Assembly: GCF_008329945.1 (NCBI RefSeq)
Contig: NZ_CP035807.1
Location: forward strand, 2,542,001 to 2,606,000
Reading direction: 5' to 3'
DNA length: 64,000 bases
Source: Thiospirochaeta perfilievii
GTDB taxonomy: Bacteria > Spirochaetota > Spirochaetia > DSM-2461
Shown here: positions 1-64,000 of the stretch, in pieces
Layout of the letters: every line of letters begins with the position of its first letter
Position numbering within the stretch: the first letter of the stretch is position 1
Program-made: the position numbers and the translations under genes
Notes under the pieces: generated by a model
Told to the model about the DNA's origin: nothing
The model's database searches: none
Seen by the model: only the letters and a program-made list of their open reading frames with translations

Positions 1-260
1 GAGTCTGTTGATAATTTCCCAGCCCAGAAACTATCTACAACATTATACATTGTATTAAATAGTAGACCTATACTAGTAGGGATGGCTAATCTCTTTAAGT
101 GGGAAAGTTTATGATTAAACTCATCGTGGGTATGGGCGTATTCATAAAATGGTTTAAGTAGATAACCATTAAGGGTTTCTAAGTTATAATTATTATCTAA
201 AAAGAAACAAACCTTCTTAAAATCATCTAATAGTTTATATCTACTAAATTTAATATTCAT
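1..260 (-). CDS. MATE-family efflux transporter, N-terminal part (cut by window edge)
   Basis: Minus-strand frame open from an ATG at 260 to the window edge (86 codons). An AGTAAATT spacer separates the ATG from GGAG, giving a good ribosome site. Residues 1-60 are a soluble, charged stretch. From about residue 61 the text LAIPTSIGLLFNTMYNVVDS is typical of the first helix of MATE drug/Na+ antiporters, followed by FWAGKLST. MATE proteins export cationic drugs or metabolites with Na+ or H+. The long charged segment before helix 1 is longer than in many family members. The rest of the protein lies outside the window. It diverges from the jetD remnant, whose open frame begins 3 bases away. Confidence 0.75.
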   Translation of the reverse strand, partial: MNIKFSRYKLLDDFKKVCFFLDNNYNLETLNGYLLKPFYEYAHTHDEFNHKLSHLKRLAIPTSIGLLFNTMYNVVDSFWAGKLSTD

Positions 261-262
261 AA

Positions 263-849
263 TTTACTCCATCTATTTTAATAATACCTCCTAGAAAAAG
301 TGAGGAAACAACTTTTGAGAAGAGGTATGGCTTAAGGCTGGATCAGAATTTCTATGTACATATAAGGTTTCCAGATAACAGCTTTTATAATGGATTAAAA
401 GAGGTAGCTATTCCATTAGAAGAGATAAATAAGACTAACATTCATTTTAAAAACATTTATATAGTTGAAAATAGGATGAATTATCTAACTCTACTATTAA
501 ATAGTGGTGATATTGTCATCTGGGGAATGGGTAAAGGACTCTCCCTGTTTCGTGATATTAATTTTTTACAAGATGTCAACATATATTATTGGGGGGATAT
601 ATAGACCCCCAGGGTTTTGAAATATTAAATAATCTTAGAAGTTATTATCCAAATGTTGCATCAATATTAATGGATAATAAAACTTTTGATGACTATAATG
701 AGTATGCTCATGGGATAAGTTTGGTAAAGCAGCTAGATCTTCCCTATCTTACTAAGGAGGAGAGAGAACTTTACAAGAGGCTATTTAATAATAATGAATG
801 TTTACGACTAGAACAGGAGAGGATTAGGTTTAGTATTGGGAGTAATTAG
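263..849 (+). pseudogene. jetD: Remnant of Wadjet JetD (DUF2220/DUF3322), truncated and frameshifted
   Basis: Frame 2 is open from 263 and reads EKRYGLRLDQNFYVHIRF, later IYIVENRMNYLTLL and YYWGDI, then a stop at 602. From 604 another frame continues DPQGFEILNNLRSYYPNV and ends LTKEERELYKRLF, then RLEQERI. Together these match the C-terminal half of JetD, the Toprim-like nuclease subunit of the Wadjet anti-plasmid complex, including the YWGDxDxxG metal motif and the RLEQERI tail. An extra TA in the TATATA run at 598-603 restores the motif exactly when removed. The N-terminal half and jetABC are absent, so this is a dead remnant. The alternative, a one-base loss in the G6 run at 591-596, would break the GDID motif. 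Confidence 0.7.
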
Positions 850-908
850 CTCCATTTTCATTTTACATAAGTTTCCTATTATTTTAGTATGATTTTATTC
901 ATAAAACA

Positions 909-936
909 CTAACTTTTACCTAATGTTCTTCTAATT
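909..936 (+). promoter_or_regulatory. Candidate Pho-box: CTAA repeats at 11-base period
   Basis: CTAA occurs at 909, 920 and 931, exactly 11 bases apart, 40-70 bases upstream of the alkaline phosphatase ATG. Direct repeats with an 11-base period are characteristic of response-regulator sites such as PhoB or PhoP boxes. The repeat words are short and the region is very AT-rich, so chance is a real alternative. Confidence 0.3.
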
Positions 937-975
937 TAATTATCTAAAAATATTTCATATCGGAGGATAATAAAA

Positions 976-2424
976 ATGAATAACATTAAAAAAATTTTAA
1001 TGCTTGTTATGGTATCATTATCAGTAGCAGCATTCGCAAACGGAAACAAGGAGAGTAAGGATATTGCTCAAGTAACAGCTGAAGCAAAAAAGGCCAAATA
1101 TGTATTCCTTTTCATTGGAGATGGAATGGCTATGCCTCAATTAAGTGCTGCTGAAGCTTACCTAAGCGCACTAGAAGGAGAAGAGGCAAGTTTTAAAAAA
1201 CTTGCAATGAGTAATTTCCCTGCCCAGGGCCTTACCACAACCCAAGCTTCAAACGCATTAATAACAGATTCTGCAGCTGCAGGAACAGCCATTGCAACAG
1301 GTTACAAAACAGAGTCTGGTGTAATTTCAATGGATCCATCAAAAACAAAAACATTAAAAACCATTGCGGAGTTAGCTAAAGAATCAGGGAAAAAAGTTGG
1401 TATTGTTTCAAGTGTTAACCTTGACCATGCAACACCTGCAACTTTTTATGCACATAATGTAAGTAGAAATAACTATTATGACATAAATATTCAAATGGCT
1501 AACAGTAATTTTGACTACTTTGGTGGTGGAATGGTTAGAATAGATAAAACTCCAGAGGGGGAAAAAACTGCTCATGATATTATGACTGAGAAAGGTTGGA
1601 ATATTGCATCCTCTAGAGATGATTTTGCTAATCTAAAAGCTAATGGGCAGAACTATGCTTACAATACAGGTTTTGCTGGAAATGCCCTTGCTTATTCAAT
1701 GGATATGAAAAAAGATGATATTACATTAGCTGAGTTTACAAAAAAAGGTATTGAACTTCTTGATAATGATAAGGGATTCTTCATGATGGTTGAAGGTGGA
1801 AAAGTAGACTGGGCTTGTCATGCAAATGATGCTGCTGCATCTATCAATAACACTATTGCATTTGATAATTCTTTAAAAGAAGCTATAAAATTCTATAATA
1901 CTCACCCTAATGAAACACTAATTGTTGTAACTGGAGACCATGAAACAGGAGGACTTACCTTAGGTTTTGCTGGAACAAAATACGGTTCAGATTTTACTCA
2001 ACTAGCTAAACAAAAACTAAGTACTGAAGGGTTTGAAAATTTTGTATACAAGCCATTTTTAGATGAGAAGGGTTCTGATGCCACATTCTTAGATATATTA
2101 CCACTAATAGAAGAGAATTATGGTCTTACAAAACTCTCAGAGTATGAGTTAAGTCAACTTGAAAGAGCATTTGCTCAATCACTACTTCCAAAGGAGCAAA
2201 GAGATACCACAGATGAGTCATACCTTCTTTATGGAGGCTACGATCCTTTAACTATAACTGTTACCCACTTATTGAATCAGAGAGCCGGTGTTTCATGGAC
2301 TTCTTATTCCCATACAGGAGTACCTGTACCAACGTTTGCCATGGGTATCCAACAAAATAGTTTTAATGGTTATTATGATAATACAGAAATATTCACAAAA
2401 CTCTATACTGCAATGGGGATATAG
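976..2424 (+). CDS. phoA: Alkaline phosphatase, exported
   Basis: 482 aa phosphomonoesterase. Residues 1-21 form a signal peptide ending AFA, so the enzyme acts in the periplasm. Catalytic features are visible: GDGM at 48-51, nucleophile Ser99 in DSAAAGT, DHATPA at 150-155, EGGKVDWACHAND at 273-285 with metal ligands Glu, Asp and His, and TGDHETGG at 319-326. A late YSHTG supplies the last metal-ligand His. Length agrees with bacterial PhoA. The ATG is preceded by CGGAGG at 8-10 bases. The stop codon abuts the ATG of the YibE/F gene, so the two are co-transcribed. Phosphate starvation control is plausible given the repeats upstream. The gene symbol is by family resemblance. Confidence 0.92.
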   Translation: MNNIKKILMLVMVSLSVAAFANGNKESKDIAQVTAEAKKAKYVFLFIGDGMAMPQLSAAEAYLSALEGEEASFKKLAMSNFPAQGLTTTQASNALITDSAAAGTAIATGYKTESGVISMDPSKTKTLKTIAELAKESGKKVGIVSSVNLDHATPATFYAHNVSRNNYYDINIQMANSNFDYFGGGMVRIDKTPEGEKTAHDIMTEKGWNIASSRDDFANLKANGQNYAYNTGFAGNALAYSMDMKKDDITLAEFTKKGIELLDNDKGFFMMVEGGKVDWACHANDAAASINNTIAFDNSLKEAIKFYNTHPNETLIVVTGDHETGGLTLGFAGTKYGSDFTQLAKQKLSTEGFENFVYKPFLDEKGSDATFLDILPLIEENYGLTKLSEYELSQLERAFAQSLLPKEQRDTTDESYLLYGGYDPLTITVTHLLNQRAGVSWTSYSHTGVPVPTFAMGIQQNSFNGYYDNTEIFTKLYTAMGI

Positions 2425-3564
2425 ATGATATTTTCTGATACAAAAAAAAGGAGAGATATTCTCTTCTTTTTCCTAGTATTAGTATGCTCGGTGGTTATTT
2501 TCATAATCCCCGGGCCTAAAATGGGATCACAGGCAACTAATACTTTACGAGTAAAAGCTAAAGTTATTTCTGTTGATAATAGTGAAGTAAACCAGTTTGG
2601 TATTGTAAAAACAGGAGACCAGACTGTAGTGGCCGAGATACTAAATAGTAGATTTAAAGGTAAACATATTAATGCTGTAAATATTCTTATGGGTAAAATG
2701 GAGTTTGATAAAATATTTACTGAAGGCGATACTGTTCTTGCAACTTTAAATATAGATGAAAATACAGATGAAGTATTATTTGGAAATATTGTTGACCATT
2801 ACAGAATAAACCTGGAGTTGGTACTTTTTCTACTATTTGTTGGTTTATTAGTTTTTTATTCAGGATGGACAGGTGTAAGGGCTATAGTTAGTTTTATCTT
2901 TACTGGTTTAATGATTTGGAAGGTTTTAATTCCTGGTTTTCTTGCAGGACTTTCTCCAATAATTCTATCTAATAGTGTTGTTGCAATATTTACAGGAGTT
3001 ATTATATTTCTGATTGCTGGGTTTAATAGAACTGGGGTTAATGCATTTGCATCTGCAATTTCAGGAGTAATAGTTACAACAGTTTTAGCTCTACTATTTG
3101 GTGCACTATTTAAAATACACGGGGCTACAAAACCTTTTACAGAGATGCTCTTATATGCTGGATATGCCCATTTAAATATTACAGATATCTTCTTATCTGG
3201 TATCTTTTTAGCTTCATCTGGAGCTGTAATGGATATTGCAATGGATGTCTCTGCATCTATGACAGAGGTATTAAATAAAAAACCAGATATTACTAGGAAA
3301 GAACTTTTTCTCTCAGGTATTAAAGTAGGTAGAGCGGTTATCGGTACTATGACAACCACACTTTTACTTGCCTACTCTGGGGGGTATACTGGGCTTTTAA
3401 TGGTTTTTGTTGCCCAAGGTACACCTGGGATTAATATTTTAAATCTAAACTATGTAGCTGCAGAGGTTTTACATACTCTAGTTGGGAGTTTTGGGCTAGT
3501 TATTGTTGCCCCTTTAACAGCCTTTTTGGGTAGTTTTATACTTCTGTATGATAGAAAAGAATAA
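2425..3564 (+). CDS. YibE/F family integral membrane protein
   Basis: 379 aa. Helix 1 at about 12-30 is followed by an extracytoplasmic domain (about 35-125), then seven or so hydrophobic helices. The spacing of FYSGWTGVRAIVSF, NRTGVNAFASAISG and SSGAVMDIAMDVSASMTEV is characteristic of the YibE/F family, membrane proteins of unknown function often annotated as multitransmembrane transporters. It begins on the base after the alkaline phosphatase stop, indicating translational coupling. The pairing suggests a role near phosphate or metal handling, but that is inference. No ribosome site separate from the phosphatase 3' end is obvious. Confidence 0.85.
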   Translation: MIFSDTKKRRDILFFFLVLVCSVVIFIIPGPKMGSQATNTLRVKAKVISVDNSEVNQFGIVKTGDQTVVAEILNSRFKGKHINAVNILMGKMEFDKIFTEGDTVLATLNIDENTDEVLFGNIVDHYRINLELVLFLLFVGLLVFYSGWTGVRAIVSFIFTGLMIWKVLIPGFLAGLSPIILSNSVVAIFTGVIIFLIAGFNRTGVNAFASAISGVIVTTVLALLFGALFKIHGATKPFTEMLLYAGYAHLNITDIFLSGIFLASSGAVMDIAMDVSASMTEVLNKKPDITRKELFLSGIKVGRAVIGTMTTTLLLAYSGGYTGLLMVFVAQGTPGINILNLNYVAAEVLHTLVGSFGLVIVAPLTAFLGSFILLYDRKE

Positions 3565-3581
3565 TTTGTGCTTTATGGTAA

Positions 3582-3965
3582 TTAGAAGTCTAGAATTATA
3601 TCCATGGTTCCAATACTTTTGTATATCTCTGTAAAGGATCTACCTATAATTTCTATAACACTATCTAATGTATCTGCCTTTACTATAATAGGCAGATACT
3701 TAGTCTTTTGTGATATTTTAATAAAATTAGGGCTTTTTTGTTTTGAAACCAGCACTTCTACATCACCTATCAATCTAATTATAGACCTCATTTTGTCCTC
3801 TTTAGAGTGATCCATATCTTTGGAGGAGTTTACAATCTGTTTAACGAACTTAAACTCTTGGTTGTTATATAGCTCGTAAATATTAAAAAAACTAGTATCA
3901 CCTAGGTGTGTATTAGCTATACTTCTATTATCATTAGTTCCTATGCAAATTTTAAAACTCTCCAA
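3582..3965 (-). CDS. NifX/NifB-type dinitrogenase iron-molybdenum cofactor-binding domain protein
   Basis: 127 aa, single domain. THLGDTSFFNIYEL near the N-terminus, DHSKEDKMRSIIRLIGDVEV in the middle and a C-terminal alternating beta/alpha region match the NifX/NafY/NifB C-terminal fold, which binds Fe-S or Fe-Mo cluster intermediates. No nif structural genes are present, so a general cluster-carrier role is more likely than nitrogen fixation. Start is TTG at 3965, preceded 8 bases upstream by AAGGAG that overlaps the stop codon of the flavoprotein gene, so the two form one operon. Small proteins of this family occur widely in anaerobes without nitrogenase. Confidence 0.72.
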   Translation of the reverse strand: MESFKICIGTNDNRSIANTHLGDTSFFNIYELYNNQEFKFVKQIVNSSKDMDHSKEDKMRSIIRLIGDVEVLVSKQKSPNFIKISQKTKYLPIIVKADTLDSVIEIIGRSFTEIYKSIGTMDIILDF

Positions 3966-3969
3966 ATCT

Positions 3970-5331
3970 TTACTCCTTATTTAAACTTTTAGAACGAATT
4001 GTATTCTCTAATACCTTCATTATTGGTGTTACTGTTGGTCCCGCTGTTAATAGTGGTTGGGTTCCTATCTGATATGAGTATAACTCATAAATGGTTAATC
4101 TTGATTGTATAGCTACGGCTAAAACATTTATCATTTCACCTACTGACTGGCCACCGGTAATCTCAGCTCCAACAATAGCACCTGTTTTCCTCATTGATGT
4201 TAAATGTATGGTGATCTTTGTTGTCCCTGGCAGTGTTCTTGGGTGTTTATCATAGCCTGTAAATTTTCCTATAGTAACATCCATATTTTCTTCAGTAGCT
4301 TCTTTTTCTGTAAGTCCAGCTACTGCGAAAACTTGGCCATTTAACATCGTGGAAAATACCCTAATAGTTCCAATACTATTTTTTGTGCTACAAACTTCAA
4401 AAAAGTTCTCTGCAACAAATCTAGATTCAGCACCTGCTACCGACGCTAGCATAGCGTTTGAATCTTTTCTTGTAAAAAAGTCTCTTTTTTTAGCACAGTC
4501 TCCAATCGCTAAAATATCTTTATCATCGGTTCTCATAAAATTATCTACATTAATTGCACCAAATTTATTTAGTGTTAATCCTGCTTCCTTGGCAAACTGA
4601 GTATTTGGTCTATAACCAAGGGCGAAAATGACAGCATCGACACAAAGAGATTCACCATCAGAAAAATTAAGTTGAATATCATTTATATTTTGTTTCACTT
4701 CTAATAATTTAGTATTTGTTAAAATATTAATTGCATTTTTCTCTAAAGACTCTTCTGCCTTTTCACTAAAAAACTTAGAGAATGCTAGGGATAGTACATT
4801 TTCCTCCATTTCGATCAATGATATTTCTTTATTCTTATCATGGGCAAGTTCATCAGCTACTTCTAAACCAATAAAACCGCCACCTATAATAGCTATTCTT
4901 TTTGATATTTTTAAAATAGGAGAAATGTCTTTCATATAGTTATAACTTTTTTTTATGTAATAGATATTGGGGTTATCGTATCCTTTAATGAATTTAGGTA
5001 TTAAAGGGTCTGAACCAGTAGCAAGTAGAAGTTTGTCATATTCTATCACCCCACTATTTTTAGTGTTTATCTCTTTTTTCTCCCTAACAAGGGATGTTAC
5101 GGTATCAATTAACAAAATTCCCCCAGCATCAATAAATGGCTTATGAGGTTTTACATCGGCATCGACATTGTAATTTAATTTTCCAAAGATATATGGCATA
5201 CCACATGGAACTAAACCAATTTCTTCCTGTTTGATTAATATTAAACTCTTATTTCTGTATTTGGTTTTAAGAGCCATAGCTGCTGATAATCCAGCAGGCC
5301 CTCCGCCTACTACTACTATGTCATATTTCAT
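3970..5331 (-). CDS. FAD-dependent disulfide reductase (CoA-disulfide reductase / NADH oxidase family)
   Basis: 453 aa from the ATG at 5331, which has AGGAG 7 bases upstream; a longer frame to 5406 has no such site. Residues 4-14 are the FAD-binding VVVGGGPAG loop. The family's redox cysteine is Cys43 in VPCGMPYIFG, the position used by CoA-disulfide reductases. A second dinucleotide fold, IAIIGGGFIGLEVADEL, lies near 150-165. ILAIGDCAKKRDFF near 280 is the second FAD motif. A C-terminal dimerisation domain follows. It should use NAD(P)H to reduce a low-molecular-weight disulfide, polysulfide or oxygen; the substrate cannot be read from sequence. It is first gene of an operon with the NifX-like gene. 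Confidence 0.85.
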   Translation of the reverse strand: MKYDIVVVGGGPAGLSAAMALKTKYRNKSLILIKQEEIGLVPCGMPYIFGKLNYNVDADVKPHKPFIDAGGILLIDTVTSLVREKKEINTKNSGVIEYDKLLLATGSDPLIPKFIKGYDNPNIYYIKKSYNYMKDISPILKISKRIAIIGGGFIGLEVADELAHDKNKEISLIEMEENVLSLAFSKFFSEKAEESLEKNAINILTNTKLLEVKQNINDIQLNFSDGESLCVDAVIFALGYRPNTQFAKEAGLTLNKFGAINVDNFMRTDDKDILAIGDCAKKRDFFTRKDSNAMLASVAGAESRFVAENFFEVCSTKNSIGTIRVFSTMLNGQVFAVAGLTEKEATEENMDVTIGKFTGYDKHPRTLPGTTKITIHLTSMRKTGAIVGAEITGGQSVGEMINVLAVAIQSRLTIYELYSYQIGTQPLLTAGPTVTPIMKVLENTIRSKSLNKE

Positions 5332-5353
5332 AAGAACTCCTATATATAATAAT

Positions 5354-5396
5354 TTGTGTATATGCACAATATATGATTTAGAAGGTTTTAAGTCAA
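5354..5396 (-). promoter_or_regulatory. Promoter with overlapping TTGTG-N6-CACAA palindrome
   Basis: On the minus strand: -35 TTGACT (5396-5391), 17-base spacer, -10 TATATT (5373-5368), then the perfect palindrome TTGTG/CACAA with 6-base centre at 5369-5354, overlapping the -10 box and start point. The layout is that of a repressor-controlled promoter for the flavoprotein/NifX operon. The half-site resembles Rex and Crp-family half-sites, but the spacing (TGTG-N6-CACA) fits neither consensus exactly. The binding protein is unknown. Confidence 0.55.
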
Positions 5397-5520
5397 TAGC
5401 GTGCATATGCTCTTTATAGGGGATGTTCCTAGGAAAATTCTTACTAGAAAGCTGTTACATGTCTTTGTTCAATATTAAAGGATTGCTTAAGAGCTCTATT
5501 ATTTAATAGATCTTAAATAT

Positions 5521-5838
5521 TTAGAAACCAGTAAAAAGTAAGTCAATTGCTTCAGTACAATCTTGTCGCAGATAGTTCGCATTTAAAACTTTATCACCAA
5601 TTATATTTGTTGGAATAGAAGCTAATTCTGACGTGAATATTGTATAATCAATATTATTAATAGTAATTGGAATATGCAACTTAGTTAGAATTTGCTCAGA
5701 ATATTTTGAAGTTTTCCTAAGTGGTGCTACAACTGTTGTAGCTAAAATATTCATAGGGTCAGATTGTAGGTTTATAAGATAGGGAACATCATTTTTACTA
5801 CTTTTATTTTTGTTATATAGAATATCAAATTGCTCCAT
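5521..5838 (-). CDS. ccdB: CcdB-family toxin
   Basis: 105 aa, the size of CcdB. FDILYNKN at the start, PYLINLQSDPMNIL at about 19-32, VVAPLRK, then TSELASIPTNIIGD and a C-terminal EAIDLLFTGF correspond to the CcdB fold, including the terminal hydrophobic-Phe/Ser-Gly tail needed to poison DNA gyrase. The family blocks gyrase after strand cleavage. The start overlaps the last base of the CcdA stop codon, so the pair is translationally coupled. Whether it is still toxic cannot be judged, but no disruption is visible. Confidence 0.85.
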   Translation of the reverse strand: MEQFDILYNKNKSSKNDVPYLINLQSDPMNILATTVVAPLRKTSKYSEQILTKLHIPITINNIDYTIFTSELASIPTNIIGDKVLNANYLRQDCTEAIDLLFTGF

Positions 5839-6056
5839 TAAAAACTCCGAATATCATCACTAAAAACTCCTGAGTGTATGACTCTCTCATTGTAGTTTTT
5901 TAAGTTTGTACTATTCTCTTTTAACCATAAATCTTTTTCTATTTTTTTTATCTCTTGTTTAATTGCTTCCTCTAAAAGAGCCGAAATAACTATATTATAG
6001 GTTCTTGCAGAATCTAGTAGATTTTTATCTATACTTACATTTGTTCTCGTTTTCAT
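5838..6056 (-). CDS. ccdA: CcdA-family antitoxin
   Basis: 72 aa. RTNVSIDKNLLDSARTYNI is a ribbon-helix-helix strand and first helix as in CcdA. The C-terminal part, GVFSDDIRSF, matches the CcdB-binding GSFADENRDW-type tail. It should neutralise the downstream CcdB and repress its own promoter. The start is followed upstream by an array of alternating ACACAC/GTGTGT words that would serve as operator. Chromosomal CcdAB pairs are typical of accessory islands. Confidence 0.85.
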   Translation of the reverse strand: MKTRTNVSIDKNLLDSARTYNIVISALLEEAIKQEIKKIEKDLWLKENSTNLKNYNERVIHSGVFSDDIRSF

Positions 6057-6085
6057 GTGTGTATTTTAACACACGTATGGTGTGT
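6057..6085 (-). promoter_or_regulatory. ccdA: Candidate CcdA operator: three alternating GTGTGT/ACACAC words
   Basis: GTGTGT (6057-6062), ACACAC (6069-6074) and GTGTGT (6080-6085) on the plus strand form two nested inverted repeats sharing the middle word, with centres about 12 and 11 bases apart. The array abuts the ccdA ATG. Ribbon-helix-helix antitoxins bind tandem short words cooperatively, so autoregulation here is likely. Confidence 0.5.
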
Positions 6086-6139
6086 AGTCAAATTGAATAA
6101 TCAGATGATATCCTGTAGATAGTTTTTTAAGGCTTAAAC

Positions 6140-6721
6140 TTAAAGACAGGTTGTATAAAAGATTGCTACCCAAAATCCAGTATTTTCTAAAAGACCAAAA
6201 AATGTATACTTGAGAATCTCATAAATTACTCCTCTTAGGAGACCATTTGTATTAATACTATAATGAAAAAGTTTTGCACTTATTATAGAGTCTTTAATTC
6301 CTATTAAATAAGAAATAATAATATTAAAAGCGATTACAATGAGTATTATAACAAACAATCTATCCGATTCAAACTTAAAATTAAAAATAGATTTTCTAAA
6401 TTTTTTATTTAATATTATTGGGAGTATAACAGCTAGACAGCCTAATAATACATATAATGAAACTTCTACTATATGACTTCTCAAGTTTGATAAAATATTT
6501 AAGTCATTCCAAAAAAAACAATATAGAATATCCACAGATATACCTCTAGAAAAGGCTAATTCCCTATTTGTCAAATAAACTATTGAAATTGAAAGTAAGA
6601 TCTTAAATCTAAACTTTTTTTGTTTAGTTATACTATTTCCGTTTAAACAATATATGCTTCCAGAAAATAAAATAATTATACATATATAAGAAATGAATCC
6701 AGTATTAAATAGTAATTCCAT
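6140..6721 (-). CDS. Hypothetical integral membrane protein
   Basis: 193 aa. About five hydrophobic helices are seen (approximately 8-26, 37-55, 85-106, 121-142 and 168-190), separated by short polar loops; LTNRELAFSRGISVDILYCF between helices 2 and 3 is the most distinctive segment. I do not recognise the family. It stands alone between the CcdAB module and a 430-base non-coding region. Phe/Ile/Lys richness agrees with strong AT bias. It could be an immunity or phage-derived membrane protein, but nothing proves this. Confidence 0.5.
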   Translation of the reverse strand: MELLFNTGFISYICIIILFSGSIYCLNGNSITKQKKFRFKILLSISIVYLTNRELAFSRGISVDILYCFFWNDLNILSNLRSHIVEVSLYVLLGCLAVILPIILNKKFRKSIFNFKFESDRLFVIILIVIAFNIIISYLIGIKDSIISAKLFHYSINTNGLLRGVIYEILKYTFFGLLENTGFWVAIFYTTCL

Positions 6722-7153
6722 ATTTTTATAGGTATCTATTTACCTCTTAATTTTATGTGATTTTTGTCTTGAATCTACGGCTTCTAATATAGATATCATA
6801 GAATTATACTAACCAATATAAAAAGCCGTATCAAGAATTTTTTAATATAAAATAACTTTGAAATGTAAGCTTAGTTAATAGTTTTTTAATGGTTACAGTA
6901 TATATATTAAAAAATTATATCCTGTAACAAATGTTACTGGTCTTTCCCATATGTGCAATTTACAGTTTTAAAAACTATATAATTCTTTGTTATATAAGTA
7001 ATTATATGGGTTTGTATAATTAAATTATAATTCAAAACTGCTCCAAAATCAAGCTTAAGTGTTTACAGTATTGTTTACACCTACAGTTATATAAAAATAA
7101 CTATGAATTAAAAGAGCTTTGTTTGAAAGAGTTAATTATGTTATAGTTCTAAT
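6722..7153. other. Gene-free AT-rich spacer containing one GTAAC palindrome
   Basis: No frame of convincing length or family lies here. The stretch is extremely AT-rich and contains the GTAACA/TGTTAC palindrome at 6924-6937 and a direct repeat TGTTTACA-type word near 7060-7078. It may be a displaced promoter region: the same palindrome stands in front of real genes at 9642 (minus) and 15109 (plus). Confidence 0.45.
6923..6938. promoter_or_regulatory. Crp/Fnr-type palindrome, copy 1 (GTAACA-AA-TGTTAC)
   Basis: TGTAACAAATGTTACT has perfect 6-base arms. The same 16-base architecture recurs at 9704 and 15060, with matching flanks (CCTGTA on the left of this copy and of copy 3). No gene it would clearly control is adjacent: the nearest starts are 6721 (minus) and 7154 (plus), both about 200 bases away. 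Confidence 0.55.
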
Positions 7154-7477
7154 ATGATTGCAGACATTGATCTAATAAAAAAAGATATCACAGAAAGACT
7201 AAAGGTTTTAAATCCTGAAAAAATTATCTTGTTTGGAAGTTATGCCTACGGTAATCCATCAGAAGATAGTGATCTGGATATTTGTGTTGTTGAAGATAAG
7301 GTAGAATCAAAAATTGCAGAAAAAACTAAAATTAGGGCTCTACTAAAAGATATACGAGTTTCTAAAGATATTATTGTTTCATATAAAGAAGAGTATGATT
7401 TTTACAAAACTCAGATAAATTCAGTGTTCTATGATATTGAGACTAAAGGTGACTTATTGTGGCAGAGAAATTCTTAA
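7154..7477 (+). CDS. mntA: MNT-type nucleotidyltransferase (antitoxin of MNT/HEPN pair)
   Basis: 107 aa minimal nucleotidyltransferase. GSYAYG at 28-33 and DSDLD at 38-42 form the GSxxxG...DxD catalytic core. In characterised pairs the MntA enzyme AMPylates a Tyr in the HEPN partner and so blocks the toxin. The stop overlaps the HEPN start by 19 bases, a typical arrangement. A start at 7154 gives the expected N-terminal helix. Confidence 0.8.
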   Translation: MIADIDLIKKDITERLKVLNPEKIILFGSYAYGNPSEDSDLDICVVEDKVESKIAEKTKIRALLKDIRVSKDIIVSYKEEYDFYKTQINSVFYDIETKGDLLWQRNS

Positions 7478-7854
7478 AACAATATGAGCTTTTAATAAAT
7501 AAAGCAAAAGTAGATTTAAAAGTAGCCAAAAACATCTTAAGAGATTTTAACAATGGTGACGATGAATTGGATCTTGAAGTTGTTATGTTCCACTTACAAC
7601 AATCAACAGAAAAGATTTTAAAATCAATCTTAGATTTAAACAGTATAAAATTCCCTAGAACCCATGATATTGAAGAGCTAATTAACCTCCTGAAAGAGAG
7701 TAAAATAGACCTAAACTATAACACTATAGATAAACTTATTGTCCTCTCTGATTATGCAGTAGAAGGCCGGTATGGTTTGATACATGATGATATGCATGAT
7801 ATTGATCTATTTATTGGTATTATTTCGAACTTATTAGATAATATAGGTTATTAA
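7459..7854 (+). CDS. HEPN-domain protein (ribonuclease toxin of MNT/HEPN pair)
   Basis: 131 aa all-helical protein. FHLQQSTEKILKSIL at 45-59 is the usual HEPN second helix. THDIEELINLL follows, and Arg104-His109 (RYGLIH) forms the RX4H ribonuclease motif near the C-terminus. The neighbouring nucleotidyltransferase overlaps its start. The pair should form a type VII toxin-antitoxin module. Some HEPN proteins of this subgroup lack RNase activity, so function is by analogy. Confidence 0.78.
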   Translation: MAEKFLKQYELLINKAKVDLKVAKNILRDFNNGDDELDLEVVMFHLQQSTEKILKSILDLNSIKFPRTHDIEELINLLKESKIDLNYNTIDKLIVLSDYAVEGRYGLIHDDMHDIDLFIGIISNLLDNIGY

Positions 7855-7879
7855 ACAACTCTCTCATATTTTATTGGAA

Positions 7880-8038
7880 TCATTTTTGGTTATTATAATA
7901 AGCGATAATCTCAGCTCTTGTTTTACCATGTAGTTTTAACATTGGATTAATACCTTCCAGTCTTAAACTCTCTTTATAGTTATTTAGTCTATTTTTTCTT
8001 ATAAATTCTACTTTCTCTTCAAAGGATTTTTTAATCAT
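7880..8038 (-). CDS. Orphan YhfG-like short protein
   Basis: 52 aa. FIRKNRLNNYKESLRLEGI is close to the RxxNFxxSxRLEG core of YhfG (DUF2559), the small antitoxin that accompanies Fic AMPylation toxins in enterobacteria. It starts at ATG 8038 and stops at 7880. No fic gene follows: the next minus-strand position is the 3' end of the HEPN gene. No strong ribosome site is seen, so this may be a decayed leftover of a Fic/YhfG module cut by the IS3 element beside it. Confidence 0.5.
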   Translation of the reverse strand: MIKKSFEEKVEFIRKNRLNNYKESLRLEGINPMLKLHGKTRAEIIAYYNNQK

Positions 8039-8112
8039 ATACTAATTTTATATTCTTAATTTTGGCAGGTCAATGATACTGGCATTTACTGTCAATAGTA
8101 GACAGTCTTGCT

Positions 8113-8402
8113 TTAAGCTGCCTCCTTCTTTTTTATTCTTTTCCCTGCCCAAACAGCAGGAGCAACATTTCCTAAAGAGGAATGTCGCCTAATTCTATTA
8201 TAAAAAACTTCTATCCACTCCTGAATAGCTGCTTTTGCTTCTAGTCTAGTTTTAAACCTTCTGTGATATACAAACTCCTGTTTTAAAGCACCCCAAAAGC
8301 TTTCAGTAGGAGCATTATCAAAACAATTGCCCCGTCGAGACATTGAAACTTTAAAGCCAGCTTTTTTTACTGAGTCTATATATTTTTTAGAGCTATACTC
8401 GA
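8113..8402 (-). pseudogene. IS3-family transposase OrfB, C-terminal fragment (element A)
   Basis: The frame runs YSSKKYIDSVKKAG, RGNCFDNAPTESFWGALKQE and VFYNRIRRHSSLGNVAPAVW to a stop at 8113. This is the last third of an IS150-type OrfB, with the DDE glutamate in ESFWG. In full proteins YSSKKY directly follows the second catalytic Asp (HSDRGSQ). Here that part is missing and the sequence passes into a group II intron 3' end at about 8400. The right end of the element is probably near 8060-8105, where TGTCTACTATTGACAG-like sequence follows the stop. Confidence 0.8.
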
Positions 8403-8473
8403 CTAAGGAAGAGAGATTACTCTCTCCCCCTCGTCTAAGAACCGTACGTGAGAGTTTCCCGCTCATACGGCTC
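8400..8473 (-). mobile_element. Group II intron 3' end (domains V and VI)
   Basis: Read on the minus strand, 8473-8439 gives GAGCCGTATGAGC, a GGAAAC loop and CACGTACGGTTC, the conserved domain V hairpin with its AGC triad: the GAGCCGTA and TACGGTTC arms pair. A purine-rich hairpin (GGGGAGAGAG/CTCTCTTCC) at 8436-8405 is domain VI. Immediately downstream is transposase A sequence, so the intron had spliced into that gene. Everything 5' of domain V, including the reverse transcriptase, is gone here. Confidence 0.75.
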
Positions 8474-8892
8474 AAGCATTTAACAAAGCAAAAGAAGGTA
8501 CACTCAATGCAAGTAATACTGTTCATAGTGCTAATCGTTCAGCGAGAGAAAAACTAAGTCTTGTTATAGAATCCAAGTCCTTATCGTAAGAAGATGAAGG
8601 TCGTTGGCTTCGTGAAAAAGGATTGCACTCAGAGCATATAACTTTATACGAACAGGAACTGAGAGACATGGTGGAAAATAAAAAAGATTCAGAAAAAGAG
8701 ATTAACAAGAAGTTGAAAATAGAGAATAAAAGATTGGGGAGAGAGCTTAAAAGAAGCCAGGCTGCACTTGCGGAAATGGCTGCGCTTTATACGCTTAAAA
8801 AAAAAGCGGAGGAACTTTGGGGGGCAAAGAGGAAGATTGATCTCTACGGATCTAAGGAGGTCTGCTGTGGAATTAATAACAGTAGCTACTGA
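8473..8892 (+). pseudogene. IS3-family OrfA fragment (element B), 5'-truncated with internal stop
   Basis: The frame reads GTLNASNTVHSANRSAREKL, LVIESKSLS, a TAA at about 8587, then EDEGRWLREKGLHSEHITLY and AALAEMAALYTLKKKAEELWG. This is the coiled-coil OrfA of an IS3 subgroup whose proteins usually end near LWG(E). The 5' end abuts the intron fragment at about 8473. The stop codon and missing start show it is inactive. The A9 run at 8799-8807 may have been a frameshift site, but OrfB has its own plausible start. Confidence 0.75.
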
Positions 8893-9462
8893 AACTGGTG
8901 CTCGTTTACGTGAAGCTTGTAAGGCGATGGAAATATCTACAAGTTCCTTCGAACGTTGGCGAGCTGGTAATCTTATTGATTCTAGAAAAGGATCTGTTAA
9001 AAACATACCCCAAAAGTTAACTTACGAAGAAGAACAAGAACTAATTAACCTCTGTTGTAATAAGCAGTACAAAGATTTAAATCCTTACAAGATTCATGCT
9101 TCTTTGCTAGATAAAGGTGTCTATATAGCCAGTATAAGCTCGTTTTATCGAGTTTTAAGGAAAAATAGTCTAATTACACACCGCGGTAATTCACGCCCAT
9201 CAAAGAAACGTAATCCTCCACTCGAAAGAAAAGCGACAGGACCTAATCAAGTTTGGACTTGGGATATTACCTTTTTAAAAACAGATATAAGTGGTCTCTT
9301 TTATTATGCATATGTAATTATTGATATTTGGAATAGGAGTATCGTGAAATGGGCTATTCATGATAGAGAACATGATACACTTGCTCAAGAACTATTTCAG
9401 TGTGCTCTACTTGAGAATCAGCATCCTGATGTTTTTGTACATTCAGACAATGGTAATCCTAT
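8837..9462 (+). pseudogene. IS3-family OrfB fragment (element B), 3'-truncated
   Basis: Probable TTG start at 8837. TGARLREACKAMEISTSSFE at the N-terminus is the HTH of this OrfB group. TWDITFLKT carries the first catalytic Asp. YVIIDIWNRSIVKWAIHD and VHSDNGNPMKG follow, with the second Asp. The coding sequence ends at about 9462, where it joins DUF438 sequence on the opposite strand, so the third catalytic Glu is missing. It is a different subgroup from element A and inverted relative to it. Confidence 0.8.
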
Positions 9463-9465
9463 GAA

Positions 9466-9642
9466 AGGAGTTTCTTTTATTAAAGACTGCTCAATATTAG
9501 CAATTTCTTCAGGACTTATATCCCTAATAAGTTTATCAAACTTTTTCTTAATTGTTTTTATATCTGAACCTTCGTTGAGATTTTTTACAATCTCCCGTAA
9601 CTTAGCTTCTTTTTCTCTGTTATTCCCAATTCCTTCACCCAT
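9466..9642 (-). pseudogene. DUF438-domain protein, N-terminal fragment cut by IS3 element B
   Basis: From the ATG at 9642 (AAAGGAG 9 bases upstream) the frame reads REIVKNLNEGSDIKTIKKKF, then LIRDISPEEIANIEQSLIKE, after which it runs into the IS3 element. This is the first helical domain of DUF438 proteins, which normally continue with hemerythrin and PAS domains and are linked to NO or redox stress. The remaining several hundred residues are absent from this window. A GTAAC palindrome lies 62 bases upstream. The neighbour upstream in the same direction is the Crp/Fnr regulator. Confidence 0.72.
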
Positions 9643-9703
9643 ATGTAAACTCCTTTGGATAATTGTTTTCTATTATAAACTAATATCGAATAGCAGAATC
9701 ACC

Positions 9704-9719
9704 CGTAACAAATGATACG
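9704..9719. promoter_or_regulatory. Crp/Fnr-type palindrome, copy 2 (GTAACA-AA-TGATAC)
   Basis: CGTAACAAATGATACG, extended by C/G on both sides. Its reverse complement (GTATCATTTGTTAC) is identical over 14 bases to copy 3 at 15061-15074. It sits between the Crp/Fnr stop and the DUF438 ATG, so it most likely controls DUF438. Confidence 0.65.
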
Positions 9720-9736
9720 GAATTATGAATATATTG

Positions 9737-10342
9737 CTAAATAAAGATTTTATCCAGTTTATCCTCGTTGATAATCCTGATTTCATTATTTTTGTGTGAA
9801 ATAACACCCTCTGATACTAAGTCGGAAATAGATCTGGATAGAGCCTCTCTGGAGCATCCTAAACTAGATGCCAGATCGGATATAACAACTTCTTTAATTG
9901 TTAAATTATTATTTTTAGTTATAAGAAATATCAATTTTTGTTTTAGGGTTTTAAAGGATAATAATTCAATTTTATCTGTAAGACCTAACATTTTATTTGA
10001 TATTCCATAGAGAAATGATTCAAGATTTTCTCTCATCTTTAGATATTCAAATATTTTAACTTCTGAAATTTCTTTTACAACGGTCTCTTCTTTTGCGATA
10101 ATCCAGCCGGGATAATTGATATTTAGAAAAACTATAAGTTCAGCATACGTTTCCCCAGCAGTTATTTCTTTTAATACAATCTCTTTTCCCGAAGGGAGAA
10201 CTCTGCATATTTTTACAGAACCTGATTCAACCCTACCCATGGAATAGCATATATCTTCAGAGGTGTGAATTACATCACATTTTGAATACTTTTTCTCTAT
10301 CCCATTTTCAAATATAGAGTCATTCCATGTTCGTTTATTCAT
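9737..10342 (-). CDS. Crp/Fnr-family transcriptional regulator
   Basis: 201 aa. Residues about 20-110 are a cyclic-nucleotide-binding-type beta-roll (GSVKICRVLPSGKEIVL, GETYAELIVFL), followed by the long dimer helix and a winged HTH. The recognition helix is CSREALSRSISDL. Its SRExxxR pattern (Arg, Glu, Arg) is the one Crp uses to read TGTGA, unlike Fnr's ExxSR. No N-terminal Fnr cysteine cluster is seen. It is the last gene of the permease operon (3 bases after the upstream stop). Position beside hcp, cupin and DUF438 makes an HcpR-like nitrosative-stress role plausible. TGTGA and GTAAC palindromes around it are candidate targets. Confidence 0.85.
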   Translation of the reverse strand: MNKRTWNDSIFENGIEKKYSKCDVIHTSEDICYSMGRVESGSVKICRVLPSGKEIVLKEITAGETYAELIVFLNINYPGWIIAKEETVVKEISEVKIFEYLKMRENLESFLYGISNKMLGLTDKIELLSFKTLKQKLIFLITKNNNLTIKEVVISDLASSLGCSREALSRSISDLVSEGVISHKNNEIRIINEDKLDKIFI

Positions 10343-10344
10343 TA

Positions 10345-10995
10345 TTATTTACCCCTTGTTAGTACTATACACCCTGCTAAAGTTTTTTCACCATCAATAA
10401 TAGCATTTCTAAAAGCATCACAACTACTAAATCCACAACCTCCACAATTCAGGTTTGGAAGTTCTATCCTCTCTTCTTCTTTATCCTCTTCTTTTATATC
10501 ACTTCGCTTTACTAGTTTTTCTGTTAGTAAACCAATACCTAAAACAGCAGGAATTGTAAGGAAGAATCTTGTAAGAGAGAACTGTAATCCAAGAAACTGG
10601 ATTTCAACCATTAGCATAGGTATCTTTATTACAGCCCAGGAACTTAGGATTATAACCATATTTGAAATAGAAGCCCCTTTCTTAAAGAGAACCAGAGCTG
10701 CAGGAAATGCTGCATATATAGGACCGGCTGAAACAGACCCTATTAAAATAGAGAGAAAACGACCTTTTATACCTGCTTTCTCACCCAATCCTTTCTGAAT
10801 AGTTTTAGATGGAACCCATACTGTTATTAATGCCGAGAGAATCATAACAGGAGGAAGAACCTGAATCATCTCTGCAAGGAAACCTTTTGTAATTCCAATA
10901 GCATTAAAAAATATTTCTCTGTTAAAAATAAAAAATACTATATATAACAACCCTGCTAATATTAAAAATTTAAACTGTTTAATTTTTCTTATCAT
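10345..10995 (-). CDS. YraQ-like half permease with C-terminal Fe-S motif
   Basis: 216 aa. About four to five membrane helices, with GSVSAGPIYAAFPAALVLFKKGAS at about 87-110 typical of the DUF318/YraQ permease family. After a charged linker (160-180) a short tail holds Cys184, Cys187, Cys192 and Cys209 in CGGCGFSSC...C, the spacing of the 4Fe-4S domain of RnfB/CO-dehydrogenase type (PF04060). The fusion suggests transport gated by, or feeding, an iron-sulfur centre on the cytoplasmic face. The ATG overlaps the upstream permease stop by 4 bases, so the two halves form one transporter. Substrate unknown. Confidence 0.75.
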   Translation of the reverse strand: MIRKIKQFKFLILAGLLYIVFFIFNREIFFNAIGITKGFLAEMIQVLPPVMILSALITVWVPSKTIQKGLGEKAGIKGRFLSILIGSVSAGPIYAAFPAALVLFKKGASISNMVIILSSWAVIKIPMLMVEIQFLGLQFSLTRFFLTIPAVLGIGLLTEKLVKRSDIKEEDKEEERIELPNLNCGGCGFSSCDAFRNAIIDGEKTLAGCIVLTRGK

Positions 10996-11468
10996 AATAA
11001 TAACCCCATGAAAAACGCAATTATAAGAGCCATGGCAAAGCTTATACTGTTTCGTACAATGGCAAACTTCTTCCCGAAGTGTCTTACTTCGATAGGAAAT
11101 GTTGCAAAACCAACCATAGTTAATGTTGTTAGAAATGCTGCAAGGGATACAAGATGAGCTCCACTCACATAGAGGGATTTAGTTAGCGGGAATGCAATAA
11201 AAGCCGGCATTATTGTTAAGGTTCCAATTAAAGCACCGTAAATTGTGCTTAGTATTGTACTCCCTCCACCTAATATATCCTTAATAATTTCAGGTGGAAG
11301 AAGTGCAAGAACCAGACCTACAATTGCCATAACTCCGGCAACCTCTACAATTGTTCCAAGAAACATTTTTTTAGCAATTTGTACTGCCTGCTTACTTCTA
11401 CTTCTACTTTTAATAATAGAAACAACCAGCAGTATTACCGCCAATACAATCATAATAACTGTTGTCAT
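10992..11468 (-). CDS. YraQ-like half permease, partner subunit
   Basis: 158 aa. Helix 1 at 2-18, a basic cytoplasmic segment SIIKSRSRSKQ, then about four helices. FLGTIVEVAGVMAIVGLVLALLP-type sequence and IGTLTIMPAFIAFPL are the first-half signature of DUF318 permeases, which in other bacteria are one double-length protein. Ribosome site AAAAGGAG lies 5-8 bases before the ATG. It is first gene of the three-gene unit permease-permease-regulator. A TGTGA-N6-TCACG site is centred 66 bases upstream of the ATG, which would place a class II start about 25 bases before the ATG. Confidence 0.7.
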   Translation of the reverse strand: MTTVIMIVLAVILLVVSIIKSRSRSKQAVQIAKKMFLGTIVEVAGVMAIVGLVLALLPPEIIKDILGGGSTILSTIYGALIGTLTIMPAFIAFPLTKSLYVSGAHLVSLAAFLTTLTMVGFATFPIEVRHFGKKFAIVRNSISFAMALIIAFFMGLLL

Positions 11469-11526
11469 ATAAACTCCTTTTAGTTCTCTATATGCAGTTA
11501 TTATGACTGCTTAATATTCTTGTGAA

Positions 11527-11542
11527 TGTGATCCTTGTCACG
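11527..11542. promoter_or_regulatory. Crp-type palindrome TGTGA-TCCTTG-TCACG upstream of permease operon
   Basis: Perfect TGTGA/TCAC arms with 6-base spacer, overlapping the end of the cupin gene and 60 bases upstream of the permease ATG. It matches the Crp consensus and the SRExxxR recognition helix of the regulator encoded at the end of the same operon, so autoregulation is likely. Confidence 0.6.
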
Positions 11543-11858
11543 TTTTAGGAGTTTTTACAACAAGAACTCTAAGAATTTCTGTATTGCTGAAATTTTCTAT
11601 AGCATGGGGTATATCCTTTGGACTCTCAATAAGTGAATCTGATTCTACTGCAATACGTTCATCTCCAACTTCTATCCATGCTTTTCCTTCCAGTACATAG
11701 AAAAATACATCAACCGGAGTTGTGTGTGTATCAAGTCTAGCTCCTGGGGTAAGAGTAATATGGTTAGCAATTGTCTCATTATAATCGTAAATTCTTTGAC
11801 CTTTTACTCCGTTCTTCTGTACAACAACTTCAGCTTTGTTTACTGGTGTTATTTTCAT
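11538..11858 (-). CDS. Cupin-domain protein
   Basis: 106 aa single cupin. GARLDTHTTPVDVFFYVLEG corresponds to cupin motif 1 and DSLIESPKDIPHAIENF to motif 2 with its His. Likely metal ligands are His in TPGARLDTHT and PHAI. Small cupins of this type bind a transition metal and may act as dioxygenase-like or sensor proteins. Strong ribosome site AAAGGAG is 8-9 bases upstream. It follows the ferredoxin membrane protein by 14 bases, so they share a transcript. Substrate cannot be given. Confidence 0.8.
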   Translation of the reverse strand: MKITPVNKAEVVVQKNGVKGQRIYDYNETIANHITLTPGARLDTHTTPVDVFFYVLEGKAWIEVGDERIAVESDSLIESPKDIPHAIENFSNTEILRVLVVKTPKT

Positions 11859-11872
11859 AATTTAAATCTCCT

Positions 11873-12505
11873 TTATTTTGTAATATTACAAACCTTAACT
11901 GGACATGCTTCAATGCACTGGTAGCACATAAGGCACTCCTGCTTAAGATTAAATCGCTTTTTATTTTCCTTTGTTGATATAGATTCAGATGGACAGACTT
12001 TTTGGCATTTACCACAACTTATGCAGTTGTTTTCATCTATATTCATTGATATTGTGGACTTTCGTGATGTTAATGATAGAATGGTTCCAAATGGACATAC
12101 CGCTTTGTGCCAGAAAGACTCTTCTATAAAAAGTGTTATAAAAACTGATAGAATAACAACATAGAGTAGTATATTTATTTTTATATGAATCACTCTTACA
12201 GCTACCATTGATACAACAAATAAAATCAGAAAAAGATACCTTAACCAGGTTTTAGATAGTATAACGGGAGGCTTCAACCGTTTTATTTTAAATTTTCTGT
12301 AAATAAAATCTATAGGCCTGAATAGAGTATTCATTGGGCAGATCCAACCACAATAATATCTACCTATAATAGTCGAAAGTATTGTCCCAATAAGAAAGAT
12401 TCCAAACCATAACTGAAGTTTGTTATTTATAGTTAGACCTATAAAAAAAACTAGAAAAAATACTTCAATTACTGTTCGTAATTGATTAATGGCTTTTAAT
12501 TTCAT
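11873..12505 (-). CDS. NapH/MauN-type membrane ferredoxin (4Fe-4S binding protein)
   Basis: 210 aa from the ATG at 12505, chosen because GGAGG lies 8 bases upstream; a longer frame to 12526 lacks a site. Three to four helices lie within 10-130, with the conserved membrane motif YCGWICPMN at 51-59 and CPFG at 137-140. Two 4Fe-4S motifs follow: Cys161/164/167/171 and Cys191/194/197/201, both closing with CP. NapH-like proteins carry electrons between quinol and a soluble redox protein. Directly downstream of hcp, it may supply electrons to Hcp; that is inference. Confidence 0.85.
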   Translation of the reverse strand: MKLKAINQLRTVIEVFFLVFFIGLTINNKLQLWFGIFLIGTILSTIIGRYYCGWICPMNTLFRPIDFIYRKFKIKRLKPPVILSKTWLRYLFLILFVVSMVAVRVIHIKINILLYVVILSVFITLFIEESFWHKAVCPFGTILSLTSRKSTISMNIDENNCISCGKCQKVCPSESISTKENKKRFNLKQECLMCYQCIEACPVKVCNITK

Positions 12506-12552
12506 AGCAATCCTCCAATATAACAATTATATGCGCTATTGAAAGATTACTG

Positions 12553-12568
12553 TGTGATATATATCACG
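12553..12568. promoter_or_regulatory. Crp-type palindrome TGTGA-TATATA-TCACG upstream of ferredoxin gene
   Basis: Same arms and spacing as the site at 11527-11542, including the final G. It lies between the hcp stop and the ferredoxin ATG (27-48 bases upstream). Two identical half-site pairs within one kilobase, both before genes of the same locus, support a shared regulator. Confidence 0.6.
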
Positions 12569-12573
12569 GTAGG

Positions 12574-13197
12574 CTAATTAATTTTATCACCCCAATCATC
12601 ATCAACATTGGTTGTGTAACTAATATTGAACTTATCTACAAGGAAATTAACAATATCATCATTGAAGAATTGTGCCTGCTTAGGACCAATTTTGATATTT
12701 TGAATTCCCAGACTAAATAATCCTAATAATATTATAACAGCTTTCTGCTCCATCCACATTAGTTGTATGTTGATTGGTAACTCATTTACAGGAGTTTTAA
12801 GTGCATCACTTAAAGCAAGAGCAATCTCAACAGCCCCATAGCTGTCATTACACTGTCCTAAATCAAGGTAACGTGGAATTTCTGTTCCAGGGACATTTCC
12901 AAAATCAATATCATTAAACCGGAACTTACCACAACTTGAAGTTAACAATACTGTCGTTTCTGGTAGTCTTGATGCAAGTTCTCTAAAGTATTCTCCATCT
13001 TTACCTGGAGCATCACAACCAGCAATAACAAAGAAATTTTTGATCTGGCCTTTGTCTACAGCATCGAGAATTTGAAGAGCCAGAGATAAAATAGTTTTAA
13101 AGCTATGGCCTGTCATAACCGTTTCGTCAGAATCAAATCCTTCTGCATCTGGTAGTTCTAAAGTTTGAGCTATAATTTCAGAGAAATCATCATTATT
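12574..13197 (-). pseudogene. hcp: Hybrid-cluster protein (Hcp, hydroxylamine reductase), C-terminal fragment
   Basis: The frame is open from about 13197 and includes FSEIIAQTLELPDAEGF, FFVIAGCDAPGKDGEYF, LLTSSCGKFRFNDIDFG, YLDLGQCNDSYGAVEIALAL and LMWMEQKAVIILLGLFSLGI. These hold three cysteine ligands of the hybrid Fe-S-O cluster and its EQKA glutamate. Hcp reduces NO or hydroxylamine and protects against nitrosative stress. Full proteins have about 530-550 aa; only about 207 remain, preceded by reverse-transcriptase sequence in place of the N-terminal 4Fe-4S half. An internal ATG at 13116 could give a product, but it could not build the N-terminal cluster. Confidence 0.88.
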
Positions 13198-13452
13198 TAT
13201 ATATTTGATACCTTCAATTTAAGAAAGTCACTGACGATGTTTTTCAAATCTTCTGCAATTTCTTTCGTATTTGCAGTAATTATGAAGTCATCAGCATATC
13301 TAATAAGATTGACTTTCATCTTTGCTTTAAAGTGGTTCCCTATATTACCTTTTGAGTTTCTGTGATATTTATCCTGAATAATCTTTTCAAGACCATCTAA
13401 TGCAATATTAGCATATAGGCTTGATATCGATCCACCTTGTGGACCCAGAGAT
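13198..13452 (-). pseudogene. Group II intron reverse transcriptase/maturase, internal fragment
   Basis: Reads GPQGGSISSLYANIALDGLE, then VNLIRYADDFIITA and a stop shortly after. The (P)QGG motif of RT block 4 and the YADD catalytic box of block 5 are present; fingers, thumb and maturase domains are missing on both sides. It joins hcp at about 13197 and a transposase-like fragment at about 13452. It is on the same strand as hcp, opposite to the intron-like RNA region at 14625. Confidence 0.8.
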
Positions 13453-13564
13453 GTATGCTTTTACATGCTGGACATTCTGGAGGTTTTATCCATTTAAATT
13501 TTTTTCCTTCTTCTTTAAGAAGTTTTAAATTTACCCGATAATAAAGTATCAAATGGTCATTCAT
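13453..13564 (-). pseudogene. Transposase-like N-terminal fragment (zinc-ribbon type)
   Basis: From ATG 13564: MNDHLILYYRVNLKLLKEEG, then a Trp/Lys-rich stretch and PPECPACKSIHLW, after which the frame passes into RT sequence. CPxCxSxxLW followed by GHG is the usual start of a transposase group with an N-terminal zinc ribbon (DUF6431-like). Only 37-40 codons remain. Confidence 0.45.
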
Positions 13565-13578
13565 TTGTTTGGAATTTT

Positions 13579-13616
13579 AAAAGAGCTTCGGTCTTCAAAC
13601 TTGGAAGCTCTTTTTT
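13579..13616. terminator. Rho-independent terminator-like hairpin
   Basis: AAGAGCTTC pairs with GAAGCTCTT around a loop of about 14 bases, followed by TTTTTT on the plus strand and AAAA/TTTT on the other side. It lies in transposon debris; which transcript it ended is unknown. Confidence 0.6.
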
Positions 13617-13852
13617 ATCTAAAGTGGGGAATTCTGGTTTCCATCACCTGAGGAATTTAGATTACCATTTCCAACTTTCTATCATAGCATCGTTAAATGT
13701 ACTTTTTCAGTATATATCATTAAAACTCTAATTGTTTCTTATGCAAAGTAAAGAAAAATGAACAAAACTTAAACTAACAAATTGCCTAATCAGAATATAA
13801 AGATGTATAATAGAATAAGAATGAATAATAAAGAATAAATAGGAGTATTTAT
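13617..13852. other. Non-coding spacer before the RHH/RelE module
   Basis: No coding frame of note. AT-rich sequence leads to the antitoxin ribosome site (AGGAG at 13841-13845). TAATAGAATAAGAATGAATAATAAAG just upstream may hold the promoter and operator, without a clear inverted repeat. Confidence 0.3.
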
Positions 13853-14095
13853 ATGGCTAAAACAGTAACCATGAGAATTGATGATAACACATATAATTTA
13901 ATTAAAAATGCAGCAACTGGGGAAAGAAGGTCAATTTCAAACTTTATTGAATACGCAACCATGGCTTATTTAGCAGAAGAAAGCTTTATTTCTGATAAAG
14001 AAATGGATGAAATCCTTAACGATAAGGATTTACTTGTAAACCTTAAAAATGGAAATGAAGAAATTGAATCTGGGAAGTATAGAATAATTGAATGA
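13853..14095 (+). CDS. RHH-type antitoxin of RelE/ParE module
   Basis: 80 aa. TVTMRIDDNTYNLIKNAA is a ribbon-helix-helix strand-helix of the CopG/RelB-like antitoxins, and RRSISNFIEYATMAYL completes the second helix. The C-terminal half is acidic, as needed to wrap a toxin. It overlaps the toxin gene by 8 bases, and AGGAG stands 7 bases before the ATG. It should bind the toxin and repress the operon. Confidence 0.8.
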   Translation: MAKTVTMRIDDNTYNLIKNAATGERRSISNFIEYATMAYLAEESFISDKEMDEILNDKDLLVNLKNGNEEIESGKYRIIE

Positions 14096-14360
14096 TTTTA
14101 AAATTGCTGAAACAAATAGTTTCGTTAAAAAAATAAAAAAATCAGAATATAAAAGGTTATACAAAAAGATAGAGACTTATGTTTATCCGATACTTAAACG
14201 TAATCCCTATTTTGGTCCCAATATCAAAAGACTAAAGGGAGAATTTTCAGAATTCTATAGATATAGAATTGGGGATTATAGATTGTTCTATAAAATAGAA
14301 GAAGATAAAATTCTGATATTTGTTGTCGATATAAAGCATAGAAAAGATGCTTATAATTAA
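14088..14360 (+). CDS. RelE/ParE-family toxin
   Basis: 90 aa. IKRLKGEFSEFYRYRIGDYR and LFYKIEEDKILIFVVDIKHR are the central beta-strand and C-terminal signature of RelE/ParE toxins, with catalytic-type Arg and His near the end (RKDAYN tail). The start is probably TTG at 14088 within the antitoxin's last codons. The family cleaves ribosome-bound mRNA (RelE) or poisons gyrase (ParE); sequence alone does not choose. Confidence 0.82.
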   Translation: MNDFKIAETNSFVKKIKKSEYKRLYKKIETYVYPILKRNPYFGPNIKRLKGEFSEFYRYRIGDYRLFYKIEEDKILIFVVDIKHRKDAYN

Positions 14361-14610
14361 TTATTGAATTATAAAATATAAATGGCATAAATAATTATTC
14401 TGGATATATTGTAGTCGGATTATTAATAAATGATTTTCCTAATACTAGTAAAACAGAAATAAAGGATTCTAGAAAATATTGAATATGAAAATTATGTAAC
14501 AGAATTTTATGATGATTTTGATAAAACCTTAAGAATAGATATTATGGTTCCTGACGAATCATGGAGTAATATTGTATAAAGATAGAGGTATAATAAAAAC
14601 ATGGAATTGA
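14361..14610 (+). other. Decayed coding remnants, unrecognised
   Basis: Two short open stretches in different frames: one reading IVVGLLINDFPNTSKTEIKD (to a stop at about 14480), the next ILENIEYENYVTEFYDDFDK and LRIDIMVPDESWSNIV (stop about 14579). The second looks like a genuine protein C-terminus. I do not recognise it. The overlap of frames suggests one frameshifted gene remnant. Confidence 0.3.
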
Positions 14611-14905
14611 CAAAATCTTTGTCAGTGTGCCACGAAGGCATACTTTATATATAAGTAGCTATGCTACAAAACAGATGAGGGTAGATCCATCGGAATCGGC
14701 TTACAGGAGTAGGTTTCAAACCACCAAAAAATGCTGTGGTAAAGAGCCATGGTGGCGAGCGTTTTGGAAAAGGTTATAGCATGACTATAATCAGGTATGA
14801 TTTGAAGAGACGAATGATTGAACCATCATAGAGGTGACTATTAAGAATACTAATATTGTAGTTTAGGCGTATGTCTAGGTTCTAATTGTATCCTTTTAAT
14901 AAAAA
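14611..14905 (+). mobile_element. Probable group II intron 5' ribozyme region, fragment
   Basis: After a TGACAAA-ATC-TTTGTCA stem-loop (about 14607-14624) the sequence begins GTGTGCCACGAAGGCA, agreeing with the GUGYG 5' end of group II introns. A structured, GC-richer stretch with several hairpins follows, unlike the flanking DNA. There is no reverse transcriptase or domain V afterwards on this strand, so only the 5' part survives. Identification rests on the 5' consensus and composition, not on a full fold. Confidence 0.45.
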
Positions 14906-15059
14906 CAAAAGATAAAGCGAAGCTTTACACATTAGGTTAGTGATTGGTAGGGTTGCTTGCAAAACCCATACCTTGGGTTCGAAGCGATAGCGTAGCCCGT
15001 GAATGAACGACCCAGTTTACTGGGTAACCCCCAAATATTTTTAAATAAACTATATAACC
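14906..15059. other. Non-coding mobile-element flank with CCCAGT-TT-ACTGGG hairpin
   Basis: No gene. Contains a perfect 6-base inverted repeat at 15011-15024 and GAAGCGATAGCGTAG-type sequence resembling an intron or IS end. This is the right boundary of the accessory island: the regulated operon begins immediately after. Confidence 0.35.
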
Positions 15060-15075
15060 TGTATCATTTGTTACT
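15060..15075 (+). promoter_or_regulatory. Crp/Fnr-type palindrome, copy 3 (GTATCA-TT-TGTTAC)
   Basis: TGTATCATTTGTTACT ends 33 bases before the ATG of the DUF1858 gene. Over 14 bases it equals the reverse complement of copy 2, and CCTGTA on its left equals copy 1. It is the only recognisable regulatory signal before the four-gene operon. Confidence 0.65.
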
Positions 15076-15108
15076 GATACTAATTACTAAATATCCTATA
15101 CTGTAGGT

Positions 15109-16334
15109 ATGAATAGCGAAATTGAAATTAAACTAACAGATACACTCTTTACAATTACCCAGAGGTATCCTGAAACAATAGATCTTTTTGTTGCAAATGG
15201 TTTTCCTCAAATGGAGACAGCTTCAAAAAGAGAAACTATGGGTAGTGTCATAACCTTGGATATGGCAATGAAATCCAAAAATAAAAACTCAAAACTATTT
15301 TTACAACTTTTAAAAGAGGTTATAAATCAAAAAAAAGATATGGCAGATGAGGGAGAAGGGATTAATGACTTCTCTAACTCCTGCGATATAGCTGGAGTAC
15401 TCCCTTGCCCTGTAAAAATACCCCTACTTGATGGCTTTAAAACATTTTCTAAAGAGTACTATAAACAGCATGGAAACGGAATTAATTATAGATTAAAGTC
15501 CGCTTCAGGGGGATCTCTTGGCTTGAAGATGAGGTACGGGATGCTAAAGATGAAACAGAAATCCCCGACCTATTTATATCTGCAGGATTTGAACTCTTTT
15601 TTGATAAAAAGTTAATTGGAAAGTATAGGGATCAGGGTTTATTCCACGACATGTCATCTCTAGATAGCTTTAATAGCTGTTATAGTGGATTAGACCTAAA
15701 GGATCCTAAGGGAAACTACTCCATATTAGCCAGCGTTCCTGCAATCTTTTTAGTTAATACCGAGGAGTTAAATGGTAGAAAAAGACCCGAAACATGGGAT
15801 CAGTTACTATCAGATGACTTTATTAATTCAATAGCACTACCAGTAGAGGATTTAGACCTATTTAATGCTGTACTTCTAACACTGTATAAAGAGAAGGGGT
15901 CAGAAGCAATTAAGTCTTTAGGAAGAAATATGCTTAGCTCAATGCACCCGGCACAGATGGTTAAAAATAGCGGGAAGTCAGAGGATAAGCCAGCTGTTAC
16001 TGTCCTTCCTTGGTTCTTTACTAAAATGGTATTCCCTGGGACATCCCTAGAAGTTGTCTGGCCAACAGATGGTGCTATTTTAAGTCCAGTATTTATAGCA
16101 GCAAAAAAAGATAAAAAAAATGAATTAGAAGATATTGTTCACTACTTTGAGTCTGAGAGTGTGGGGGAAATTCTACGGGATAAGGGATACTTCCCATCAG
16201 TTAATCCAAATATAGATAACCGAATACCAAAAGATAATAAATTTAGGTTTTTAGGTTGGGATTTTATATATAACAACGATATTACAGAGATTATAAATAT
16301 CTGTATGGATCTATTTAACAAGGCGGTTATATGA
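15109..16334 (+). pseudogene. DUF1858 plus periplasmic-binding-protein-like protein, apparently cytoplasmic (one-base frameshift)
   Basis: Two frames make one protein of about 408 aa. Residues 7-45 (TLFTITQRYPETIDLFVANG) form a DUF1858 domain. From about 88 (DIAGVLPCPVKIPLLDGFKT) a type II solute-binding-protein fold begins, continuing in the other frame with IPDLFISAGFELFFDKKLIG, PETWDQLLSDDFINSIALPV and WPTDGAILSPVFIAAKKD. The switch lies in GGGGG at 15508-15512: one more G restores the frame. There is no signal peptide, so the binding fold should face the cytoplasm, which is unusual. It heads an operon with a GTPase, an ABC ATPase and a Cys-rich protein. The frameshift may be a sequencing error, since all else looks intact. 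Confidence 0.72.
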
Positions 16335-17047
16335 AATTAGTAACATTTTCAGGTCCTCCATCATCAGGGAAGACCTCGGTTATATTAAAAACAATAGACT
16401 CCCTAAGAAAGAGGGATATAACACCGGCAGTAGTAAAATTTGACTGTCTTTATACAGATGATGATGTTCTATATAGAAAAGCTGGAGTTCCTGTAAAAAA
16501 AGGGTTATCAGGGAGTCTCTGTCCAGACCACTACTTTGTATCAAATATAGAAGCAGTTGTTGACTGGGGGCTAGAGAATAATTTTGACCTTTTAGTATCA
16601 GAATCTGCAGGTCTATGTAATAGATGTTCCCCATATATTAGGGATATAAAAGCGATCTGTGTAATAGATAATCTCTCTGGTATAAATACACCTAAAAAGA
16701 TCGGCCCAATGTTAAAAACCGCAGATATTGTAGTTATAACAAAGGGAGATATTGTAAGCCAGGCAGAGAGGGAAGTATTTGCTTCTAGAGTTCAGGCAGT
16801 AAATCCTAAGGCTATTATATTAAATGTAAATGGTTTAACAGGTCAGGGCTGTTTTGAACTAAGTACACTTCTAACAGAGAGTATGGAGGATGTTGTATCA
16901 TTAAAAGGGAAAAAACTAAGGTTTAGTATGCCATCAGCTCTATGTTCCTACTGTTTAGGTGAAACCAGGATTGGTGAGAGTTACCAAATGGGTAATGTTA
17001 GAAAAATAGACCTAAAAAAGGATGATAACAAAGGGGGAGAACATTGA
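16331..17047 (+). CDS. SIMIBI-class GTPase, HypB/UreG/CobW-like, with two Cys pairs
   Basis: 238 aa. P-loop GPPSSGKT at 8-15. The G3-like segment SESAGLCNRCSPYI at 90-103 carries a CNRC pair. TKGD at 137-140 replaces the usual NKxD, and CSYC at 205-208 gives a second pair. The organisation resembles HypB, UreG and CobW GTPases, which deliver metals or clusters to target enzymes; the cysteines suggest metal binding. It overlaps the stop of the DUF1858 gene by 4 bases and the ABC ATPase start by 4, so all are made together. A role as maturation GTPase for a metal or Fe-S protein is inference. Confidence 0.75.
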   Translation: MKLVTFSGPPSSGKTSVILKTIDSLRKRDITPAVVKFDCLYTDDDVLYRKAGVPVKKGLSGSLCPDHYFVSNIEAVVDWGLENNFDLLVSESAGLCNRCSPYIRDIKAICVIDNLSGINTPKKIGPMLKTADIVVITKGDIVSQAEREVFASRVQAVNPKAIILNVNGLTGQGCFELSTLLTESMEDVVSLKGKKLRFSMPSALCSYCLGETRIGESYQMGNVRKIDLKKDDNKGGEH

Positions 17048-18036
17048 GTCCAAGTAATAACACAATTAAACAACTGTTAGAGAAATACCCCTTTTTAGTC
17101 AGTTTTTTAGAGGATAATAATATTAATTTTCTAGGAAATGAGGATAAAACTTTAAGGGAGATAATTAACCTATTAGATAAGGATGAGCAGGAAGAGCTTG
17201 CAATAAATATTGGTCAACTAGAGGAAAATTTAGAAGAGTTTATTGACCAGATGTCTGCATTTTTATCAGATGACGATGAAGAAGTTCACTCTATAACAAT
17301 TTTTCCAGGGACAGATAAATCTGGAGCTCCAGAAAATTATAAAAGCCTTGAATTAAAAAAAGGGGAGATAGTCTGTATTGTTGGACCAACTGGTTCCGGG
17401 AAGAGTAGACTTTTAGGAGATATAGAGTGGGTTGCCCAGTGTGATACCCCGACTAATAGAAGGGTTTTAGTTAATAATGAACAACCAGATAGTAAGTGGA
17501 GGTTCTCAATCTCCGACAAGTTAGTAGCCCAGTTAAGTCAGAATATGAATTTTGTAATGGACCTAAGTGTAGAGGAGTTTGTAACTCTTCATGCTGAGAG
17601 TAGGATGATAGAAGATATTGAAGAGACTGTTAAAGTAATTATTGAGAATGCCAATGATCTAGCAGGGGAGAGATTCTCTAAGGATACTCCAATAACAAGT
17701 TTAAGTGGTGGACAGTCAAGAGCTCTTATGATTGCAGATACTGCCCACTTAAGTAGATCCCCGGTTATTCTAATAGATGAGATTGAGAATGCAGGGATCG
17801 ATAGAAAGAGGGCGTTAGATCTACTGTTAGCAGAGGATAAAATTGTACTTTTAGCAACCCATGATCCAACTCTAGCACTTTTAGGGAACAGAAGAGTTGT
17901 AATAAAAAATGGTGGAATTGATAAAATAATAGAAACATCAGAAAAGGAGAGGGAAATCCTATCCGAACTTGAGGTTTTAGATAAAAGACAAGCCGAGTTA
18001 CGAAATGCCCTAAGGCATGGAGAAAAACTAAGATAG
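17044..18036 (+). CDS. ABC-type ATPase with N-terminal DUF1858/ScdA-like domain, no permease partner
   Basis: 330 aa, TTG start with AAAGGGGGAG upstream. Residues 7-45 (TIKQLLEKYPFLVSFLEDNN) are a small helical domain like DUF1858 or the ScdA N-terminus. The ATPase follows: Walker A GPTGSGKS at 114-121, signature LSGGQSRAL at 220-228, Walker B VILIDE at 241-246 and H-loop His273. A coiled coil ends the protein (about 300-325). No membrane gene is in the operon, so it may be a soluble ATPase that acts with the GTPase and the binding-protein-like partner rather than in import. The shared DUF1858-type domain on both proteins suggests a common target. Confidence 0.78.
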   Translation: MSPSNNTIKQLLEKYPFLVSFLEDNNINFLGNEDKTLREIINLLDKDEQEELAINIGQLEENLEEFIDQMSAFLSDDDEEVHSITIFPGTDKSGAPENYKSLELKKGEIVCIVGPTGSGKSRLLGDIEWVAQCDTPTNRRVLVNNEQPDSKWRFSISDKLVAQLSQNMNFVMDLSVEEFVTLHAESRMIEDIEETVKVIIENANDLAGERFSKDTPITSLSGGQSRALMIADTAHLSRSPVILIDEIENAGIDRKRALDLLLAEDKIVLLATHDPTLALLGNRRVVIKNGGIDKIIETSEKEREILSELEVLDKRQAELRNALRHGEKLR

Positions 18037-18050
18037 AGGAGTTTTAATAG

Positions 18051-18290
18051 ATGCACGAAGGATGTTCAGGTTCATTTGCAAATGGACAACAGGTAGTAGA
18101 TAAGGTAAGAATGATGGGGTTTTCAGGGGAGTCTATGCCAACACCTCTTATTATAGAGTGTAAAGAGTGTGGAGAAGCCTTTGTTATGAAAACATTTGAG
18201 TCAAAGTGTGATTGTGGAGTAGTTTACGCTGTAACCCCATGCCATGCATCCTCTGCTGATAATGTATTAGCTGCAGGTAAGGGTTATTGA
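18051..18290 (+). CDS. Small cysteine-rich (zinc-ribbon or Fe-S) protein
   Basis: 79 aa. Cys at 5, 37, 40, 53, 55 and 64, with His65 beside the last. CKEC at 37-40 and CDC at 53-55 suit one metal site. The family is not known to me. TAGAGGAG lies 9 bases before the ATG, 15 bases after the ABC ATPase, and a terminator follows, so this is the last gene of the operon. It could be the metal or cluster carrier that the GTPase and ATPase act on; this is a hypothesis. Confidence 0.65.
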   Translation: MHEGCSGSFANGQQVVDKVRMMGFSGESMPTPLIIECKECGEAFVMKTFESKCDCGVVYAVTPCHASSADNVLAAGKGY

Positions 18291-18303
18291 GTTAGTTAAG
18301 TAT

Positions 18304-18335
18304 AAAAGGGGTTAAATCATTTTTAGCCCTTTTTA
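18304..18335 (+). terminator. Terminator of the DUF1858-GTPase-ABC operon
   Basis: AAAAGGGGTTAAA pairs with TTTAGCCCTTTTT around a short loop, then T-rich sequence. Immediately follows the cysteine-rich gene. Confidence 0.65.
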
Positions 18336-18389
18336 TAGTAGAAATATAAAAAATGAATTAGTATTTAAATGTAATTTAAGGAGATTGTT

Positions 18390-18836
18390 ATGAAAAAAGT
18401 ATTTACAATAATTATTATGTTAATAGTTACTGCTAACATCTATTCCCAGGACTTTGTAAAACAACAATTAAAAAAAATGGGTGCTGTAAGTGGTGAAGTA
18501 GTTACTAAACCAAATAAATCGGTAAAAAGTTTATATAGGTTTAAAAAAGATGGACAAAGTGGCGCTGTTATAGTTTCTTATATTAAAGAGTTAAAAACAG
18601 ATGTTTGTATAACAGTTATTAAAGTTGGTAAGAGCTATCTAATCGATTCTATATATCTCTTAGATGAGAAATCTTACAATAATAAGAGATTACCAGAGAT
18701 CCTAAATGCCTTTGGACAATGGGATAAAGCAACTGAAAAAAATATTCCAGATGTAATATCCTCTGCAACAAGACACTCTCAGGGACTGTTTAAGGATATT
18801 GATAAAGTTATTAAAAGTGTAATAAAGGATATCTAA
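18390..18836 (+). CDS. Exported protein with FMN-binding-like C-terminus
   Basis: 148 aa. Residues 1-19 are a signal peptide (cut after IYS). The mature part is beta-rich, with VIVSYIKELKTDVCITVIKV and a C-terminal PDVISSATRHSQGLFKDIDK. That last segment resembles the D-x-hydrophobic-S-A/G-AT-xS attachment region of NosR/RnfG-type FMN-binding domains, whose Thr carries FMN. The match is short and the domain shorter than usual. Good ribosome site AAGGAG before ATG. It stands alone with its own promoter region. Confidence 0.5.
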   Translation: MKKVFTIIIMLIVTANIYSQDFVKQQLKKMGAVSGEVVTKPNKSVKSLYRFKKDGQSGAVIVSYIKELKTDVCITVIKVGKSYLIDSIYLLDEKSYNNKRLPEILNAFGQWDKATEKNIPDVISSATRHSQGLFKDIDKVIKSVIKDI

Positions 18837-18842
18837 TAAATA

Positions 18843-19448
18843 TTAAAGGTAGTTATTAAGCATGAACAATACCTGTTTTTTAACTTCCTTCTTTAACTCG
18901 TCAATATTTTTTGGATTATCTAATATTATATAAAAATGTAGAGCGGAGTGAAATATTGATGTAAAAATATCCATTAGGGTTACAATATCTTCACTCTCTT
19001 TATCCACAAACTCATCACTAGACTTTATTTTATCTAAAATTATCTCGTAAGCAGGATGAATAAAGTGATTATTGTTTTGATCTTCAAAGTAGGTATAATC
19101 TATACTTGTGGATAAAAATGGGTAGTATATATTGGTATTTGTTGCATTGAATTCAACCATTAGATCGGAAAAATTACAGCAGATATCCTTTAAGTTATCC
19201 CCTTTAAGGTTTTTTGTAATATAATCTGCACACTCATTTGCCATCTCAACCATTGATATACATACTAGCTCATTGAAGTTTTGGAAATAGTTATAGATTG
19301 TAGCGTAGGAGTAACCCGCTTTATCTCCAATTTTTTTAGTTGTTAGGTTTTCTAGACCCTCTTCTTTTATTATATCAATAGCTGCATCTAGAAAGTACTT
19401 TTTAACTCTGCCTCTCTGAATCTGTTTTTTATCGCTTATCTTACCCAT
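18843..19448 (-). CDS. TetR/AcrR-family regulator
   Basis: 201 aa. FLDAAIDIIKEEGLENLTTK and IGDKAGYSYATIYNYFQNF at about 20-56 form the TetR HTH. The remainder is helical with no recognised ligand motif. It diverges from the GPH transporter gene and probably represses it. An inducer cannot be predicted. Confidence 0.85.
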   Translation of the reverse strand: MGKISDKKQIQRGRVKKYFLDAAIDIIKEEGLENLTTKKIGDKAGYSYATIYNYFQNFNELVCISMVEMANECADYITKNLKGDNLKDICCNFSDLMVEFNATNTNIYYPFLSTSIDYTYFEDQNNNHFIHPAYEIILDKIKSSDEFVDKESEDIVTLMDIFTSIFHSALHFYIILDNPKNIDELKKEVKKQVLFMLNNYL

Positions 19449-19505
19449 ACCACTAGGATAACAAAAGAATTACTATTGGTAAATCTATAAAACTCTAAAT
19501 ATTAC

Positions 19506-19534
19506 TTGACATATTTACAAAGAGGGTGGAATAT
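19506..19534 (+). promoter_or_regulatory. Candidate sigma-70-type promoter of the transporter/hydrolase operon
   Basis: TTGACA at 19506-19511, 17-base spacer, GAATAT at 19529-19534. Lies in the divergent region between the TetR gene and the transporter, the place for a TetR operator. Confidence 0.45.
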
Positions 19535-19587
19535 TAAGTAAATTAATTATATTAATGGCATTAATAATTAAGAAAGGATGTGTTTTT

Positions 19588-20946
19588 ATGAGTGAGAAGT
19601 TACCAAAAAGCGGGATTTTTATCTATTCAATAGGTCAACTAGGGTGGTCAATTCTAGTTAATATTGTAAGTCTTCAGTTAGTATATTTTTATATACCACC
19701 AATTAGTTCCGGGATTCCACTAAGAATTACCCAGGCAGTATTTCTTGTAGTACTAAATGCACTAACCTTAATTGCAGCAAGTGGTAGAATTTTTGATGCA
19801 GTAACTGACCCTATAATTGCTAACTTAAGTGATAAGTGGAAGGGGAAGAGAGGGCGAAGAGTACCATTTATGACATTTGGTGCGATCCCGGCAGCAATTT
19901 TTTGTACTCTAATGTTTATTCCTATTGTAAGTGGTGTCAGTAGCCTGAATATTGTCTGGTTATTTTTTATGCAGGTTCTATTCTATCTATTTCTAACTTG
20001 TTATGTTACTCCGTTTTTTGCTCTACTACCAGAACTAGGCCACACCACTAATGAAAAACTAAACCTATCAACATGGATATCTGTTACTTATGCAATTGGT
20101 ATTGTTATAGCATCCTTAGTACAGCCAATTGCAAAGATTTTACCTTTTGACAATCCAATTACAGCAGTTCAGGTATCTATTGGAATGATAGCTTTTGTTG
20201 CAATGATATTTATGTTGGTTCCAGCACTATTTTTAAATGAGAGAAAGTATGTCTCTGGGACAGTCTCCAGTGAACCGCTATTTGAGTCATTAAAAAGAAC
20301 ATTTAAAAATAAAAGCTTTAAATACTATGTTGTAGCTGACTTCTCCTACTTTATGGGGCTGACTATTATTATGACTGGTCTCTTATACTATATTACAGTA
20401 TTATTAGGACTCTCCGATGGGATTATGGGATTTTTAATGCCATTAATGATTGTTGTATCTTTTGTATTCTACCCTTTAGTAAACATCTTGGCTAAAAAGT
20501 TTGGTAAAAAAACCCTTATTATTGGATCCTTTTTCTTTATGGGTCTTATTTTCTTCTTTATATATTTTATGGGTAAGGTTGCAATACCAGAGAAGTTACA
20601 GGCCTACCTTGTAGTTGTTTTATACTCTATACCCCTATCTTTTTTAGGTGTTTTACCAAATGCTGTATTAGCAGATATAGCTGAACATGACGCTTTAAAA
20701 AATGGAATTAATCAGGAGGGTATGTTTTTTGCAGCAAGAACTTTAATGCAAAAATTTGGACAAACCTTTGGTGTTTTGACTTTTGCAGCATTAACATCCC
20801 TTGGTAAGGATCCAGGTGATGACTTGGGTATAAGAATAAGTGGTTTAGTTGGTTTTGTTCTATGTTTTGTAGCTGGAACATATTTTGTTAAATATAATGA
20901 GAAAAAGATAATTACAGAGAGTAATGTCTTAAGGTTGAAAGTGTAA
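19588..20946 (+). CDS. GPH-family sugar:cation symporter (MFS superfamily)
   Basis: 452 aa from the ATG at 19588, chosen because AAAGGA lies about 10 bases upstream; an in-frame ATG at 19555 has no site. Twelve helices are expected. SGRIFDAVTDPIIANLSDKW and KGKRGRRVPFMTFGAIPAA are the family's loop 2-3 signature (MelB-like), and ADIAEHDALKNGINQEGMFF is the second. These transporters import glycosides, pentosides or hexuronides with Na+ or H+. The next gene, a hydrolase, overlaps by one base; the divergent TetR gene is the likely regulator. Confidence 0.88.
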   Translation: MSEKLPKSGIFIYSIGQLGWSILVNIVSLQLVYFYIPPISSGIPLRITQAVFLVVLNALTLIAASGRIFDAVTDPIIANLSDKWKGKRGRRVPFMTFGAIPAAIFCTLMFIPIVSGVSSLNIVWLFFMQVLFYLFLTCYVTPFFALLPELGHTTNEKLNLSTWISVTYAIGIVIASLVQPIAKILPFDNPITAVQVSIGMIAFVAMIFMLVPALFLNERKYVSGTVSSEPLFESLKRTFKNKSFKYYVVADFSYFMGLTIIMTGLLYYITVLLGLSDGIMGFLMPLMIVVSFVFYPLVNILAKKFGKKTLIIGSFFFMGLIFFFIYFMGKVAIPEKLQAYLVVVLYSIPLSFLGVLPNAVLADIAEHDALKNGINQEGMFFAARTLMQKFGQTFGVLTFAALTSLGKDPGDDLGIRISGLVGFVLCFVAGTYFVKYNEKKIITESNVLRLKV

Positions 20947-21839
20947 TGCTTATTTTTCTACTTATACTCTCTATTTTAGTTGTTTTAGGTATTTTTTTCT
21001 CCGATAAAGTCCTTAAGATAGAGACTCGAACAATACAAGATGTTCTTGATGTTGCTACAGAAAAAAAAGAGTTTAAACAAGCTGATTATGATAAGTATAT
21101 AAAAGAGGACATTCTTGTAGAGTCCCAATATGGTTATAAAATAGCTGGAGAGAGAATTCTTAGTGGCATGGATAAAAGCGATAAAGTTATGCTTTTTAGT
21201 CATGGAGTGGCAACTAATAGAAAATCATCTATAAAGTATGGAATGTTTTTTTTACAACTAGGTTGGGATGTGGTTATTTTCGATCATAGAAGGCACGGTG
21301 ATACATTAGATGGAAAATTTTCAGGATATGGTTATTATGAAAAAAATGATCTAAACAGTGTTTTTAACTATATAAAGAGAATCTACGGAGCGTCTTGTCG
21401 GGTGGGGATCCATGGGGAGTCCATGGGTTCCGCCATAGCTATACAGCAAGCTGGGGAGTATAATAACGCAGACTTCTATATTTTTGACTGTCCCTTTTCA
21501 AACCTTGGTAAGCAGTTAAGATATAGGTTAAGGGTAGAGTATCAACTTTTAGGTTTTATAATTATTCCCCTAACCAACCTATTTGTTAAATTAAGGGCAG
21601 GCTTCTCTTTTAAAGATGTTTCACCTATAAACTTTGTAGATAAAATAGAAAGGCCGGCACTATTTATTCACTCTAGGAAGGACACCTATATAAAATACAA
21701 TATGTGTGAAGAGTTATATCATAAGAAAAAGGGAGTAAAGGATCTCTATATTGCTGAATATGGTGACCATGCTGAGTCATATACTCAGAATAGGGATGAG
21801 TATATAAAGGTTGTCACTAGCTTTTTAGATCAGGCTTGA
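20946..21839 (+). CDS. Alpha/beta hydrolase, membrane-anchored
   Basis: 297 aa. Residues 1-18 form one hydrophobic helix (signal anchor). The hydrolase core has VMLFSHGVATNRKSSIKYG (oxyanion region), VVIFDHRRHGDT, nucleophile Ser in HGESMGSAIA, Asp in HSRKDTYI and His in GDHAESYTQ. The family cleaves esters or peptides; here BEM46/FrsA-like resemblance is closest. ATG overlaps the transporter stop by one base, so they act together, perhaps de-esterifying an imported compound. Confidence 0.82.
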   Translation: MLIFLLILSILVVLGIFFSDKVLKIETRTIQDVLDVATEKKEFKQADYDKYIKEDILVESQYGYKIAGERILSGMDKSDKVMLFSHGVATNRKSSIKYGMFFLQLGWDVVIFDHRRHGDTLDGKFSGYGYYEKNDLNSVFNYIKRIYGASCRVGIHGESMGSAIAIQQAGEYNNADFYIFDCPFSNLGKQLRYRLRVEYQLLGFIIIPLTNLFVKLRAGFSFKDVSPINFVDKIERPALFIHSRKDTYIKYNMCEELYHKKKGVKDLYIAEYGDHAESYTQNRDEYIKVVTSFLDQA

Positions 21840-21870
21840 CTATTATCACTCGAACTACATATCATTAATT

Positions 21871-22347
21871 ATGAATAATAAGATTCCAGAGATTATATTA
21901 GGTGAGTTGTTAAGAAAAGCTAACTTAACCCTCTCCACTGCAGAGAGTTGTACCGGGGGAAATATTGCCCACAAGATAACAGAGATACCAGGCTCTTCAA
22001 GCTACTTTTATGGTGGGGTGGTCTCCTATGATAATAGTGTTAAAACAGGGGTCCTAGGGGTTAATATAAAAGACATTATCGATTTTGGAGCAGTTAGTAA
22101 AGAAGTTGTAGAACAGATGGCCCTAGGAGTAAAGGGGTTAATGAATACCGATTGGGCTGTAGCTACATCTGGGGTAGCCGGGCCTGGTGGTGGCTCTAAG
22201 GATAAACCGGTAGGGACTGTATGGATAGCATGGGCTGGACCAAATGGGGTAGAGAGTAAAAAGTTCCTCTTTGGTAATAATAGAAAGGATAATATAAAAA
22301 TCTCTACCCAGACAGCAATTTATGGTTTAATTAGCCGTCTATCATAG
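21871..22347 (+). CDS. pncC: CinA C-terminal-type nicotinamide-nucleotide amidohydrolase
   Basis: 158 aa. LSTAESCTGGNIAHKITEIP, SSYFYGGVVSYDNSVKTGVL and ATSGVAGPGGGSKDKPVGTV are diagnostic of the CinA C-terminal domain, which removes the amide from nicotinamide mononucleotide to recycle NAD. It is the stand-alone form (PncC/YdeJ-type). Its 3' end overlaps that of the facing DUF4932 gene by 17 bases. Confidence 0.92.
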   Translation: MNNKIPEIILGELLRKANLTLSTAESCTGGNIAHKITEIPGSSSYFYGGVVSYDNSVKTGVLGVNIKDIIDFGAVSKEVVEQMALGVKGLMNTDWAVATSGVAGPGGGSKDKPVGTVWIAWAGPNGVESKKFLFGNNRKDNIKISTQTAIYGLISRLS

Positions 22348-23458
22348 TTATATTTTTATAATATATAGGTAGATAACTATCAAAACGAGGGTATATTTCC
22401 CTCATCTTTCTATAGGAGTTTAACTCATCAATACTCTCCTTTATTAAGTAGAATCCTCTCTCCTTCTCACTTTCTAAGAGTCTGTTGTATATTTTATCAT
22501 CTATATTATAAATATCCTTTAGAGCAATAAGTGTTACAGCTCTAACTAAAAGTTCATTAAAAAATATTGGGGCTTCAGGATATGCCTGTTTTTCCATTAG
22601 CTCTTTAACTGGATTAAAAATGTCTAATAACTCCTGATTGTTAAAAATTTCTTTAATTTTTTCATTCGATGGATTTATAAATGAGTGGGATAGTTCATGT
22701 ATTGTTAAAAAGGATAGGTCTAGACCTGTAGGTAAAATAGGTTCATTTAGACTTGTTCCTCTAGCCCTAAGAACCTGATTAACAATTAGTTTATTATCTA
22801 ACTCTATACTAGAACCATAACCTCCCCCAGGAAACATAGCCGGGGCAAAAACTAAATGGAACTCACTACCTGACCAACCATAAAAGTTTGATAACCATTT
22901 AGTTATTTTTTCAGGTTCCATCCCATTCATAGATCTATTTATGTAGTTACTATAGTTCTCTATATTACTATTATAGAATTTATCAAATTTAGAGACTATT
23001 GCAAGATCCCTTAGGGCTAGTCGAAAATCCTCTAAGATTCCTTCGTTCCACGCCCTATCTATAAGATACTCCGAATATCCATTAATATTTTCTAACTCCG
23101 GTAAAGGGCCTAGCCTAAGAGCGAGATTTGGTGGTGCATCATATGTAAACCCCCGTCTTGTTAACTTTTCAGCTATTTTAAAAGCATCATGTTTTTTATA
23201 TGGATCAAGGTACTCTTTTAAATCTCTAAAGTACTTATTTCCACCGGTTTCCGGGCCTCTAATTTTTATCCAACTTGTATAGGCTAATACTCCAGAGAGT
23301 AGTTCTATATTTGGATTTATCTCCCCGTAAATAGAATCAGAAAAGTTTATAATAGTACTTTTGGTAATATATTCCGCATCCGTCTCTTTTTTATCATTAG
23401 ATTTACAACTTATAATTAGAACTAAAATAACAATAACTCTTAACTTCTTTAACTTCAT
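22331..23458 (-). CDS. DUF4932 lipoprotein, putative metallopeptidase
   Basis: 375 aa from ATG 23458; a longer frame to 23536 is less likely because residues 1-18 from here form a lipoprotein signal ending IISC. His254, Glu255 and His258 (HELSHSFINP) form a zincin HExxH motif. Around it WSGSEFHLVFAPAMFPGGGY and PIFFNELLVRAVTLIAL fit DUF4932, a family of secreted putative peptidases. Substrate unknown. It is transcribed away from the Rrf2 gene and may have its own promoter. Confidence 0.75.
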   Translation of the reverse strand: MKLKKLRVIVILVLIISCKSNDKKETDAEYITKSTIINFSDSIYGEINPNIELLSGVLAYTSWIKIRGPETGGNKYFRDLKEYLDPYKKHDAFKIAEKLTRRGFTYDAPPNLALRLGPLPELENINGYSEYLIDRAWNEGILEDFRLALRDLAIVSKFDKFYNSNIENYSNYINRSMNGMEPEKITKWLSNFYGWSGSEFHLVFAPAMFPGGGYGSSIELDNKLIVNQVLRARGTSLNEPILPTGLDLSFLTIHELSHSFINPSNEKIKEIFNNQELLDIFNPVKELMEKQAYPEAPIFFNELLVRAVTLIALKDIYNIDDKIYNRLLESEKERGFYLIKESIDELNSYRKMREIYPRFDSYLPIYYKNITMIDG

Positions 23459-23564
23459 ATAACCAATTATTTTAAAGAAGAAGCAAATAGTCAAGAATAT
23501 TATTTTTTGAACTTGATATTGCGATATGGTAGTCAATTATGTAGTATAGTATTAGAGGTGCTTA

Positions 23565-23996
23565 ATGAATATATCTACAAAAACACGATATGGGTTTAGA
23601 CTGATGGTCTATTTAGGTTTAAATGAAACTTCTGGTGAGCCCACTCAATTAGGAGAAATTGCAGAGAAAGAGGGACTCTCCTTAAAATATTTAGAGAAAA
23701 TAGTACAAATGCTTAAAAGAAATGGGTTAGTAACTGTAAAACGTGGACCTAAAGGTGGTTATAGCCTCGCATCAGAGAGTGGTAAAATATCCCTATTAAG
23801 TATATATGAAGCCCTAGAGGGAAGTTGTGCTGTTGTAGAGTGTACCGACGGAAATATATGTGATAGGCAGAACCTCTGCTCTACAGCAAATATATGGTGT
23901 GATTTATCAAATGTTATTAGTAATTTCTTCTCTGAGAGAACCTTAAGGGATATTATTAATGAACAGGATAAAAAGAGCAATATGTTCTATATATAA
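23565..23996 (+). CDS. Rrf2-family regulator with cysteine cluster (IscR-like)
   Basis: 143 aa. STKTRYGFRLMVYLGLNE and LSLKYLEKIVQMLKRNGLVT then KRGPKGGYSLA form the Rrf2 winged HTH. Cys88, 93, 99, 105 and 112 lie in the effector loop, where IscR and NsrR bind an Fe-S cluster, so it is probably a redox, iron or NO sensor. The stop overlaps the next gene's ATG by one base, coupling it to a LysM metallopeptidase. Confidence 0.88.
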   Translation: MNISTKTRYGFRLMVYLGLNETSGEPTQLGEIAEKEGLSLKYLEKIVQMLKRNGLVTVKRGPKGGYSLASESGKISLLSIYEALEGSCAVVECTDGNICDRQNLCSTANIWCDLSNVISNFFSERTLRDIINEQDKKSNMFYI

Positions 23997-25009
23997 TGAA
24001 ATTATTACTTCTTCTGTTTACACTTCCTATAGCACTTTTCCCTGATTCATTTTTTCAGTATGAAGTAAAAAGATATGATAATGTAAGGGATCTTGCTGTT
24101 AGGTTTAAGGTTCAAGAAGATATTTTAGTTAAAGATAATAAGTTAGAGAATGTCCCCCATCTTTTTGTTGGGCAGATATTAAAAGTACCAGTAACATATA
24201 AATATAGTGAACCAAAACTAGCTAGTTTAACCAGGGTTATGAATAATTCTACCACAAACTGGTCAAATCCAACCTTCGAAATATACAAATGGGATAAGGT
24301 ACCCACTGTTTTAATTTTTGATACTATAAATTACTCCCTTCAATCCTTATTTTTTAAACGATTAGCCTTTTTTATAGAGAAAAAAGACTATATAGGAAAT
24401 ATCTACTCCCTAGATGAATTACAGGGAGAGCGTGGGTGGAACGGCCATGATTATAGGGCAAAGGATTTAGCACGTTTTTTCAATAAGATAAGTGATGAGG
24501 GTTTAGATTTAACCAGGGGTGAGGATATTTTGTTGGATATCCTCCTTAAAAATAGGATTTTAAGCAGATCAGAAAATAGATTCATTCCTCTCTCAGGAGC
24601 AATTATCTCATGTTCTAGAGGGAGTTTATACAACCATAGAAAGACAATTTTAAGGCATGAGGCCTTTCATGGTCTATTTTTTACATCCCCTGAATTTAGA
24701 GAGTATACAAAGGGTGTTTGGAATAGTTTATCTAAGGATGCAAAGACAATTTGGATTTTATATCTGGAGTTTTTGAATTATGAAACATCGGATATCGAAT
24801 TAGTATATAACGAATTTATGGCCTATTTACTCCAGATCTCTGTTGATGAAACCTACATCTATTTTAATAATGTTGTATTTTATAGACTCTATTATGAATA
24901 CCCTTCAAAAAGAGTGTTAATAAATAGATTTTTTAGTAATAATAGAACACCGTATAAAGAATCTATAGAAAAATTTAGAGCCTTTACGGAAAAAATGTTA
25001 ATTGAGTAG
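23996..25009 (+). CDS. LysM-domain secreted putative metallopeptidase
   Basis: 337 aa. Signal peptide 1-17. Residues 21-66 (EVKRYDNVRDLAVRFKVQED...VGQILKVPV) are a LysM peptidoglycan-binding module. Later ILRHEAFHGLFFTS gives His221-Glu222-His225, a gluzincin/zincin HExxH motif; a downstream Glu in YNEFMAYLLQ may be the third ligand. It would be anchored at the cell wall and could cut peptidoglycan peptides or periplasmic protein. The family name is not known to me. It overlaps the Rrf2 gene by one base. Confidence 0.65.
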   Translation: MKLLLLLFTLPIALFPDSFFQYEVKRYDNVRDLAVRFKVQEDILVKDNKLENVPHLFVGQILKVPVTYKYSEPKLASLTRVMNNSTTNWSNPTFEIYKWDKVPTVLIFDTINYSLQSLFFKRLAFFIEKKDYIGNIYSLDELQGERGWNGHDYRAKDLARFFNKISDEGLDLTRGEDILLDILLKNRILSRSENRFIPLSGAIISCSRGSLYNHRKTILRHEAFHGLFFTSPEFREYTKGVWNSLSKDAKTIWILYLEFLNYETSDIELVYNEFMAYLLQISVDETYIYFNNVVFYRLYYEYPSKRVLINRFFSNNRTPYKESIEKFRAFTEKMLIE

Positions 25010-25096
25010 ATATTTTTATAAAATAGGGTATCTTTTCCTTTACTTATGATTAAGTTTGGTTTACCATACTAACATAAAATAACTAGGAGAACCACT

Positions 25097-26695
25097 TTGA
25101 TAGATCCAAAAAAAATTATTTCAGAGATGACTTTAAGAGAGAAAATTGCTCAAACTTTTTTACAATATTACCAGGGGTATGATGACCTTCCAGAGAATCT
25201 ATTAGAATTAAACAGAAAGAATGAGTTAGGTAATTTACTCTTTTTCTCAGGTGCAAACGTAAGGGACTTAGATCAACTACATAAGATGAGTATTAATATA
25301 CAATCCCATGCTAAAGAGAATAGGTTTAATCTTCCTTTTTTATTAACAATAGACCAAGAGGGTGGTCAGCTAACAGCAATTCATAGGGGAACAACAATGT
25401 TCCCGGGAAATATGGCTCTAGGTTTTGCAAACGATGAGTCTTTAACATCTAAACAGGGAAGTCACTGTGGGAAGGAGTTAAAATATGCAGGTATAAATAT
25501 CTGTTATGCTCCAGTTCTAGATGTTAGTTATGATAGAAAAGATACTCCTATAGTTGATAATAGAATGTACTCTAGTAATCCGCAAGTTGTAGCCGATATG
25601 GGTTCTGCATATATTAAGGGCCTTCAGGATGAGGGGGTTGCGGCCTGTGGTAAACACTTCCCAGGAATGAGATTAACCCAAGAAGATACACATTTTAAAT
25701 GTGATACCCACCCAGGTGATATGAATAGACTAGTAGAAGTTGAACTAGCACCGTATAAAAAAGCTATAGAGAGCGGTTTAGAGGTTGTAATGACCCATCA
25801 TGGAGTTTTCTCTGCCCTTGATACAGAGTACCCTGCTTCAATGTCTAAAAAGTGGTATGACTACCTAAGAAAAGATATGGGCTTTAAGGGTTTAACAGTA
25901 ACTGATGACTTAATAATGGGTGCTGTTCGTAGCCAATATGGAGATGAGGATGCTGTAATTATAGCTTTAGCAGCTGGAGCTGACTTATTAATGCATACTG
26001 CACTATCATCTAACTATGTAGATGTTATAGAGCAAGCAGTTAAAGATGGTCGGGTTACAGAGGAAAGAATTACAGAGGCAGCAACAAGAGTTTTAGAGTA
26101 TAAGGCTAAATTTTGTACAACAACTCCAGAGAATAAAACTTTTAGTAAAACAGATGGTGATGCCTTAGCCTATGAAATAGCAAAGAAGTCACTAATTAAA
26201 TATAAGGGGGATGACTCTCTATTTCCAATTAAGTTAGAGGAGAAGGATCAAGTTGGTGTAATTTTTGCTAATCCTGCAAGACTTGTTATGAGTGATGCAA
26301 TAAATTTATACGATCCTCTATCAATTAGAGAAACTATAAAGAATAGAACTAAACACTCCCTGGTAAAAGAGGCGTTTATGCCTTGGAGACCAACTCATAT
26401 GGAGCAGGTTTCTGTTGGAGATATTGCATTTATCACTGATGTATGTATTTTTACAACAGTTAATGCTTATTGTAATCCAGAACAGATTGAAACTCTAAAG
26501 TATACTAGGGAGATCTGTCCAAATAAAACAATAATCGGTGTTGCTACAAGGGGTCCAAAGGACGCTGAACTTTTAGCTCCATATTGTGATGCAGTTATTG
26601 TAACTGGTGGTTTATCCCAAGTTAGTATTGATGCATTAGTTGATGGTATCTTCGAGCATGGAGAGTTTGACTCTAATCCAGCAAAAGAGATCTAA
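25097..26695 (+). CDS. nagZ: Glycoside hydrolase family 3, beta-N-acetylhexosaminidase type
   Basis: 532 aa. TTG start with TAGGAG at 8-13 bases. ITIDQEGGQLTAIHRGTTMF-type opening, ACGKHFPGMRLTQEDTHF with the KHFPG motif and the catalytic His-dyad region, and TVTDDLIMGAV with the nucleophile Asp belong to NagZ-like GH3 enzymes. No signal peptide, so it acts in the cytoplasm, probably in muropeptide recycling. The C-terminal extension (about 340-532) is the GH3 alpha/beta sandwich domain, longer than in E. coli NagZ but usual in Gram-positives and spirochaetes. Confidence 0.88.
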   Translation: MIDPKKIISEMTLREKIAQTFLQYYQGYDDLPENLLELNRKNELGNLLFFSGANVRDLDQLHKMSINIQSHAKENRFNLPFLLTIDQEGGQLTAIHRGTTMFPGNMALGFANDESLTSKQGSHCGKELKYAGINICYAPVLDVSYDRKDTPIVDNRMYSSNPQVVADMGSAYIKGLQDEGVAACGKHFPGMRLTQEDTHFKCDTHPGDMNRLVEVELAPYKKAIESGLEVVMTHHGVFSALDTEYPASMSKKWYDYLRKDMGFKGLTVTDDLIMGAVRSQYGDEDAVIIALAAGADLLMHTALSSNYVDVIEQAVKDGRVTEERITEAATRVLEYKAKFCTTTPENKTFSKTDGDALAYEIAKKSLIKYKGDDSLFPIKLEEKDQVGVIFANPARLVMSDAINLYDPLSIRETIKNRTKHSLVKEAFMPWRPTHMEQVSVGDIAFITDVCIFTTVNAYCNPEQIETLKYTREICPNKTIIGVATRGPKDAELLAPYCDAVIVTGGLSQVSIDALVDGIFEHGEFDSNPAKEI

Positions 26696-26698
26696 TTT

Positions 26699-27931
26699 TT
26701 AAAGTTCTATAGCAATTAATAGACCTATATTTAGTAGGATATTGTTATAGAACTCTATATTATTTAAGGAGTCTCTAAACACTATATTTCCATCTACTCC
26801 ATACTGGATATTGTCCTGATTAAAAAACTGGGGTAGCTGGATACTAAAACCTAACTTCCATTCATAAATAGGTATAATGTGGGTTGTTGTAATGTAGTTA
26901 TAATTCTCAATTCCCAGCCCAAAACCTAAGTATGGGAAAAACCAACCAACTAGATAGTTCTCAAACAGGGTTCCATTTATTCCTAAAATTAATTTGTTAT
27001 AGTAGGTTTTATTATAAAAAATCTCTTTAAGGTCACTGTTTTTAAAACCGGGTTCATTCCATCCGTAGGTGGATTTTAAGAATACCTCAAGTCTACTATA
27101 CTCCCAATTAAATGGAATAATATTCATTTGAAGAGTGTTTAAATAGCTTTCTGACCCTAAATCAAATTCACTCCCTGGAATGATTTTCATATCCATGGAA
27201 AGGAGCTGGGAACCTGTTGGAATTGTATTGAAATTTATGGAGTATTTACCCCTAGAAAAACTTCCGTTTAAAAACAGGTCAAGATCGTATCTAAAGTGTC
27301 CTGCACCTATTGATAGGTTTAAAACACCCTCCTGAAAAATATCATTAAAATCATTGATTATTTTATAACTTGAGAAGTCATAGATGTATCCATATTTATA
27401 AGCTAAACCTATCTCTACATTGTTGGCTTCAAACATAAGGGCGTATCCCACATTTACAGAGAAAATATAGTTTAAAATTATTTCCAGTTCAGATATAACA
27501 TTTGAATAAAAAAAACCACTATTTATTCCAGAATCGTATAAAACTGATTTTTTTGAAAAAAGTAAACTGGAGTAGATATACTTTTTGAAATTAAAATCCA
27601 TAAGTTTATCCCTACTTAGATCCCCAGATATTGTTATTCCTAAAGCGGGTGTTATATCAATTAGTTCAACCCCTGTTATAGGGTAGGAGAGTATTAGCGA
27701 TGTCTCATCAACCCTAACCTTTGTTGTCTCATTGGTATATAGGGTGTAGTCTAAATCCATCTTTATTCCGAATAGAAGGGGTGTTGTAGAATAAATATTA
27801 ACTGTTTTTGCATTCTCTATAGGTGTAAATAGATTAATACCAAATAGATCATCCCCTAGGGTAAGTTCATAGGCAATTAATGGGTTAGAAAAGATAATAA
27901 ATAGTAGTATAACATATATATTTTTTTTCAT
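26699..27931 (-). CDS. Hypothetical secreted or outer-membrane protein
   Basis: 410 aa. Signal peptide 1-20 (cut after IAYE-like sequence). The rest alternates hydrophobic and polar residues in many short strands with frequent Tyr, Phe and Asn, consistent with an outer-membrane beta-barrel, and ends NILLNIGLLIAIEL, an aromatic-poor final strand. No family recognised. It diverges from the next secreted protein across 30 bases. Confidence 0.6.
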   Translation of the reverse strand: MKKNIYVILLFIIFSNPLIAYELTLGDDLFGINLFTPIENAKTVNIYSTTPLLFGIKMDLDYTLYTNETTKVRVDETSLILSYPITGVELIDITPALGITISGDLSRDKLMDFNFKKYIYSSLLFSKKSVLYDSGINSGFFYSNVISELEIILNYIFSVNVGYALMFEANNVEIGLAYKYGYIYDFSSYKIINDFNDIFQEGVLNLSIGAGHFRYDLDLFLNGSFSRGKYSINFNTIPTGSQLLSMDMKIIPGSEFDLGSESYLNTLQMNIIPFNWEYSRLEVFLKSTYGWNEPGFKNSDLKEIFYNKTYYNKLILGINGTLFENYLVGWFFPYLGFGLGIENYNYITTTHIIPIYEWKLGFSIQLPQFFNQDNIQYGVDGNIVFRDSLNNIEFYNNILLNIGLLIAIEL

Positions 27932-27961
27932 CTTTTATATAAATATGTTATCATTAAACTA

Positions 27962-28594
27962 ATGTTAAAACAAATTTTATCCCTACTATTTATACTTTTA
28001 ACTCTTACTATTCAAGGCGAAACTGTTTATGAAATTTTAACTAATGATAATAGGAGTATAATTGGTCAGATAGTTGAGGATGTTCCAGGGGATTATATTA
28101 CAATCCAGGAGGAGAGCTCTTTAGACATATTGGTTTTACCCTATAGTCAAATCTTAATAATTAAGGCTAAGGATAAGATAGAAGATGAGAGTCTACTTAA
28201 ACCGGTAGAAGTTATACCAAATGACCAAACCCTTCCCCAAATTACTCCCCCAAAAACAATTCTCCCTAATTTAGATATCCCTGATGTCCCTCAACCTAAA
28301 GTTGATATACCCTTTGAAGAGAGTGAGGATATAGAGGATGATACGCTAAAGTATACTCTTTTAAATATTATTCCTGGTCTTGGAAGCTTTATGCAAAAAG
28401 ATTACTCGGCAGGGTTTTATACTATATCATCAATTTTATTTGCAGTAGCCTATAATCTTACCTACGATACGTTGGGTAACGACTTATACTTTATTGTTAA
28501 TTTAAATGGAGTTATCGCCTATGTCTCAAGTTTTCTATCACCACTAAGGTACAATCAAAAAAAATATTCCATTAAAGATAAACCATCATTATAG
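27962..28594 (+). CDS. Hypothetical exported protein with Pro-rich linker and membrane tail
   Basis: 210 aa. Signal peptide 1-18. Residues 20-65 are a small beta domain (GETVYEILTNDNRSIIGQIV...LPYSQILIIKA) like those that precede lipoprotein repeats. A Pro-rich acidic linker spans 80-125. The C-terminal NIIPGLGSFMQKDYSAGFYT plus two helices resembles the DUF5683/TM2-type PGLGQ...G membrane pair. Function unknown. Confidence 0.6.
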   Translation: MLKQILSLLFILLTLTIQGETVYEILTNDNRSIIGQIVEDVPGDYITIQEESSLDILVLPYSQILIIKAKDKIEDESLLKPVEVIPNDQTLPQITPPKTILPNLDIPDVPQPKVDIPFEESEDIEDDTLKYTLLNIIPGLGSFMQKDYSAGFYTISSILFAVAYNLTYDTLGNDLYFIVNLNGVIAYVSSFLSPLRYNQKKYSIKDKPSL

Positions 28595-28652
28595 CTTTTA
28601 AAAATAACCATTCTTATATAGAATAATACCAAATGACTTTTAAGGGTAGGAT

Positions 28653-29870
28653 ATGAATTTTAAAGAGATACTGGAAAGTTTAAAGCCAGTGGATAACGTT
28701 GAAAAAATAGATATAGTAGTAGATGGAAAAGTTATTAATACTATTCCAAACATTGAGGGTAAAAGTGGATCATTAAAAGTTTATGCCAATCTTGTAGATT
28801 TTGATAACGGTAATATCGATTATAAACTTGCAGCTAAGGGTTTAGATCACTTTGCAGAACATGTTGAAGATGCCAAAAATAACCCTGGAGCCCACCCAAA
28901 TATAGATCTTTTATTAAATATAAAAGAGGATGAATATGTAAAAGCTGTTGTTCATTATAAGGTTCCAAAAGATTTAAAAGAGAGGGTTGAAAAATATACA
29001 GCTCTAAAAAAAGAGGGAAAGTTAAATGATGATAGAGAGGGAGCTTTAGCAACCTTTAATCAGGTGATGGATCTACTAGAAGCTGGTTTTTTAAGAACCG
29101 CTCAGATAATTGATGGAAAATGGCAGGCAAACCAGTGGGTTAAAAACGGTATAATGCTAGGTTTCCCCCTTGGAAATATTGTAGTATATAACGGCTCTTC
29201 TGATATAGGTTTTACCGATAAGGATACATTCCCTGTAAGAAAATTAGATGGAAATGAGGGATTTAGAGTTGTTCCTCCTGCTGCAGGTCTAAGACGTGGA
29301 GCATATGCTGGTCCAGGTTGTGTATTTATGCCTCCTGGTTATGCAAATGTTGGTGCCCATGTTGGTGCTGGTACAATGGTTGAAAATCTAGCAGGCAGTT
29401 GTGCACAAATAGGAAGAGATAGCCATATAAGTGCAGGGGCTATCATTGGTGGAGTTCTAGATCCAATTGAGGCTACACCTGTTATATTAGGTGATCATGT
29501 TCTACTTGGTGAGGGTTCCGGGGTTACCCAGGGTGCTCGACTAGGGGATTTAGTAACCCTAGCACCGGGAGTTCATATCTCTAAGGCAACTCCAATTTTA
29601 GACCCAATAAATAATGTTGCATATACATCTAAGGGTAAGTGCGAATTAATTCGACATGACCTTGTAAATGGAATTAAAACATTTAGTGTTGGAGAAGTTG
29701 TAGAGGCTAAGGATCCAAGTTATGGTCCTGAAATACCAGATGGAGCATTAGTTATACCTTCTATGTCCGTATCAAGTAGTGGTACATTAAAATTAACTCC
29801 AATTATTGCTAAGTATATAAGTTCTGCATCCCAGAGAGCCTATGCTCTAGAGGAAGCACTTAGGGGTTAA
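28653..29870 (+). CDS. dapD: Tetrahydrodipicolinate N-succinyltransferase
   Basis: 405 aa. The C-terminal half shows the hexapeptide left-handed helix (GAHVGAGTMVENLAGSCAQIG, SHISAGAIIGGVLDPIEATP, HVLLGEGSGVTQGARLGD). The family converts tetrahydrodipicolinate and succinyl-CoA to N-succinyl-2-amino-6-oxopimelate in lysine/DAP synthesis. The N-terminal 150 residues are longer than in E. coli DapD, like the long actinobacterial/other form. First gene of a compact cluster of four: aminotransferase 2 bases on, then lysA and dapE. Confidence 0.88.
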   Translation: MNFKEILESLKPVDNVEKIDIVVDGKVINTIPNIEGKSGSLKVYANLVDFDNGNIDYKLAAKGLDHFAEHVEDAKNNPGAHPNIDLLLNIKEDEYVKAVVHYKVPKDLKERVEKYTALKKEGKLNDDREGALATFNQVMDLLEAGFLRTAQIIDGKWQANQWVKNGIMLGFPLGNIVVYNGSSDIGFTDKDTFPVRKLDGNEGFRVVPPAAGLRRGAYAGPGCVFMPPGYANVGAHVGAGTMVENLAGSCAQIGRDSHISAGAIIGGVLDPIEATPVILGDHVLLGEGSGVTQGARLGDLVTLAPGVHISKATPILDPINNVAYTSKGKCELIRHDLVNGIKTFSVGEVVEAKDPSYGPEIPDGALVIPSMSVSSSGTLKLTPIIAKYISSASQRAYALEEALRG

Positions 29871-29871
29871 T

Positions 29872-31014
29872 ATGGAGCTAAAAGCCAAGAGTAGTTTTGA
29901 TGGTATAGATATCTCAGAGATTAGAAAGATGAATGCACTAGCTGGGGATGAAACTATCAACCTAGGTATTGGCCAACTTCCCAATGATGTTCCTGAAGCA
30001 GTATCTCTTCAGGGACAAAAAGCCTTTACAGAGGGGAGAACAAGATACACTTCAAACCAGGGTATGTTAGAGCTACGGGAGTTAGTAGCAAAATACCACT
30101 CTAGGAAAACAGGTAAAAGTATCTCTCCTAATCAGATAGTTATTACCAATGGGGCAGAAGGGGCAATTTGGAATATTTTTTATGCCTATCTTGAAGTAGG
30201 GGATGAGGTATTAATTCCTGAGATTAGTTTTACAGTATATGACACTATTACAACAATGCAGGGTGCTAAGGCTATCTGTTTTGGCCTAACTAAGGATCTA
30301 AGATTGGATTTTAACAGTATTGAGGCCTTAATTAGTGATAAAACCAAGTTTTTAGTAATTAATAGTCCAACAAATCCTACAGGTTTAATTGTTAATCAAG
30401 AAGATATAAAAAAACTATCAGTTCTAGCTGAAAAGAGGGGCTTTTATATAATTTCCGATGAGATCTATAGCGAACTCTATTTAGATAGGGTAAAGCCTAC
30501 ATCCCCATATAGTTATAGTAATAGGGTTATTGTTGTTGATGGTATATCAAAGAGAGCTGCGGCTACTGGGTTAAGAATAGGGTGGACTCTCTGTGATGAG
30601 AGTTTAGTAAAACCTATGGTAATTGCAAATCAATATATTGCAACCTGTGCTTCATCTATTTCCCAATATACAGCTATAAAGTCCTTAGACGGAAGTTGTG
30701 ATAGTTTTTTAGAAGATATAAAAAGGGACTTAAAAGAGAAGCGTGATTATGCATATAAGACCCTCTCTTCTATAAAGGGAGTTACTGTTGTTAAACCAGA
30801 GGGTGCATTTTATATATTTCCAAACATTAGTTCCTTTGGTAGATCTAAAGATGTGGCATTACGAATATTAGAAGAGGTTGACGTTTTAACTATTCCAGGT
30901 GTAGCCTTCGGAAAAAAGGGTGATAGTTATATAAGAGTATCCTTTGCAGTGGAATTCGACGATTTAAAATTGGCTTTAAGCCGTATAAAAGAACTTTTTA
31001 ATAACTGGAGTTAA
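29872..31014 (+). CDS. PLP-dependent aminotransferase, probable N-succinyl-DAP aminotransferase
   Basis: 380 aa fold-type I class I/II enzyme. VITNGAEGAIWNIFYAYL, LVINSPTNPTGLIV, FYIISDEIYSELYL and Lys in VVVDGISKRAAATGLRIGW are the standard motifs, with Arg in YIRVSFA near the C-terminus. Placed between dapD and lysA, it most likely does the DapC step. dapC as gene symbol is inferred from context, not from a specific motif. Confidence 0.85.
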   Translation: MELKAKSSFDGIDISEIRKMNALAGDETINLGIGQLPNDVPEAVSLQGQKAFTEGRTRYTSNQGMLELRELVAKYHSRKTGKSISPNQIVITNGAEGAIWNIFYAYLEVGDEVLIPEISFTVYDTITTMQGAKAICFGLTKDLRLDFNSIEALISDKTKFLVINSPTNPTGLIVNQEDIKKLSVLAEKRGFYIISDEIYSELYLDRVKPTSPYSYSNRVIVVDGISKRAAATGLRIGWTLCDESLVKPMVIANQYIATCASSISQYTAIKSLDGSCDSFLEDIKRDLKEKRDYAYKTLSSIKGVTVVKPEGAFYIFPNISSFGRSKDVALRILEEVDVLTIPGVAFGKKGDSYIRVSFAVEFDDLKLALSRIKELFNNWS

Positions 31015-31015
31015 T

Positions 31016-32311
31016 ATGAAAATAAGTGAAATAAGTAGCCGTTTTACTACAGACCAGGATAGGTTGAACTTTAGTGGTGTTGATCTAGATCCTATTGTTA
31101 CTGAGTTAGGAACACCTCTATTTATATATGATGCTGAGACAATTAAAGATAAGTATAACTATTTAAGGGATAATCTCCCAAGCCAGGTAGATATATTTTA
31201 CGCTATGAAGGCAAACTCTAATATAGCTATTATCAAGCTATTAACATCCCTAGGGGCAGGTATTGAGGTTGCATCTGAAGGGGAGTTATACGCCTGTAAA
31301 AAAGCTGGAGTTAATCCTAGAAATATAGTATTTGGTGGTCCTTCTAAAACAGATTCAGATATAGAAACAGCAATAGACATGGGAATTTACGCACTAAATG
31401 CTGAGAGCCTTGGTGAGATAAGGAGAATAAACCGTATAGCAACAACAAAAGGTGTTGTTATGGATGTTGAACTTAGAATAAATCCAGAGTTTGAAATTGC
31501 AGGAGTAGCAGTCAGCCTTGGTGGTGGTTCTAAAAAGTTTGGTATGGATACGGAACAGTTAGATACTATTATTAAAGAGGTCTTAACATTTAAAGGTGTA
31601 AGACTTCAAGGAATACATATATTTGCAGGGACAGGTATAAACAATAGTGAAGGGTTTTTAAGTAATCTAGAGAACTGTTTTAGAATAGCTAAAGAGCTAA
31701 ATGATAATTTTTTTAAAGTTGAATCCATCGATGTTGGTGGAGGAATAGGAATCCCATATAACAATAGTGATCCAGAGTTTATAATAGATGGTTTAAAGGG
31801 TAAAATATCGAATCTAATAAAACAATATCCTTTTATTAAAGAGAATGGGACACGGATTATAACTGAGCCTGGTAGATATTTGGTTGGTCAAAGTGGGGTA
31901 TATATAACCCAGGTTGTTGATAGAAAGATATCCAGGGGAAGGGAGTATCTTCTTGTTGATGGTGGTGCTCAACACCTTTTAAGACCAGCACTTATAGGGG
32001 TATCCCAACCTACTTATAACATGTCAAAATTATCATCATCAGATAGTAAAAAGTATGATGTAGGTGGATCTCTATGTACTTCCATTGATTTTTTAGGTAA
32101 GGACATAGATTTACCAGTTGATAGTGATATTGATGATAATATTGCGGTTTTCTGCTCCGGAGCCTACGGGTATAACGAGAGTATGCCGTTTTTTCTAAGC
32201 CACGATATAGCCCCAGAGGTTTTGATATATAACGGGAAGTATCATATAATTAGACCAAGAATAAAAATACGGGATATGGTTGATATTCAATCTATTCCAA
32301 AGGATTTATAG
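31016..32311 (+). CDS. lysA: Diaminopimelate decarboxylase
   Basis: 431 aa alanine-racemase-fold PLP enzyme. The PLP Lys lies in IFYAMKANSN near residue 62-71. GIEVASEGELYACKKAG, GIHIFAGTGI and SIDVGGGIGIPY match the family, with TEPGRYLVG and FCSGAYGYNESM towards the end. Converts meso-DAP to lysine. Starts 1 base after the aminotransferase and overlaps dapE by one. Confidence 0.9.
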   Translation: MKISEISSRFTTDQDRLNFSGVDLDPIVTELGTPLFIYDAETIKDKYNYLRDNLPSQVDIFYAMKANSNIAIIKLLTSLGAGIEVASEGELYACKKAGVNPRNIVFGGPSKTDSDIETAIDMGIYALNAESLGEIRRINRIATTKGVVMDVELRINPEFEIAGVAVSLGGGSKKFGMDTEQLDTIIKEVLTFKGVRLQGIHIFAGTGINNSEGFLSNLENCFRIAKELNDNFFKVESIDVGGGIGIPYNNSDPEFIIDGLKGKISNLIKQYPFIKENGTRIITEPGRYLVGQSGVYITQVVDRKISRGREYLLVDGGAQHLLRPALIGVSQPTYNMSKLSSSDSKKYDVGGSLCTSIDFLGKDIDLPVDSDIDDNIAVFCSGAYGYNESMPFFLSHDIAPEVLIYNGKYHIIRPRIKIRDMVDIQSIPKDL

Positions 32312-33366
32312 TGTTTGAGTTAGGTTGCGATATAGTTACTATTCTATCAGATTTAATTAGTATAGAGAGCGAGACAGGAAATGAGAAAGCTCTTTGTGAT
32401 AAGCTATTTGATACTCTAAAGAGTTATGATGGAGAGTTGATTAGGGTTAAAAACTCCCTTCTATTTAATTTGGACCTTAAAAAGGACAAAAGAGTTGCTC
32501 TTATAGGGCATATCGATACAGTTCCTGTTGCAAATAGCTCTACAACACCAGAGATTAAGGATGATGAGCTTTGGGGCAGGGGATCCTGCGATATGAAAAG
32601 TGGTTTAGCTGTAATGTTAAAGGTTATAGATGATATTTCAATTGGCAAAATTAAACCTAAACAGAACCTAAGCTTTGTTTTCTACGAAAATGAAGAGGGT
32701 GCCCTTCCTAATGGTATCAACTTTTTATTAGATAATAACTACCTTATGGATATTGATTTTGCATTTGTTTTAGAACCTACACAGAGTAAGTATTCTGTTG
32801 GGTGTCTTGGATCATTAGCTGTTAAAAAAGATGTATACGGTATATCTGCCCATAGTGCCAACCCTAAAAAAGGGAAAAACGCACTAATTGAGGCTACAGA
32901 AATAGTAATGTCAGTAGAAAAAATGAATAAGTTGATTAACAAAGATAGTAGTATTGATGGTTTAGACTACTATGAGACAGTTAATATTACCCAGCTTGGA
33001 ACAACTACAGAGACATTTAATGTGATCCCTGACCATGTAGAGATAGTTGCTAACTTTAGGTTTAGCCCCAAAAGAAGTAGTAATGAAGCTTTAGAGTATC
33101 TTTTAGAGTTTCTAGGTCAGGATAATATAACTATTTTGGACAAGGCTGACTCATGTTATATTGGGGATAGTGGGAATGACTTTTTACTTCCAAATATAGA
33201 TAGGGAGATTATGCAAGCCTGGACCGATATCGCCCAGCTAAATAAGGCTGGTATACCATCTATAAATTATGGGGCAGGTTCAATTAAATACGCCCATAAA
33301 CCAGATGAGCGTATATCAATTGATGAGTTAACTGAGTTTTATAAAAGCCTTGTTACCCACTTATAA
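32311..33366 (+). CDS. dapE: Succinyl-diaminopimelate desuccinylase-like M20 peptidase
   Basis: 351 aa. GTG start overlaps the lysA stop. ALIGHIDTVPVANS (metal His, Asp), WGRGSCDMKSGLAVML (bridging Asp) and YENEEGALPNGI (catalytic Glu pair) are M20 motifs, and INYGAGSIKYAHKPDERISI closes the second zinc site. Completes the succinylase route with dapD and lysA. Its 3' end overlaps the butyrate kinase 3' end by 14 bases. Confidence 0.85.
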   Translation: MFELGCDIVTILSDLISIESETGNEKALCDKLFDTLKSYDGELIRVKNSLLFNLDLKKDKRVALIGHIDTVPVANSSTTPEIKDDELWGRGSCDMKSGLAVMLKVIDDISIGKIKPKQNLSFVFYENEEGALPNGINFLLDNNYLMDIDFAFVLEPTQSKYSVGCLGSLAVKKDVYGISAHSANPKKGKNALIEATEIVMSVEKMNKLINKDSSIDGLDYYETVNITQLGTTTETFNVIPDHVEIVANFRFSPKRSSNEALEYLLEFLGQDNITILDKADSCYIGDSGNDFLLPNIDREIMQAWTDIAQLNKAGIPSINYGAGSIKYAHKPDERISIDELTEFYKSLVTHL

Positions 33367-34444
33367 GTTTAGAGTAGCTTAGAACTCTAGCTTCTCCCCT
33401 TAAAACTCTTAAGCCATTAAGGGCGAGGGCTTCAAGTTCATTCTCTCCAGGATATATGTTTACTGGGGCTAAAAAACTGACTCTTTTTTTAATTAAATCA
33501 GTTACTAAACTACTGTATGCTATTCCCCCAGTTAAAATTATTGAATCTACTTCACCACCTAATACTACGGCCATAGCGCCAACCTCTTTTGCTACCTGGT
33601 AACACATAGCCTCAAGAACTTCTAGGGCTTTATTATCCCCACTGTTTATTCTCTCTTCAATCTCTATTACGCTATTGGTTCCAAGGTAGGCAATTAATCC
33701 TCCGCTTCCAACTATCATCTGCTTAATTTCGTTAAAACTGTAGTTACCACTAAAACAGAGTTTAGAGATATCTAGTGTAGTAAGTCCTCCACTTCTCTCC
33801 GGGGAGAATGGGCCCTCTCCATTTAGTCCGTTATTAACATCGATAACTCTGCCCTCTTTATGGGCTGCGACACTAATACCTCCTCCTAGGTGTACAATAA
33901 TAAGGTTTAACTGGTTATAATCTTTTCCCAGGGAGTTAGCATATGCCCTAGCTACTGCCTTGTGATTTAAAGCGTGAAAAATCGAAACTCTAGGTATTTT
34001 AGGGTGTCCTGATATCCTTGCTATATCCCATAGCTCATCTACTACTACAGGGTCTGCAATATAAGCCTTTCTAATAGGTATACTCTTTGCCAAATCATAG
34101 GCTATAAGACCTCCTAGGTTACTTGCATGTTCCCCTAAATAGTTAGCATTTAAATCCTCTAGCATTAGGTTATCAATCTCGTAAATTCCAGAGGGTATAG
34201 GTCTTAATAGGCCGCCTCTAGCCACTATACAGTCTAATGTCTCTATATCAAATCCGCAACGTTTTATCTGTTCTAAAATTAGTTCTTTTCTAAAATTAAA
34301 CTGATCAGTGACTCTCTTAAAACCTAGTAATTCCTTCATAGTATGTTTAATAGTCTCTACAATTATAGGTTTTTCGTTTTTGTATATAGCTATTTTTGTG
34401 GAAGTCGAACCAGGATTAATTACTAATATTAAATAATCATTCAT
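33353..34444 (-). CDS. buk: Butyrate kinase
   Basis: 363 aa acetokinase-family enzyme. LILVINPGSTSTKIAIYKNE is the first phosphate loop. CIVARGGLLRPIPSGIYEI and LGGGISVAAHKEGRVIDVNN match the signature sites, and IILTGGIAYS closes the ATPase. Makes ATP from butyryl-phosphate. No ptb gene is beside it, so phosphotransbutyrylase must be elsewhere. A kinase for branched acyl phosphates is possible. Confidence 0.9.
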   Translation of the reverse strand: MNDYLILVINPGSTSTKIAIYKNEKPIIVETIKHTMKELLGFKRVTDQFNFRKELILEQIKRCGFDIETLDCIVARGGLLRPIPSGIYEIDNLMLEDLNANYLGEHASNLGGLIAYDLAKSIPIRKAYIADPVVVDELWDIARISGHPKIPRVSIFHALNHKAVARAYANSLGKDYNQLNLIIVHLGGGISVAAHKEGRVIDVNNGLNGEGPFSPERSGGLTTLDISKLCFSGNYSFNEIKQMIVGSGGLIAYLGTNSVIEIEERINSGDNKALEVLEAMCYQVAKEVGAMAVVLGGEVDSIILTGGIAYSSLVTDLIKKRVSFLAPVNIYPGENELEALALNGLRVLRGEARVLSYSKLISG

Positions 34445-34483
34445 ATATTAATAATAGGTTCACTTTAAAGCTAAGTCAATTTT

Positions 34484-34511
34484 TATAAAAAAAGCAGCTT
34501 CTAGAGCTGCT
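34484..34511 (-). terminator. Terminator after tRNA-Leu
   Basis: On the minus strand AGCAGCT-CTAGA-AGCTGCT is followed by TTTTTTTATA, 5 bases beyond the tRNA 3' end. Confidence 0.75.
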
Positions 34512-34515
34512 TATT

Positions 34516-34597
34516 TACCAGTGACCGGACTCGAACCGGTACACCCGAAGGCGGTAGATTTTGAATCTACTGTGTCTACCAATTTCACCACACTGGC
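34516..34597 (-). tRNA. tRNA-Leu (anticodon CAA)
   Basis: Acceptor GCCAGTG pairs with CACTGGT; the discriminator base is A and CCA is not encoded. D-loop GGTGAAATTGGTAGACAC, anticodon stem GTAGA/TCTAC with loop TTCAAAA (anticodon CAA), long variable arm CGCCTTCGGGTG as in class II tRNAs, and T-arm CCGGTTCGAGTCCGG. 82 bases. Confidence 0.93.
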
Positions 34598-34633
34598 AAT
34601 TTAAGTAAAGGTTATCCTTTGTAATATTTTTTG

Positions 34634-36730
34634 TCAATCAATACTGGTAATATTATGAATCCCCTCGCTAAACTCAAACCCTACTAAATTATCCTTAGGT
34701 ATTTTTGTAGCGCATTTTTTTGACTTATCTAATAAGTCAGATATGTTTAAACTGTTATCCGGATATATAGTAATTCCTATTTTAACCCTAGGTTGAATCT
34801 TCTGATTCTCGGTAAAAATTGGTTTTTTCAACTCAGATACAATTTTTTTAGCAACAATACGGCAACCTCTTATACTCTCCATTTTTATAGATAGTAAATA
34901 GGTGTCATCACTCTCTCGTCCTAAAATATCCTCGCTTCTTAAAATACTCTTTAACCGTTCCTGAATAGTATGTTCTCCAATAATTAAATCTTCGGATAAG
35001 AAAGTTCCCTGATTATCAAATTCTAAATCTATAATTATTGTTAAAAGTGCTATTTTCCCCTTGTCCCTTTTTGTTCCTTTAATTGCTTGGGACAATAGTT
35101 CTATAAATAGAGGCTTGTAGGGTAGTCCTGACTCCCTATCCTTGTGGAGTTTCTGCTTCTCTATATCCCTTGATTCAATAATTATAGTATCGTGATCTAG
35201 TAGCTCATTAAAGGAGTCAACTTCTTCTTTAATCCTCATATTTTCAATGGTAAGTGATATGTAGGCACTAATTGTCTTTAAAGAGTTCAAGTCAAACTGA
35301 GTATATTTATTTTTATCTTCATCCTCTATTGATACAGCACCTACTATAAGTTTACCTCTTTTAATAGGAATAATAATAAATGAGTTCATCCCCCGTGTAA
35401 GCCTGTTTTTAGTAACTTTAAAATCTTCATTTGCTGTATCTCTATCATATAGAATAATCTCCCTATCTTCATCTATTACCACAGATGCTAGGGTCCCTAA
35501 TGCCTCTATCTCCTTTTGTGTATAGTTCCCATCCTTCATTATAGTTGTTTGTAATAGGATCTTTCTATTATCTTTATATGTATAAAGTGAGAGGTTTGAA
35601 AAGTTTAATATGTTTTTTATCCCTGTATAAATTGCTGCTGTAAGCTCCTTTAGGTTATTCTCCTTATAAATTGATTGTTTAGTATTTAGTTCATTGTTAT
35701 AAATATTTGTAATAATAAATGATTCTGGTTTTATACTAAATTTTAAATCAATTTGAAGAAGCTCATACTGTAGCTTATTTACCCTCTCTATCTCTTCCTC
35801 TTTTAAAATAATTGACTTTTGAAGATACTTTATAGACTCCTCAACCTCTCCTAGGAACTTATATGCCATATATATGTAGTGATAACCCTTAAGAACCTTA
35901 CTATATTTTTGCTCTATCTGATCAATCTCTTCCAATGCTGAGTTAACAAACTGTAGACATTTTTCGTAATTTCCTAAATGGAGCATTAAGCCACCTAGGT
36001 TTAATAGAATATCAATGTGTGCAGAGTAGTCTCTACTGCTTTTAGCATATTGAAGGGCTCTTATGTGAAAACTCTCGGACCTTGGATAGTTTTTAGTCTT
36101 CCTAAAAATGTTCCCAAGCTCGGTTAGTGTTTCACTAATCTTGTAATTAATTCCATTTGCATCACAGAGGGTAAGGGTCATAAAAAGAGATTCCTGGGCG
36201 GTATTAAATTTCTCAAGTTTTTTATAGGTTCTTCCTAGATTGTAGTGAATATAAATCTTTCGATATACCATCTCCTCATTTTTAATTATTTCCAATGCTA
36301 TCTTTAAGTATTTTATTGTCTCATTGTATGCACCCCAACTGTAATAGGTATTTGCTATATCCTTTAAAGTTATAAACCTTAATTCGCTATCCTTACTCTG
36401 GAGTTTAGCAAGTATTTTAAAATAAATTTCTAAGGCTTTATTAAATTGTTTACACTCTTTGTAAATAGAGGCTATCCCGTGGCAACTTAAAAGGTATCCA
36501 TCTAAGTCCTCTTTTTTTAAGAATATCTTTAGTGCCCTATTAAAACTTTTAAGTGCCTTACTATAAAGAAGGGTTTCAAGGTCTACCCACCCCTTCTTAA
36601 TAAAATTATATGCAATTTTCTCTTTTATAAATGTGCTATGGGTCAGCTTTATTGCATCCTCTATAAAGCCTAGTGTAATAGTTTCCACTGGTGTATTTAT
36701 AACTTTGTTAACTGTCTTTTTATTTTCCAT
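34634..36730 (-). CDS. TPR-GAF protein with degenerate GGDEF domain
   Basis: 698 aa cytoplasmic. TPR repeats fill about residues 55-330 (ALKSFNRALKIFLK, KALEIYFKILAKLQ, NLGRTYKKLEKFNTAQESLF). A GAF domain spans about 350-500. The last part starts RESGLPYKPLFIELLSQAIK, like a diguanylate cyclase start (D-x-LT-GL-xNR), and continues DILGRESDDTYLLSI where GG(D/E)EF is expected. The active-site motif is lost, so it should bind GTP or c-di-GMP or partner proteins rather than make c-di-GMP. Divergent from the hydrolase gene. Confidence 0.72.
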   Translation of the reverse strand: MENKKTVNKVINTPVETITLGFIEDAIKLTHSTFIKEKIAYNFIKKGWVDLETLLYSKALKSFNRALKIFLKKEDLDGYLLSCHGIASIYKECKQFNKALEIYFKILAKLQSKDSELRFITLKDIANTYYSWGAYNETIKYLKIALEIIKNEEMVYRKIYIHYNLGRTYKKLEKFNTAQESLFMTLTLCDANGINYKISETLTELGNIFRKTKNYPRSESFHIRALQYAKSSRDYSAHIDILLNLGGLMLHLGNYEKCLQFVNSALEEIDQIEQKYSKVLKGYHYIYMAYKFLGEVEESIKYLQKSIILKEEEIERVNKLQYELLQIDLKFSIKPESFIITNIYNNELNTKQSIYKENNLKELTAAIYTGIKNILNFSNLSLYTYKDNRKILLQTTIMKDGNYTQKEIEALGTLASVVIDEDREIILYDRDTANEDFKVTKNRLTRGMNSFIIIPIKRGKLIVGAVSIEDEDKNKYTQFDLNSLKTISAYISLTIENMRIKEEVDSFNELLDHDTIIIESRDIEKQKLHKDRESGLPYKPLFIELLSQAIKGTKRDKGKIALLTIIIDLEFDNQGTFLSEDLIIGEHTIQERLKSILRSEDILGRESDDTYLLSIKMESIRGCRIVAKKIVSELKKPIFTENQKIQPRVKIGITIYPDNSLNISDLLDKSKKCATKIPKDNLVGFEFSEGIHNITSID

Positions 36731-36770
36731 CTACTTTCCTATAATATATATAGTTTAACTTATTAGTTTA

Positions 36771-37706
36771 ATGAAAACAAATATTAAATTAGGTGGTTTA
36801 AGAATCATGATCTTTATAATATTAACAATTGCTTTATTGGCTCTACTTTTTAATAATAAGGGGTTATTTTACAGAGAGAGTAGGGACTTCTCTTCTCTAA
36901 ATAGTAGTAATATTTTAGAAGGAGCAGAGCCCTTTGAGTATTTAGGTGGTAATAAAAAAGCTATACTATTTATCCATGGATTTCCAGGTTCACCTAGAAT
37001 GTATTACATGGTTAAGGAGTTGGCTATTAGGGATGGTTATGATGTTTTTATACCAAAATTACCTGGATTTGGAACAACCCACAGTGATTTTATTAAATCA
37101 AACTTCTCTATGTGGTATTCATATCTCTCTAATTATTATAATGGAATAAGAGGTGGATATGATAAGTTTTATATTGCTGGAAACTCAATGGGTGGAGCTT
37201 TAACCTTAAAATTGGCACAAAATGTAGATCTGAAACCTACTGCAATTGCTTCAATTGCTGCCCCAGTTTTTTTAAACTCATTGAAAAGAGGGGTATTAAA
37301 ATCTACGACTCTATATTTTATTAGGTATTTGTCCAAGTTTGTAAAGTACATCCCTCCAAAGAATCCTCCAAAAGATCCATCGGAAGACCAGGATGGGGAT
37401 ACTAGGTGGGTAGGGTATAGGGGGAAATTTCCTAGACAAATTTATAGCCTCTATATTGGTTTAAAAAGTGTTAAAAAGGACCTTGGTAAAATAGAGATAC
37501 CCTGTTATCTATGTCATGCAAAACATGATAAAACAGTTTCATATAAAAACCTAAACCTAATTAAAGATAGAGTTAGTAGTAAGAGTATACTTATTAGAGT
37601 TTTAGACCTAAGTGAATGGAGTCATACTAATCACTCCATGTTTATCTACAAGAGTATTGTAGATGATCTCTGGAGTGATATAGACTATTTTTTTAATAAT
37701 TTATGA
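36771..37706 (+). CDS. Alpha/beta hydrolase (carboxylesterase/lipase-like), membrane-anchored
   Basis: 311 aa. One N-terminal helix at about 12-28, then AILFIHGFPGSPRMYYMVKE (HG oxyanion), DVFIPKLPGFGTTHSDF, and nucleophile Ser in YIAGNSMGGALTLKLA. Asp in CHAKHDKTVSY and His in EWSHTNHSM complete the triad. Resembles carboxylesterase Est30/monoglyceride lipases. Ends 6 bases within the facing UMP-kinase-like gene. Confidence 0.82.
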   Translation: MKTNIKLGGLRIMIFIILTIALLALLFNNKGLFYRESRDFSSLNSSNILEGAEPFEYLGGNKKAILFIHGFPGSPRMYYMVKELAIRDGYDVFIPKLPGFGTTHSDFIKSNFSMWYSYLSNYYNGIRGGYDKFYIAGNSMGGALTLKLAQNVDLKPTAIASIAAPVFLNSLKRGVLKSTTLYFIRYLSKFVKYIPPKNPPKDPSEDQDGDTRWVGYRGKFPRQIYSLYIGLKSVKKDLGKIEIPCYLCHAKHDKTVSYKNLNLIKDRVSSKSILIRVLDLSEWSHTNHSMFIYKSIVDDLWSDIDYFFNNL

Positions 37707-38390
37707 TATTGTAGTTCCAAAAAAATCTTTGCCATCAAATATCTTTTTTAGATTGTAAAGATCTTTACCAGCAGCAGCTTTAACTGTTAAGCCTAACTCT
37801 GCAGCTAATTTTGTTGCAACAGGATCAAAGGGGATGTTTTTCCCTGGAGTCCACTCATTTCCACATAGTTTTTTATATTCGTCCCATGTCATATTATCAA
37901 CAGGCTCTGCATTTGGATTTGTTTTAGGGTCATCTGTATATATTTTTGCAATGTTAGATAGACTTAATACTGTTTTAGCTCCAAATCTCTTAGCTAATAC
38001 CACTGAGTCATAGTCAGTTGAAAATCCTGGTTTCCACCCTGCAGCAACCATTACTCGACCTTTAAAGCTACCTTCAGTTTCTGGGTTAATAATTACATCA
38101 TCAAAACAGTAATCTTTAAAAACACCCTTAAGAAGTTGACCGTTAAGCCTTGTTGCTGCTATTCCTATCCAATCCTGCTCCTCATCTGTTGGGTTATTAT
38201 CTATATCTCTATATGCTGTTTGATACTTTCTAGCAGCTCCGCCACCGCCAATAATTAAAATTGCCTTTCTTGACTCATCCTCATCTAACCAGTTTACTAA
38301 AAAAGTTTTAAACTCCTTAATAAATTCTGTATCTACCTGATCCGGTGCAACTATTGATCCGCCTAGATCGAGTATTTGTATGTTTTCCAT
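37701..38390 (-). CDS. Amino-acid-kinase-fold protein, UMP kinase-like
   Basis: 229 aa. LDLGGSIVAPDQVD at the start, AILIIGGGGAARKYQTAYRD and MVAAGWKPGFSTDYDSVVLA, then SLSNIAKIYTDDPKTNPNAE, are the archaeal/PyrH-2-type UMP kinase pattern. It phosphorylates UMP to UDP. The chain is somewhat divergent from bacterial PyrH, so a second copy or a different small kinase is possible. GGGGAG precedes the ATG. Confidence 0.78.
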   Translation of the reverse strand: MENIQILDLGGSIVAPDQVDTEFIKEFKTFLVNWLDEDESRKAILIIGGGGAARKYQTAYRDIDNNPTDEEQDWIGIAATRLNGQLLKGVFKDYCFDDVIINPETEGSFKGRVMVAAGWKPGFSTDYDSVVLAKRFGAKTVLSLSNIAKIYTDDPKTNPNAEPVDNMTWDEYKKLCGNEWTPGKNIPFDPVATKLAAELGLTVKAAAGKDLYNLKKIFDGKDFFGTTIS

Positions 38391-38478
38391 CTTAACTCCC
38401 CTAAAAAATAAACTCTTACATTTTATGTTATTTCTTCATCTAAGTCAAAGCAATAGCACTTTACAAAACTCTCTTTGC

Positions 38479-38507
38479 TTGACAACTGAGTATAATTAAA
38501 GTTTAAT
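38479..38507 (+). promoter_or_regulatory. Promoter of the lolA-rodZ-rimO-helicase cluster
   Basis: TTGACA at 38479-38484, 17-base spacer, TTTAAT at 38502-38507; 37 bases before the lolA start. Confidence 0.5.
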
Positions 38508-38543
38508 ATTACAGTTAAATACATTAAACGGAGCTAAGTTATT

Positions 38544-39248
38544 TTGAAAAAAAAATCTCTATTATTAATATTATTAATTATAACCCCATTTTTTATGTCT
38601 GCTCAGCAAACAGCTGGGGACTTTTTTGAAACAATATCAAATAAATATGCCGAAATTGAAGCCTATACGGCATCATTTAAATTCACAACAGGAATAAGGG
38701 GTAATATTATTCAGGAAGGGACTATTTATTATAAGAGTCCTAATCTGTTAAGAATGGATTACACTAATCCTGAAAACCAAGTTTTTTGTGTTAACTCTAG
38801 AAAATTATCAATCTATGTTCCTGCCCATGGGACACTTTTTGAGCAGACAATAAATAGCGAAGAGGATGCGTTAACCCTAGAGACATCTGGTTTTACATCC
38901 CAGGGATTAGCACTATTTAACTCTAACTACAGTATTAGTTATGTAAATGGACCAAATTTAGAGGTATTAGATGATGATAATCCAGAAGAAGTCTATAAGT
39001 TACGACTTGTTCCTAGGAAATTTAGTGAGCCTTTCTCTAGGATTATTATGTCTATAACCAGTGATGGTTTTATTAGAAGATTAGTTTCAACTACAAGAAC
39101 AGATGAAGAGATAATTTTAGATATTGTTGATATTGATGTAAATGCTAATATTGATAGTAAGTATTTTGACTATGATGCACCACCAACAGCAACAACTTTA
39201 ACTGATTTCCTTTTTACAAACGAAGAAGTAAAAGAGGGAGATGAATAG
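38544..39248 (+). CDS. lolA: LolA-type outer-membrane lipoprotein carrier
   Basis: 234 aa, TTG start, signal peptide 1-21 (cut at SAQ). ISNKYAEIEAYTASFKFTTG, EGTIYYKSPNLLRMDYTNPE and the following beta-half barrel match LolA, which escorts lipoproteins across the periplasm. Diderm organisation is implied. It precedes the RodZ-like gene by 2 bases. Confidence 0.85.
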   Translation: MKKKSLLLILLIITPFFMSAQQTAGDFFETISNKYAEIEAYTASFKFTTGIRGNIIQEGTIYYKSPNLLRMDYTNPENQVFCVNSRKLSIYVPAHGTLFEQTINSEEDALTLETSGFTSQGLALFNSNYSISYVNGPNLEVLDDDNPEEVYKLRLVPRKFSEPFSRIIMSITSDGFIRRLVSTTRTDEEIILDIVDIDVNANIDSKYFDYDAPPTATTLTDFLFTNEEVKEGDE

Positions 39249-39250
39249 GT

Positions 39251-40345
39251 ATGCGGTCACTAAGAGATCTATTACTTAATAAGCGGGAAGAGAAGGGCTT
39301 TACAATAAACCAAGTTGCTTATGAAACAAATATTTCAAAGAAGTATATAGAGGCCTTAGAGGAGGAGGACTTCTCTGTATTCCCGGCGGAGGCATATCTA
39401 CTAGGATTTCTTAGAAATTATGCTGAATTCTTAGGGTTAGATTACGATTTAGTATATGGAGAGTACCAAAACTGTCTATTAAGGGATGAACCTACTCCCC
39501 TATCTGAATTAATGGGTGTTAATAAAAAGATTGAGATTAAACCATGGATGATCTATATCCCTGTAATTATTTTGACTTTAATATTTGCCTTACCCCCAGT
39601 TGTAAGGAAGGTAAATAATTTTATTGATGATAGAAAAGAAGCGTTAAGAATTGCAGGTGAAAAGCAGAGTAAAAATTACATTATAACCACAGATTATAGT
39701 GACCAAAAGGTAAGGGTTGATGACTCCTTTACCCTAGATATTGGGGATGAAAAGGTAACATATTTAATTAGAGAGATTGATTCTAATCTAATACTTACAG
39801 AGAGCTATAAGGGTGACGAGAGGGTTATTACCTTAAAATTAGGTAGTGAAGTTGAGTCTGACTTTGTCTATAAAAATGAGAAGTATATCGTATCCCTGTT
39901 TTTAAAGGATATTGGTGGTTTTTCTGACAACAGTGCTATTATGAAGGTTAAGTATGACATAAAAGAGGTAGCTGTTTTTAGTAGTAGCGACCTTAGTTTA
40001 GATAGTGAAGATTCAACATTAAAGGATAGCAAAGTTATACTAGTTAAAAAGTATACTCCTGAACCATACTCCCTCTCAATTAAGTTTGAAGGGGACATAC
40101 TTTTTAGATATCAGGCTAAGGGTGAAGAGTTAAAAGAGTTCTTCTACCAAAAAAACAGTGTATTATCCATGGATGTTACTAAAAGTATACAGATTTGGAC
40201 TAGTAATGCAGGTTTAACAAAGCTTAAGATTAACGGAGAGACCTTAGTTTTAGGTAGAACTGGAGAAGTCCATGTTTTTTCACTAAGGTGGTTATATATT
40301 AAAGATAAGGATGAATATAGGCTTGAGTACGCAACAGCATATTAA
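39251..40345 (+). CDS. RodZ-like HTH membrane protein
   Basis: 364 aa. Residues 3-68 are the HTH_25 domain (LLLNKREEKGFTINQVAYET, FSVFPAEAYLLGFLRNYAEF). One membrane helix, WMIYIPVIILTLIFALPPVV, lies near 98-117. The periplasmic part ends in a beta domain (IQIWTSNAGLTKLKINGETL) like the DUF4115 domain of RodZ, which links MreB to the elongation machinery. The central region is longer than in proteobacterial RodZ. Its 3' end overlaps the rimO frame. Confidence 0.78.
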   Translation: MRSLRDLLLNKREEKGFTINQVAYETNISKKYIEALEEEDFSVFPAEAYLLGFLRNYAEFLGLDYDLVYGEYQNCLLRDEPTPLSELMGVNKKIEIKPWMIYIPVIILTLIFALPPVVRKVNNFIDDRKEALRIAGEKQSKNYIITTDYSDQKVRVDDSFTLDIGDEKVTYLIREIDSNLILTESYKGDERVITLKLGSEVESDFVYKNEKYIVSLFLKDIGGFSDNSAIMKVKYDIKEVAVFSSSDLSLDSEDSTLKDSKVILVKKYTPEPYSLSIKFEGDILFRYQAKGEELKEFFYQKNSVLSMDVTKSIQIWTSNAGLTKLKINGETLVLGRTGEVHVFSLRWLYIKDKDEYRLEYATAY

Positions 40346-41657
40346 ATTTTATATAGAGACATTAGGATGCTCTAAAAACCAGGTTGACTCAGAGTCAATG
40401 TTAGCTTCTGTAGAACAGTATGAGTATAGTTTTACTAAAGAGTCCGCAGAGGCGGACTTTATTATAATTAATACATGTGGTTTTATTAAGTCTGCAAAGG
40501 AGCAGTCCATACAGACCTTCTTAGATTTTAGAGAGGCATACCCAGATAAAAAAATAATAATTGCAGGCTGTTTTGCTCAAAGATATTTTGAAACCATAAG
40601 AGAGTTATTTCCAGAAGCCGATGGTTATTATGGAAGTCAGGCACCCTCGCAAATAGGTAGTATTGTTGCTGAGGTATTAAGTGGTGATAAACCAGCATTA
40701 AAAAAAGATGATGTGATTACTCAGTTAGAGAGAAAGACTACTTTCAATTTTAAGGGCTCTGTATATGTAAAGGTTGCTGAGGGGTGTAACAATAACTGTA
40801 ATTTTTGTGCTATTCCTATTATTAGAGGCCAGATTAAAAGCAGAACTTTAGACGATGTATATAATGAAATTGTCTCTTTAATTGATAAAGGTTATTTTGA
40901 AATAAATTTAATAGCCCAGGATTTAGCAGCTTGGGGTGAGGACTTAGGGGAGAAAACTCTAATTACCCTTCTTAATAAATTATCACTTTTAAGTGGTAAG
41001 TTTTGGATAAGACTTCTATATATACATCCTGATAAATTCCCAATGCAACTGTTAGATGTTTGTAAAAGGGATTCTAGGATACTTCCATATTTTGATATCC
41101 CATTTCAACATGCAAGTGAAACAGTTCTAAAAAAAATGGGGCGGAAGGGTTCTTATAAGAAGCACCTGGATCTAGTAAAAAAAATAAGACATGAGTTGCC
41201 AGACTCTATTATTCGTTCCACAATTATGTTAGGACATCCTGGTGAGGGGAGAAAAGAGTTTATTGAAGTAGTCTCCTTTTTAGAAGAGGCTCAGTTAGAT
41301 TGGGTTGGTTTTTTTGTATACTCTAGGGAGGAGGATACAAAGAGTTTTAATATGCGAGGCTCTCTACTTGATAAACTTAGCAAAAGAGTTGCAGAGAAAA
41401 GAAAGAGAGTTCTAGAGGATATTCAGTCTCAGATTACCCCTAAAAAACTGCTTCAGTGGATTGGACAGACTGTTGATGTTCTAATTGAAGAGGATGTAAA
41501 AGAAGAGAATCTTTTTATTGGAAGAAGTTCTATAGATGCCCCAGAAGTTGATGGACTTGTTGTTATTAAGGGTTCAGGATTAAAAGAGGGTGATGTTATT
41601 AAGGCAAAAATACTTAGTGTTGCATCTGTGGATTTAATAGCTGAAGTTGTTGAATAA
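40311..41657 (+). CDS. rimO: Ribosomal protein S12 methylthiotransferase RimO
   Basis: 448 aa. MTTase domain with FYIETLGCSKNQVDSESMLA, IINTCGFIKSAKEQSIQTFL and IIAGCFAQRY (three cysteines of the auxiliary cluster); radical SAM CNNNCNFCAIPIIRG; and a C-terminal TRAM domain (GQTVDVLIEE...). Adds a methylthio group to Asp88 of S12. The start could be ATG 40311 or a TTG at 40323; the frame overlaps rodZ-like by 35 bases. Confidence 0.9.
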   Translation: MNIGLSTQQHIKFYIETLGCSKNQVDSESMLASVEQYEYSFTKESAEADFIIINTCGFIKSAKEQSIQTFLDFREAYPDKKIIIAGCFAQRYFETIRELFPEADGYYGSQAPSQIGSIVAEVLSGDKPALKKDDVITQLERKTTFNFKGSVYVKVAEGCNNNCNFCAIPIIRGQIKSRTLDDVYNEIVSLIDKGYFEINLIAQDLAAWGEDLGEKTLITLLNKLSLLSGKFWIRLLYIHPDKFPMQLLDVCKRDSRILPYFDIPFQHASETVLKKMGRKGSYKKHLDLVKKIRHELPDSIIRSTIMLGHPGEGRKEFIEVVSFLEEAQLDWVGFFVYSREEDTKSFNMRGSLLDKLSKRVAEKRKRVLEDIQSQITPKKLLQWIGQTVDVLIEEDVKEENLFIGRSSIDAPEVDGLVVIKGSGLKEGDVIKAKILSVASVDLIAEVVE

Positions 41658-43729
41658 TGGACTATTTAAGTGGTTTAAATGACCAACAACATAAGGCTGT
41701 AACATTTCAAGGTGGGCCTCTACTTCTATTAGCAGGGGCTGGCTCAGGTAAAACCAGGGTAATAACTACTAGAATTGCCTACTTAATTGATCAACTTGGG
41801 TTTAGTCCATACTCTATTTTAGCTGTTACCTTTACTAATAAGGCTGCAGGAGAGATGAGGGAGAGGGTCAACTCCATGGTTCCTGGAGCAGAAAATGTAA
41901 TGATAAAAACATTTCACTCCTTTGGTGCATGGATGTTACGTAGAAATGGAGACTCTCTTGGGCTTAAGTCATCCTTTACAATATACGATGACGATGATGT
42001 TAATGCTCTAATTAAGAGTTTAGTACCTACAGCCTCTAGAAGTGAGATAAAACAGTTTGCTAGGGATATCTCCAGGTGTAAAGATGACAACCTATCTCCA
42101 GATGATAACTTAACCCATATAAACTCTCACCCTAATTTTAATAATATCTACTTAAGATATGAGGCTAGATTAAAAGAGATAGGAAATGTTGATTTTGGGG
42201 ACCTTATATCCCTACCTAAAAAGTTGTTATCAACCAATAAAGAGATTAGTTCTAGGTTTCAATCCAGATTTAAAGTTATATTAGTAGATGAGTATCAGGA
42301 TACAAATAGAGCACAATTTGAGCTTCTACAAAATTTAACTGGAGAGGATACATGGGTCTGTGTTGTAGGTGACGATGATCAATCTATATATAAGTTTAGG
42401 GGAGCTGAAGTCCGAAATATTTTGGATTTTGATAAGATGTTCCCAGGAACCCAGGTTATTAAACTAGAAGAGAACTACAGAAGTACAGGACATATCTTAT
42501 CAATAGCCTCTGCGGTTGTAAAAAACAACCTAAATAGGTTGGGTAAAACCCTCTGGACTAGTAAGGGTGATGGTTTAAAACCTACAATTAAATACCTAGA
42601 AAATGGAGAGGCCGAGGCGGAGTTTATAGCTAGCAAACTAGTTGATGGGGATCTTAATGAAACCGCAATACTTTACAGAACAAACGCCCAGTCTAGACAG
42701 TTAGAATCAACCTTTATTCGAAGTGGAATACCCTATAAAATAATTGGAACCCTACGGTTTTATGAGAGAGAAGAGATAAAAGATACTCTAGCTCTACTAT
42801 CTTTTATCCTAAACTCTAAGGATGAGATAGCCTTTAGAAGGGTTATAAACAAACCTGTAAGGGGAATAGGAAAGACATCTTTAGATAAAATTATCTTAGA
42901 TAGTAGAAACTATGATAATGACTACCTAGAAACCATATTAAAAACAACTCTATTAAAGGGTAAGGCAAAAAAAGGTTGCACAGAGTTCTACGACTTTATA
43001 TCGGAACTTAAAGAGCTAGATTTCACCCAGGATTTAGGACACTTTATTCGAAGGGTTATAGAGGATAGTGGTCTTCTTGATTATCACCGAAGCCAGGATG
43101 AAGCTATCGGTTCTGGTAAGGTCGACAACCTAGAGGAGTTAATTAACTCATCAAGTAAGTATAGTGGTGATTCTGCATTATCAGATTTTTTAGAAGCAGT
43201 AGAGCTTGATCAGTCTTCATTTAATCGAGATGATGAAGAGGATGATACTCCTAAGGTAACCCTAATAACTATGCATAATACTAAGGGTTTAGAGTTTGAT
43301 AGGGTATTTATTACTGGGATGGAAAATGGTCTATTCCCTAGAAGTGAAAAGCTAGAGGACGATGATGAACTAGAAGAGGAGCGTCGACTATTTTATGTAA
43401 GTATTACAAGGGCAAGAAAAGAGCTTTGTTTTACAAGTTGTAAAAGTAGAATACTCCACGGTAAGTTTATAGATAGCTCTCCATCTATCTTTCTTGGGGA
43501 GATCCCCGAGGATTTTGTTATAGGGGATACCCCATCAAATAGTAACTCCTTTACAAACTCAACATTTAAAAGAGGTGATAATGTCTACCATGATGATTAT
43601 GGTTCAGGCTATATAATAAAGGTTACCGATAATGGTAAACATGAACTTGTCTTAGTGAAATTTGAAACAGGACAGGTAAAACAATTTATACCAGAGTTCT
43701 CTCCTTTAGAGAAAATAGCAAGGTATTAA
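41657..43729 (+). CDS. UvrD/Rep/PcrA-type superfamily 1 DNA helicase
   Basis: 690 aa. Motif I LLLAGAGSGKTRVITTRIAY, Ia FTNKAAGEMRERV, II VILVDEYQDTNRAQFELL, III VVGDDDQSIYKFRGA, IV EENYRSTGHILSIA, V ITMHNTKGLEFDRVFITGME, VI EERRLFYVSITRARKEL. 3'-5' translocase in repair and replication. The C-terminal DDYGSGYIIKVT...FETG Tudor-like domain is PcrA-like. ATG overlaps the rimO stop by 1 base. Confidence 0.93.
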   Translation: MDYLSGLNDQQHKAVTFQGGPLLLLAGAGSGKTRVITTRIAYLIDQLGFSPYSILAVTFTNKAAGEMRERVNSMVPGAENVMIKTFHSFGAWMLRRNGDSLGLKSSFTIYDDDDVNALIKSLVPTASRSEIKQFARDISRCKDDNLSPDDNLTHINSHPNFNNIYLRYEARLKEIGNVDFGDLISLPKKLLSTNKEISSRFQSRFKVILVDEYQDTNRAQFELLQNLTGEDTWVCVVGDDDQSIYKFRGAEVRNILDFDKMFPGTQVIKLEENYRSTGHILSIASAVVKNNLNRLGKTLWTSKGDGLKPTIKYLENGEAEAEFIASKLVDGDLNETAILYRTNAQSRQLESTFIRSGIPYKIIGTLRFYEREEIKDTLALLSFILNSKDEIAFRRVINKPVRGIGKTSLDKIILDSRNYDNDYLETILKTTLLKGKAKKGCTEFYDFISELKELDFTQDLGHFIRRVIEDSGLLDYHRSQDEAIGSGKVDNLEELINSSSKYSGDSALSDFLEAVELDQSSFNRDDEEDDTPKVTLITMHNTKGLEFDRVFITGMENGLFPRSEKLEDDDELEEERRLFYVSITRARKELCFTSCKSRILHGKFIDSSPSIFLGEIPEDFVIGDTPSNSNSFTNSTFKRGDNVYHDDYGSGYIIKVTDNGKHELVLVKFETGQVKQFIPEFSPLEKIARY

Positions 43730-43738
43730 AGGATTATT

Positions 43739-44464
43739 ATGATTATAAAAAGAGCCCGTGGATATAGACTATATAGTGACAAGGGACAGAAAATATTAGA
43801 CCTCTCAATGGATAGGGGTAGGGCAGTTTTAGGCCATAGACCTAACGGGTTATCCCTTACAATAAAAAATGTAATAGAGCGTGGTCTATATGCTAGATAC
43901 AACAATATCTATATAAAGAGGTTAGAGAAAGAGTTACTTTCTAGGTTTAATGAGTATAGTTTTGTAACCCTTTTAGAGTATGAGGAAAAGTTAAAGGATT
44001 ATACAGAGGCACAGATAGTTGACCCCTTATTTGAAACAGTTGAGAGCTGTTATATCTCCTATTGGAGACCATTTTTAGAGTATCCTAAGTGCGAGGTCTT
44101 GGTTCTTCTATATCCCCTTCCCGGTTTAAATAGTACAACTGTTATCCTAAGCAAAAAAGAGCTAACAGTAAAAAATGACTTAATATCTCCGGTAATTATT
44201 TCAGGTATTTTAAGATCTATGTATGATTATGATATTGAGTTAAAGAAGTTTAAAGCTGATTTTTATAATGATTATAGAACCATCCCCAATACCGAGTTAA
44301 AACCTCCATATATAGTTTTTAATCTAGAAGATGAGGATTATTATAATTTAATTAAAAAGTGTGAAAATAGTGGTATACTTTTAAACGATAGGGATAAGAT
44401 AGGTGTCTTAAGCAATGATTACTCCAGTGGAGAGATAGCTAAAATAGTTAAAACATTAAGTTAA
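43739..44464 (+). CDS. Short class-III-aminotransferase-like protein lacking the PLP core
   Basis: 241 aa. Residues 4-45 (RARGYRLYSDKGQKILDLSM, RAVLGHRPNGLSLTIKNVIE) match the first 45 residues of class III aminotransferases (G-xYLYDxDGKxYLD...GHxHP). The family usually has 420-450 aa; here the PLP-binding large domain, with its Asp and Schiff-base Lys, is almost absent, and a small-domain-like C-terminus (ISPVIISGILRSMYDYD to the end) follows. It is intact and has no stop, so it is a real reduced protein rather than a pseudogene. Function unknown. Follows the helicase by 9 bases. Confidence 0.55.
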   Translation: MIIKRARGYRLYSDKGQKILDLSMDRGRAVLGHRPNGLSLTIKNVIERGLYARYNNIYIKRLEKELLSRFNEYSFVTLLEYEEKLKDYTEAQIVDPLFETVESCYISYWRPFLEYPKCEVLVLLYPLPGLNSTTVILSKKELTVKNDLISPVIISGILRSMYDYDIELKKFKADFYNDYRTIPNTELKPPYIVFNLEDEDYYNLIKKCENSGILLNDRDKIGVLSNDYSSGEIAKIVKTLS

Positions 44465-44475
44465 AGAGGATATAA

Positions 44476-44778
44476 ATGACAAATCAGATGGTAGTTGCAA
44501 TTATTATAAAACTTTTTTTTGGATTTTTAGCAGCCTTAACATCTCTACTTCTCTGGTCTAAAACAAGGGATGGAGCCTGGCTTTTAATGGTCTTAGGAGT
44601 TGTTTTCCTCTATTTAGAGACTCTTTTGCAAATTTTAGACTCCTTTGGCTTTATTTTATATAAAAAAATTGAATTTTCAAGCATACCTATACTTCCGCTT
44701 ATCTTTGAGGTTGTACCATTTTTTTTCTTTGCCCTTGGTATGTTTGTATTTCTATTAAGAATTAGGCGTTTTAAATAA
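44476..44778 (+). CDS. Small three-helix membrane protein
   Basis: 100 aa with hydrophobic helices at about 4-24, 32-54 and 72-95, and a basic end (LRIRRFK). AAGAGGATATAAATG start context. No family recognised. It follows the aminotransferase-like gene by 11 bases, ending the lolA-to-membrane-protein cluster. Confidence 0.6.
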   Translation: MTNQMVVAIIIKLFFGFLAALTSLLLWSKTRDGAWLLMVLGVVFLYLETLLQILDSFGFILYKKIEFSSIPILPLIFEVVPFFFFALGMFVFLLRIRRFK

Positions 44779-44870
44779 TTTGCCCGTTTTAAGACTTATT
44801 ATATAACTAAACATAAAATAAATTGTTATCTATTAATTCACCTGTTAGTCTATGTGTAGGAGATTAATAA

Positions 44871-46214
44871 ATGAAAAAATTAGTAGTTATTATAATTAGT
44901 TTTACTTTTTTGTTATCCTCATGTAAAACAAATGAAGTTGTAAAACAGAGTAATGAAGAGAAGTGGTTTGATTCCTCAGTTATTTACGAAGTAAATATAA
45001 GGCAGTATACTAAGTCAGGTACATTTAATGCCTTTAGGGAGCACCTTCCTAGACTTAAGGAGCTAGGAGTTGACATCTTATGGCTAATGCCAATAAACCC
45101 AATTTCAGAAAAAAATAGAAAAGGGACATTAGGATCCTACTACTCTATTTCTGATTATAAAAAAGTAAATCCTGAATTTGGAACTATTGATGATTTTAAT
45201 CTATTAGTCACACAGGCTCATAATTTAGGAATGAAAATTATTTTGGATTGGGTTCCTAATCATACAGGCTGGGATAACAATTGGATAAATGAACATCCAG
45301 AATGGTATACAAGAGAAGGTGGAAAAATAATACACCCTGCTGGTACTGATTGGACTGATGTAGCCGACCTTAACTATGATAACTTTGAGATGAGAGATGC
45401 AATGATTGATTCCATGGCATTTTGGGTTACAAATAGTGATGTAGATGGATTTAGATGTGATGTAGCAGGTAGTGTTCCCTCTGATTTTTGGAATAAAGCC
45501 TCAATGGAATTAAACAGTATTAAACCTCTATTTATGTTAGCGGAGGACTCTTCTAACTACGCCCTATTACAGACAGCATTTAATAGTAACTATAATTGGC
45601 CTATGCTTCACGCTATGGAGAAGGCTGCAACTGGAAGTGGTCAAAAAGCCGCAATAAAAGATATAATTAGACAGGTAGAAAGCCGTTATCCTAGTGGAAC
45701 ATTTCCTATGAACTTTATTACTAACCACGATGAAAATTCTTGGAATGGAACAGCTTATAATAGATTTGGTAATAGTAAGGATTTAATGACAGCTCTTACT
45801 TTTTTAATTCCTGGAATACCTCTAATCTACTCAGGACAGGAGGCTGGTTTAGATAGATCCCTAAAGTTTTTTGAGAAGGACGAAATTTCTTGGGCTGATT
45901 TATCAGAGAGTGAGTTACTTAAAAAACTAATTAGTATTAAAAAAGAGAATACGTCGTTATATAATGGTGCTGCTGGAGGGACCATTAAATTTATAAATTG
46001 TACAGAAAGGTCTATATTAGCGTTTATTCGAGAACGAGAAGATAGTCGTGTACTGTTTATTGGTAACTTTAATAAGGAGAAAAAAGAGTTTAATTTAAGA
46101 GAGTTTTCTCAGCCTTCTGAGTACAGAAATGGTTTTACCGATGAAGTTGTAGATATTGCAACAAATCAAGGTTTTTCTCTTGAAGGTTTTGAGTTTAAAA
46201 TCTATGTAAAATAG
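44871..46214 (+). CDS. GH13 alpha-amylase-family lipoprotein
   Basis: 447 aa. Lipoprotein signal 1-19 ending LLSSC. Barrel motifs: MKIILDWVPNHTGWDN (region I), VDGFRCDVAGSVP (region II with the nucleophile Asp), MLAEDSS (region III with the acid/base Glu) and FITNHDENSW (region IV with His-Asp). LGVDILWLMPINPISEKNRK is typical of amylases/oligosaccharide hydrolases. It should act in the periplasm or on the outer surface on alpha-glucans. The C-terminal beta domain is short. Confidence 0.88.
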   Translation: MKKLVVIIISFTFLLSSCKTNEVVKQSNEEKWFDSSVIYEVNIRQYTKSGTFNAFREHLPRLKELGVDILWLMPINPISEKNRKGTLGSYYSISDYKKVNPEFGTIDDFNLLVTQAHNLGMKIILDWVPNHTGWDNNWINEHPEWYTREGGKIIHPAGTDWTDVADLNYDNFEMRDAMIDSMAFWVTNSDVDGFRCDVAGSVPSDFWNKASMELNSIKPLFMLAEDSSNYALLQTAFNSNYNWPMLHAMEKAATGSGQKAAIKDIIRQVESRYPSGTFPMNFITNHDENSWNGTAYNRFGNSKDLMTALTFLIPGIPLIYSGQEAGLDRSLKFFEKDEISWADLSESELLKKLISIKKENTSLYNGAAGGTIKFINCTERSILAFIREREDSRVLFIGNFNKEKKEFNLREFSQPSEYRNGFTDEVVDIATNQGFSLEGFEFKIYVK

Positions 46215-46225
46215 TTTTTATGATG

Positions 46226-46254
46226 TTGACATTATTATCGATTCATGGGATTAT
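46226..46254 (+). promoter_or_regulatory. Promoter of rplM-rpsI
   Basis: TTGACA at 46226-46231, 17-base spacer, GATTAT at 46249-46254, 45 bases before the rplM ATG. Confidence 0.5.
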
Positions 46255-46298
46255 TTCACACCCGTTACAAGATTAGATTGAATATTAAGGTAGAGAAA

Positions 46299-46727
46299 AT
46301 GAAAACTATATTCGTAAAACCTGCTGAAGTAGAGAGAAATTGGTATATTATTGATGCCAAGGACGTTACTTTAGGTAAGGTAGCAGTAAAAGCTGCTATG
46401 TTATTAAAAGGAAAGCATAAAGCTTGTTATACTCCACACCAAGAAGTTGGAGATTATGTAATTATAATTAATGCTGAGAAAGCAGCTCTTTCTGCTAATA
46501 AGAAGAAAGATAAGATGTACTATGAACACTCTGGATTCATGGGTGGTATGAAGGCTTATAACTACGAAACATTAATGAGTAAAAGACCAACAGCTCCAAT
46601 GGAAAAAGCTGTTAAAGGTATGTTATCAAGTGGACCACTTGCTAACCAGCTTTTTAGAAACTTAAAAGTATATGCAGGTGAGACTCACCCACATGTAGCA
46701 CAACAGCCAATAGCTGTTGAAGTGTAA
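46299..46727 (+). CDS. rplM: 50S ribosomal protein L13
   Basis: 142 aa from ATG 46299 ([20 protein letters not shown]); a frame beginning at 46245 adds 18 residues not found in L13. [20 protein letters not shown] and [20 protein letters not shown] are diagnostic. Cotranscribed with rpsI as in most bacteria. Confidence 0.97.
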
Positions 46728-46740
46728 TTGGGAGTATATT

Positions 46741-47133
46741 GTGATTAAGAACTTAGCACACGGAACAGGAAGAAGAAAAACTTCAGTTGCCAGAGTATAC
46801 CTTAGAGAAGGTAACGGAACTATAATAGTAAATGGAAAGGAAATCAAAGAGTTCTTTCCAGTTGATGAGCATGTTATCCAAGTTGAACTACCATTAAACG
46901 TTACGGATAGCTTAGGAAAATACAATGTCGTTGTGACAGTAAAAGGTGGAGGAATCTCTGGTCAAGCTGGTGCAATTAGACATGGTTTATCTAGAGCTTT
47001 AGTTCAGTTAGATGAAACTAACAGAGCATCTTTAAAGGCTAATGGATTCTTAACAAGAGATTCTAGAATGGTTGAGAGAAAGAAGTTTGGACAAAAAGGT
47101 GCCAGAAGAAAATTCCAATTCTCAAAACGTTAA
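46741..47133 (+). CDS. rpsI: 30S ribosomal protein S9
   Basis: 130 aa from GTG 46741 with GGGAG 8 bases upstream; upstream in-frame codons from 46717 do not belong to S9. [39 protein letters not shown] and the terminal [16 protein letters not shown] fit S9, whose C-terminus reaches the P-site. Confidence 0.97.
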
Positions 47134-47736
47134 TTATACTATTACGTCTTGTCAAAGAGGGACATCCCAGGGTTCGTATCGAATCTTTCTAGAGGATGGT
47201 TCCTCTTTTTTTTTATCCGTCGATTTCTTTTTAGAAAATAAAATCCGAAAGGGTAGAGTTGTTGATGAAACGTTACTATTAAAAATCAAAGATGAGTCCC
47301 TCTTTGTTCAAGCTTATAGTAAAGCTATATCACTACTCTCTAGGCAATTATACAGTAAATTTAACTTAAAAGAAAACTACTCTCCAAGGATCTAGACTCA
47401 TCTAGTATAGATAGAGCTATTGAGTACCTAGAGAAACAGGGTTATATTAACGATACAAATTTTGCAGTAAAATGGGTTGAGAGTAGGCTTAGGTCAAAAT
47501 TAGATAGCTATAACTCACTTCTTGCTGGACTAATTAAAAAGGGAATTAGTAGTTCTATATCTAAAGAAGTTTTAGATGAACTATATACCCAAGAAGTCAA
47601 CGATGAAATTATTAGAAAGAGTGTTAATAAGTATTTAAACCAGAATAAAGAACCTAAGGCTATAATTTCAAAACTAGTTAGAAAAGGGTTTGATATAAGA
47701 AGAATTAGAAGGTATCTTAATTATACAGATATTTAA
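47099..47736 (+). pseudogene. recX: RecX regulatory protein, with apparent one-base frameshift
   Basis: Frame one carries SQGSYRIFLEDGSSFFLSVD, VVDETLLLKIKDESLFVQAY and AISLLSRQLYSKFNL and stops at 47393. From 47395 another frame continues DSSSIDRAIEYLEKQGYIND, VKWVESRL, ISKEVLDELY to a stop at 47736. Joined, they give the three-repeat RecX, a RecA inhibitor. One added base near CCAAGG (47384-47389) restores it. Start uncertain: GTG 47099 inside rpsI is one choice. The break may be a sequencing error. Confidence 0.75.
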
Positions 47737-47751
47737 AAATTTGGAGGAATA

Positions 47752-48021
47752 ATGAAGGCAATAAAAGGAAATATAACTGGTAAAGTCCAAGGTGTTGGCT
47801 TTAGAATGTATATATATAGACAAGCTGATAGATTAGGTCTATCTGGCTGGGTAAGTAATAATCCTAATGGCACTGTAGACTTTCATGCAGAGGGAAGTGA
47901 CGTAGAGCTTAGTTATTTTACTGACTTAGTTAGAAGGGGTAACGATTTTTGTGATGTCGAAAGCCTAGAGTATACAGAGTGTGAAACTGAAAATTTAACA
48001 ACTTTTAAGGTTATAGATTAA
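47752..48021 (+). CDS. acyP: Acylphosphatase
   Basis: 89 aa. GKVQGVGFRMYIYRQADRLG contains the active-site Arg and VSNNPNGTVDF the Asn. Hydrolyses acyl phosphates. TTGGAGGAATA ribosome site. Near-neighbour of recX and the ProC-like gene. Confidence 0.92.
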   Translation: MKAIKGNITGKVQGVGFRMYIYRQADRLGLSGWVSNNPNGTVDFHAEGSDVELSYFTDLVRRGNDFCDVESLEYTECETENLTTFKVID

Positions 48022-48023
48022 AA

Positions 48024-48793
48024 ATGAAGAGTATAGGGTTTATCGGCTTAGGAGAGATGGGTTACGCATTATTAAGTAATTTAATGTCTACAAATAGTTT
48101 AGATAGTTATAATGTTTTAATATACAATAGATCTATTAATAAAGCTAAAAGTATAAAAACAGTTACCCTTCTCTAATTATAGAAGAGTCTGTGGAGCTTC
48201 TAATTGAAAAGTCGGATATAATTATATCCTCTGTGACTGCAGAGGCTCAGAAGTCTATTTTAGAGGTTATTAAGGGGGATAAACACTTTATCTCTGTTTC
48301 AAATGCATTATTAATTAAAGAGATGTCTAAGGTCTACCCAGGAAGAGTCTCTAGGGTTATGCCTACTGTAGCATTAGGAGGGTATACCTTAATTACAAAG
48401 GGTGCCGAGGATATTAAAGATATCTTTAGTAAAATATCTACTCCAATAGTAGTTGAAGAGAAGGATTTTGACCTATTTACCCTAATAACCAGTAGTGGGC
48501 CTGGACTGTTTACAACCATTTTAGAGGTTCTAGTAGATAGATTCTCTGAAAATACAAATTACGACAAAAATATTATTAAGGATATGATAAATAGTACTTT
48601 CTCTTCTACTTTAAAAACTCTAATAGAGCAGAATATTGAGTATAAAACATTAATAAACCGTGTTGCAACAAAGGGTGGATTAACCGAAGTTGGTGTTAAT
48701 GTTATTAGGCAGAATATGCCAAAGGTCGTATCTAATGTGATAGAGAGTTCTCTTAAATATAATAACAAAAAAACCAAAGAGAATATATTTTAA
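48024..48793 (+). pseudogene. Pyrroline-5-carboxylate reductase-like protein, apparent one-base frameshift
   Basis: From ATG 48024: KSIGFIGLGEMGYALLSNLM (Rossmann loop), LIYNRSINKAKSIK, then a stop at about 48173. The second frame continues SLIIEESVELLIEKSDIIIS, VSNALLIKEM, RVSRVMPTVALGGYTL and ITSSGPGLFTTILEVLVDRF to 48793. One extra A in the A5 run at 48155-48159 restores a single protein of about 256 aa, matching ProC-like dehydrogenases. It could be a true ProC or a paralogue. The break may be sequencing error. Confidence 0.75.
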
Positions 48794-48815
48794 TATTTAA
48801 TTACTTTCATATCTT

Positions 48816-48839
48816 AAAAACCTCCCGAAGGAGGTTTTT
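48816..48839. terminator. Bidirectional terminator
   Basis: AAAAACCTCC-CGAA-GGAGGTTTTT, perfect stem, between the 3' ends of the ProC-like gene and hflC. Confidence 0.85.
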
Positions 48840-48842
48840 CTT

Positions 48843-49760
48843 TTATTTAGATGAGTATAGATATTGGAAATATTCCATATCTGTAGAGAATGTCTTTTTA
48901 AATTTTGGTAGTGTATCTTTATAGGACTCTAGAGCTCTCCAGAAGGCGTAGAATTCAGCTGATTCTCCCTTATATGCTTCTGAATAAATTCTAGCAGCCT
49001 CTGCATCAGCTTCACCCTTCTTAACCTGGGCGTAGGCATTTGCTTCTGACCTAATTCTTAAAATATCCTTATCTGTTTCACCAATTATTTTTTGCTTTTC
49101 TCCCTCTCCACTTGATCGGTACTCTTCAGCAATAACATTTCTAGACTTAATCATTCTCTCGTATACAGATTGAGTTAACTTATCACTAAATCTTACTTTT
49201 TTGAAAATAATATCAATTATCTCAATACCCATCTCTTTAAAGTAGGGGTTAACTCCCTCTTTGATCTGGTTAGAAATTTCTTCTCTTCCTGTTGATATCT
49301 CTTTAGATTCAGAAGTTTTATAACCATCATTTAACATCTCGTTTGTACTTCTTACAACTTCAACCCTATTATTAGTTGCAATAACTGTCTTAATTTGTGG
49401 GTCTAGAGTATTATCTAGTTTAGAGTATGAACCCTGGATACTTCCATTTGTTTCGTAAAACTTTACTGGGTCAATAATCTTCCATCTAGCTGTTACATTT
49501 ACCTGTAAATACTCTTTATCATTGGTAATTATATCCTCTGGCTTATTATTCCAAGAGAGTGTCTTTTTAGGAAAAACCTCAGCGTTATCAACAAAAGGTG
49601 CTTTAAAGTTAACCCCTGCATTTGTATAGGTATTTACAATTTTACCAAATCTTACAGTTATAGCTTGGTAACCCTCTTCTACAATAAACATGGAGTTTAA
49701 CCCTATTATTACAACTACTGCTAATATGATAAGTGTTCTAATTGTTGATTTTTTAGGCAT
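48843..49760 (-). CDS. hflC: HflC-type SPFH protease modulator
   Basis: 305 aa. One N-terminal helix (about 8-28) followed by EEGYQAITVRFGKIVNTYTN and the SPFH domain; GEADAEAARIYSEAYKGESA is the coiled coil. With HflK it forms the large ring that controls FtsH. 2 bases after hflK. Confidence 0.88.
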   Translation of the reverse strand: MPKKSTIRTLIILAVVVIIGLNSMFIVEEGYQAITVRFGKIVNTYTNAGVNFKAPFVDNAEVFPKKTLSWNNKPEDIITNDKEYLQVNVTARWKIIDPVKFYETNGSIQGSYSKLDNTLDPQIKTVIATNNRVEVVRSTNEMLNDGYKTSESKEISTGREEISNQIKEGVNPYFKEMGIEIIDIIFKKVRFSDKLTQSVYERMIKSRNVIAEEYRSSGEGEKQKIIGETDKDILRIRSEANAYAQVKKGEADAEAARIYSEAYKGESAEFYAFWRALESYKDTLPKFKKTFSTDMEYFQYLYSSK

Positions 49761-49762
49761 TA

Positions 49763-50761
49763 TTAGTTACCTCCCTGGGTATTAAGACTTTTAAACGGTA
49801 TAAAATTGGTTAAGTCTTTATCTATAAGTTCTATGTCAGATGAAGTTTTAGATAACTCTTCCATCATCTCATAATACATACGTTTTCTAGTTATCTCTGG
49901 GTTCTTTTTATACTCAGCATAAATTGATATAAACTTGGCAACATCACCCTTTGCAAGATTAACTCTCTCAATTGCATAACCATCAGCTAGCTCTTTAACC
50001 CGTTGTGCTTCACCCTTAATTTTGGGGATCTGTTGACTTCTGTAAACATTACCCTCGTCAATAAATCTATTTCTTTCAACTGTAGCAGCTGTAACATCGT
50101 TAAAAGCTTCCTGAACTGCACCAGAAGGAGCTGCAACTGTCTCAAATTGAACCTTTAAAATAGTTACTCCTAGACCAATATTAGTAAGTCTTTCATTCAT
50201 CTCGTTAAGTGCATCGATATTTAGCTTGGTTCTATCCCCTTCAAATATTCTATTTAAAGATGAGTTACCAATAGATTGGTTAATTACAGAGAGACTTATA
50301 TCCCTAATAGTCTTCTCCCTATTATCTATTTTTTGGCCTCTATCATCCCTTACATAGTTACTATCTACATTGAATAACCAATCCCTAGGAACTGTTATTT
50401 GATACTGAATACTCCACCTAATATCTAGGATATTAGAGTCCCCAGTTAATAGTAGTGATTCTGCAGAGTCTGTTTGATAAGTTGAATCTAAACCTGATTG
50501 TTGAATAAATCCAAATGTCATTGTTTTTACTTCTTTTGTATTAACTTTATAAACTTTTTGTATAAACGGAATCTTAAAATGCGCCCCTGAGAACTCTATG
50601 GATTGAAATTTACCAAAATTTAAAACCACTGCTTGTTCCTGAGGGGATACAATATAAAAGCTGTTTACTATTACTAATAGAGCTAATACTATAACCATTA
50701 TAATAGTTATAAATCGTCCGTTAGGCATTTTAATGCTATTTGTTACATCTTGTTCTGACAT
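49763..50761 (-). CDS. hflK: HflK-type SPFH protease modulator
   Basis: 332 aa. Helix at about 17-38, then IVSPQEQAVVLNFGKFQSIE and the SPFH domain. IDEGNVYRSQQIPKIKGEAQ and the helical end fit HflK. The Gly-rich N-terminal tail of E. coli HflK is absent. Divergent from metG. Confidence 0.88.
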   Translation of the reverse strand: MSEQDVTNSIKMPNGRFITIIMVIVLALLVIVNSFYIVSPQEQAVVLNFGKFQSIEFSGAHFKIPFIQKVYKVNTKEVKTMTFGFIQQSGLDSTYQTDSAESLLLTGDSNILDIRWSIQYQITVPRDWLFNVDSNYVRDDRGQKIDNREKTIRDISLSVINQSIGNSSLNRIFEGDRTKLNIDALNEMNERLTNIGLGVTILKVQFETVAAPSGAVQEAFNDVTAATVERNRFIDEGNVYRSQQIPKIKGEAQRVKELADGYAIERVNLAKGDVAKFISIYAEYKKNPEITRKRMYYEMMEELSKTSSDIELIDKDLTNFIPFKSLNTQGGN

Positions 50762-50839
50762 AAATTCTCCTTGCTTACCTTTAAAGTAATGCTCTAGAGA
50801 CCTATAGTCAAGGATATTAAAATTTGCTATTATTTACCC

Positions 50840-52999
50840 ATGAAGAAGAGACTAGTAACATCAGCGTTACCATACGTTAATAATGTTCCCCATTTAGGGA
50901 ATTTAATCCAAGTTTTATCCGCCGACGTTTACGCACGGTATTGTAGATCCTATGGCTATGAGACCCTATATGTTTGTGGTACAGATGAGCATGGAACAGC
51001 TACAGAGACAAAGGCACTTCAAGAGGGTGTTACATCTAGAGAACTTTGTGATAAGTTCCACGATATACATGTTGATATATACAATTGGTTCAATATTAAT
51101 TTTGATCATTTTGGTAGGACATCAAAGCCTATTCACCATGAGATTGTTCAGGATCTATTTAAAAAAGTAGATGCTGCAGGATATATAACTGAGAAGACTA
51201 CAACCCAACTTTTTTGTACTAAGTGTGATAAGTTTTTAGCAGATAGATTTGTAAAAGGAACCTGTCCCCACTGTGATTCTACAAGTGCTACAGGGGATCA
51301 GTGCGAGGATTGTGGAAAACTGTTAGATCCTACGGATCTAATTGATCCTAAATGCGGGACATGTGGCTCAACTCCAGAATCAAGGGATACAACCCATCTC
51401 TATTTAAATTTGCCAGGAATTCTTCCTAAACTTGAAGAGTGGATGGAGAAGGCTTCTATTAAAGGACAGTGGGCTAAAAATGCAGTTGCCATGACTAAGA
51501 GTTGGATTAGGGATGGTTTAAGAGAGAGATGTATTACAAGGGATCTTAAATGGGGTATACAGGTACCTAAAGAGGGCTTTGAAGATAAGGTTTTTTATGT
51601 CTGGTTTGATGCACCAATAGGTTATGTTTCTATAACAGCAGATAAGTATGATAACTGGCAAGAGTGGTGGATGAACCCTGATAATGTTGAATTGTTTCAA
51701 TTTATTGGTAAGGATAATATTCCTTTCCACACAGTTATATTTCCATCAACTCAACTTGAAAGTGGTGAAAACTGGACAATGTTGCACCATATGTCATCCT
51801 CTGAGTATCTAAACTATGAAAATGGGAAATTCTCTAAAAGTAAGGGTGTTGGAGTTTTTGGTAATGATTGTAAGGATACAGGAATCCCAGCAGATGTATG
51901 GAGATTCTACATATTTTATAATAGACCCGAAAAGACTGATACCCAATTTACCTGGGCCGATTTCCAGGAAAAGGTAAATAGTGAGCTTATTGGTAACTTA
52001 AGTAACCTAGTAAATCGAACTTTAACTTTTGCTGATAAGTTTTTTGATGGAAAAGTTCCTGATGCTCCTGTAGATGAAGAGTTTTGGGCTACAGTTAAGA
52101 GTAGGGAAGAAGAGATCACTTCTAAGTTTGAAATGGCTAATTTACGAGAGACATTTAAGGATATATTCCATCTATCATCAATTGGGAATAAGGCTTTCCA
52201 GGATGGGGAACCTTGGAGAACTAAAACAGAGGATCCTGCAGCAGCTGCTAAGTTATTAAAAAACCTTATATATTTAGTAAAGGACTTAGCAATATTAATA
52301 GAGCCATTTATTCCAGAAACATCGGCTAAAATTTTATCCTTTTTAGGCCAAGAGAAATTAACCTGGAAGGATTTAGGATCACTTAGTGGTATAACAGAGA
52401 TTAATAAACCAACTATACTTTTTACAAAATTAGAAGACAAGGTTATAGAAGGTTTTAGAGAGAAGTATGCAGGTTCCCAAGCCGATAGAGCAAAAAAAGA
52501 GTTAACACTAGAAGAGCAGTTTAGAGATAAAATAGACTTAAGAGCTGTTAAAATTGTAGATGTTCAGGATCACCCAGAAGCAGATAAGCTATATGTGGAG
52601 ACTGTTGAAGTAAGGGAAGGGGATCATAGAACAATTGTCTCTGGAATTAAATCCTATTATACAAAGGAAGAGCTAATTGGAAAAACTGTTATATTAGCCT
52701 ACAACTTAAAACCTGCCAATCTAAGAGGGGTTAAAAGTCAAGGTATGTTATTAGCCGCTGAGGATAAGGATAAAAATGTTGAGGTTATTTTCTTAGATGA
52801 TGCTAAACCTGGGGAGAGAGTTGTTCTTGATGGAGAAAACTTTGATGTTTATCCATACCCTAAAAGAATAAAAATAGATACATTTTTTGATATACCTTTA
52901 AAGGTTGTAGATAATATTGTAATGGTTGGAGATACAAAGTTAGTTTGTAATGGTAATCCTGTACTTACTAAGGTTGTCAAAAATGGAGATGTAGGTTAA
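50840..52999 (+). CDS. metG: Methionyl-tRNA synthetase
   Basis: 719 aa. HIGH variant in PYVNNVPHLGNLIQVL, zinc knuckles CTKCDKF...CPHCDSTSATGDQCEDCG...CGTCG, and KMSKS variant KFSKSKGVG. The C-terminal 110 residues (FRDKIDLRAVKIVDVQDHPE...) are the tRNA-binding OB-fold dimer domain. KFSKS rather than KMSKS is a known tolerated variant. Confidence 0.96.
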   Translation: MKKRLVTSALPYVNNVPHLGNLIQVLSADVYARYCRSYGYETLYVCGTDEHGTATETKALQEGVTSRELCDKFHDIHVDIYNWFNINFDHFGRTSKPIHHEIVQDLFKKVDAAGYITEKTTTQLFCTKCDKFLADRFVKGTCPHCDSTSATGDQCEDCGKLLDPTDLIDPKCGTCGSTPESRDTTHLYLNLPGILPKLEEWMEKASIKGQWAKNAVAMTKSWIRDGLRERCITRDLKWGIQVPKEGFEDKVFYVWFDAPIGYVSITADKYDNWQEWWMNPDNVELFQFIGKDNIPFHTVIFPSTQLESGENWTMLHHMSSSEYLNYENGKFSKSKGVGVFGNDCKDTGIPADVWRFYIFYNRPEKTDTQFTWADFQEKVNSELIGNLSNLVNRTLTFADKFFDGKVPDAPVDEEFWATVKSREEEITSKFEMANLRETFKDIFHLSSIGNKAFQDGEPWRTKTEDPAAAAKLLKNLIYLVKDLAILIEPFIPETSAKILSFLGQEKLTWKDLGSLSGITEINKPTILFTKLEDKVIEGFREKYAGSQADRAKKELTLEEQFRDKIDLRAVKIVDVQDHPEADKLYVETVEVREGDHRTIVSGIKSYYTKEELIGKTVILAYNLKPANLRGVKSQGMLLAAEDKDKNVEVIFLDDAKPGERVVLDGENFDVYPYPKRIKIDTFFDIPLKVVDNIVMVGDTKLVCNGNPVLTKVVKNGDVG

Positions 53000-54001
53000 T
53001 TGTTTACTATAACCAGATATAAAAGAGAGGAGCTTGGGGAACAACAAGCTCTTTTTTCCGGTTCTAACTTTATGCAAACTCTAGAATGGGCTGATCTAAA
53101 GGCTTTGTATGGTTTTAAACCTAATATTTTTGTAATAGATAATAATGGTGTAAAAGAGGGCCTTATTGTTCTACTTAGAACAATTTTTAAGGGCTTGTCC
53201 CTTGCTTATATACCCCATGGACCATCTAACAAACTCTGTAATGAGTACGGATTACATCGTATATCTAAGGTTTTAAAACACTATATGCCTAAGGGAACTC
53301 TTTTTATTAGGTACGACCTTTTATTGGATAAAAACAGTAATAATGAAGAAACACTAAAAGGTCTTTCAAAATCACCAGTTACAATACAGGTCCCAGATAC
53401 TACTATTCTAGATATAACAAGTGATGAAGATGTTATTCTTTCCGCTATGCATAAAAAGACCCGTTACAATATAAAGCTTGCAGCAAAAAAAGGTGTTGTT
53501 ATTAGAGAAGTTCCAATTAGTGAACTTGACAGATGGTATAATATGTATGAGGTAACAGCAAAAAGAGACTCTATAGCTATACATTCAAAGGAGTATTATA
53601 AGTCTGTTTATGATAAAACAAATATGAAACTTCTATTTGCAGAACACGATGGAGAGCTATTAGCAGGTATCTTTTTATTAATTCAGAATGATATAGCGAC
53701 GTATCTATATGGGGCATCTTCGAATAGTAAAAGAAACCTGATGCCATCTTATCTTCTACAGTGGGAGGCTATAAAGTTAGCCAAAGAACTGGGTGCTAAA
53801 TCCTATGATTTTTTTGGTATACCTCCAACAGATGACAAAAATCACCCTATGTTTGGTCTTTACAGGTTTAAAGTAGGTTTCTCAGGACAGATTATTAATA
53901 GGGTAGGTTGTTATGACTACTATCTCTCCCCTATAGCTCCTATTTTTACACTAATAGAACGCTTAAGAAGTTTTTATTATAAAAGATTAAGAAAGATATA
54001 A
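53000..54001 (+). CDS. FemAB-family peptidyltransferase
   Basis: 333 aa, TTG start directly after metG's stop. MQTLEWADLKALYGFKPNIF, LAYIPHGPSNKLCNEYGLHR, HKKTRYNIKLAAKKGVVIRE and IATYLYGASSNSKRNLMPSY with SYDFFGIPPTDDKNHPMFGL are typical of FemX/MurM-like enzymes, GNAT-fold proteins that add amino acids from aminoacyl-tRNA to a peptidoglycan precursor. Position after metG suits use of charged tRNA. Confidence 0.85.
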   Translation: MFTITRYKREELGEQQALFSGSNFMQTLEWADLKALYGFKPNIFVIDNNGVKEGLIVLLRTIFKGLSLAYIPHGPSNKLCNEYGLHRISKVLKHYMPKGTLFIRYDLLLDKNSNNEETLKGLSKSPVTIQVPDTTILDITSDEDVILSAMHKKTRYNIKLAAKKGVVIREVPISELDRWYNMYEVTAKRDSIAIHSKEYYKSVYDKTNMKLLFAEHDGELLAGIFLLIQNDIATYLYGASSNSKRNLMPSYLLQWEAIKLAKELGAKSYDFFGIPPTDDKNHPMFGLYRFKVGFSGQIINRVGCYDYYLSPIAPIFTLIERLRSFYYKRLRKI

Positions 54002-54027
54002 AAAAGTCTCTATAGAGACTTTTTTAT
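54001..54027. terminator. Bidirectional terminator
   Basis: The palindrome AAAAAGTCTC-TA-TAGAGACTTTTT (perfect over 24 bases) lies between the femAB-like gene and the MCP gene. Confidence 0.85.
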
Positions 54028-55895
54028 TCTAATTTAAATGAGTTTACTAATTCTAAAGTCTCTTTATTTGTCTCATCAGTTTTAACAGATAGTTGATTTA
54101 AATCCTCCATAGCTTGGGTAACCTGTTCATTGTACTCTTTTATATCCAATGCATTTTTCATAGACTTCCTTGAAGACTCCTCTAATTGCTCTAAAAAGTC
54201 TAACATCTCTTGTCCCTGGGTTGTTAATTTAGATGAGAGATCGTTTAGTTTTAATGCTAAATCATTGGTACTTGTTAACTGTTGTAATACCTCATTATTC
54301 GCCTTGTCATGCTCTTCCATAGCTTCAGCAATTGAGTAGGTCTCATTTTCCACTACTGTTAGACTTGATTTCATCTTTTCAAATGTTTTACCTGTATCCA
54401 TTGCAATTGTTACAGAGGTATTTATCTCCTCAAGTACCTTATTTAAATTCTCTGTACTGGTTTTGGTCTGTAAAGCAGTGCTTTCTGCTAGGTTTCTAAT
54501 CTCAGATGCTACAACACTAAAACCTCGGCCAGCATCACCTGCGTGGGCAGCTTCAATAGCGGCATTCATAGCTAGTAAATTTGTCCTTGCAGCAATACCA
54601 GAAATAATTTTATTGATATCCAATAGTGATTTAGAAAGGGTAACAACACTATTTACAGAGTTTATAGTAGCCTGAATTTTGTTTTGTCCCTCCTGGAAAT
54701 CTAGGGTTAACTCATTTGTTCTCTCTTTTACAATCCCAGTTCTTTTGGTAACCTCTTTAACCGATGCTATCATCTCTTCAACAGCAGCTGAGGATTCGGT
54801 TACATTTGACGTCTGTACATCAACCTGTACGGCTACATCAGAACTACTTTGAATTAACTCCCTACCAGTAGATAGAGTAAGATTTACAATTTTATCATTC
54901 TCTTTAACTAGGTTTATATTTTCATCTATTTTAGCATCAATTTCGTGAACATTCTCTGTTGATGCAACAATACTTTGGGATAGTTCTTCTTGATGGCGAT
55001 TTTGTACTGCAAACATCTTTTTAGTCTCAACCATATGTTCAGCAATTATATCTGAGAATCTATTTACTCTATGACTAATTAGACCAAGTTCATCAACAGA
55101 TGATATTGTTATTCTTGTTGTTAGATCCTTATCATCGGATATCATTTTATTTAGTCTACCATTTATATTGTTAAATAGTGATTCGGTGGATGTGGACCAA
55201 AGTACTATTAATGCAGTTATAAATATAAATATTATTATAAGTGGGGGAAGGGTTGCCTTAACAACAAAACCTATAACATTTATTGTCCCAATTGGAAGGT
55301 TTGTTAAAGCGATATATAGTATAAAGAATGTTGATAATATGGACATTATTGAGATAAAAACTGGAATTATTATACTTTTAGATTGTTGCCTATTTGATTT
55401 TAAACCCGCAGGATAGTCATTTACTCCATTAGTATATAAACAGAGGGAAACTAATTTATCAAATAACACATATATAAATGAAGATGAGACCATCCCAATT
55501 GCTATCATTAAACCTGCGTAGGCATCCGCTGTAGTTTTATCTAGACCTCTGCCTTGTAGAGATGTAGAGTTGTAAATAATTATACCAATAGTTAAAAATA
55601 AAAAAACTGCTAAAGATCTTAATGGTACAGCTCCAAGTTTATCAATATACTTTTTATATTCATCAATATTGTTTTTAAGTTCTGGAATATTAGTTTTAAA
55701 TGATTTAATTAATGGATTAAGTATTATATTTGATGCTAGGAATAAAATTACTAAATTAATTAAATTACTATTTATTAAACCATCAAGGATCTCTTTTCTA
55801 GGGTGAACAACTCCTACAAAAATAACAGTATTAGCTAGAATAAATATTATTGATGATATTGATACGATTAAGTGTGCTTTTATTTGGACTTTCAA
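54024..55895 (-). CDS. Methyl-accepting chemotaxis protein
   Basis: 623 aa. Six or so membrane helices in residues 8-235 with little periplasmic loop, so it senses within the membrane or the cytoplasm. A HAMP-like linker is followed by the long coiled coil and the signalling tip [20 protein letters not shown]. Directs CheA. No che gene near. Confidence 0.92.
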
Positions 55896-56020
55896 CTTTA
55901 AACCTCATTTTTTTATATAATCTAAATAATATCATAAACATCTAAAAAAACCAGTTTATTATTGATTATATTATTATAAAAATATAAAATTAATAGTAAT
56001 TATTACTATATGGAGTCTTT

Positions 56021-56227
56021 ATGACAGAAGAAGAAATTAAGGATAGATACAAAAAAGTATGTATATGCAGATCTGTTTCAAAGGGCACTATAAAACAAGC
56101 TATTAAAGATGGTGCTAAAAATGTAGCAGATGTTAGAAGAAGAACCGGAGCAACAAGTGGTGCTTGTAAGGGTAGCAGATGTACTGCTACTATTAACGAT
56201 ATAATTAAAGAGGTTATAGGAAACTAA
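56021..56227 (+). CDS. BFD-like [2Fe-2S] protein
   Basis: 68 aa. VCICRSVSKGTIKQAI with the Cys-x-Cys pair and TGATSGACKGSRCTATI with Cys-x4-Cys form the BFD-type [2Fe-2S] domain. Stand-alone form related to bacterioferritin-associated ferredoxin, NirB and NifU middle domains. GGAGTC before the ATG. Followed by a terminator, so it is a single-gene unit. Confidence 0.85.
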   Translation: MTEEEIKDRYKKVCICRSVSKGTIKQAIKDGAKNVADVRRRTGATSGACKGSRCTATINDIIKEVIGN

Positions 56228-56257
56228 AAAGGTATGCAATTGCATACCTTTTTTTAT
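56226..56257. terminator. Bidirectional terminator
   Basis: The palindrome AAAAAGGTATGCAA-TTGCATACCTTTTT, perfect over 28 bases, lies between the BFD gene and the facing GH65 gene. Confidence 0.88.
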
Positions 56258-56259
56258 AC

Positions 56260-58554
56260 CTATAGATTAACTTTTAATACTTCCTTTGGACCTATTGTAT
56301 ATTTTTTATTATTAATGAATATATCTCTCTCTAATTCAGCATCTATTGTCACATGTTTCTTGTTTACATGAACTGATATTGGGGAGTTTTTATCTATAAT
56401 TTTAAAATTATATGAGTCCCAGGCATTAGGAATTGTAGGGGATAGGAACATCTCTCCCTCTTTATATCTAAGACCTCCAAATCCATGAACTATAGACATC
56501 CATGTCCCTGCCATACTTGTAATGTGGCAACCATCTTCGGTATCGTTATTATAGTTATCCAGGTCTAATCTAGCAGTTCTAAGGTACATTTCATAAGCTT
56601 TGTCTGCTAATCCAAGTTTTGATGCAAGGATCCCATGAACACATGGAGATAGGGAACTTTCATGTACTGTAAGTGGTTCATAAAATTTAAAGTTCTTTAA
56701 ATGCTCTTCTGTAGTAAATTGATCTTCAAAAAAGTACATACCTTGTAATACATCAGCCTGTTTTATACAGGAAGATCTAAGTATTCTATCCCATGACCAA
56801 TTTTGGTTTATAGGTCTATCCTCTGGTTTTAGATCATCTACATTAACTATATCTTTATCTAAAAAACCATCCTGTTGAAGAAATATTCCATCTTTTTCTG
56901 GGAAATACATATTATTTGCAACTTCAGTAAACTTTTTTACTTCATCACTTGTAAAGTTAATCTTGCTAATAATCTCTTGATATCGATTTTTATGATTGTT
57001 CTTTACCCACTTTATAGATTCGAGTGTATATTTTAGTGACCACTGGGCTATTTTATTTGTATACCAGTTATTATTAACATTGTTTTCATACTCGTTAGGC
57101 CCTGTTACACCAAGCATAACGTACTGTTTTTTCTCATTAGAGTAGTTAACTCTTTGAGCCCAAAAACGAGAAACTGCAATGAGTACTTCTAAACCATACT
57201 GTGCAAGATAATCTTTATCCATAGTTTTTTGAATATATGTATATATACCGTAAAGAATAGCTCCATTTCTATGAATCTCTTCAAAGGTTATCTCCCACTC
57301 ATTATGACACTCTTCTCCGTTCATTGTAACCATTGGGAAAAGAGCTGCTCCACCTGTAAACCCAAGTTTCTCAGCGTTTTCAATAGCCTTATCTAACTGT
57401 TTATATCTGTAAATTAGAAGATTTTTTGATATATCCTCAGCAGATGTACTTAAATAAAAGGGAATACAATAGGCTTCTGTATCCCAATAGGTACTTCCAC
57501 CATACTTCTCTCCAGTAAACCCCTTAGGTCCTATGTTAAGCCTGCTATCAACCCCTGTATAGGTTTGCATCATATTGAATATATTAAATCTAATTGCCTG
57601 CTGAGCTGATTCTGAACCCTCGATTTGAACATCAGATGTTTCCCAAATATGTTCCCATCTGTTTTTATGTTCGTTTTCTAGAATTGTATAACCACTCTTC
57701 TCAGCTTCTTCTAAGTTTTTATTTGATACCTTAGTTAAGTCAGTTATTTCATGGTCCCTTGAAGTTACGCATGATACATATTTTACAACTTTTAAACTCT
57801 GGTTCTGTTTTACTTCACTCTCTACTGTTTGGGATATAAATCCACCTTTCTGATTATTCTCTCTAGGTAGTTCTAAAGGAGAATCATCCATATAAATATG
57901 GAAACTCATTCCTGTATTTGTATAAAACTCTGTTTTTTTAGTTTTAAGGTTAACAAATGATCTATCATTTATACTGTTTTCACCCTCATGTACCCAGAAG
58001 TATTCGTCGTAGTTCGAATCTTCATTATGTACATTCCCATCAAGATAAGGAGTTACTGTAACTTTTCCATCCCCATTTAATATAGATATTTCATAGCTTA
58101 TTACACCTAATTCATTTCGTTCCATGCTTACAAAACGTGAGGCATTTACTTTTATCTCTTTTTTATTAGGCATAACAACAATAAATGTTCTATATAAAAT
58201 TCCACATTTCATATCTAGTTCACGTTTAAACTCTTTTATTTCGCAGTCATTTAAATCTAGAGTATCACCATCAACCTTAATCTCTATACCGAGCCAGTTT
58301 GTAGAGTTTAAAACCTTAGCAAAATACTCCGGGTAGCCGTTTTTCCACCAACCAACCCTTGTTTTATCTGGGTAATAGACTCCTGCAAGATAGGTTCCAT
58401 TCATTTTATCACCTGAGTAATTCTCTTCAAAATTACCCCGTAACCCCATAAAACCATTTCCTAAACTAAATATACTCTCAGAGAACCTATTTTTAGTTTT
58501 ATCAAAACCCTCTTCTACAATTTTCCATGGTTGTTCTATTAAATATTTTTCCAT
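56260..58554 (-). CDS. GH65 disaccharide phosphorylase (maltose/kojibiose type)
   Basis: 764 aa. YGGSTYWDTEAYCIPFYLST and GVTGPNEYENNVNNNWYTNK (catalytic Glu) are the GH65 motifs; GLRGNFEENYSGDKMNGTYL begins the N-terminal sandwich. The enzyme splits an alpha-glucobiose with phosphate to beta-glucose-1-phosphate and glucose. Directly upstream, pgmB turns the first product into glucose-6-phosphate. Maltose versus kojibiose or trehalose cannot be settled here. Confidence 0.9.
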   Translation of the reverse strand: MEKYLIEQPWKIVEEGFDKTKNRFSESIFSLGNGFMGLRGNFEENYSGDKMNGTYLAGVYYPDKTRVGWWKNGYPEYFAKVLNSTNWLGIEIKVDGDTLDLNDCEIKEFKRELDMKCGILYRTFIVVMPNKKEIKVNASRFVSMERNELGVISYEISILNGDGKVTVTPYLDGNVHNEDSNYDEYFWVHEGENSINDRSFVNLKTKKTEFYTNTGMSFHIYMDDSPLELPRENNQKGGFISQTVESEVKQNQSLKVVKYVSCVTSRDHEITDLTKVSNKNLEEAEKSGYTILENEHKNRWEHIWETSDVQIEGSESAQQAIRFNIFNMMQTYTGVDSRLNIGPKGFTGEKYGGSTYWDTEAYCIPFYLSTSAEDISKNLLIYRYKQLDKAIENAEKLGFTGGAALFPMVTMNGEECHNEWEITFEEIHRNGAILYGIYTYIQKTMDKDYLAQYGLEVLIAVSRFWAQRVNYSNEKKQYVMLGVTGPNEYENNVNNNWYTNKIAQWSLKYTLESIKWVKNNHKNRYQEIISKINFTSDEVKKFTEVANNMYFPEKDGIFLQQDGFLDKDIVNVDDLKPEDRPINQNWSWDRILRSSCIKQADVLQGMYFFEDQFTTEEHLKNFKFYEPLTVHESSLSPCVHGILASKLGLADKAYEMYLRTARLDLDNYNNDTEDGCHITSMAGTWMSIVHGFGGLRYKEGEMFLSPTIPNAWDSYNFKIIDKNSPISVHVNKKHVTIDAELERDIFINNKKYTIGPKEVLKVNL

Positions 58555-59193
58555 TTAGGCCTCCAAGACATCTAAAGATAAATTTTCGAAAGTTGATATA
58601 ACATGGTCAGCATTAGAGAGTACGTCTGCCTCTCCAACACCGATAACCCTCATGGAAGCGTTTTTCCCAGCTTCAACACCTGCTACTGCATCTTCAAATA
58701 CAACACACTCCTTAGGATCAATCCCAAGGTTTTTAGCCGCTGTTAAAAATACTTCTGGATCTGGTTTTGCCTTACTTACATGGGTACCATCTACTATAGA
58801 ATCAAAATATGGTGTTAACTCTAGGTGCTTTAATATAAAAACTGCATTTTTACTAGCGGAACCAAGGGAAATTAAGTAACCACTCTTTTTTAATCTAGTT
58901 ATGAAATCCTTTACCCCTGGGAGTATATCCTCTGGAGTTAGTTCGCTAATAAGTTTCACATATTCATCATTCTTTTTTGCAGCATACTTATCAAAATCTT
59001 CCTGAGAAAGGGTTATATTCCCAATTTCCAATAAAATTTCTAATGACCTAACCCTGGAAACACCCTTTAAAAGTTCATTATCCTGTTCTGTAAAAGTAAA
59101 ACCCAACTCATTTGCTAAGTTACTCCATGCAAGATAGTGATACTTAGCCGTATCAACTATTACTCCATCTAAATCAAAAATTACTGCTTTCAT
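58555..59193 (-). CDS. pgmB: Beta-phosphoglucomutase
   Basis: 212 aa HAD enzyme. AVIFDLDGVIVDTAKYHYLA has the Asp8/Asp10 pair, LGSASKNAVFILKHL the Ser/Lys region and VFEDAVAGVEAGKNASM the Mg site. Stop codon abuts the GH65 ATG. TGAGGAGC-type AGGAGC precedes the ATG. Confidence 0.92.
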   Translation of the reverse strand: MKAVIFDLDGVIVDTAKYHYLAWSNLANELGFTFTEQDNELLKGVSRVRSLEILLEIGNITLSQEDFDKYAAKKNDEYVKLISELTPEDILPGVKDFITRLKKSGYLISLGSASKNAVFILKHLELTPYFDSIVDGTHVSKAKPDPEVFLTAAKNLGIDPKECVVFEDAVAGVEAGKNASMRVIGVGEADVLSNADHVISTFENLSLDVLEA

Positions 59194-59224
59194 ATAAAAG
59201 CTCCTGTTTTTTATTTTATATTAC

Positions 59225-59276
59225 TGTGCAACCGCTTGCACATACTACTTATACAATGAAATTGAACTGGCGTCAA
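59225..59276 (-). promoter_or_regulatory. LacI-type operator and promoter of pgmB-GH65
   Basis: Minus-strand promoter: -35 TTGACG (59276-59271), 17-base spacer, -10 TATAAG (59253-59248). The operator TGTGCAA-CCGC-TTGCACA at 59225-59242 has perfect 7-base arms and a GCNNGC-like centre typical of LacI-family sites. It covers the start point, so binding would block transcription. The regulator is encoded divergently. Confidence 0.75.
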
Positions 59277-59348
59277 TTACTAGTTCTAATTATAACATAT
59301 ATTTTCCTATTTATTGCAATGATTTTCAATGTATGACAATATTTACCT

Positions 59349-60359
59349 ATGCGTGTTACTATAAAAGAAGTAGCTAAAGAGGCTAATGTCTCTCTATCTA
59401 CAGTTTCTAGAGTTTTACATAATAGCTCTAAAATTACAGATGAGACAAAAAAGAGGGTCAATGATGCCATAAAAAAGCTTGGTTATCATCCAAACTATAT
59501 CGCAAGCTCCTTGGCAGGAAAACCTACAAAAACAATAGGGATTGTTCTACCAAATGACTCTGATGAGCTTTTCAAAAATACGTTCTTTATTAATGCCATG
59601 AGGGGTATTAGTATATATGCCCAGAAAAGAGGTTACTTTCTTATGTACTCATTCTCTAAGGATGATGAAGAAGAGGTTAAATTTATTGAGAAGTATATTA
59701 GGAGTGGCTGGGTATCAGGAGTGGTTCTACTTAACTCCTTTGAAAATGATAAATGTATTGAATACCTAGAAGAACACAGTTTCCCATTTGTTATTATAGG
59801 TACGCCTAATAGACCAAAATCTATTAACTGGGTTGATAATGATAACAGACAGGCTATGAAAGATGTCGTCCTATCCTTAGTAAAAAAAGGTAAAAAGAGT
59901 ATCGCATTTATTGGTGGGCATAAGAAGATGAAGGTAACAAAGGACCGATATTTAGGTTATCAAGAGGCCCTAGAGGAGAGTGGGCTTAAAATTAAAAAAA
60001 ATAGTAACTTCTTTTTTGATAGTTTTACAGAAGAAAATGGAAAAAAAGCAATGAGAAATCTCCTCTCTACTAATGATGTAGACGCTGTAGTTACTACAGA
60101 TGACCTATTTTCATTTGGCGTTCTTGATGTACTAAAAGAGAATAAAAGGTTGGATATTATGGTAACCGGTTTTAATAACACTCCTAGATCTACCTTTATT
60201 TCACCTACACTTACAACTGTAGAGATAAATGCTGATGAACTAGGTGAGAAAGCAGCACGTCTTTTAATTGAAAATTTAGAAAATAAGGATCTAGAAAAAC
60301 AAGGTCTACTTGTTAGTAGTAGTTTAATTGAGAGGGAGTCTACAAAAAATGAATTATAA
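59349..60359 (+). CDS. LacI-family regulator
   Basis: 336 aa. The first 50 residues (TIKEVAKEANVSLSTVSRVL, NSSKITDETKKRVNDAIKKL) form the HTH and hinge. A sugar-binding core follows. Probably represses pgmB-GH65 through the operator at 59225 and responds to maltose or glucose phosphate. Overlaps the FNT gene by 11 bases. Confidence 0.9.
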   Translation: MRVTIKEVAKEANVSLSTVSRVLHNSSKITDETKKRVNDAIKKLGYHPNYIASSLAGKPTKTIGIVLPNDSDELFKNTFFINAMRGISIYAQKRGYFLMYSFSKDDEEEVKFIEKYIRSGWVSGVVLLNSFENDKCIEYLEEHSFPFVIIGTPNRPKSINWVDNDNRQAMKDVVLSLVKKGKKSIAFIGGHKKMKVTKDRYLGYQEALEESGLKIKKNSNFFFDSFTEENGKKAMRNLLSTNDVDAVVTTDDLFSFGVLDVLKENKRLDIMVTGFNNTPRSTFISPTLTTVEINADELGEKAARLLIENLENKDLEKQGLLVSSSLIERESTKNEL

Positions 60360-61134
60360 TAGACCAAACCAGATAATAAATATTGTTAAAGAAGGTGCTA
60401 TTGATAAAGCCTCGAAATCATATAGGCAACTTGTAGTCTTAGCTATTTTAGGTGGATCATATATCGCTTTAGGCTCTATTTTTGCCATTATTGTAGCTGG
60501 TGGTATGATTCAAACTTCTATATTAAATCCTGGTCTAGTTAAACTTGTTTTTGGTCTTACATTCCCCCTTGGTTTTGTTCTTGTAACCCTTGCAGGGGCT
60601 GAACTTTTTACTTCAACTACAGCAATTATGTCAGTAGGTGTTTATAGTAGAGCTATTAAACTTAATGAACTCCTAAGGGTATGGTTAATATCTTATCTTG
60701 GTAATTTTTTAGGGGCTATAATAGTTGTCTATTTTTTTGCCTATAGTACTCATATATTTTCCACAGATTATTATAGAGATTTTATTTTCTCTATTGCAGA
60801 TAAAAAATTATCCAACAACTTTTATACAACATTTATTAAGGGAGTAGGGGCTAACTGGTTAGTATGCCTTGCAGCTTTTTTAACATACTCTTCTAAGGAT
60901 GTTATTGGAAAGATTTTTGCTCTTTGGGCCCCAGTTACAGCCTTTGTAGCTATGGGTTTTGAACACTCTATTGCAAACATGTTTTTTATTCCCCTTGCTA
61001 AAGTGTTAGGAGCTAATATCAATTTTTTTGATTTTATCATTAAAAATTTACTACCTGTAACCCTAGGAAATATATTTGGAGGAGTAGTCTTTGTTGGATT
61101 AGCTTACTCCTTTGTATACTCTGAAAGAAAATAG
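60349..61134 (+). CDS. Formate/nitrite transporter family channel
   Basis: 261 aa from ATG 60349 (GGGAG 8-12 bases upstream). Six helices. GGSYIALGSIFAIIVAGGMI, GFVLVTLAGAELFTSTTAIM, NWLVCLAAFLTYSS and GFEHSIANMFFIPLA are the FNT motifs, with the central His in FEHSIANMF. Conducts formate, nitrite or another small anion. It is translationally coupled to lacI, an unusual partner. Confidence 0.88.
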   Translation: MNYNRPNQIINIVKEGAIDKASKSYRQLVVLAILGGSYIALGSIFAIIVAGGMIQTSILNPGLVKLVFGLTFPLGFVLVTLAGAELFTSTTAIMSVGVYSRAIKLNELLRVWLISYLGNFLGAIIVVYFFAYSTHIFSTDYYRDFIFSIADKKLSNNFYTTFIKGVGANWLVCLAAFLTYSSKDVIGKIFALWAPVTAFVAMGFEHSIANMFFIPLAKVLGANINFFDFIIKNLLPVTLGNIFGGVVFVGLAYSFVYSERK

Positions 61135-61135
61135 T

Positions 61136-62686
61136 TTAGCTTAATGTGTTATCCTTAATACCCCTTATCTTATCATGATTTTTTAAGAATATATCAACTA
61201 ATACTGGATCAAAATGCTTTCCTCTCTCCTCTTCTATATATTGGACTGCTTTTTCATGGCTCCACTTCTCTCTATACTGTTTTTTTGTTGTTAAAGCATC
61301 ATAAACATCTGCAATAGCAACAATTCTACCATAGATATGTATCTGCTCTCCCTTTAATCCCCTAGGATAACCTGTTCCATCCCATTTTTCGTGGTGCTGA
61401 TAAGAGATATTTTTTGCAGTAATCATAACTGGATCCTGGGAATCCTTAAATATTTCATACCCTTTAACTGTGTGCAATTTCATTATTTCATACTCTTCCT
61501 CTGTTAATTTGCCAGGTTTTTTTAGGATCTCTTGGGATATGGATATCTGCCCAATATCATGCATGGGTGCAGCCATTTTTATATGATATATCTCTTCTTC
61601 TGGTATTTCTAACTCCTCTGCTATAAAACATGAAATATCTGTTACATTAGTTACATGGTTTGTATTGTCCCTGGATATCTCATCAATCAATTGACTAAGA
61701 GTTGTTATTATTTTTCTTTGAGACTCGGCTAAATCATTATTTCGAGAAATATTTTCAAAGGCTGCAGCAACATTTAGAGCATAAACTCTAATAAGTTCCT
61801 TATCCATAGCTGTTAAAGGTCTCTGCCACTGTAAAAATAGAAGGGTATGTTCCCCTTTTTTGGTTTCAAAATAACCTGTATAGGTATTGTCATTAAATAT
61901 ACTCTCCTGCTTATTTGCAGCATTTAGTAATTTTTTATATACACTCTCTGAAACCACGTTATTTATCCCTTCTCTCTCGTGGCCTGCATAGTTTCCTGTA
62001 CCAGCTAATATGCTATAGTTAGGAGTCCCTGGCTCTTTAAAAGCACTTAAACTAGAACTATTTATATATAGGGAGTCGTCATCTAAGCTTAGTATTGAGG
62101 TTAATTGTTTTAAAATCCCCTTGGCAAATAGACTAAAGGATTGCAATTCAAATAAAAAACTTGAGGCAGATATTATAGTCTCTAGACCTATTTTATTCTG
62201 GTTGATAGTTTGAATATATTGATAGGATCTTAAAGATGCTGTTATCGCTGTAAATAGTTTTGATGCTGTTAACTCAGTTTTTGCCTTATAATCATTTATA
62301 TCATAGTTTACAATAACTTGCTGTTCAGGGGCCTGTCCTGGTTGGCCTGTTCTTAAAATTATTCTACTCTCGTGGTTCTTTAAGTCTTCTCTTATACTTT
62401 TTACACATCTTAAACCTGCATCTTCTGTCTCCATAACAACATCTAGTAAGATTATTGCAATATCACTCTCTTTTTTTAAATACTCTATAGCTTCAACACC
62501 AGAGTAGACACTAGTTATATCTAAGGGTCTATTTTCAAATGAGTATCCTGTTAGAACCATTTTAGTAAGGGAATGAACATCTGCTTCGTCATCAACAATC
62601 AATATTTTCCATGGTTTTATATTACTAGTTTCATCTTTTTTTTCTTCTTCGTCCTTGAAAAAAATAAGTTCGTCATCATTTGTCAC
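61136..62686 (-). CDS. Response regulator with DUF3369 and HD-GYP domains
   Basis: 516 aa. Receiver domain about 25-150 (ILIVDDEADVHSLTKMVLTG, AIILLDVVMETEDAG with the phospho-Asp). DUF3369 sensory domain about 165-320. HD-GYP phosphodiesterase about 340-510 with MHDIGQ (HD) and KWDGTGYPRGL. Should hydrolyse c-di-GMP when phosphorylated. The upstream histidine kinase is 16 bases away, the likely partner. Confidence 0.9.
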   Translation of the reverse strand: MTNDDELIFFKDEEEKKDETSNIKPWKILIVDDEADVHSLTKMVLTGYSFENRPLDITSVYSGVEAIEYLKKESDIAIILLDVVMETEDAGLRCVKSIREDLKNHESRIILRTGQPGQAPEQQVIVNYDINDYKAKTELTASKLFTAITASLRSYQYIQTINQNKIGLETIISASSFLFELQSFSLFAKGILKQLTSILSLDDDSLYINSSSLSAFKEPGTPNYSILAGTGNYAGHEREGINNVVSESVYKKLLNAANKQESIFNDNTYTGYFETKKGEHTLLFLQWQRPLTAMDKELIRVYALNVAAAFENISRNNDLAESQRKIITTLSQLIDEISRDNTNHVTNVTDISCFIAEELEIPEEEIYHIKMAAPMHDIGQISISQEILKKPGKLTEEEYEIMKLHTVKGYEIFKDSQDPVMITAKNISYQHHEKWDGTGYPRGLKGEQIHIYGRIVAIADVYDALTTKKQYREKWSHEKAVQYIEEERGKHFDPVLVDIFLKNHDKIRGIKDNTLS

Positions 62687-62702
62687 TATATCCTCCAGCT
62701 TT

Positions 62703-64000
62703 CTATTCTATTATTAAGGGCAGTCTTATCTTAAATGTAGTCCCCTGTCCTAGTTCACTTTCGCATATAATGCTTCCTTTTAAGGTCTGAGTAACCAGGT
62801 TGTATACTATATTCATCCCAAGGCCACTACCACCCTGGCCACGTTTAGTAGTAAAGAAAGGATCGAAAATTCTTTTTTGAATCTCCTTATCTATTCCAAT
62901 ACCAGTATCACTATATATTATCTCTGAATATTCACCATTTTTTAAAATATTTATAGTTATAGATCCCTTCTCCATATTCTCAAAACCGTGTTGAAGAGAG
63001 TTCATAACTAGGTTTGTGACTATTTGGGATAGTGCACCAGGGTAGCTATCCATTATAACTTCCTCTAGGGACTCAACGCTAATATTTACATTAGTATGTT
63101 TAAACTTAGAGTGAATACTTAGTAAAATCTCATCTATATACTCTTTTAGGTTAAAACTTCTCTTCTCCTCACTTGACTGGTCAACAGCAACTTTTTTAAA
63201 GCTCTTAATAAGGTTTGCAGCCCGAAGAAGGTTTGATAGGATCATCCTCGAACTCTCACTAGCTAAGTCAACGTAGGACTCAAACATACTCTTAGACATC
63301 TCTCCAGATTTATATTTTTTTGAAAACCTTGCAGTCTCATTTTCAAGATGAGAGGCTGCTGTTACACCTATACCAATAGGTGTATTTATCTCATGAGCTA
63401 CTCCAGCTACCAAGTCCCCAAGGGATGCCATCTTTTCAGACTGTACAAGCTGATCCTTTGTTTTCCCTAAACGATCTAGGGACTCTTGCAACTCCGATGT
63501 CCTCTGTTGAACTAGCTCTTCTAAATGAATCCTATGGGCTTTAAGCTCACGATTGGCATTGGCAAGCTCATCTGTCTTGTAAGTTAAAGCAATTTCAGCC
63601 CGTTTTCTCTCTTCATTTTCAATATATAGAGACTGGATCTTCTCCTTTATAGAGTCTCTCATCTTCATAAAACTTCTTGAAAGTGTACCTATCTCATCTC
63701 TACTATGAATGTGTATCTCTTTATCAAGATTACCATTACTAATCTCAAATGATAAATCTGTTAATTCAATTATTGGTCTTATTATTTGACGAATTATTAT
63801 TAGAAGTATTATTGATAATAGTAATGTACCAGCTACTAACGAGAAGAGTATTGTCTTTATAAAATTCGCAATCTTACTATTGATAATATCCTTAGAGTAT
63901 ATGGTCACTATCCTACCAATTTTATCTCCTCCATAATATACGTCAGTACCTACTTCAATAACCTCATCACTACTAATATCTTTATTTTCATAAAAAAGGT
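62703..64000 (-). CDS. Sensor histidine kinase, 5' end beyond window
   Basis: The frame is open to the window end, so the gene starts outside; at least 432 aa. The first visible residues (DISSDEVIEVGTDVYYGGDK) belong to a periplasmic sensor domain, then helix IANFIKTILFSLVAGTLLLS, HAMP, a coiled coil (MRDSIKEKIQSLYIENEERK), H-box SLGDLVAGVAHEINTPIG, and N/G boxes TNLVMNSLQHGFENMEKGS and GQGGSGLGMNIVYNL. Orthodox kinase that phosphorylates the HD-GYP regulator downstream. A start at GTG 63908 would cut off the sensor region and is rejected. Confidence 0.9.
   Translation of the reverse strand, partial: LFYENKDISSDEVIEVGTDVYYGGDKIGRIVTIYSKDIINSKIANFIKTILFSLVAGTLLLSIILLIIIRQIIRPIIELTDLSFEISNGNLDKEIHIHSRDEIGTLSRSFMKMRDSIKEKIQSLYIENEERKRAEIALTYKTDELANANRELKAHRIHLEELVQQRTSELQESLDRLGKTKDQLVQSEKMASLGDLVAGVAHEINTPIGIGVTAASHLENETARFSKKYKSGEMSKSMFESYVDLASESSRMILSNLLRAANLIKSFKKVAVDQSSEEKRSFNLKEYIDEILLSIHSKFKHTNVNISVESLEEVIMDSYPGALSQIVTNLVMNSLQHGFENMEKGSITINILKNGEYSEIIYSDTGIGIDKEIQKRIFDPFFTTKRGQGGSGLGMNIVYNLVTQTLKGSIICESELGQGTTFKIRLPLIIE

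Follow-up and report, generated by a model that had tools for sequence, protein, structure and literature searches.

In Thiospirochaeta perfilievii, two overlapping genes encode the halves of a permease of the ArsP_1/COG0701 type, and the second half ends in a four-cysteine iron-sulfur (Fe-S) motif. The genes lie within a 64,000-nucleotide stretch (NZ_CP035807.1, positions 2,542,001 to 2,606,000 of the forward strand), referred to here in full as the window. Judged by sequence, such Fe-S-fused split permeases are a conserved family with two tail types, found here in anaerobes, and the placement of two different Fe-S modules at the same spot suggests that electron movement is part of how the transporter works. 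Our best reading, put forward tentatively, is that the operon encodes a stress-induced, redox-coupled transporter with a built-in electron-transfer partner.

The split permease and its C-terminal tail

The features of the locus are collected in Table 1. The order of transcription on the minus strand runs from the hcp fragment through the NapH-like gene, the cupin gene, half 1, half 2 and the Crp/Fnr gene to the DUF438 fragment, such that the two permease genes, both on this strand, overlap by 4 bases (10992-10995) and the end of half 2 lies 2 bases from the start of the regulator gene. In the Pfam scan, residues 31-178 of half 2 match ArsP_1 (PF03773) with 54 bits against a cut-off of 32.3, and the residues that follow match the FeS family PF04060 with 45.8 bits against a cut-off of 23. 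The cysteines of this tail are spaced as CxxCx4Cx16C, the same spacing as in PF04060 and RnfB. Searched against the PDB with a profile of five sequences, half 2 gave hits to RnfB (7zc6, E 4e-4) and to corrinoid Fe-S proteins alone, all of them over the tail.

Table 1 Features of the operon and its flanks (positions within the window)
Feature	Position	Strand	Detail
DUF438 gene, 5' fragment, after the regulator	9418..9642	-	PF04282, E 3.4e-12, profile positions 1-44 of 67
Crp/Fnr-family regulator	9737..10342	-	201 aa; cNMP_binding + HTH_Crp_2; recognition helix GCSREALSR
Third GTGAN6TCAC palindrome, within the Crp/Fnr gene close to its start	10265..10278	.	
Half 2, permease + C-terminal Fe-S tail	10345..10995	-	216 aa
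PF04060 FeS site of half 2 (predicted)	10366..10461	-	residues 179-210; Cys184/187/192/209; E 4.8e-12
Half 1, ArsP_1/COG0701-type permease	10992..11468	-	158 aa; no Cys
Operator-like palindrome GTGATCCTTGTCAC, upstream of half 1	11528..11541	.	pattern search
Small cupin (Cupin_2)	11538..11858	-	106 aa; Pfam match
NapH-like membrane ferredoxin protein	11873..12526	-	Fer4_5 + 4Fe-4S dicluster
Operator-like palindrome GTGATATATATCAC, upstream of the napH-like gene	12554..12567	.	pattern search
hcp (hybrid cluster protein), 3' fragment	12574..13218	-	profile positions 312-517 of 522 only
Group II intron remains, hcp side of the operon	14677..14796	+	RF01999, E 4.8e-19

A first-pass annotation, made from the letters of the window alone, had described two half permeases that overlap by 4 bases, a second half ending in four cysteines with RnfB-like spacing, and a transporter with an Fe-S motif of its own, cotranscribed with a Crp/Fnr regulator. 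The open reading frames, the PF04060 and RnfB matches and the 2-base gap bear out these descriptions in turn, the last of them as tight gene order. Conservation of the four cysteines had been named as the check on the motif, and it holds: all four are kept in 4 of 4 relatives ranked closest by a whole-protein search across 98 genomes, and in 32 of the 33 rows of a clade defined by the membrane part alone, which spans Spirochaetota, Thermotogota, Bacillota and Thermoplasmatota. An alignment of 31 of 32 PF04060-type proteins (L060 was left out, its start being unclear) has the four cysteines in 31/31, a count that is partly by construction because the rows were chosen by cysteine pattern. The variability of the remaining tail columns is not a product of that selection, and between residues 160 and 216 the only columns at 31/31 are Leu179 and the four cysteines. 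The membrane core, with its invariant AGPIYAAFP stretch and residues W120/A121/K124/M127, is more conserved than the tail linker. The spacing and the matches suggest that a [4Fe-4S] cluster is held by the half-2 tail. A structure model of half 2 has a mean pLDDT of 85.8, with low confidence in the tail (block means 50-76), and a fold search of this model against the PDB, in which the Fe-S tail and the N-terminus were barely covered, returned nothing at E <= 0.001. The Gut sorbitol transporter 9x2m was set aside as a fold relative of half 2, the match being too weak (Foldseek E 0.95; VIA-align Z 6.3, rmsd 4.1, 139 aligned).

Half 1 scores 29.6 bits against ArsP_1 in the Pfam protein scan, just below the cut-off, and 37.8 bits, above it, in a six-frame genome search; by sequence, its search against the PDB gave two chance-level matches only. 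The two halves are homologous to one another (hhalign probability 96.3%, E 1.6e-9), and in 80 of the 81 loci described below a separate half-1 frame ends no more than 600 bases from where the half-2 frame starts, the exception (L062) being cut by the contig end. The halves occupy two genes and not the single chain by which a member of the ArsP_1 family would be recognized. Tail-less pairs of half size are common in related genomes, so that the split by itself is ordinary and the two-gene form does not remove the pair from the family.

Charged residues give an indication of topology. In five pairs the distribution of K+R is opposite, loop by loop, between the halves: in half 1 both termini are free of K+R, 6-7 follow the first membrane segment and 2-3 precede the last, and half 2 has 3-5 at the N-terminus, 2-4 after its second segment and 1-4 after its last. 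Combined with the helix pair 72-88/93-105 of the model, if this pair is a re-entrant hairpin, the opposite patterns would make the halves antiparallel and place the tail in the cytosol, which is the most likely arrangement.

Both outer genes of the operon are broken. The hcp fragment (open reading frame 12574-13116, profile match 12595-13218) is broken off at about 13218 and lacks its promoter, with the intron remains lying beyond; mobile-element frames lie where the DUF438 fragment ends, and of these 8113-8526 matches an integrase core. The frame at 8768-9715 also has an integrase-like look by eye, and a second group II intron match (RF00029, 8397-8475, minus strand) overlaps the integrase-core frame. 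Further out on this side, overlapping nucleotidyltransferase and HEPN genes at 7154-7854 form a typical MNT-HEPN pair. Past the hcp break, the interval 13218-15040 holds a small two-gene pair at 13853-14360 that looks toxin-antitoxin-like by eye, and 15109-18036 encodes in a row a DUF1858 protein, an SBP_bac_6 solute-binding protein (profile from position 38), a CobW-type GTPase and an ABC ATPase, the first two of which may be a single gene broken between 15615 and 15651.

Two tail types at one position

Relatives were collected by scanning contigs with a five-sequence half-2 alignment, and the best 80 of 262 were kept, giving 81 loci with the window; the scan hits include tailed pairs in Clostridium tepidiprofundi and Acetobacterium wieringae. 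When classes are assigned by cysteine pattern, 32 of the 81 half-2 proteins have a PF04060-type tail, 47 have a ferredoxin-type tail and 2 have neither; since the scan was ranked with a query carrying the PF04060 tail, the 79 tailed proteins of 81 are not an unbiased frequency in nature. The ferredoxin-type tail is unrelated to the PF04060 type and starts at the same place as the tail in the window, and all three examples scanned exceed the Pfam cut-offs of Fer4_13 and Fer4_15. Of the two proteins with neither tail, L062 sits at a contig edge and lacks the third cysteine, and L114 ends after the membrane part.

A tree of the membrane part separates the two types. The PF04060 clade contains 33 rows, L062 included (SH-aLRT 96), and the ferredoxin clade contains 48 rows, with the tail-less L114 among them (SH-aLRT 93); 20 tail-less halves from related genomes fall beyond a branch with SH-aLRT support of 96. 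This is a quick tree, in which the 20 tail-less rows come from 25 loci (5 were dropped, having no match to the pattern) and have long branches among them, that of L023 reaching an absurd length of 10. The simplest reading of the two clades would be two separate fusions, or one fusion followed by one replacement.

Cysteines elsewhere in the proteins also differ between the types. In the window, half 1 and half 2 have zero cysteines outside the tail, and the last 150 residues are free of cysteine in 74 of the 80 half-1 proteins and contain it in the other 6. A cysteine directly after AGPIYAAFP is present in 36 of the 47 ferredoxin-type half-2 proteins (for example L096, L101 and L082) versus 6 of the 32 PF04060-type proteins, and therefore the absence of membrane cysteines is not a rule of the family. 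No relative was found in viral contigs, and PADLOC gave no match for five operon proteins. A literature search by titles and abstract openings, covering few subscription papers, recognized no Fe-S-fused permease of the ArsP_1 family.

Regulator, operators and neighboring genes

The exact palindrome GTGAN6TCAC occurs three times in the window, all within the operon, compared with 0.35 expected, and 1 of 100 shuffles reached three. Each of the four closest relatives has the same pattern before half 1 or before the NapH-like gene. Across the 81 loci, the 3 kb upstream of half 2 contain GTGAN6TCAC in 10, the window included, and these are exactly the 10 whose regulator has an R-E recognition helix; none of the other 71 has it over the same distance. 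A second palindrome, GTAACN4GTTAC, lies within 3 kb upstream in 16 of the 81, of which 11 have an R-P helix, 1 an R-S helix (L115), 2 an unreadable regulator and 2 none, and 15 further R-P loci are without the exact pattern. Four control palindromes in the same 81 loci gave counts of 1, 0, 0 and 0. Because the loci are related to each other, the 10 and the 16 operator loci are not independent events. At least three tail-less loci (L033, L042 and L045) also carry GTGAN6TCAC.

These patterns point to HcpR. Rodionov et al. (2005, PMC1274295) gave the HcpR operators as wTGTGAnnnnnnTCACAw in Desulfovibrio and GTAACnnnnGTTAC for HcpR2, and tied them to two positions of the helix. In the half-2 loci, operators and helix code agree with those published there. 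HcpR-type operators are found in 26 of the 81 loci, and in the window an R-E helix goes with GTGAN6TCAC, the matching pair expected of an HcpR regulon. The main HcpR targets named in the parts of the two reports considered here are hcp and the ferredoxin-like frdX (PMC1274295, PMC12915319), and for C. difficile the portion of the second considered here names these two alone as direct targets.

What else might the regulator in the window control? The whole genome contains 15 GTGAN6TCAC places, compared with 42 for a reversed-pattern control, and 3 of the 15 are in the operon. The other 12 all overlap open reading frames as called, and 0/12 lie at the intact hcp gene (545 aa), which is encoded elsewhere in the genome together with a second hcp-like gene. 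An exact HcpR2-type site, GTAACN4GTTAC, precedes the start of the intact hcp by about 60 bases (L048, 1421-1434), and because this is the other operator type, the regulator in the window is probably not the regulator of hcp. It probably serves mainly its own operon. At two of the 12 places (L150 1501 and L151 1501) the palindrome is at the extreme 5' end of the called frame and could be a promoter site if the true start lies inward; the L151 frame may encode the redox repressor Rex, which it resembles.

Matches within 3 kb in the 81 loci comprise Crp/Fnr (59), cupin (25), NapH-like (15), DUF438 (11), hcp (10), PadR (8), hemerythrin (5) and TetR (4). These counts use profiles built from the loci themselves, of which only 47 extend 3 kb in both directions. 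The NapH-like protein of the window matches the NapH/MauN subfamily with E 1.2e-23 and 83.9 bits, under the curated cut-off of 213. The first-pass annotation had placed the transporter next to hcp; the association recurs in the 10 loci counted above, the fragment in the window among them, and the link is weaker here than annotated, the neighbor being only a 3' fragment two genes away. In 22 loci no Crp/Fnr match lies within 3 kb; 12 of these have a PadR- or TetR-type match and 10 neither, some on short contigs, and a single signal shared by all is therefore not certain. Inspection of the other neighbor clusters by eye yielded no recurring Rnf or CODH gene, and as hints to a substrate it gave only clusters at scattered places, each present in at most 9 loci (9 for an ABC ATPase, 5 for a small ferredoxin).

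A proposed redox-coupled transporter, its rivals and its relatives

The ArsP_1/YraQ family is widespread, and to our knowledge most of its members have no assigned substrate. What, then, would an Fe-S cluster contribute to such a transporter? We hypothesize that the two genes form one ArsP_1/COG0701-type transporter of two homologous and most likely antiparallel halves, in which the tail of half 2 would hold a [4Fe-4S] cluster that faces the cytosol. This cluster would give electrons to, or take them from, the transported compound or the working transporter, in whichever direction transport may run. The operon would be switched by its own Crp/Fnr-type regulator through the GTGAN6TCAC sites. 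Its inducing signal would most likely be a redox stress, nitrosative or of another kind, and the transporter may work together with the cupin and the NapH-like ferredoxin. The most specific form of this proposal, an antiparallel heterodimer in which a cytosolic Fe-S cluster, carried as a fusion on one of the two halves, supplies the electrons that drive or complete transport, is possible and, on balance, doubtful.

The rationale for an electron-transfer partner draws in part on the full-length relatives. In 61 related genomes, 46 TIGR00412 thioredoxin-like hits exceed the cut-off and, among the matches listed, 42 of the 46 have a full-length ArsP_1 permease at most 2 kb away (a raw count); conversely, of the at least 75 full-length permeases among the matches listed, 42 have such a thioredoxin within 2 kb and 33 do not. 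One of these pairs, a full-length ArsP_1 gene beside a TIGR00412 thioredoxin-like gene, is in the same genome as the window (C1:392516-393674, L001). Earlier work had described the thioredoxin-like protein within ars operons and suggested that it partners ArsC (PMC2963123). In our model, the fused cluster takes the place of the small thioredoxin whose gene lies next to that of many full-length relatives.

The main rival, which we judge unlikely, treats the cluster as a sensor: NO, oxygen or a shortage of iron would alter it and thereby open or shut the transporter. PF04060 and ferredoxin sites could equally sense, and Crp/Fnr regulators with HcpR-type operators, as well as hcp and DUF438/hemerythrin matches near some loci, would suit such a role. 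However, many full-length relatives are paired with a thioredoxin and not with a cluster, and two unrelated electron-carrier modules occupy the tail position; PF04060, ferredoxin and thioredoxin have electron transfer in common, and for this reason coupling to electrons is preferred over sensing. Should the pair instead be an ordinary ArsP-like exporter of organoarsenicals or metals, with an Fe-S tail that has no direct role in transport, neither the scarcity of cysteines, absent outside the tail in the pair of the window and over the final 150 residues of most half-1 proteins, nor the retention of the tail across phyla would be expected, and no ars gene recurs among the neighbor clusters inspected by eye. 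Membership of ArsP_1 is in keeping with this improbable account, the cysteine after AGPIYAAFP, frequent in the ferredoxin type, could bind a soft metal, and there are NCBIfam matches far under their cut-offs, of half 1 to SaoE (20.9 bits, cut-off 325) and of half 2 to the SO_0444 Cu/Zn exporter (23 bits, cut-off 300), neither of which qualifies either half for those families.

RnfB is a membrane-tethered carrier of the PF04060 module, and its match to the tail, together with the NapH-like genes near 15 of the loci, would fit a permease part that is a mere membrane anchor, placing a ferredoxin by the NapH-like protein or Hcp in an electron chain without transport. We consider this quite improbable: conservation is higher in the membrane core than in the tail linker, nearly every locus retains half 1, and 66 of the 81 loci have no NapH-like match within 3 kb (only 47 having 3 kb on both sides). 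The first-pass annotation had suggested export or import tied to redox state or to a cluster component. The tie to redox state has become likely, since two unrelated Fe-S modules share one site, full-length relatives have thioredoxin partners and the operators are of the HcpR type; the cluster component fared otherwise. For the pair to move iron, sulfide or persulfide, with the tail as handover site, is very improbable: the Fe-S tail itself, and the stress able to break clusters that HcpR-type operators imply, would be consistent with it, but by eye no iron, iron-uptake, sulfur, sulfur-carrier or cluster-assembly gene recurs among the neighbors.

If the redox-coupled reading is true, one permease family has met the same need in three ways, with a PF04060 cluster, a ferredoxin or a separate thioredoxin, and would represent a redox-coupled class of secondary transporter. 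Two unrelated Fe-S modules at one place, together with thioredoxin genes by many of the full-length forms, suggest that redox chemistry is a general feature of the ArsP_1/YraQ family, and the present pair could add a transporter to the anaerobic response to nitrosative stress.

The membrane domain of the pair is the same as that of the ArsP_1/COG0701 permeases (YraQ, ArsP and SO_0444). Full-length members, however, have the whole 294-position profile in a single chain, whereas the window divides it between two genes, with no cysteine outside the tail and with an Fe-S tail on half 2. The full-length ArsP_1 permeases found with TIGR00412 (redox-active disulfide protein 2) come from the same family and likewise have a small electron-carrier partner, which there is a separate thioredoxin-like protein and here a fused Fe-S module. 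A published relative may be CTC0897-CTC0898 of C. tetani, a predicted operon of a permease and a ferredoxin-like protein beside a divergent HcpR2 paralog (PMC1274295). Its gene order and type of regulator, as given there, fit the ferredoxin-tailed clade, to which it probably belongs; the single sentence that describes it presents two genes and does not mention a fusion, a half pair or a second tail type. RnfB and the corrinoid Fe-S protein of CO dehydrogenase contain the same four-cysteine module as the window, in host proteins that differ from this split permease.
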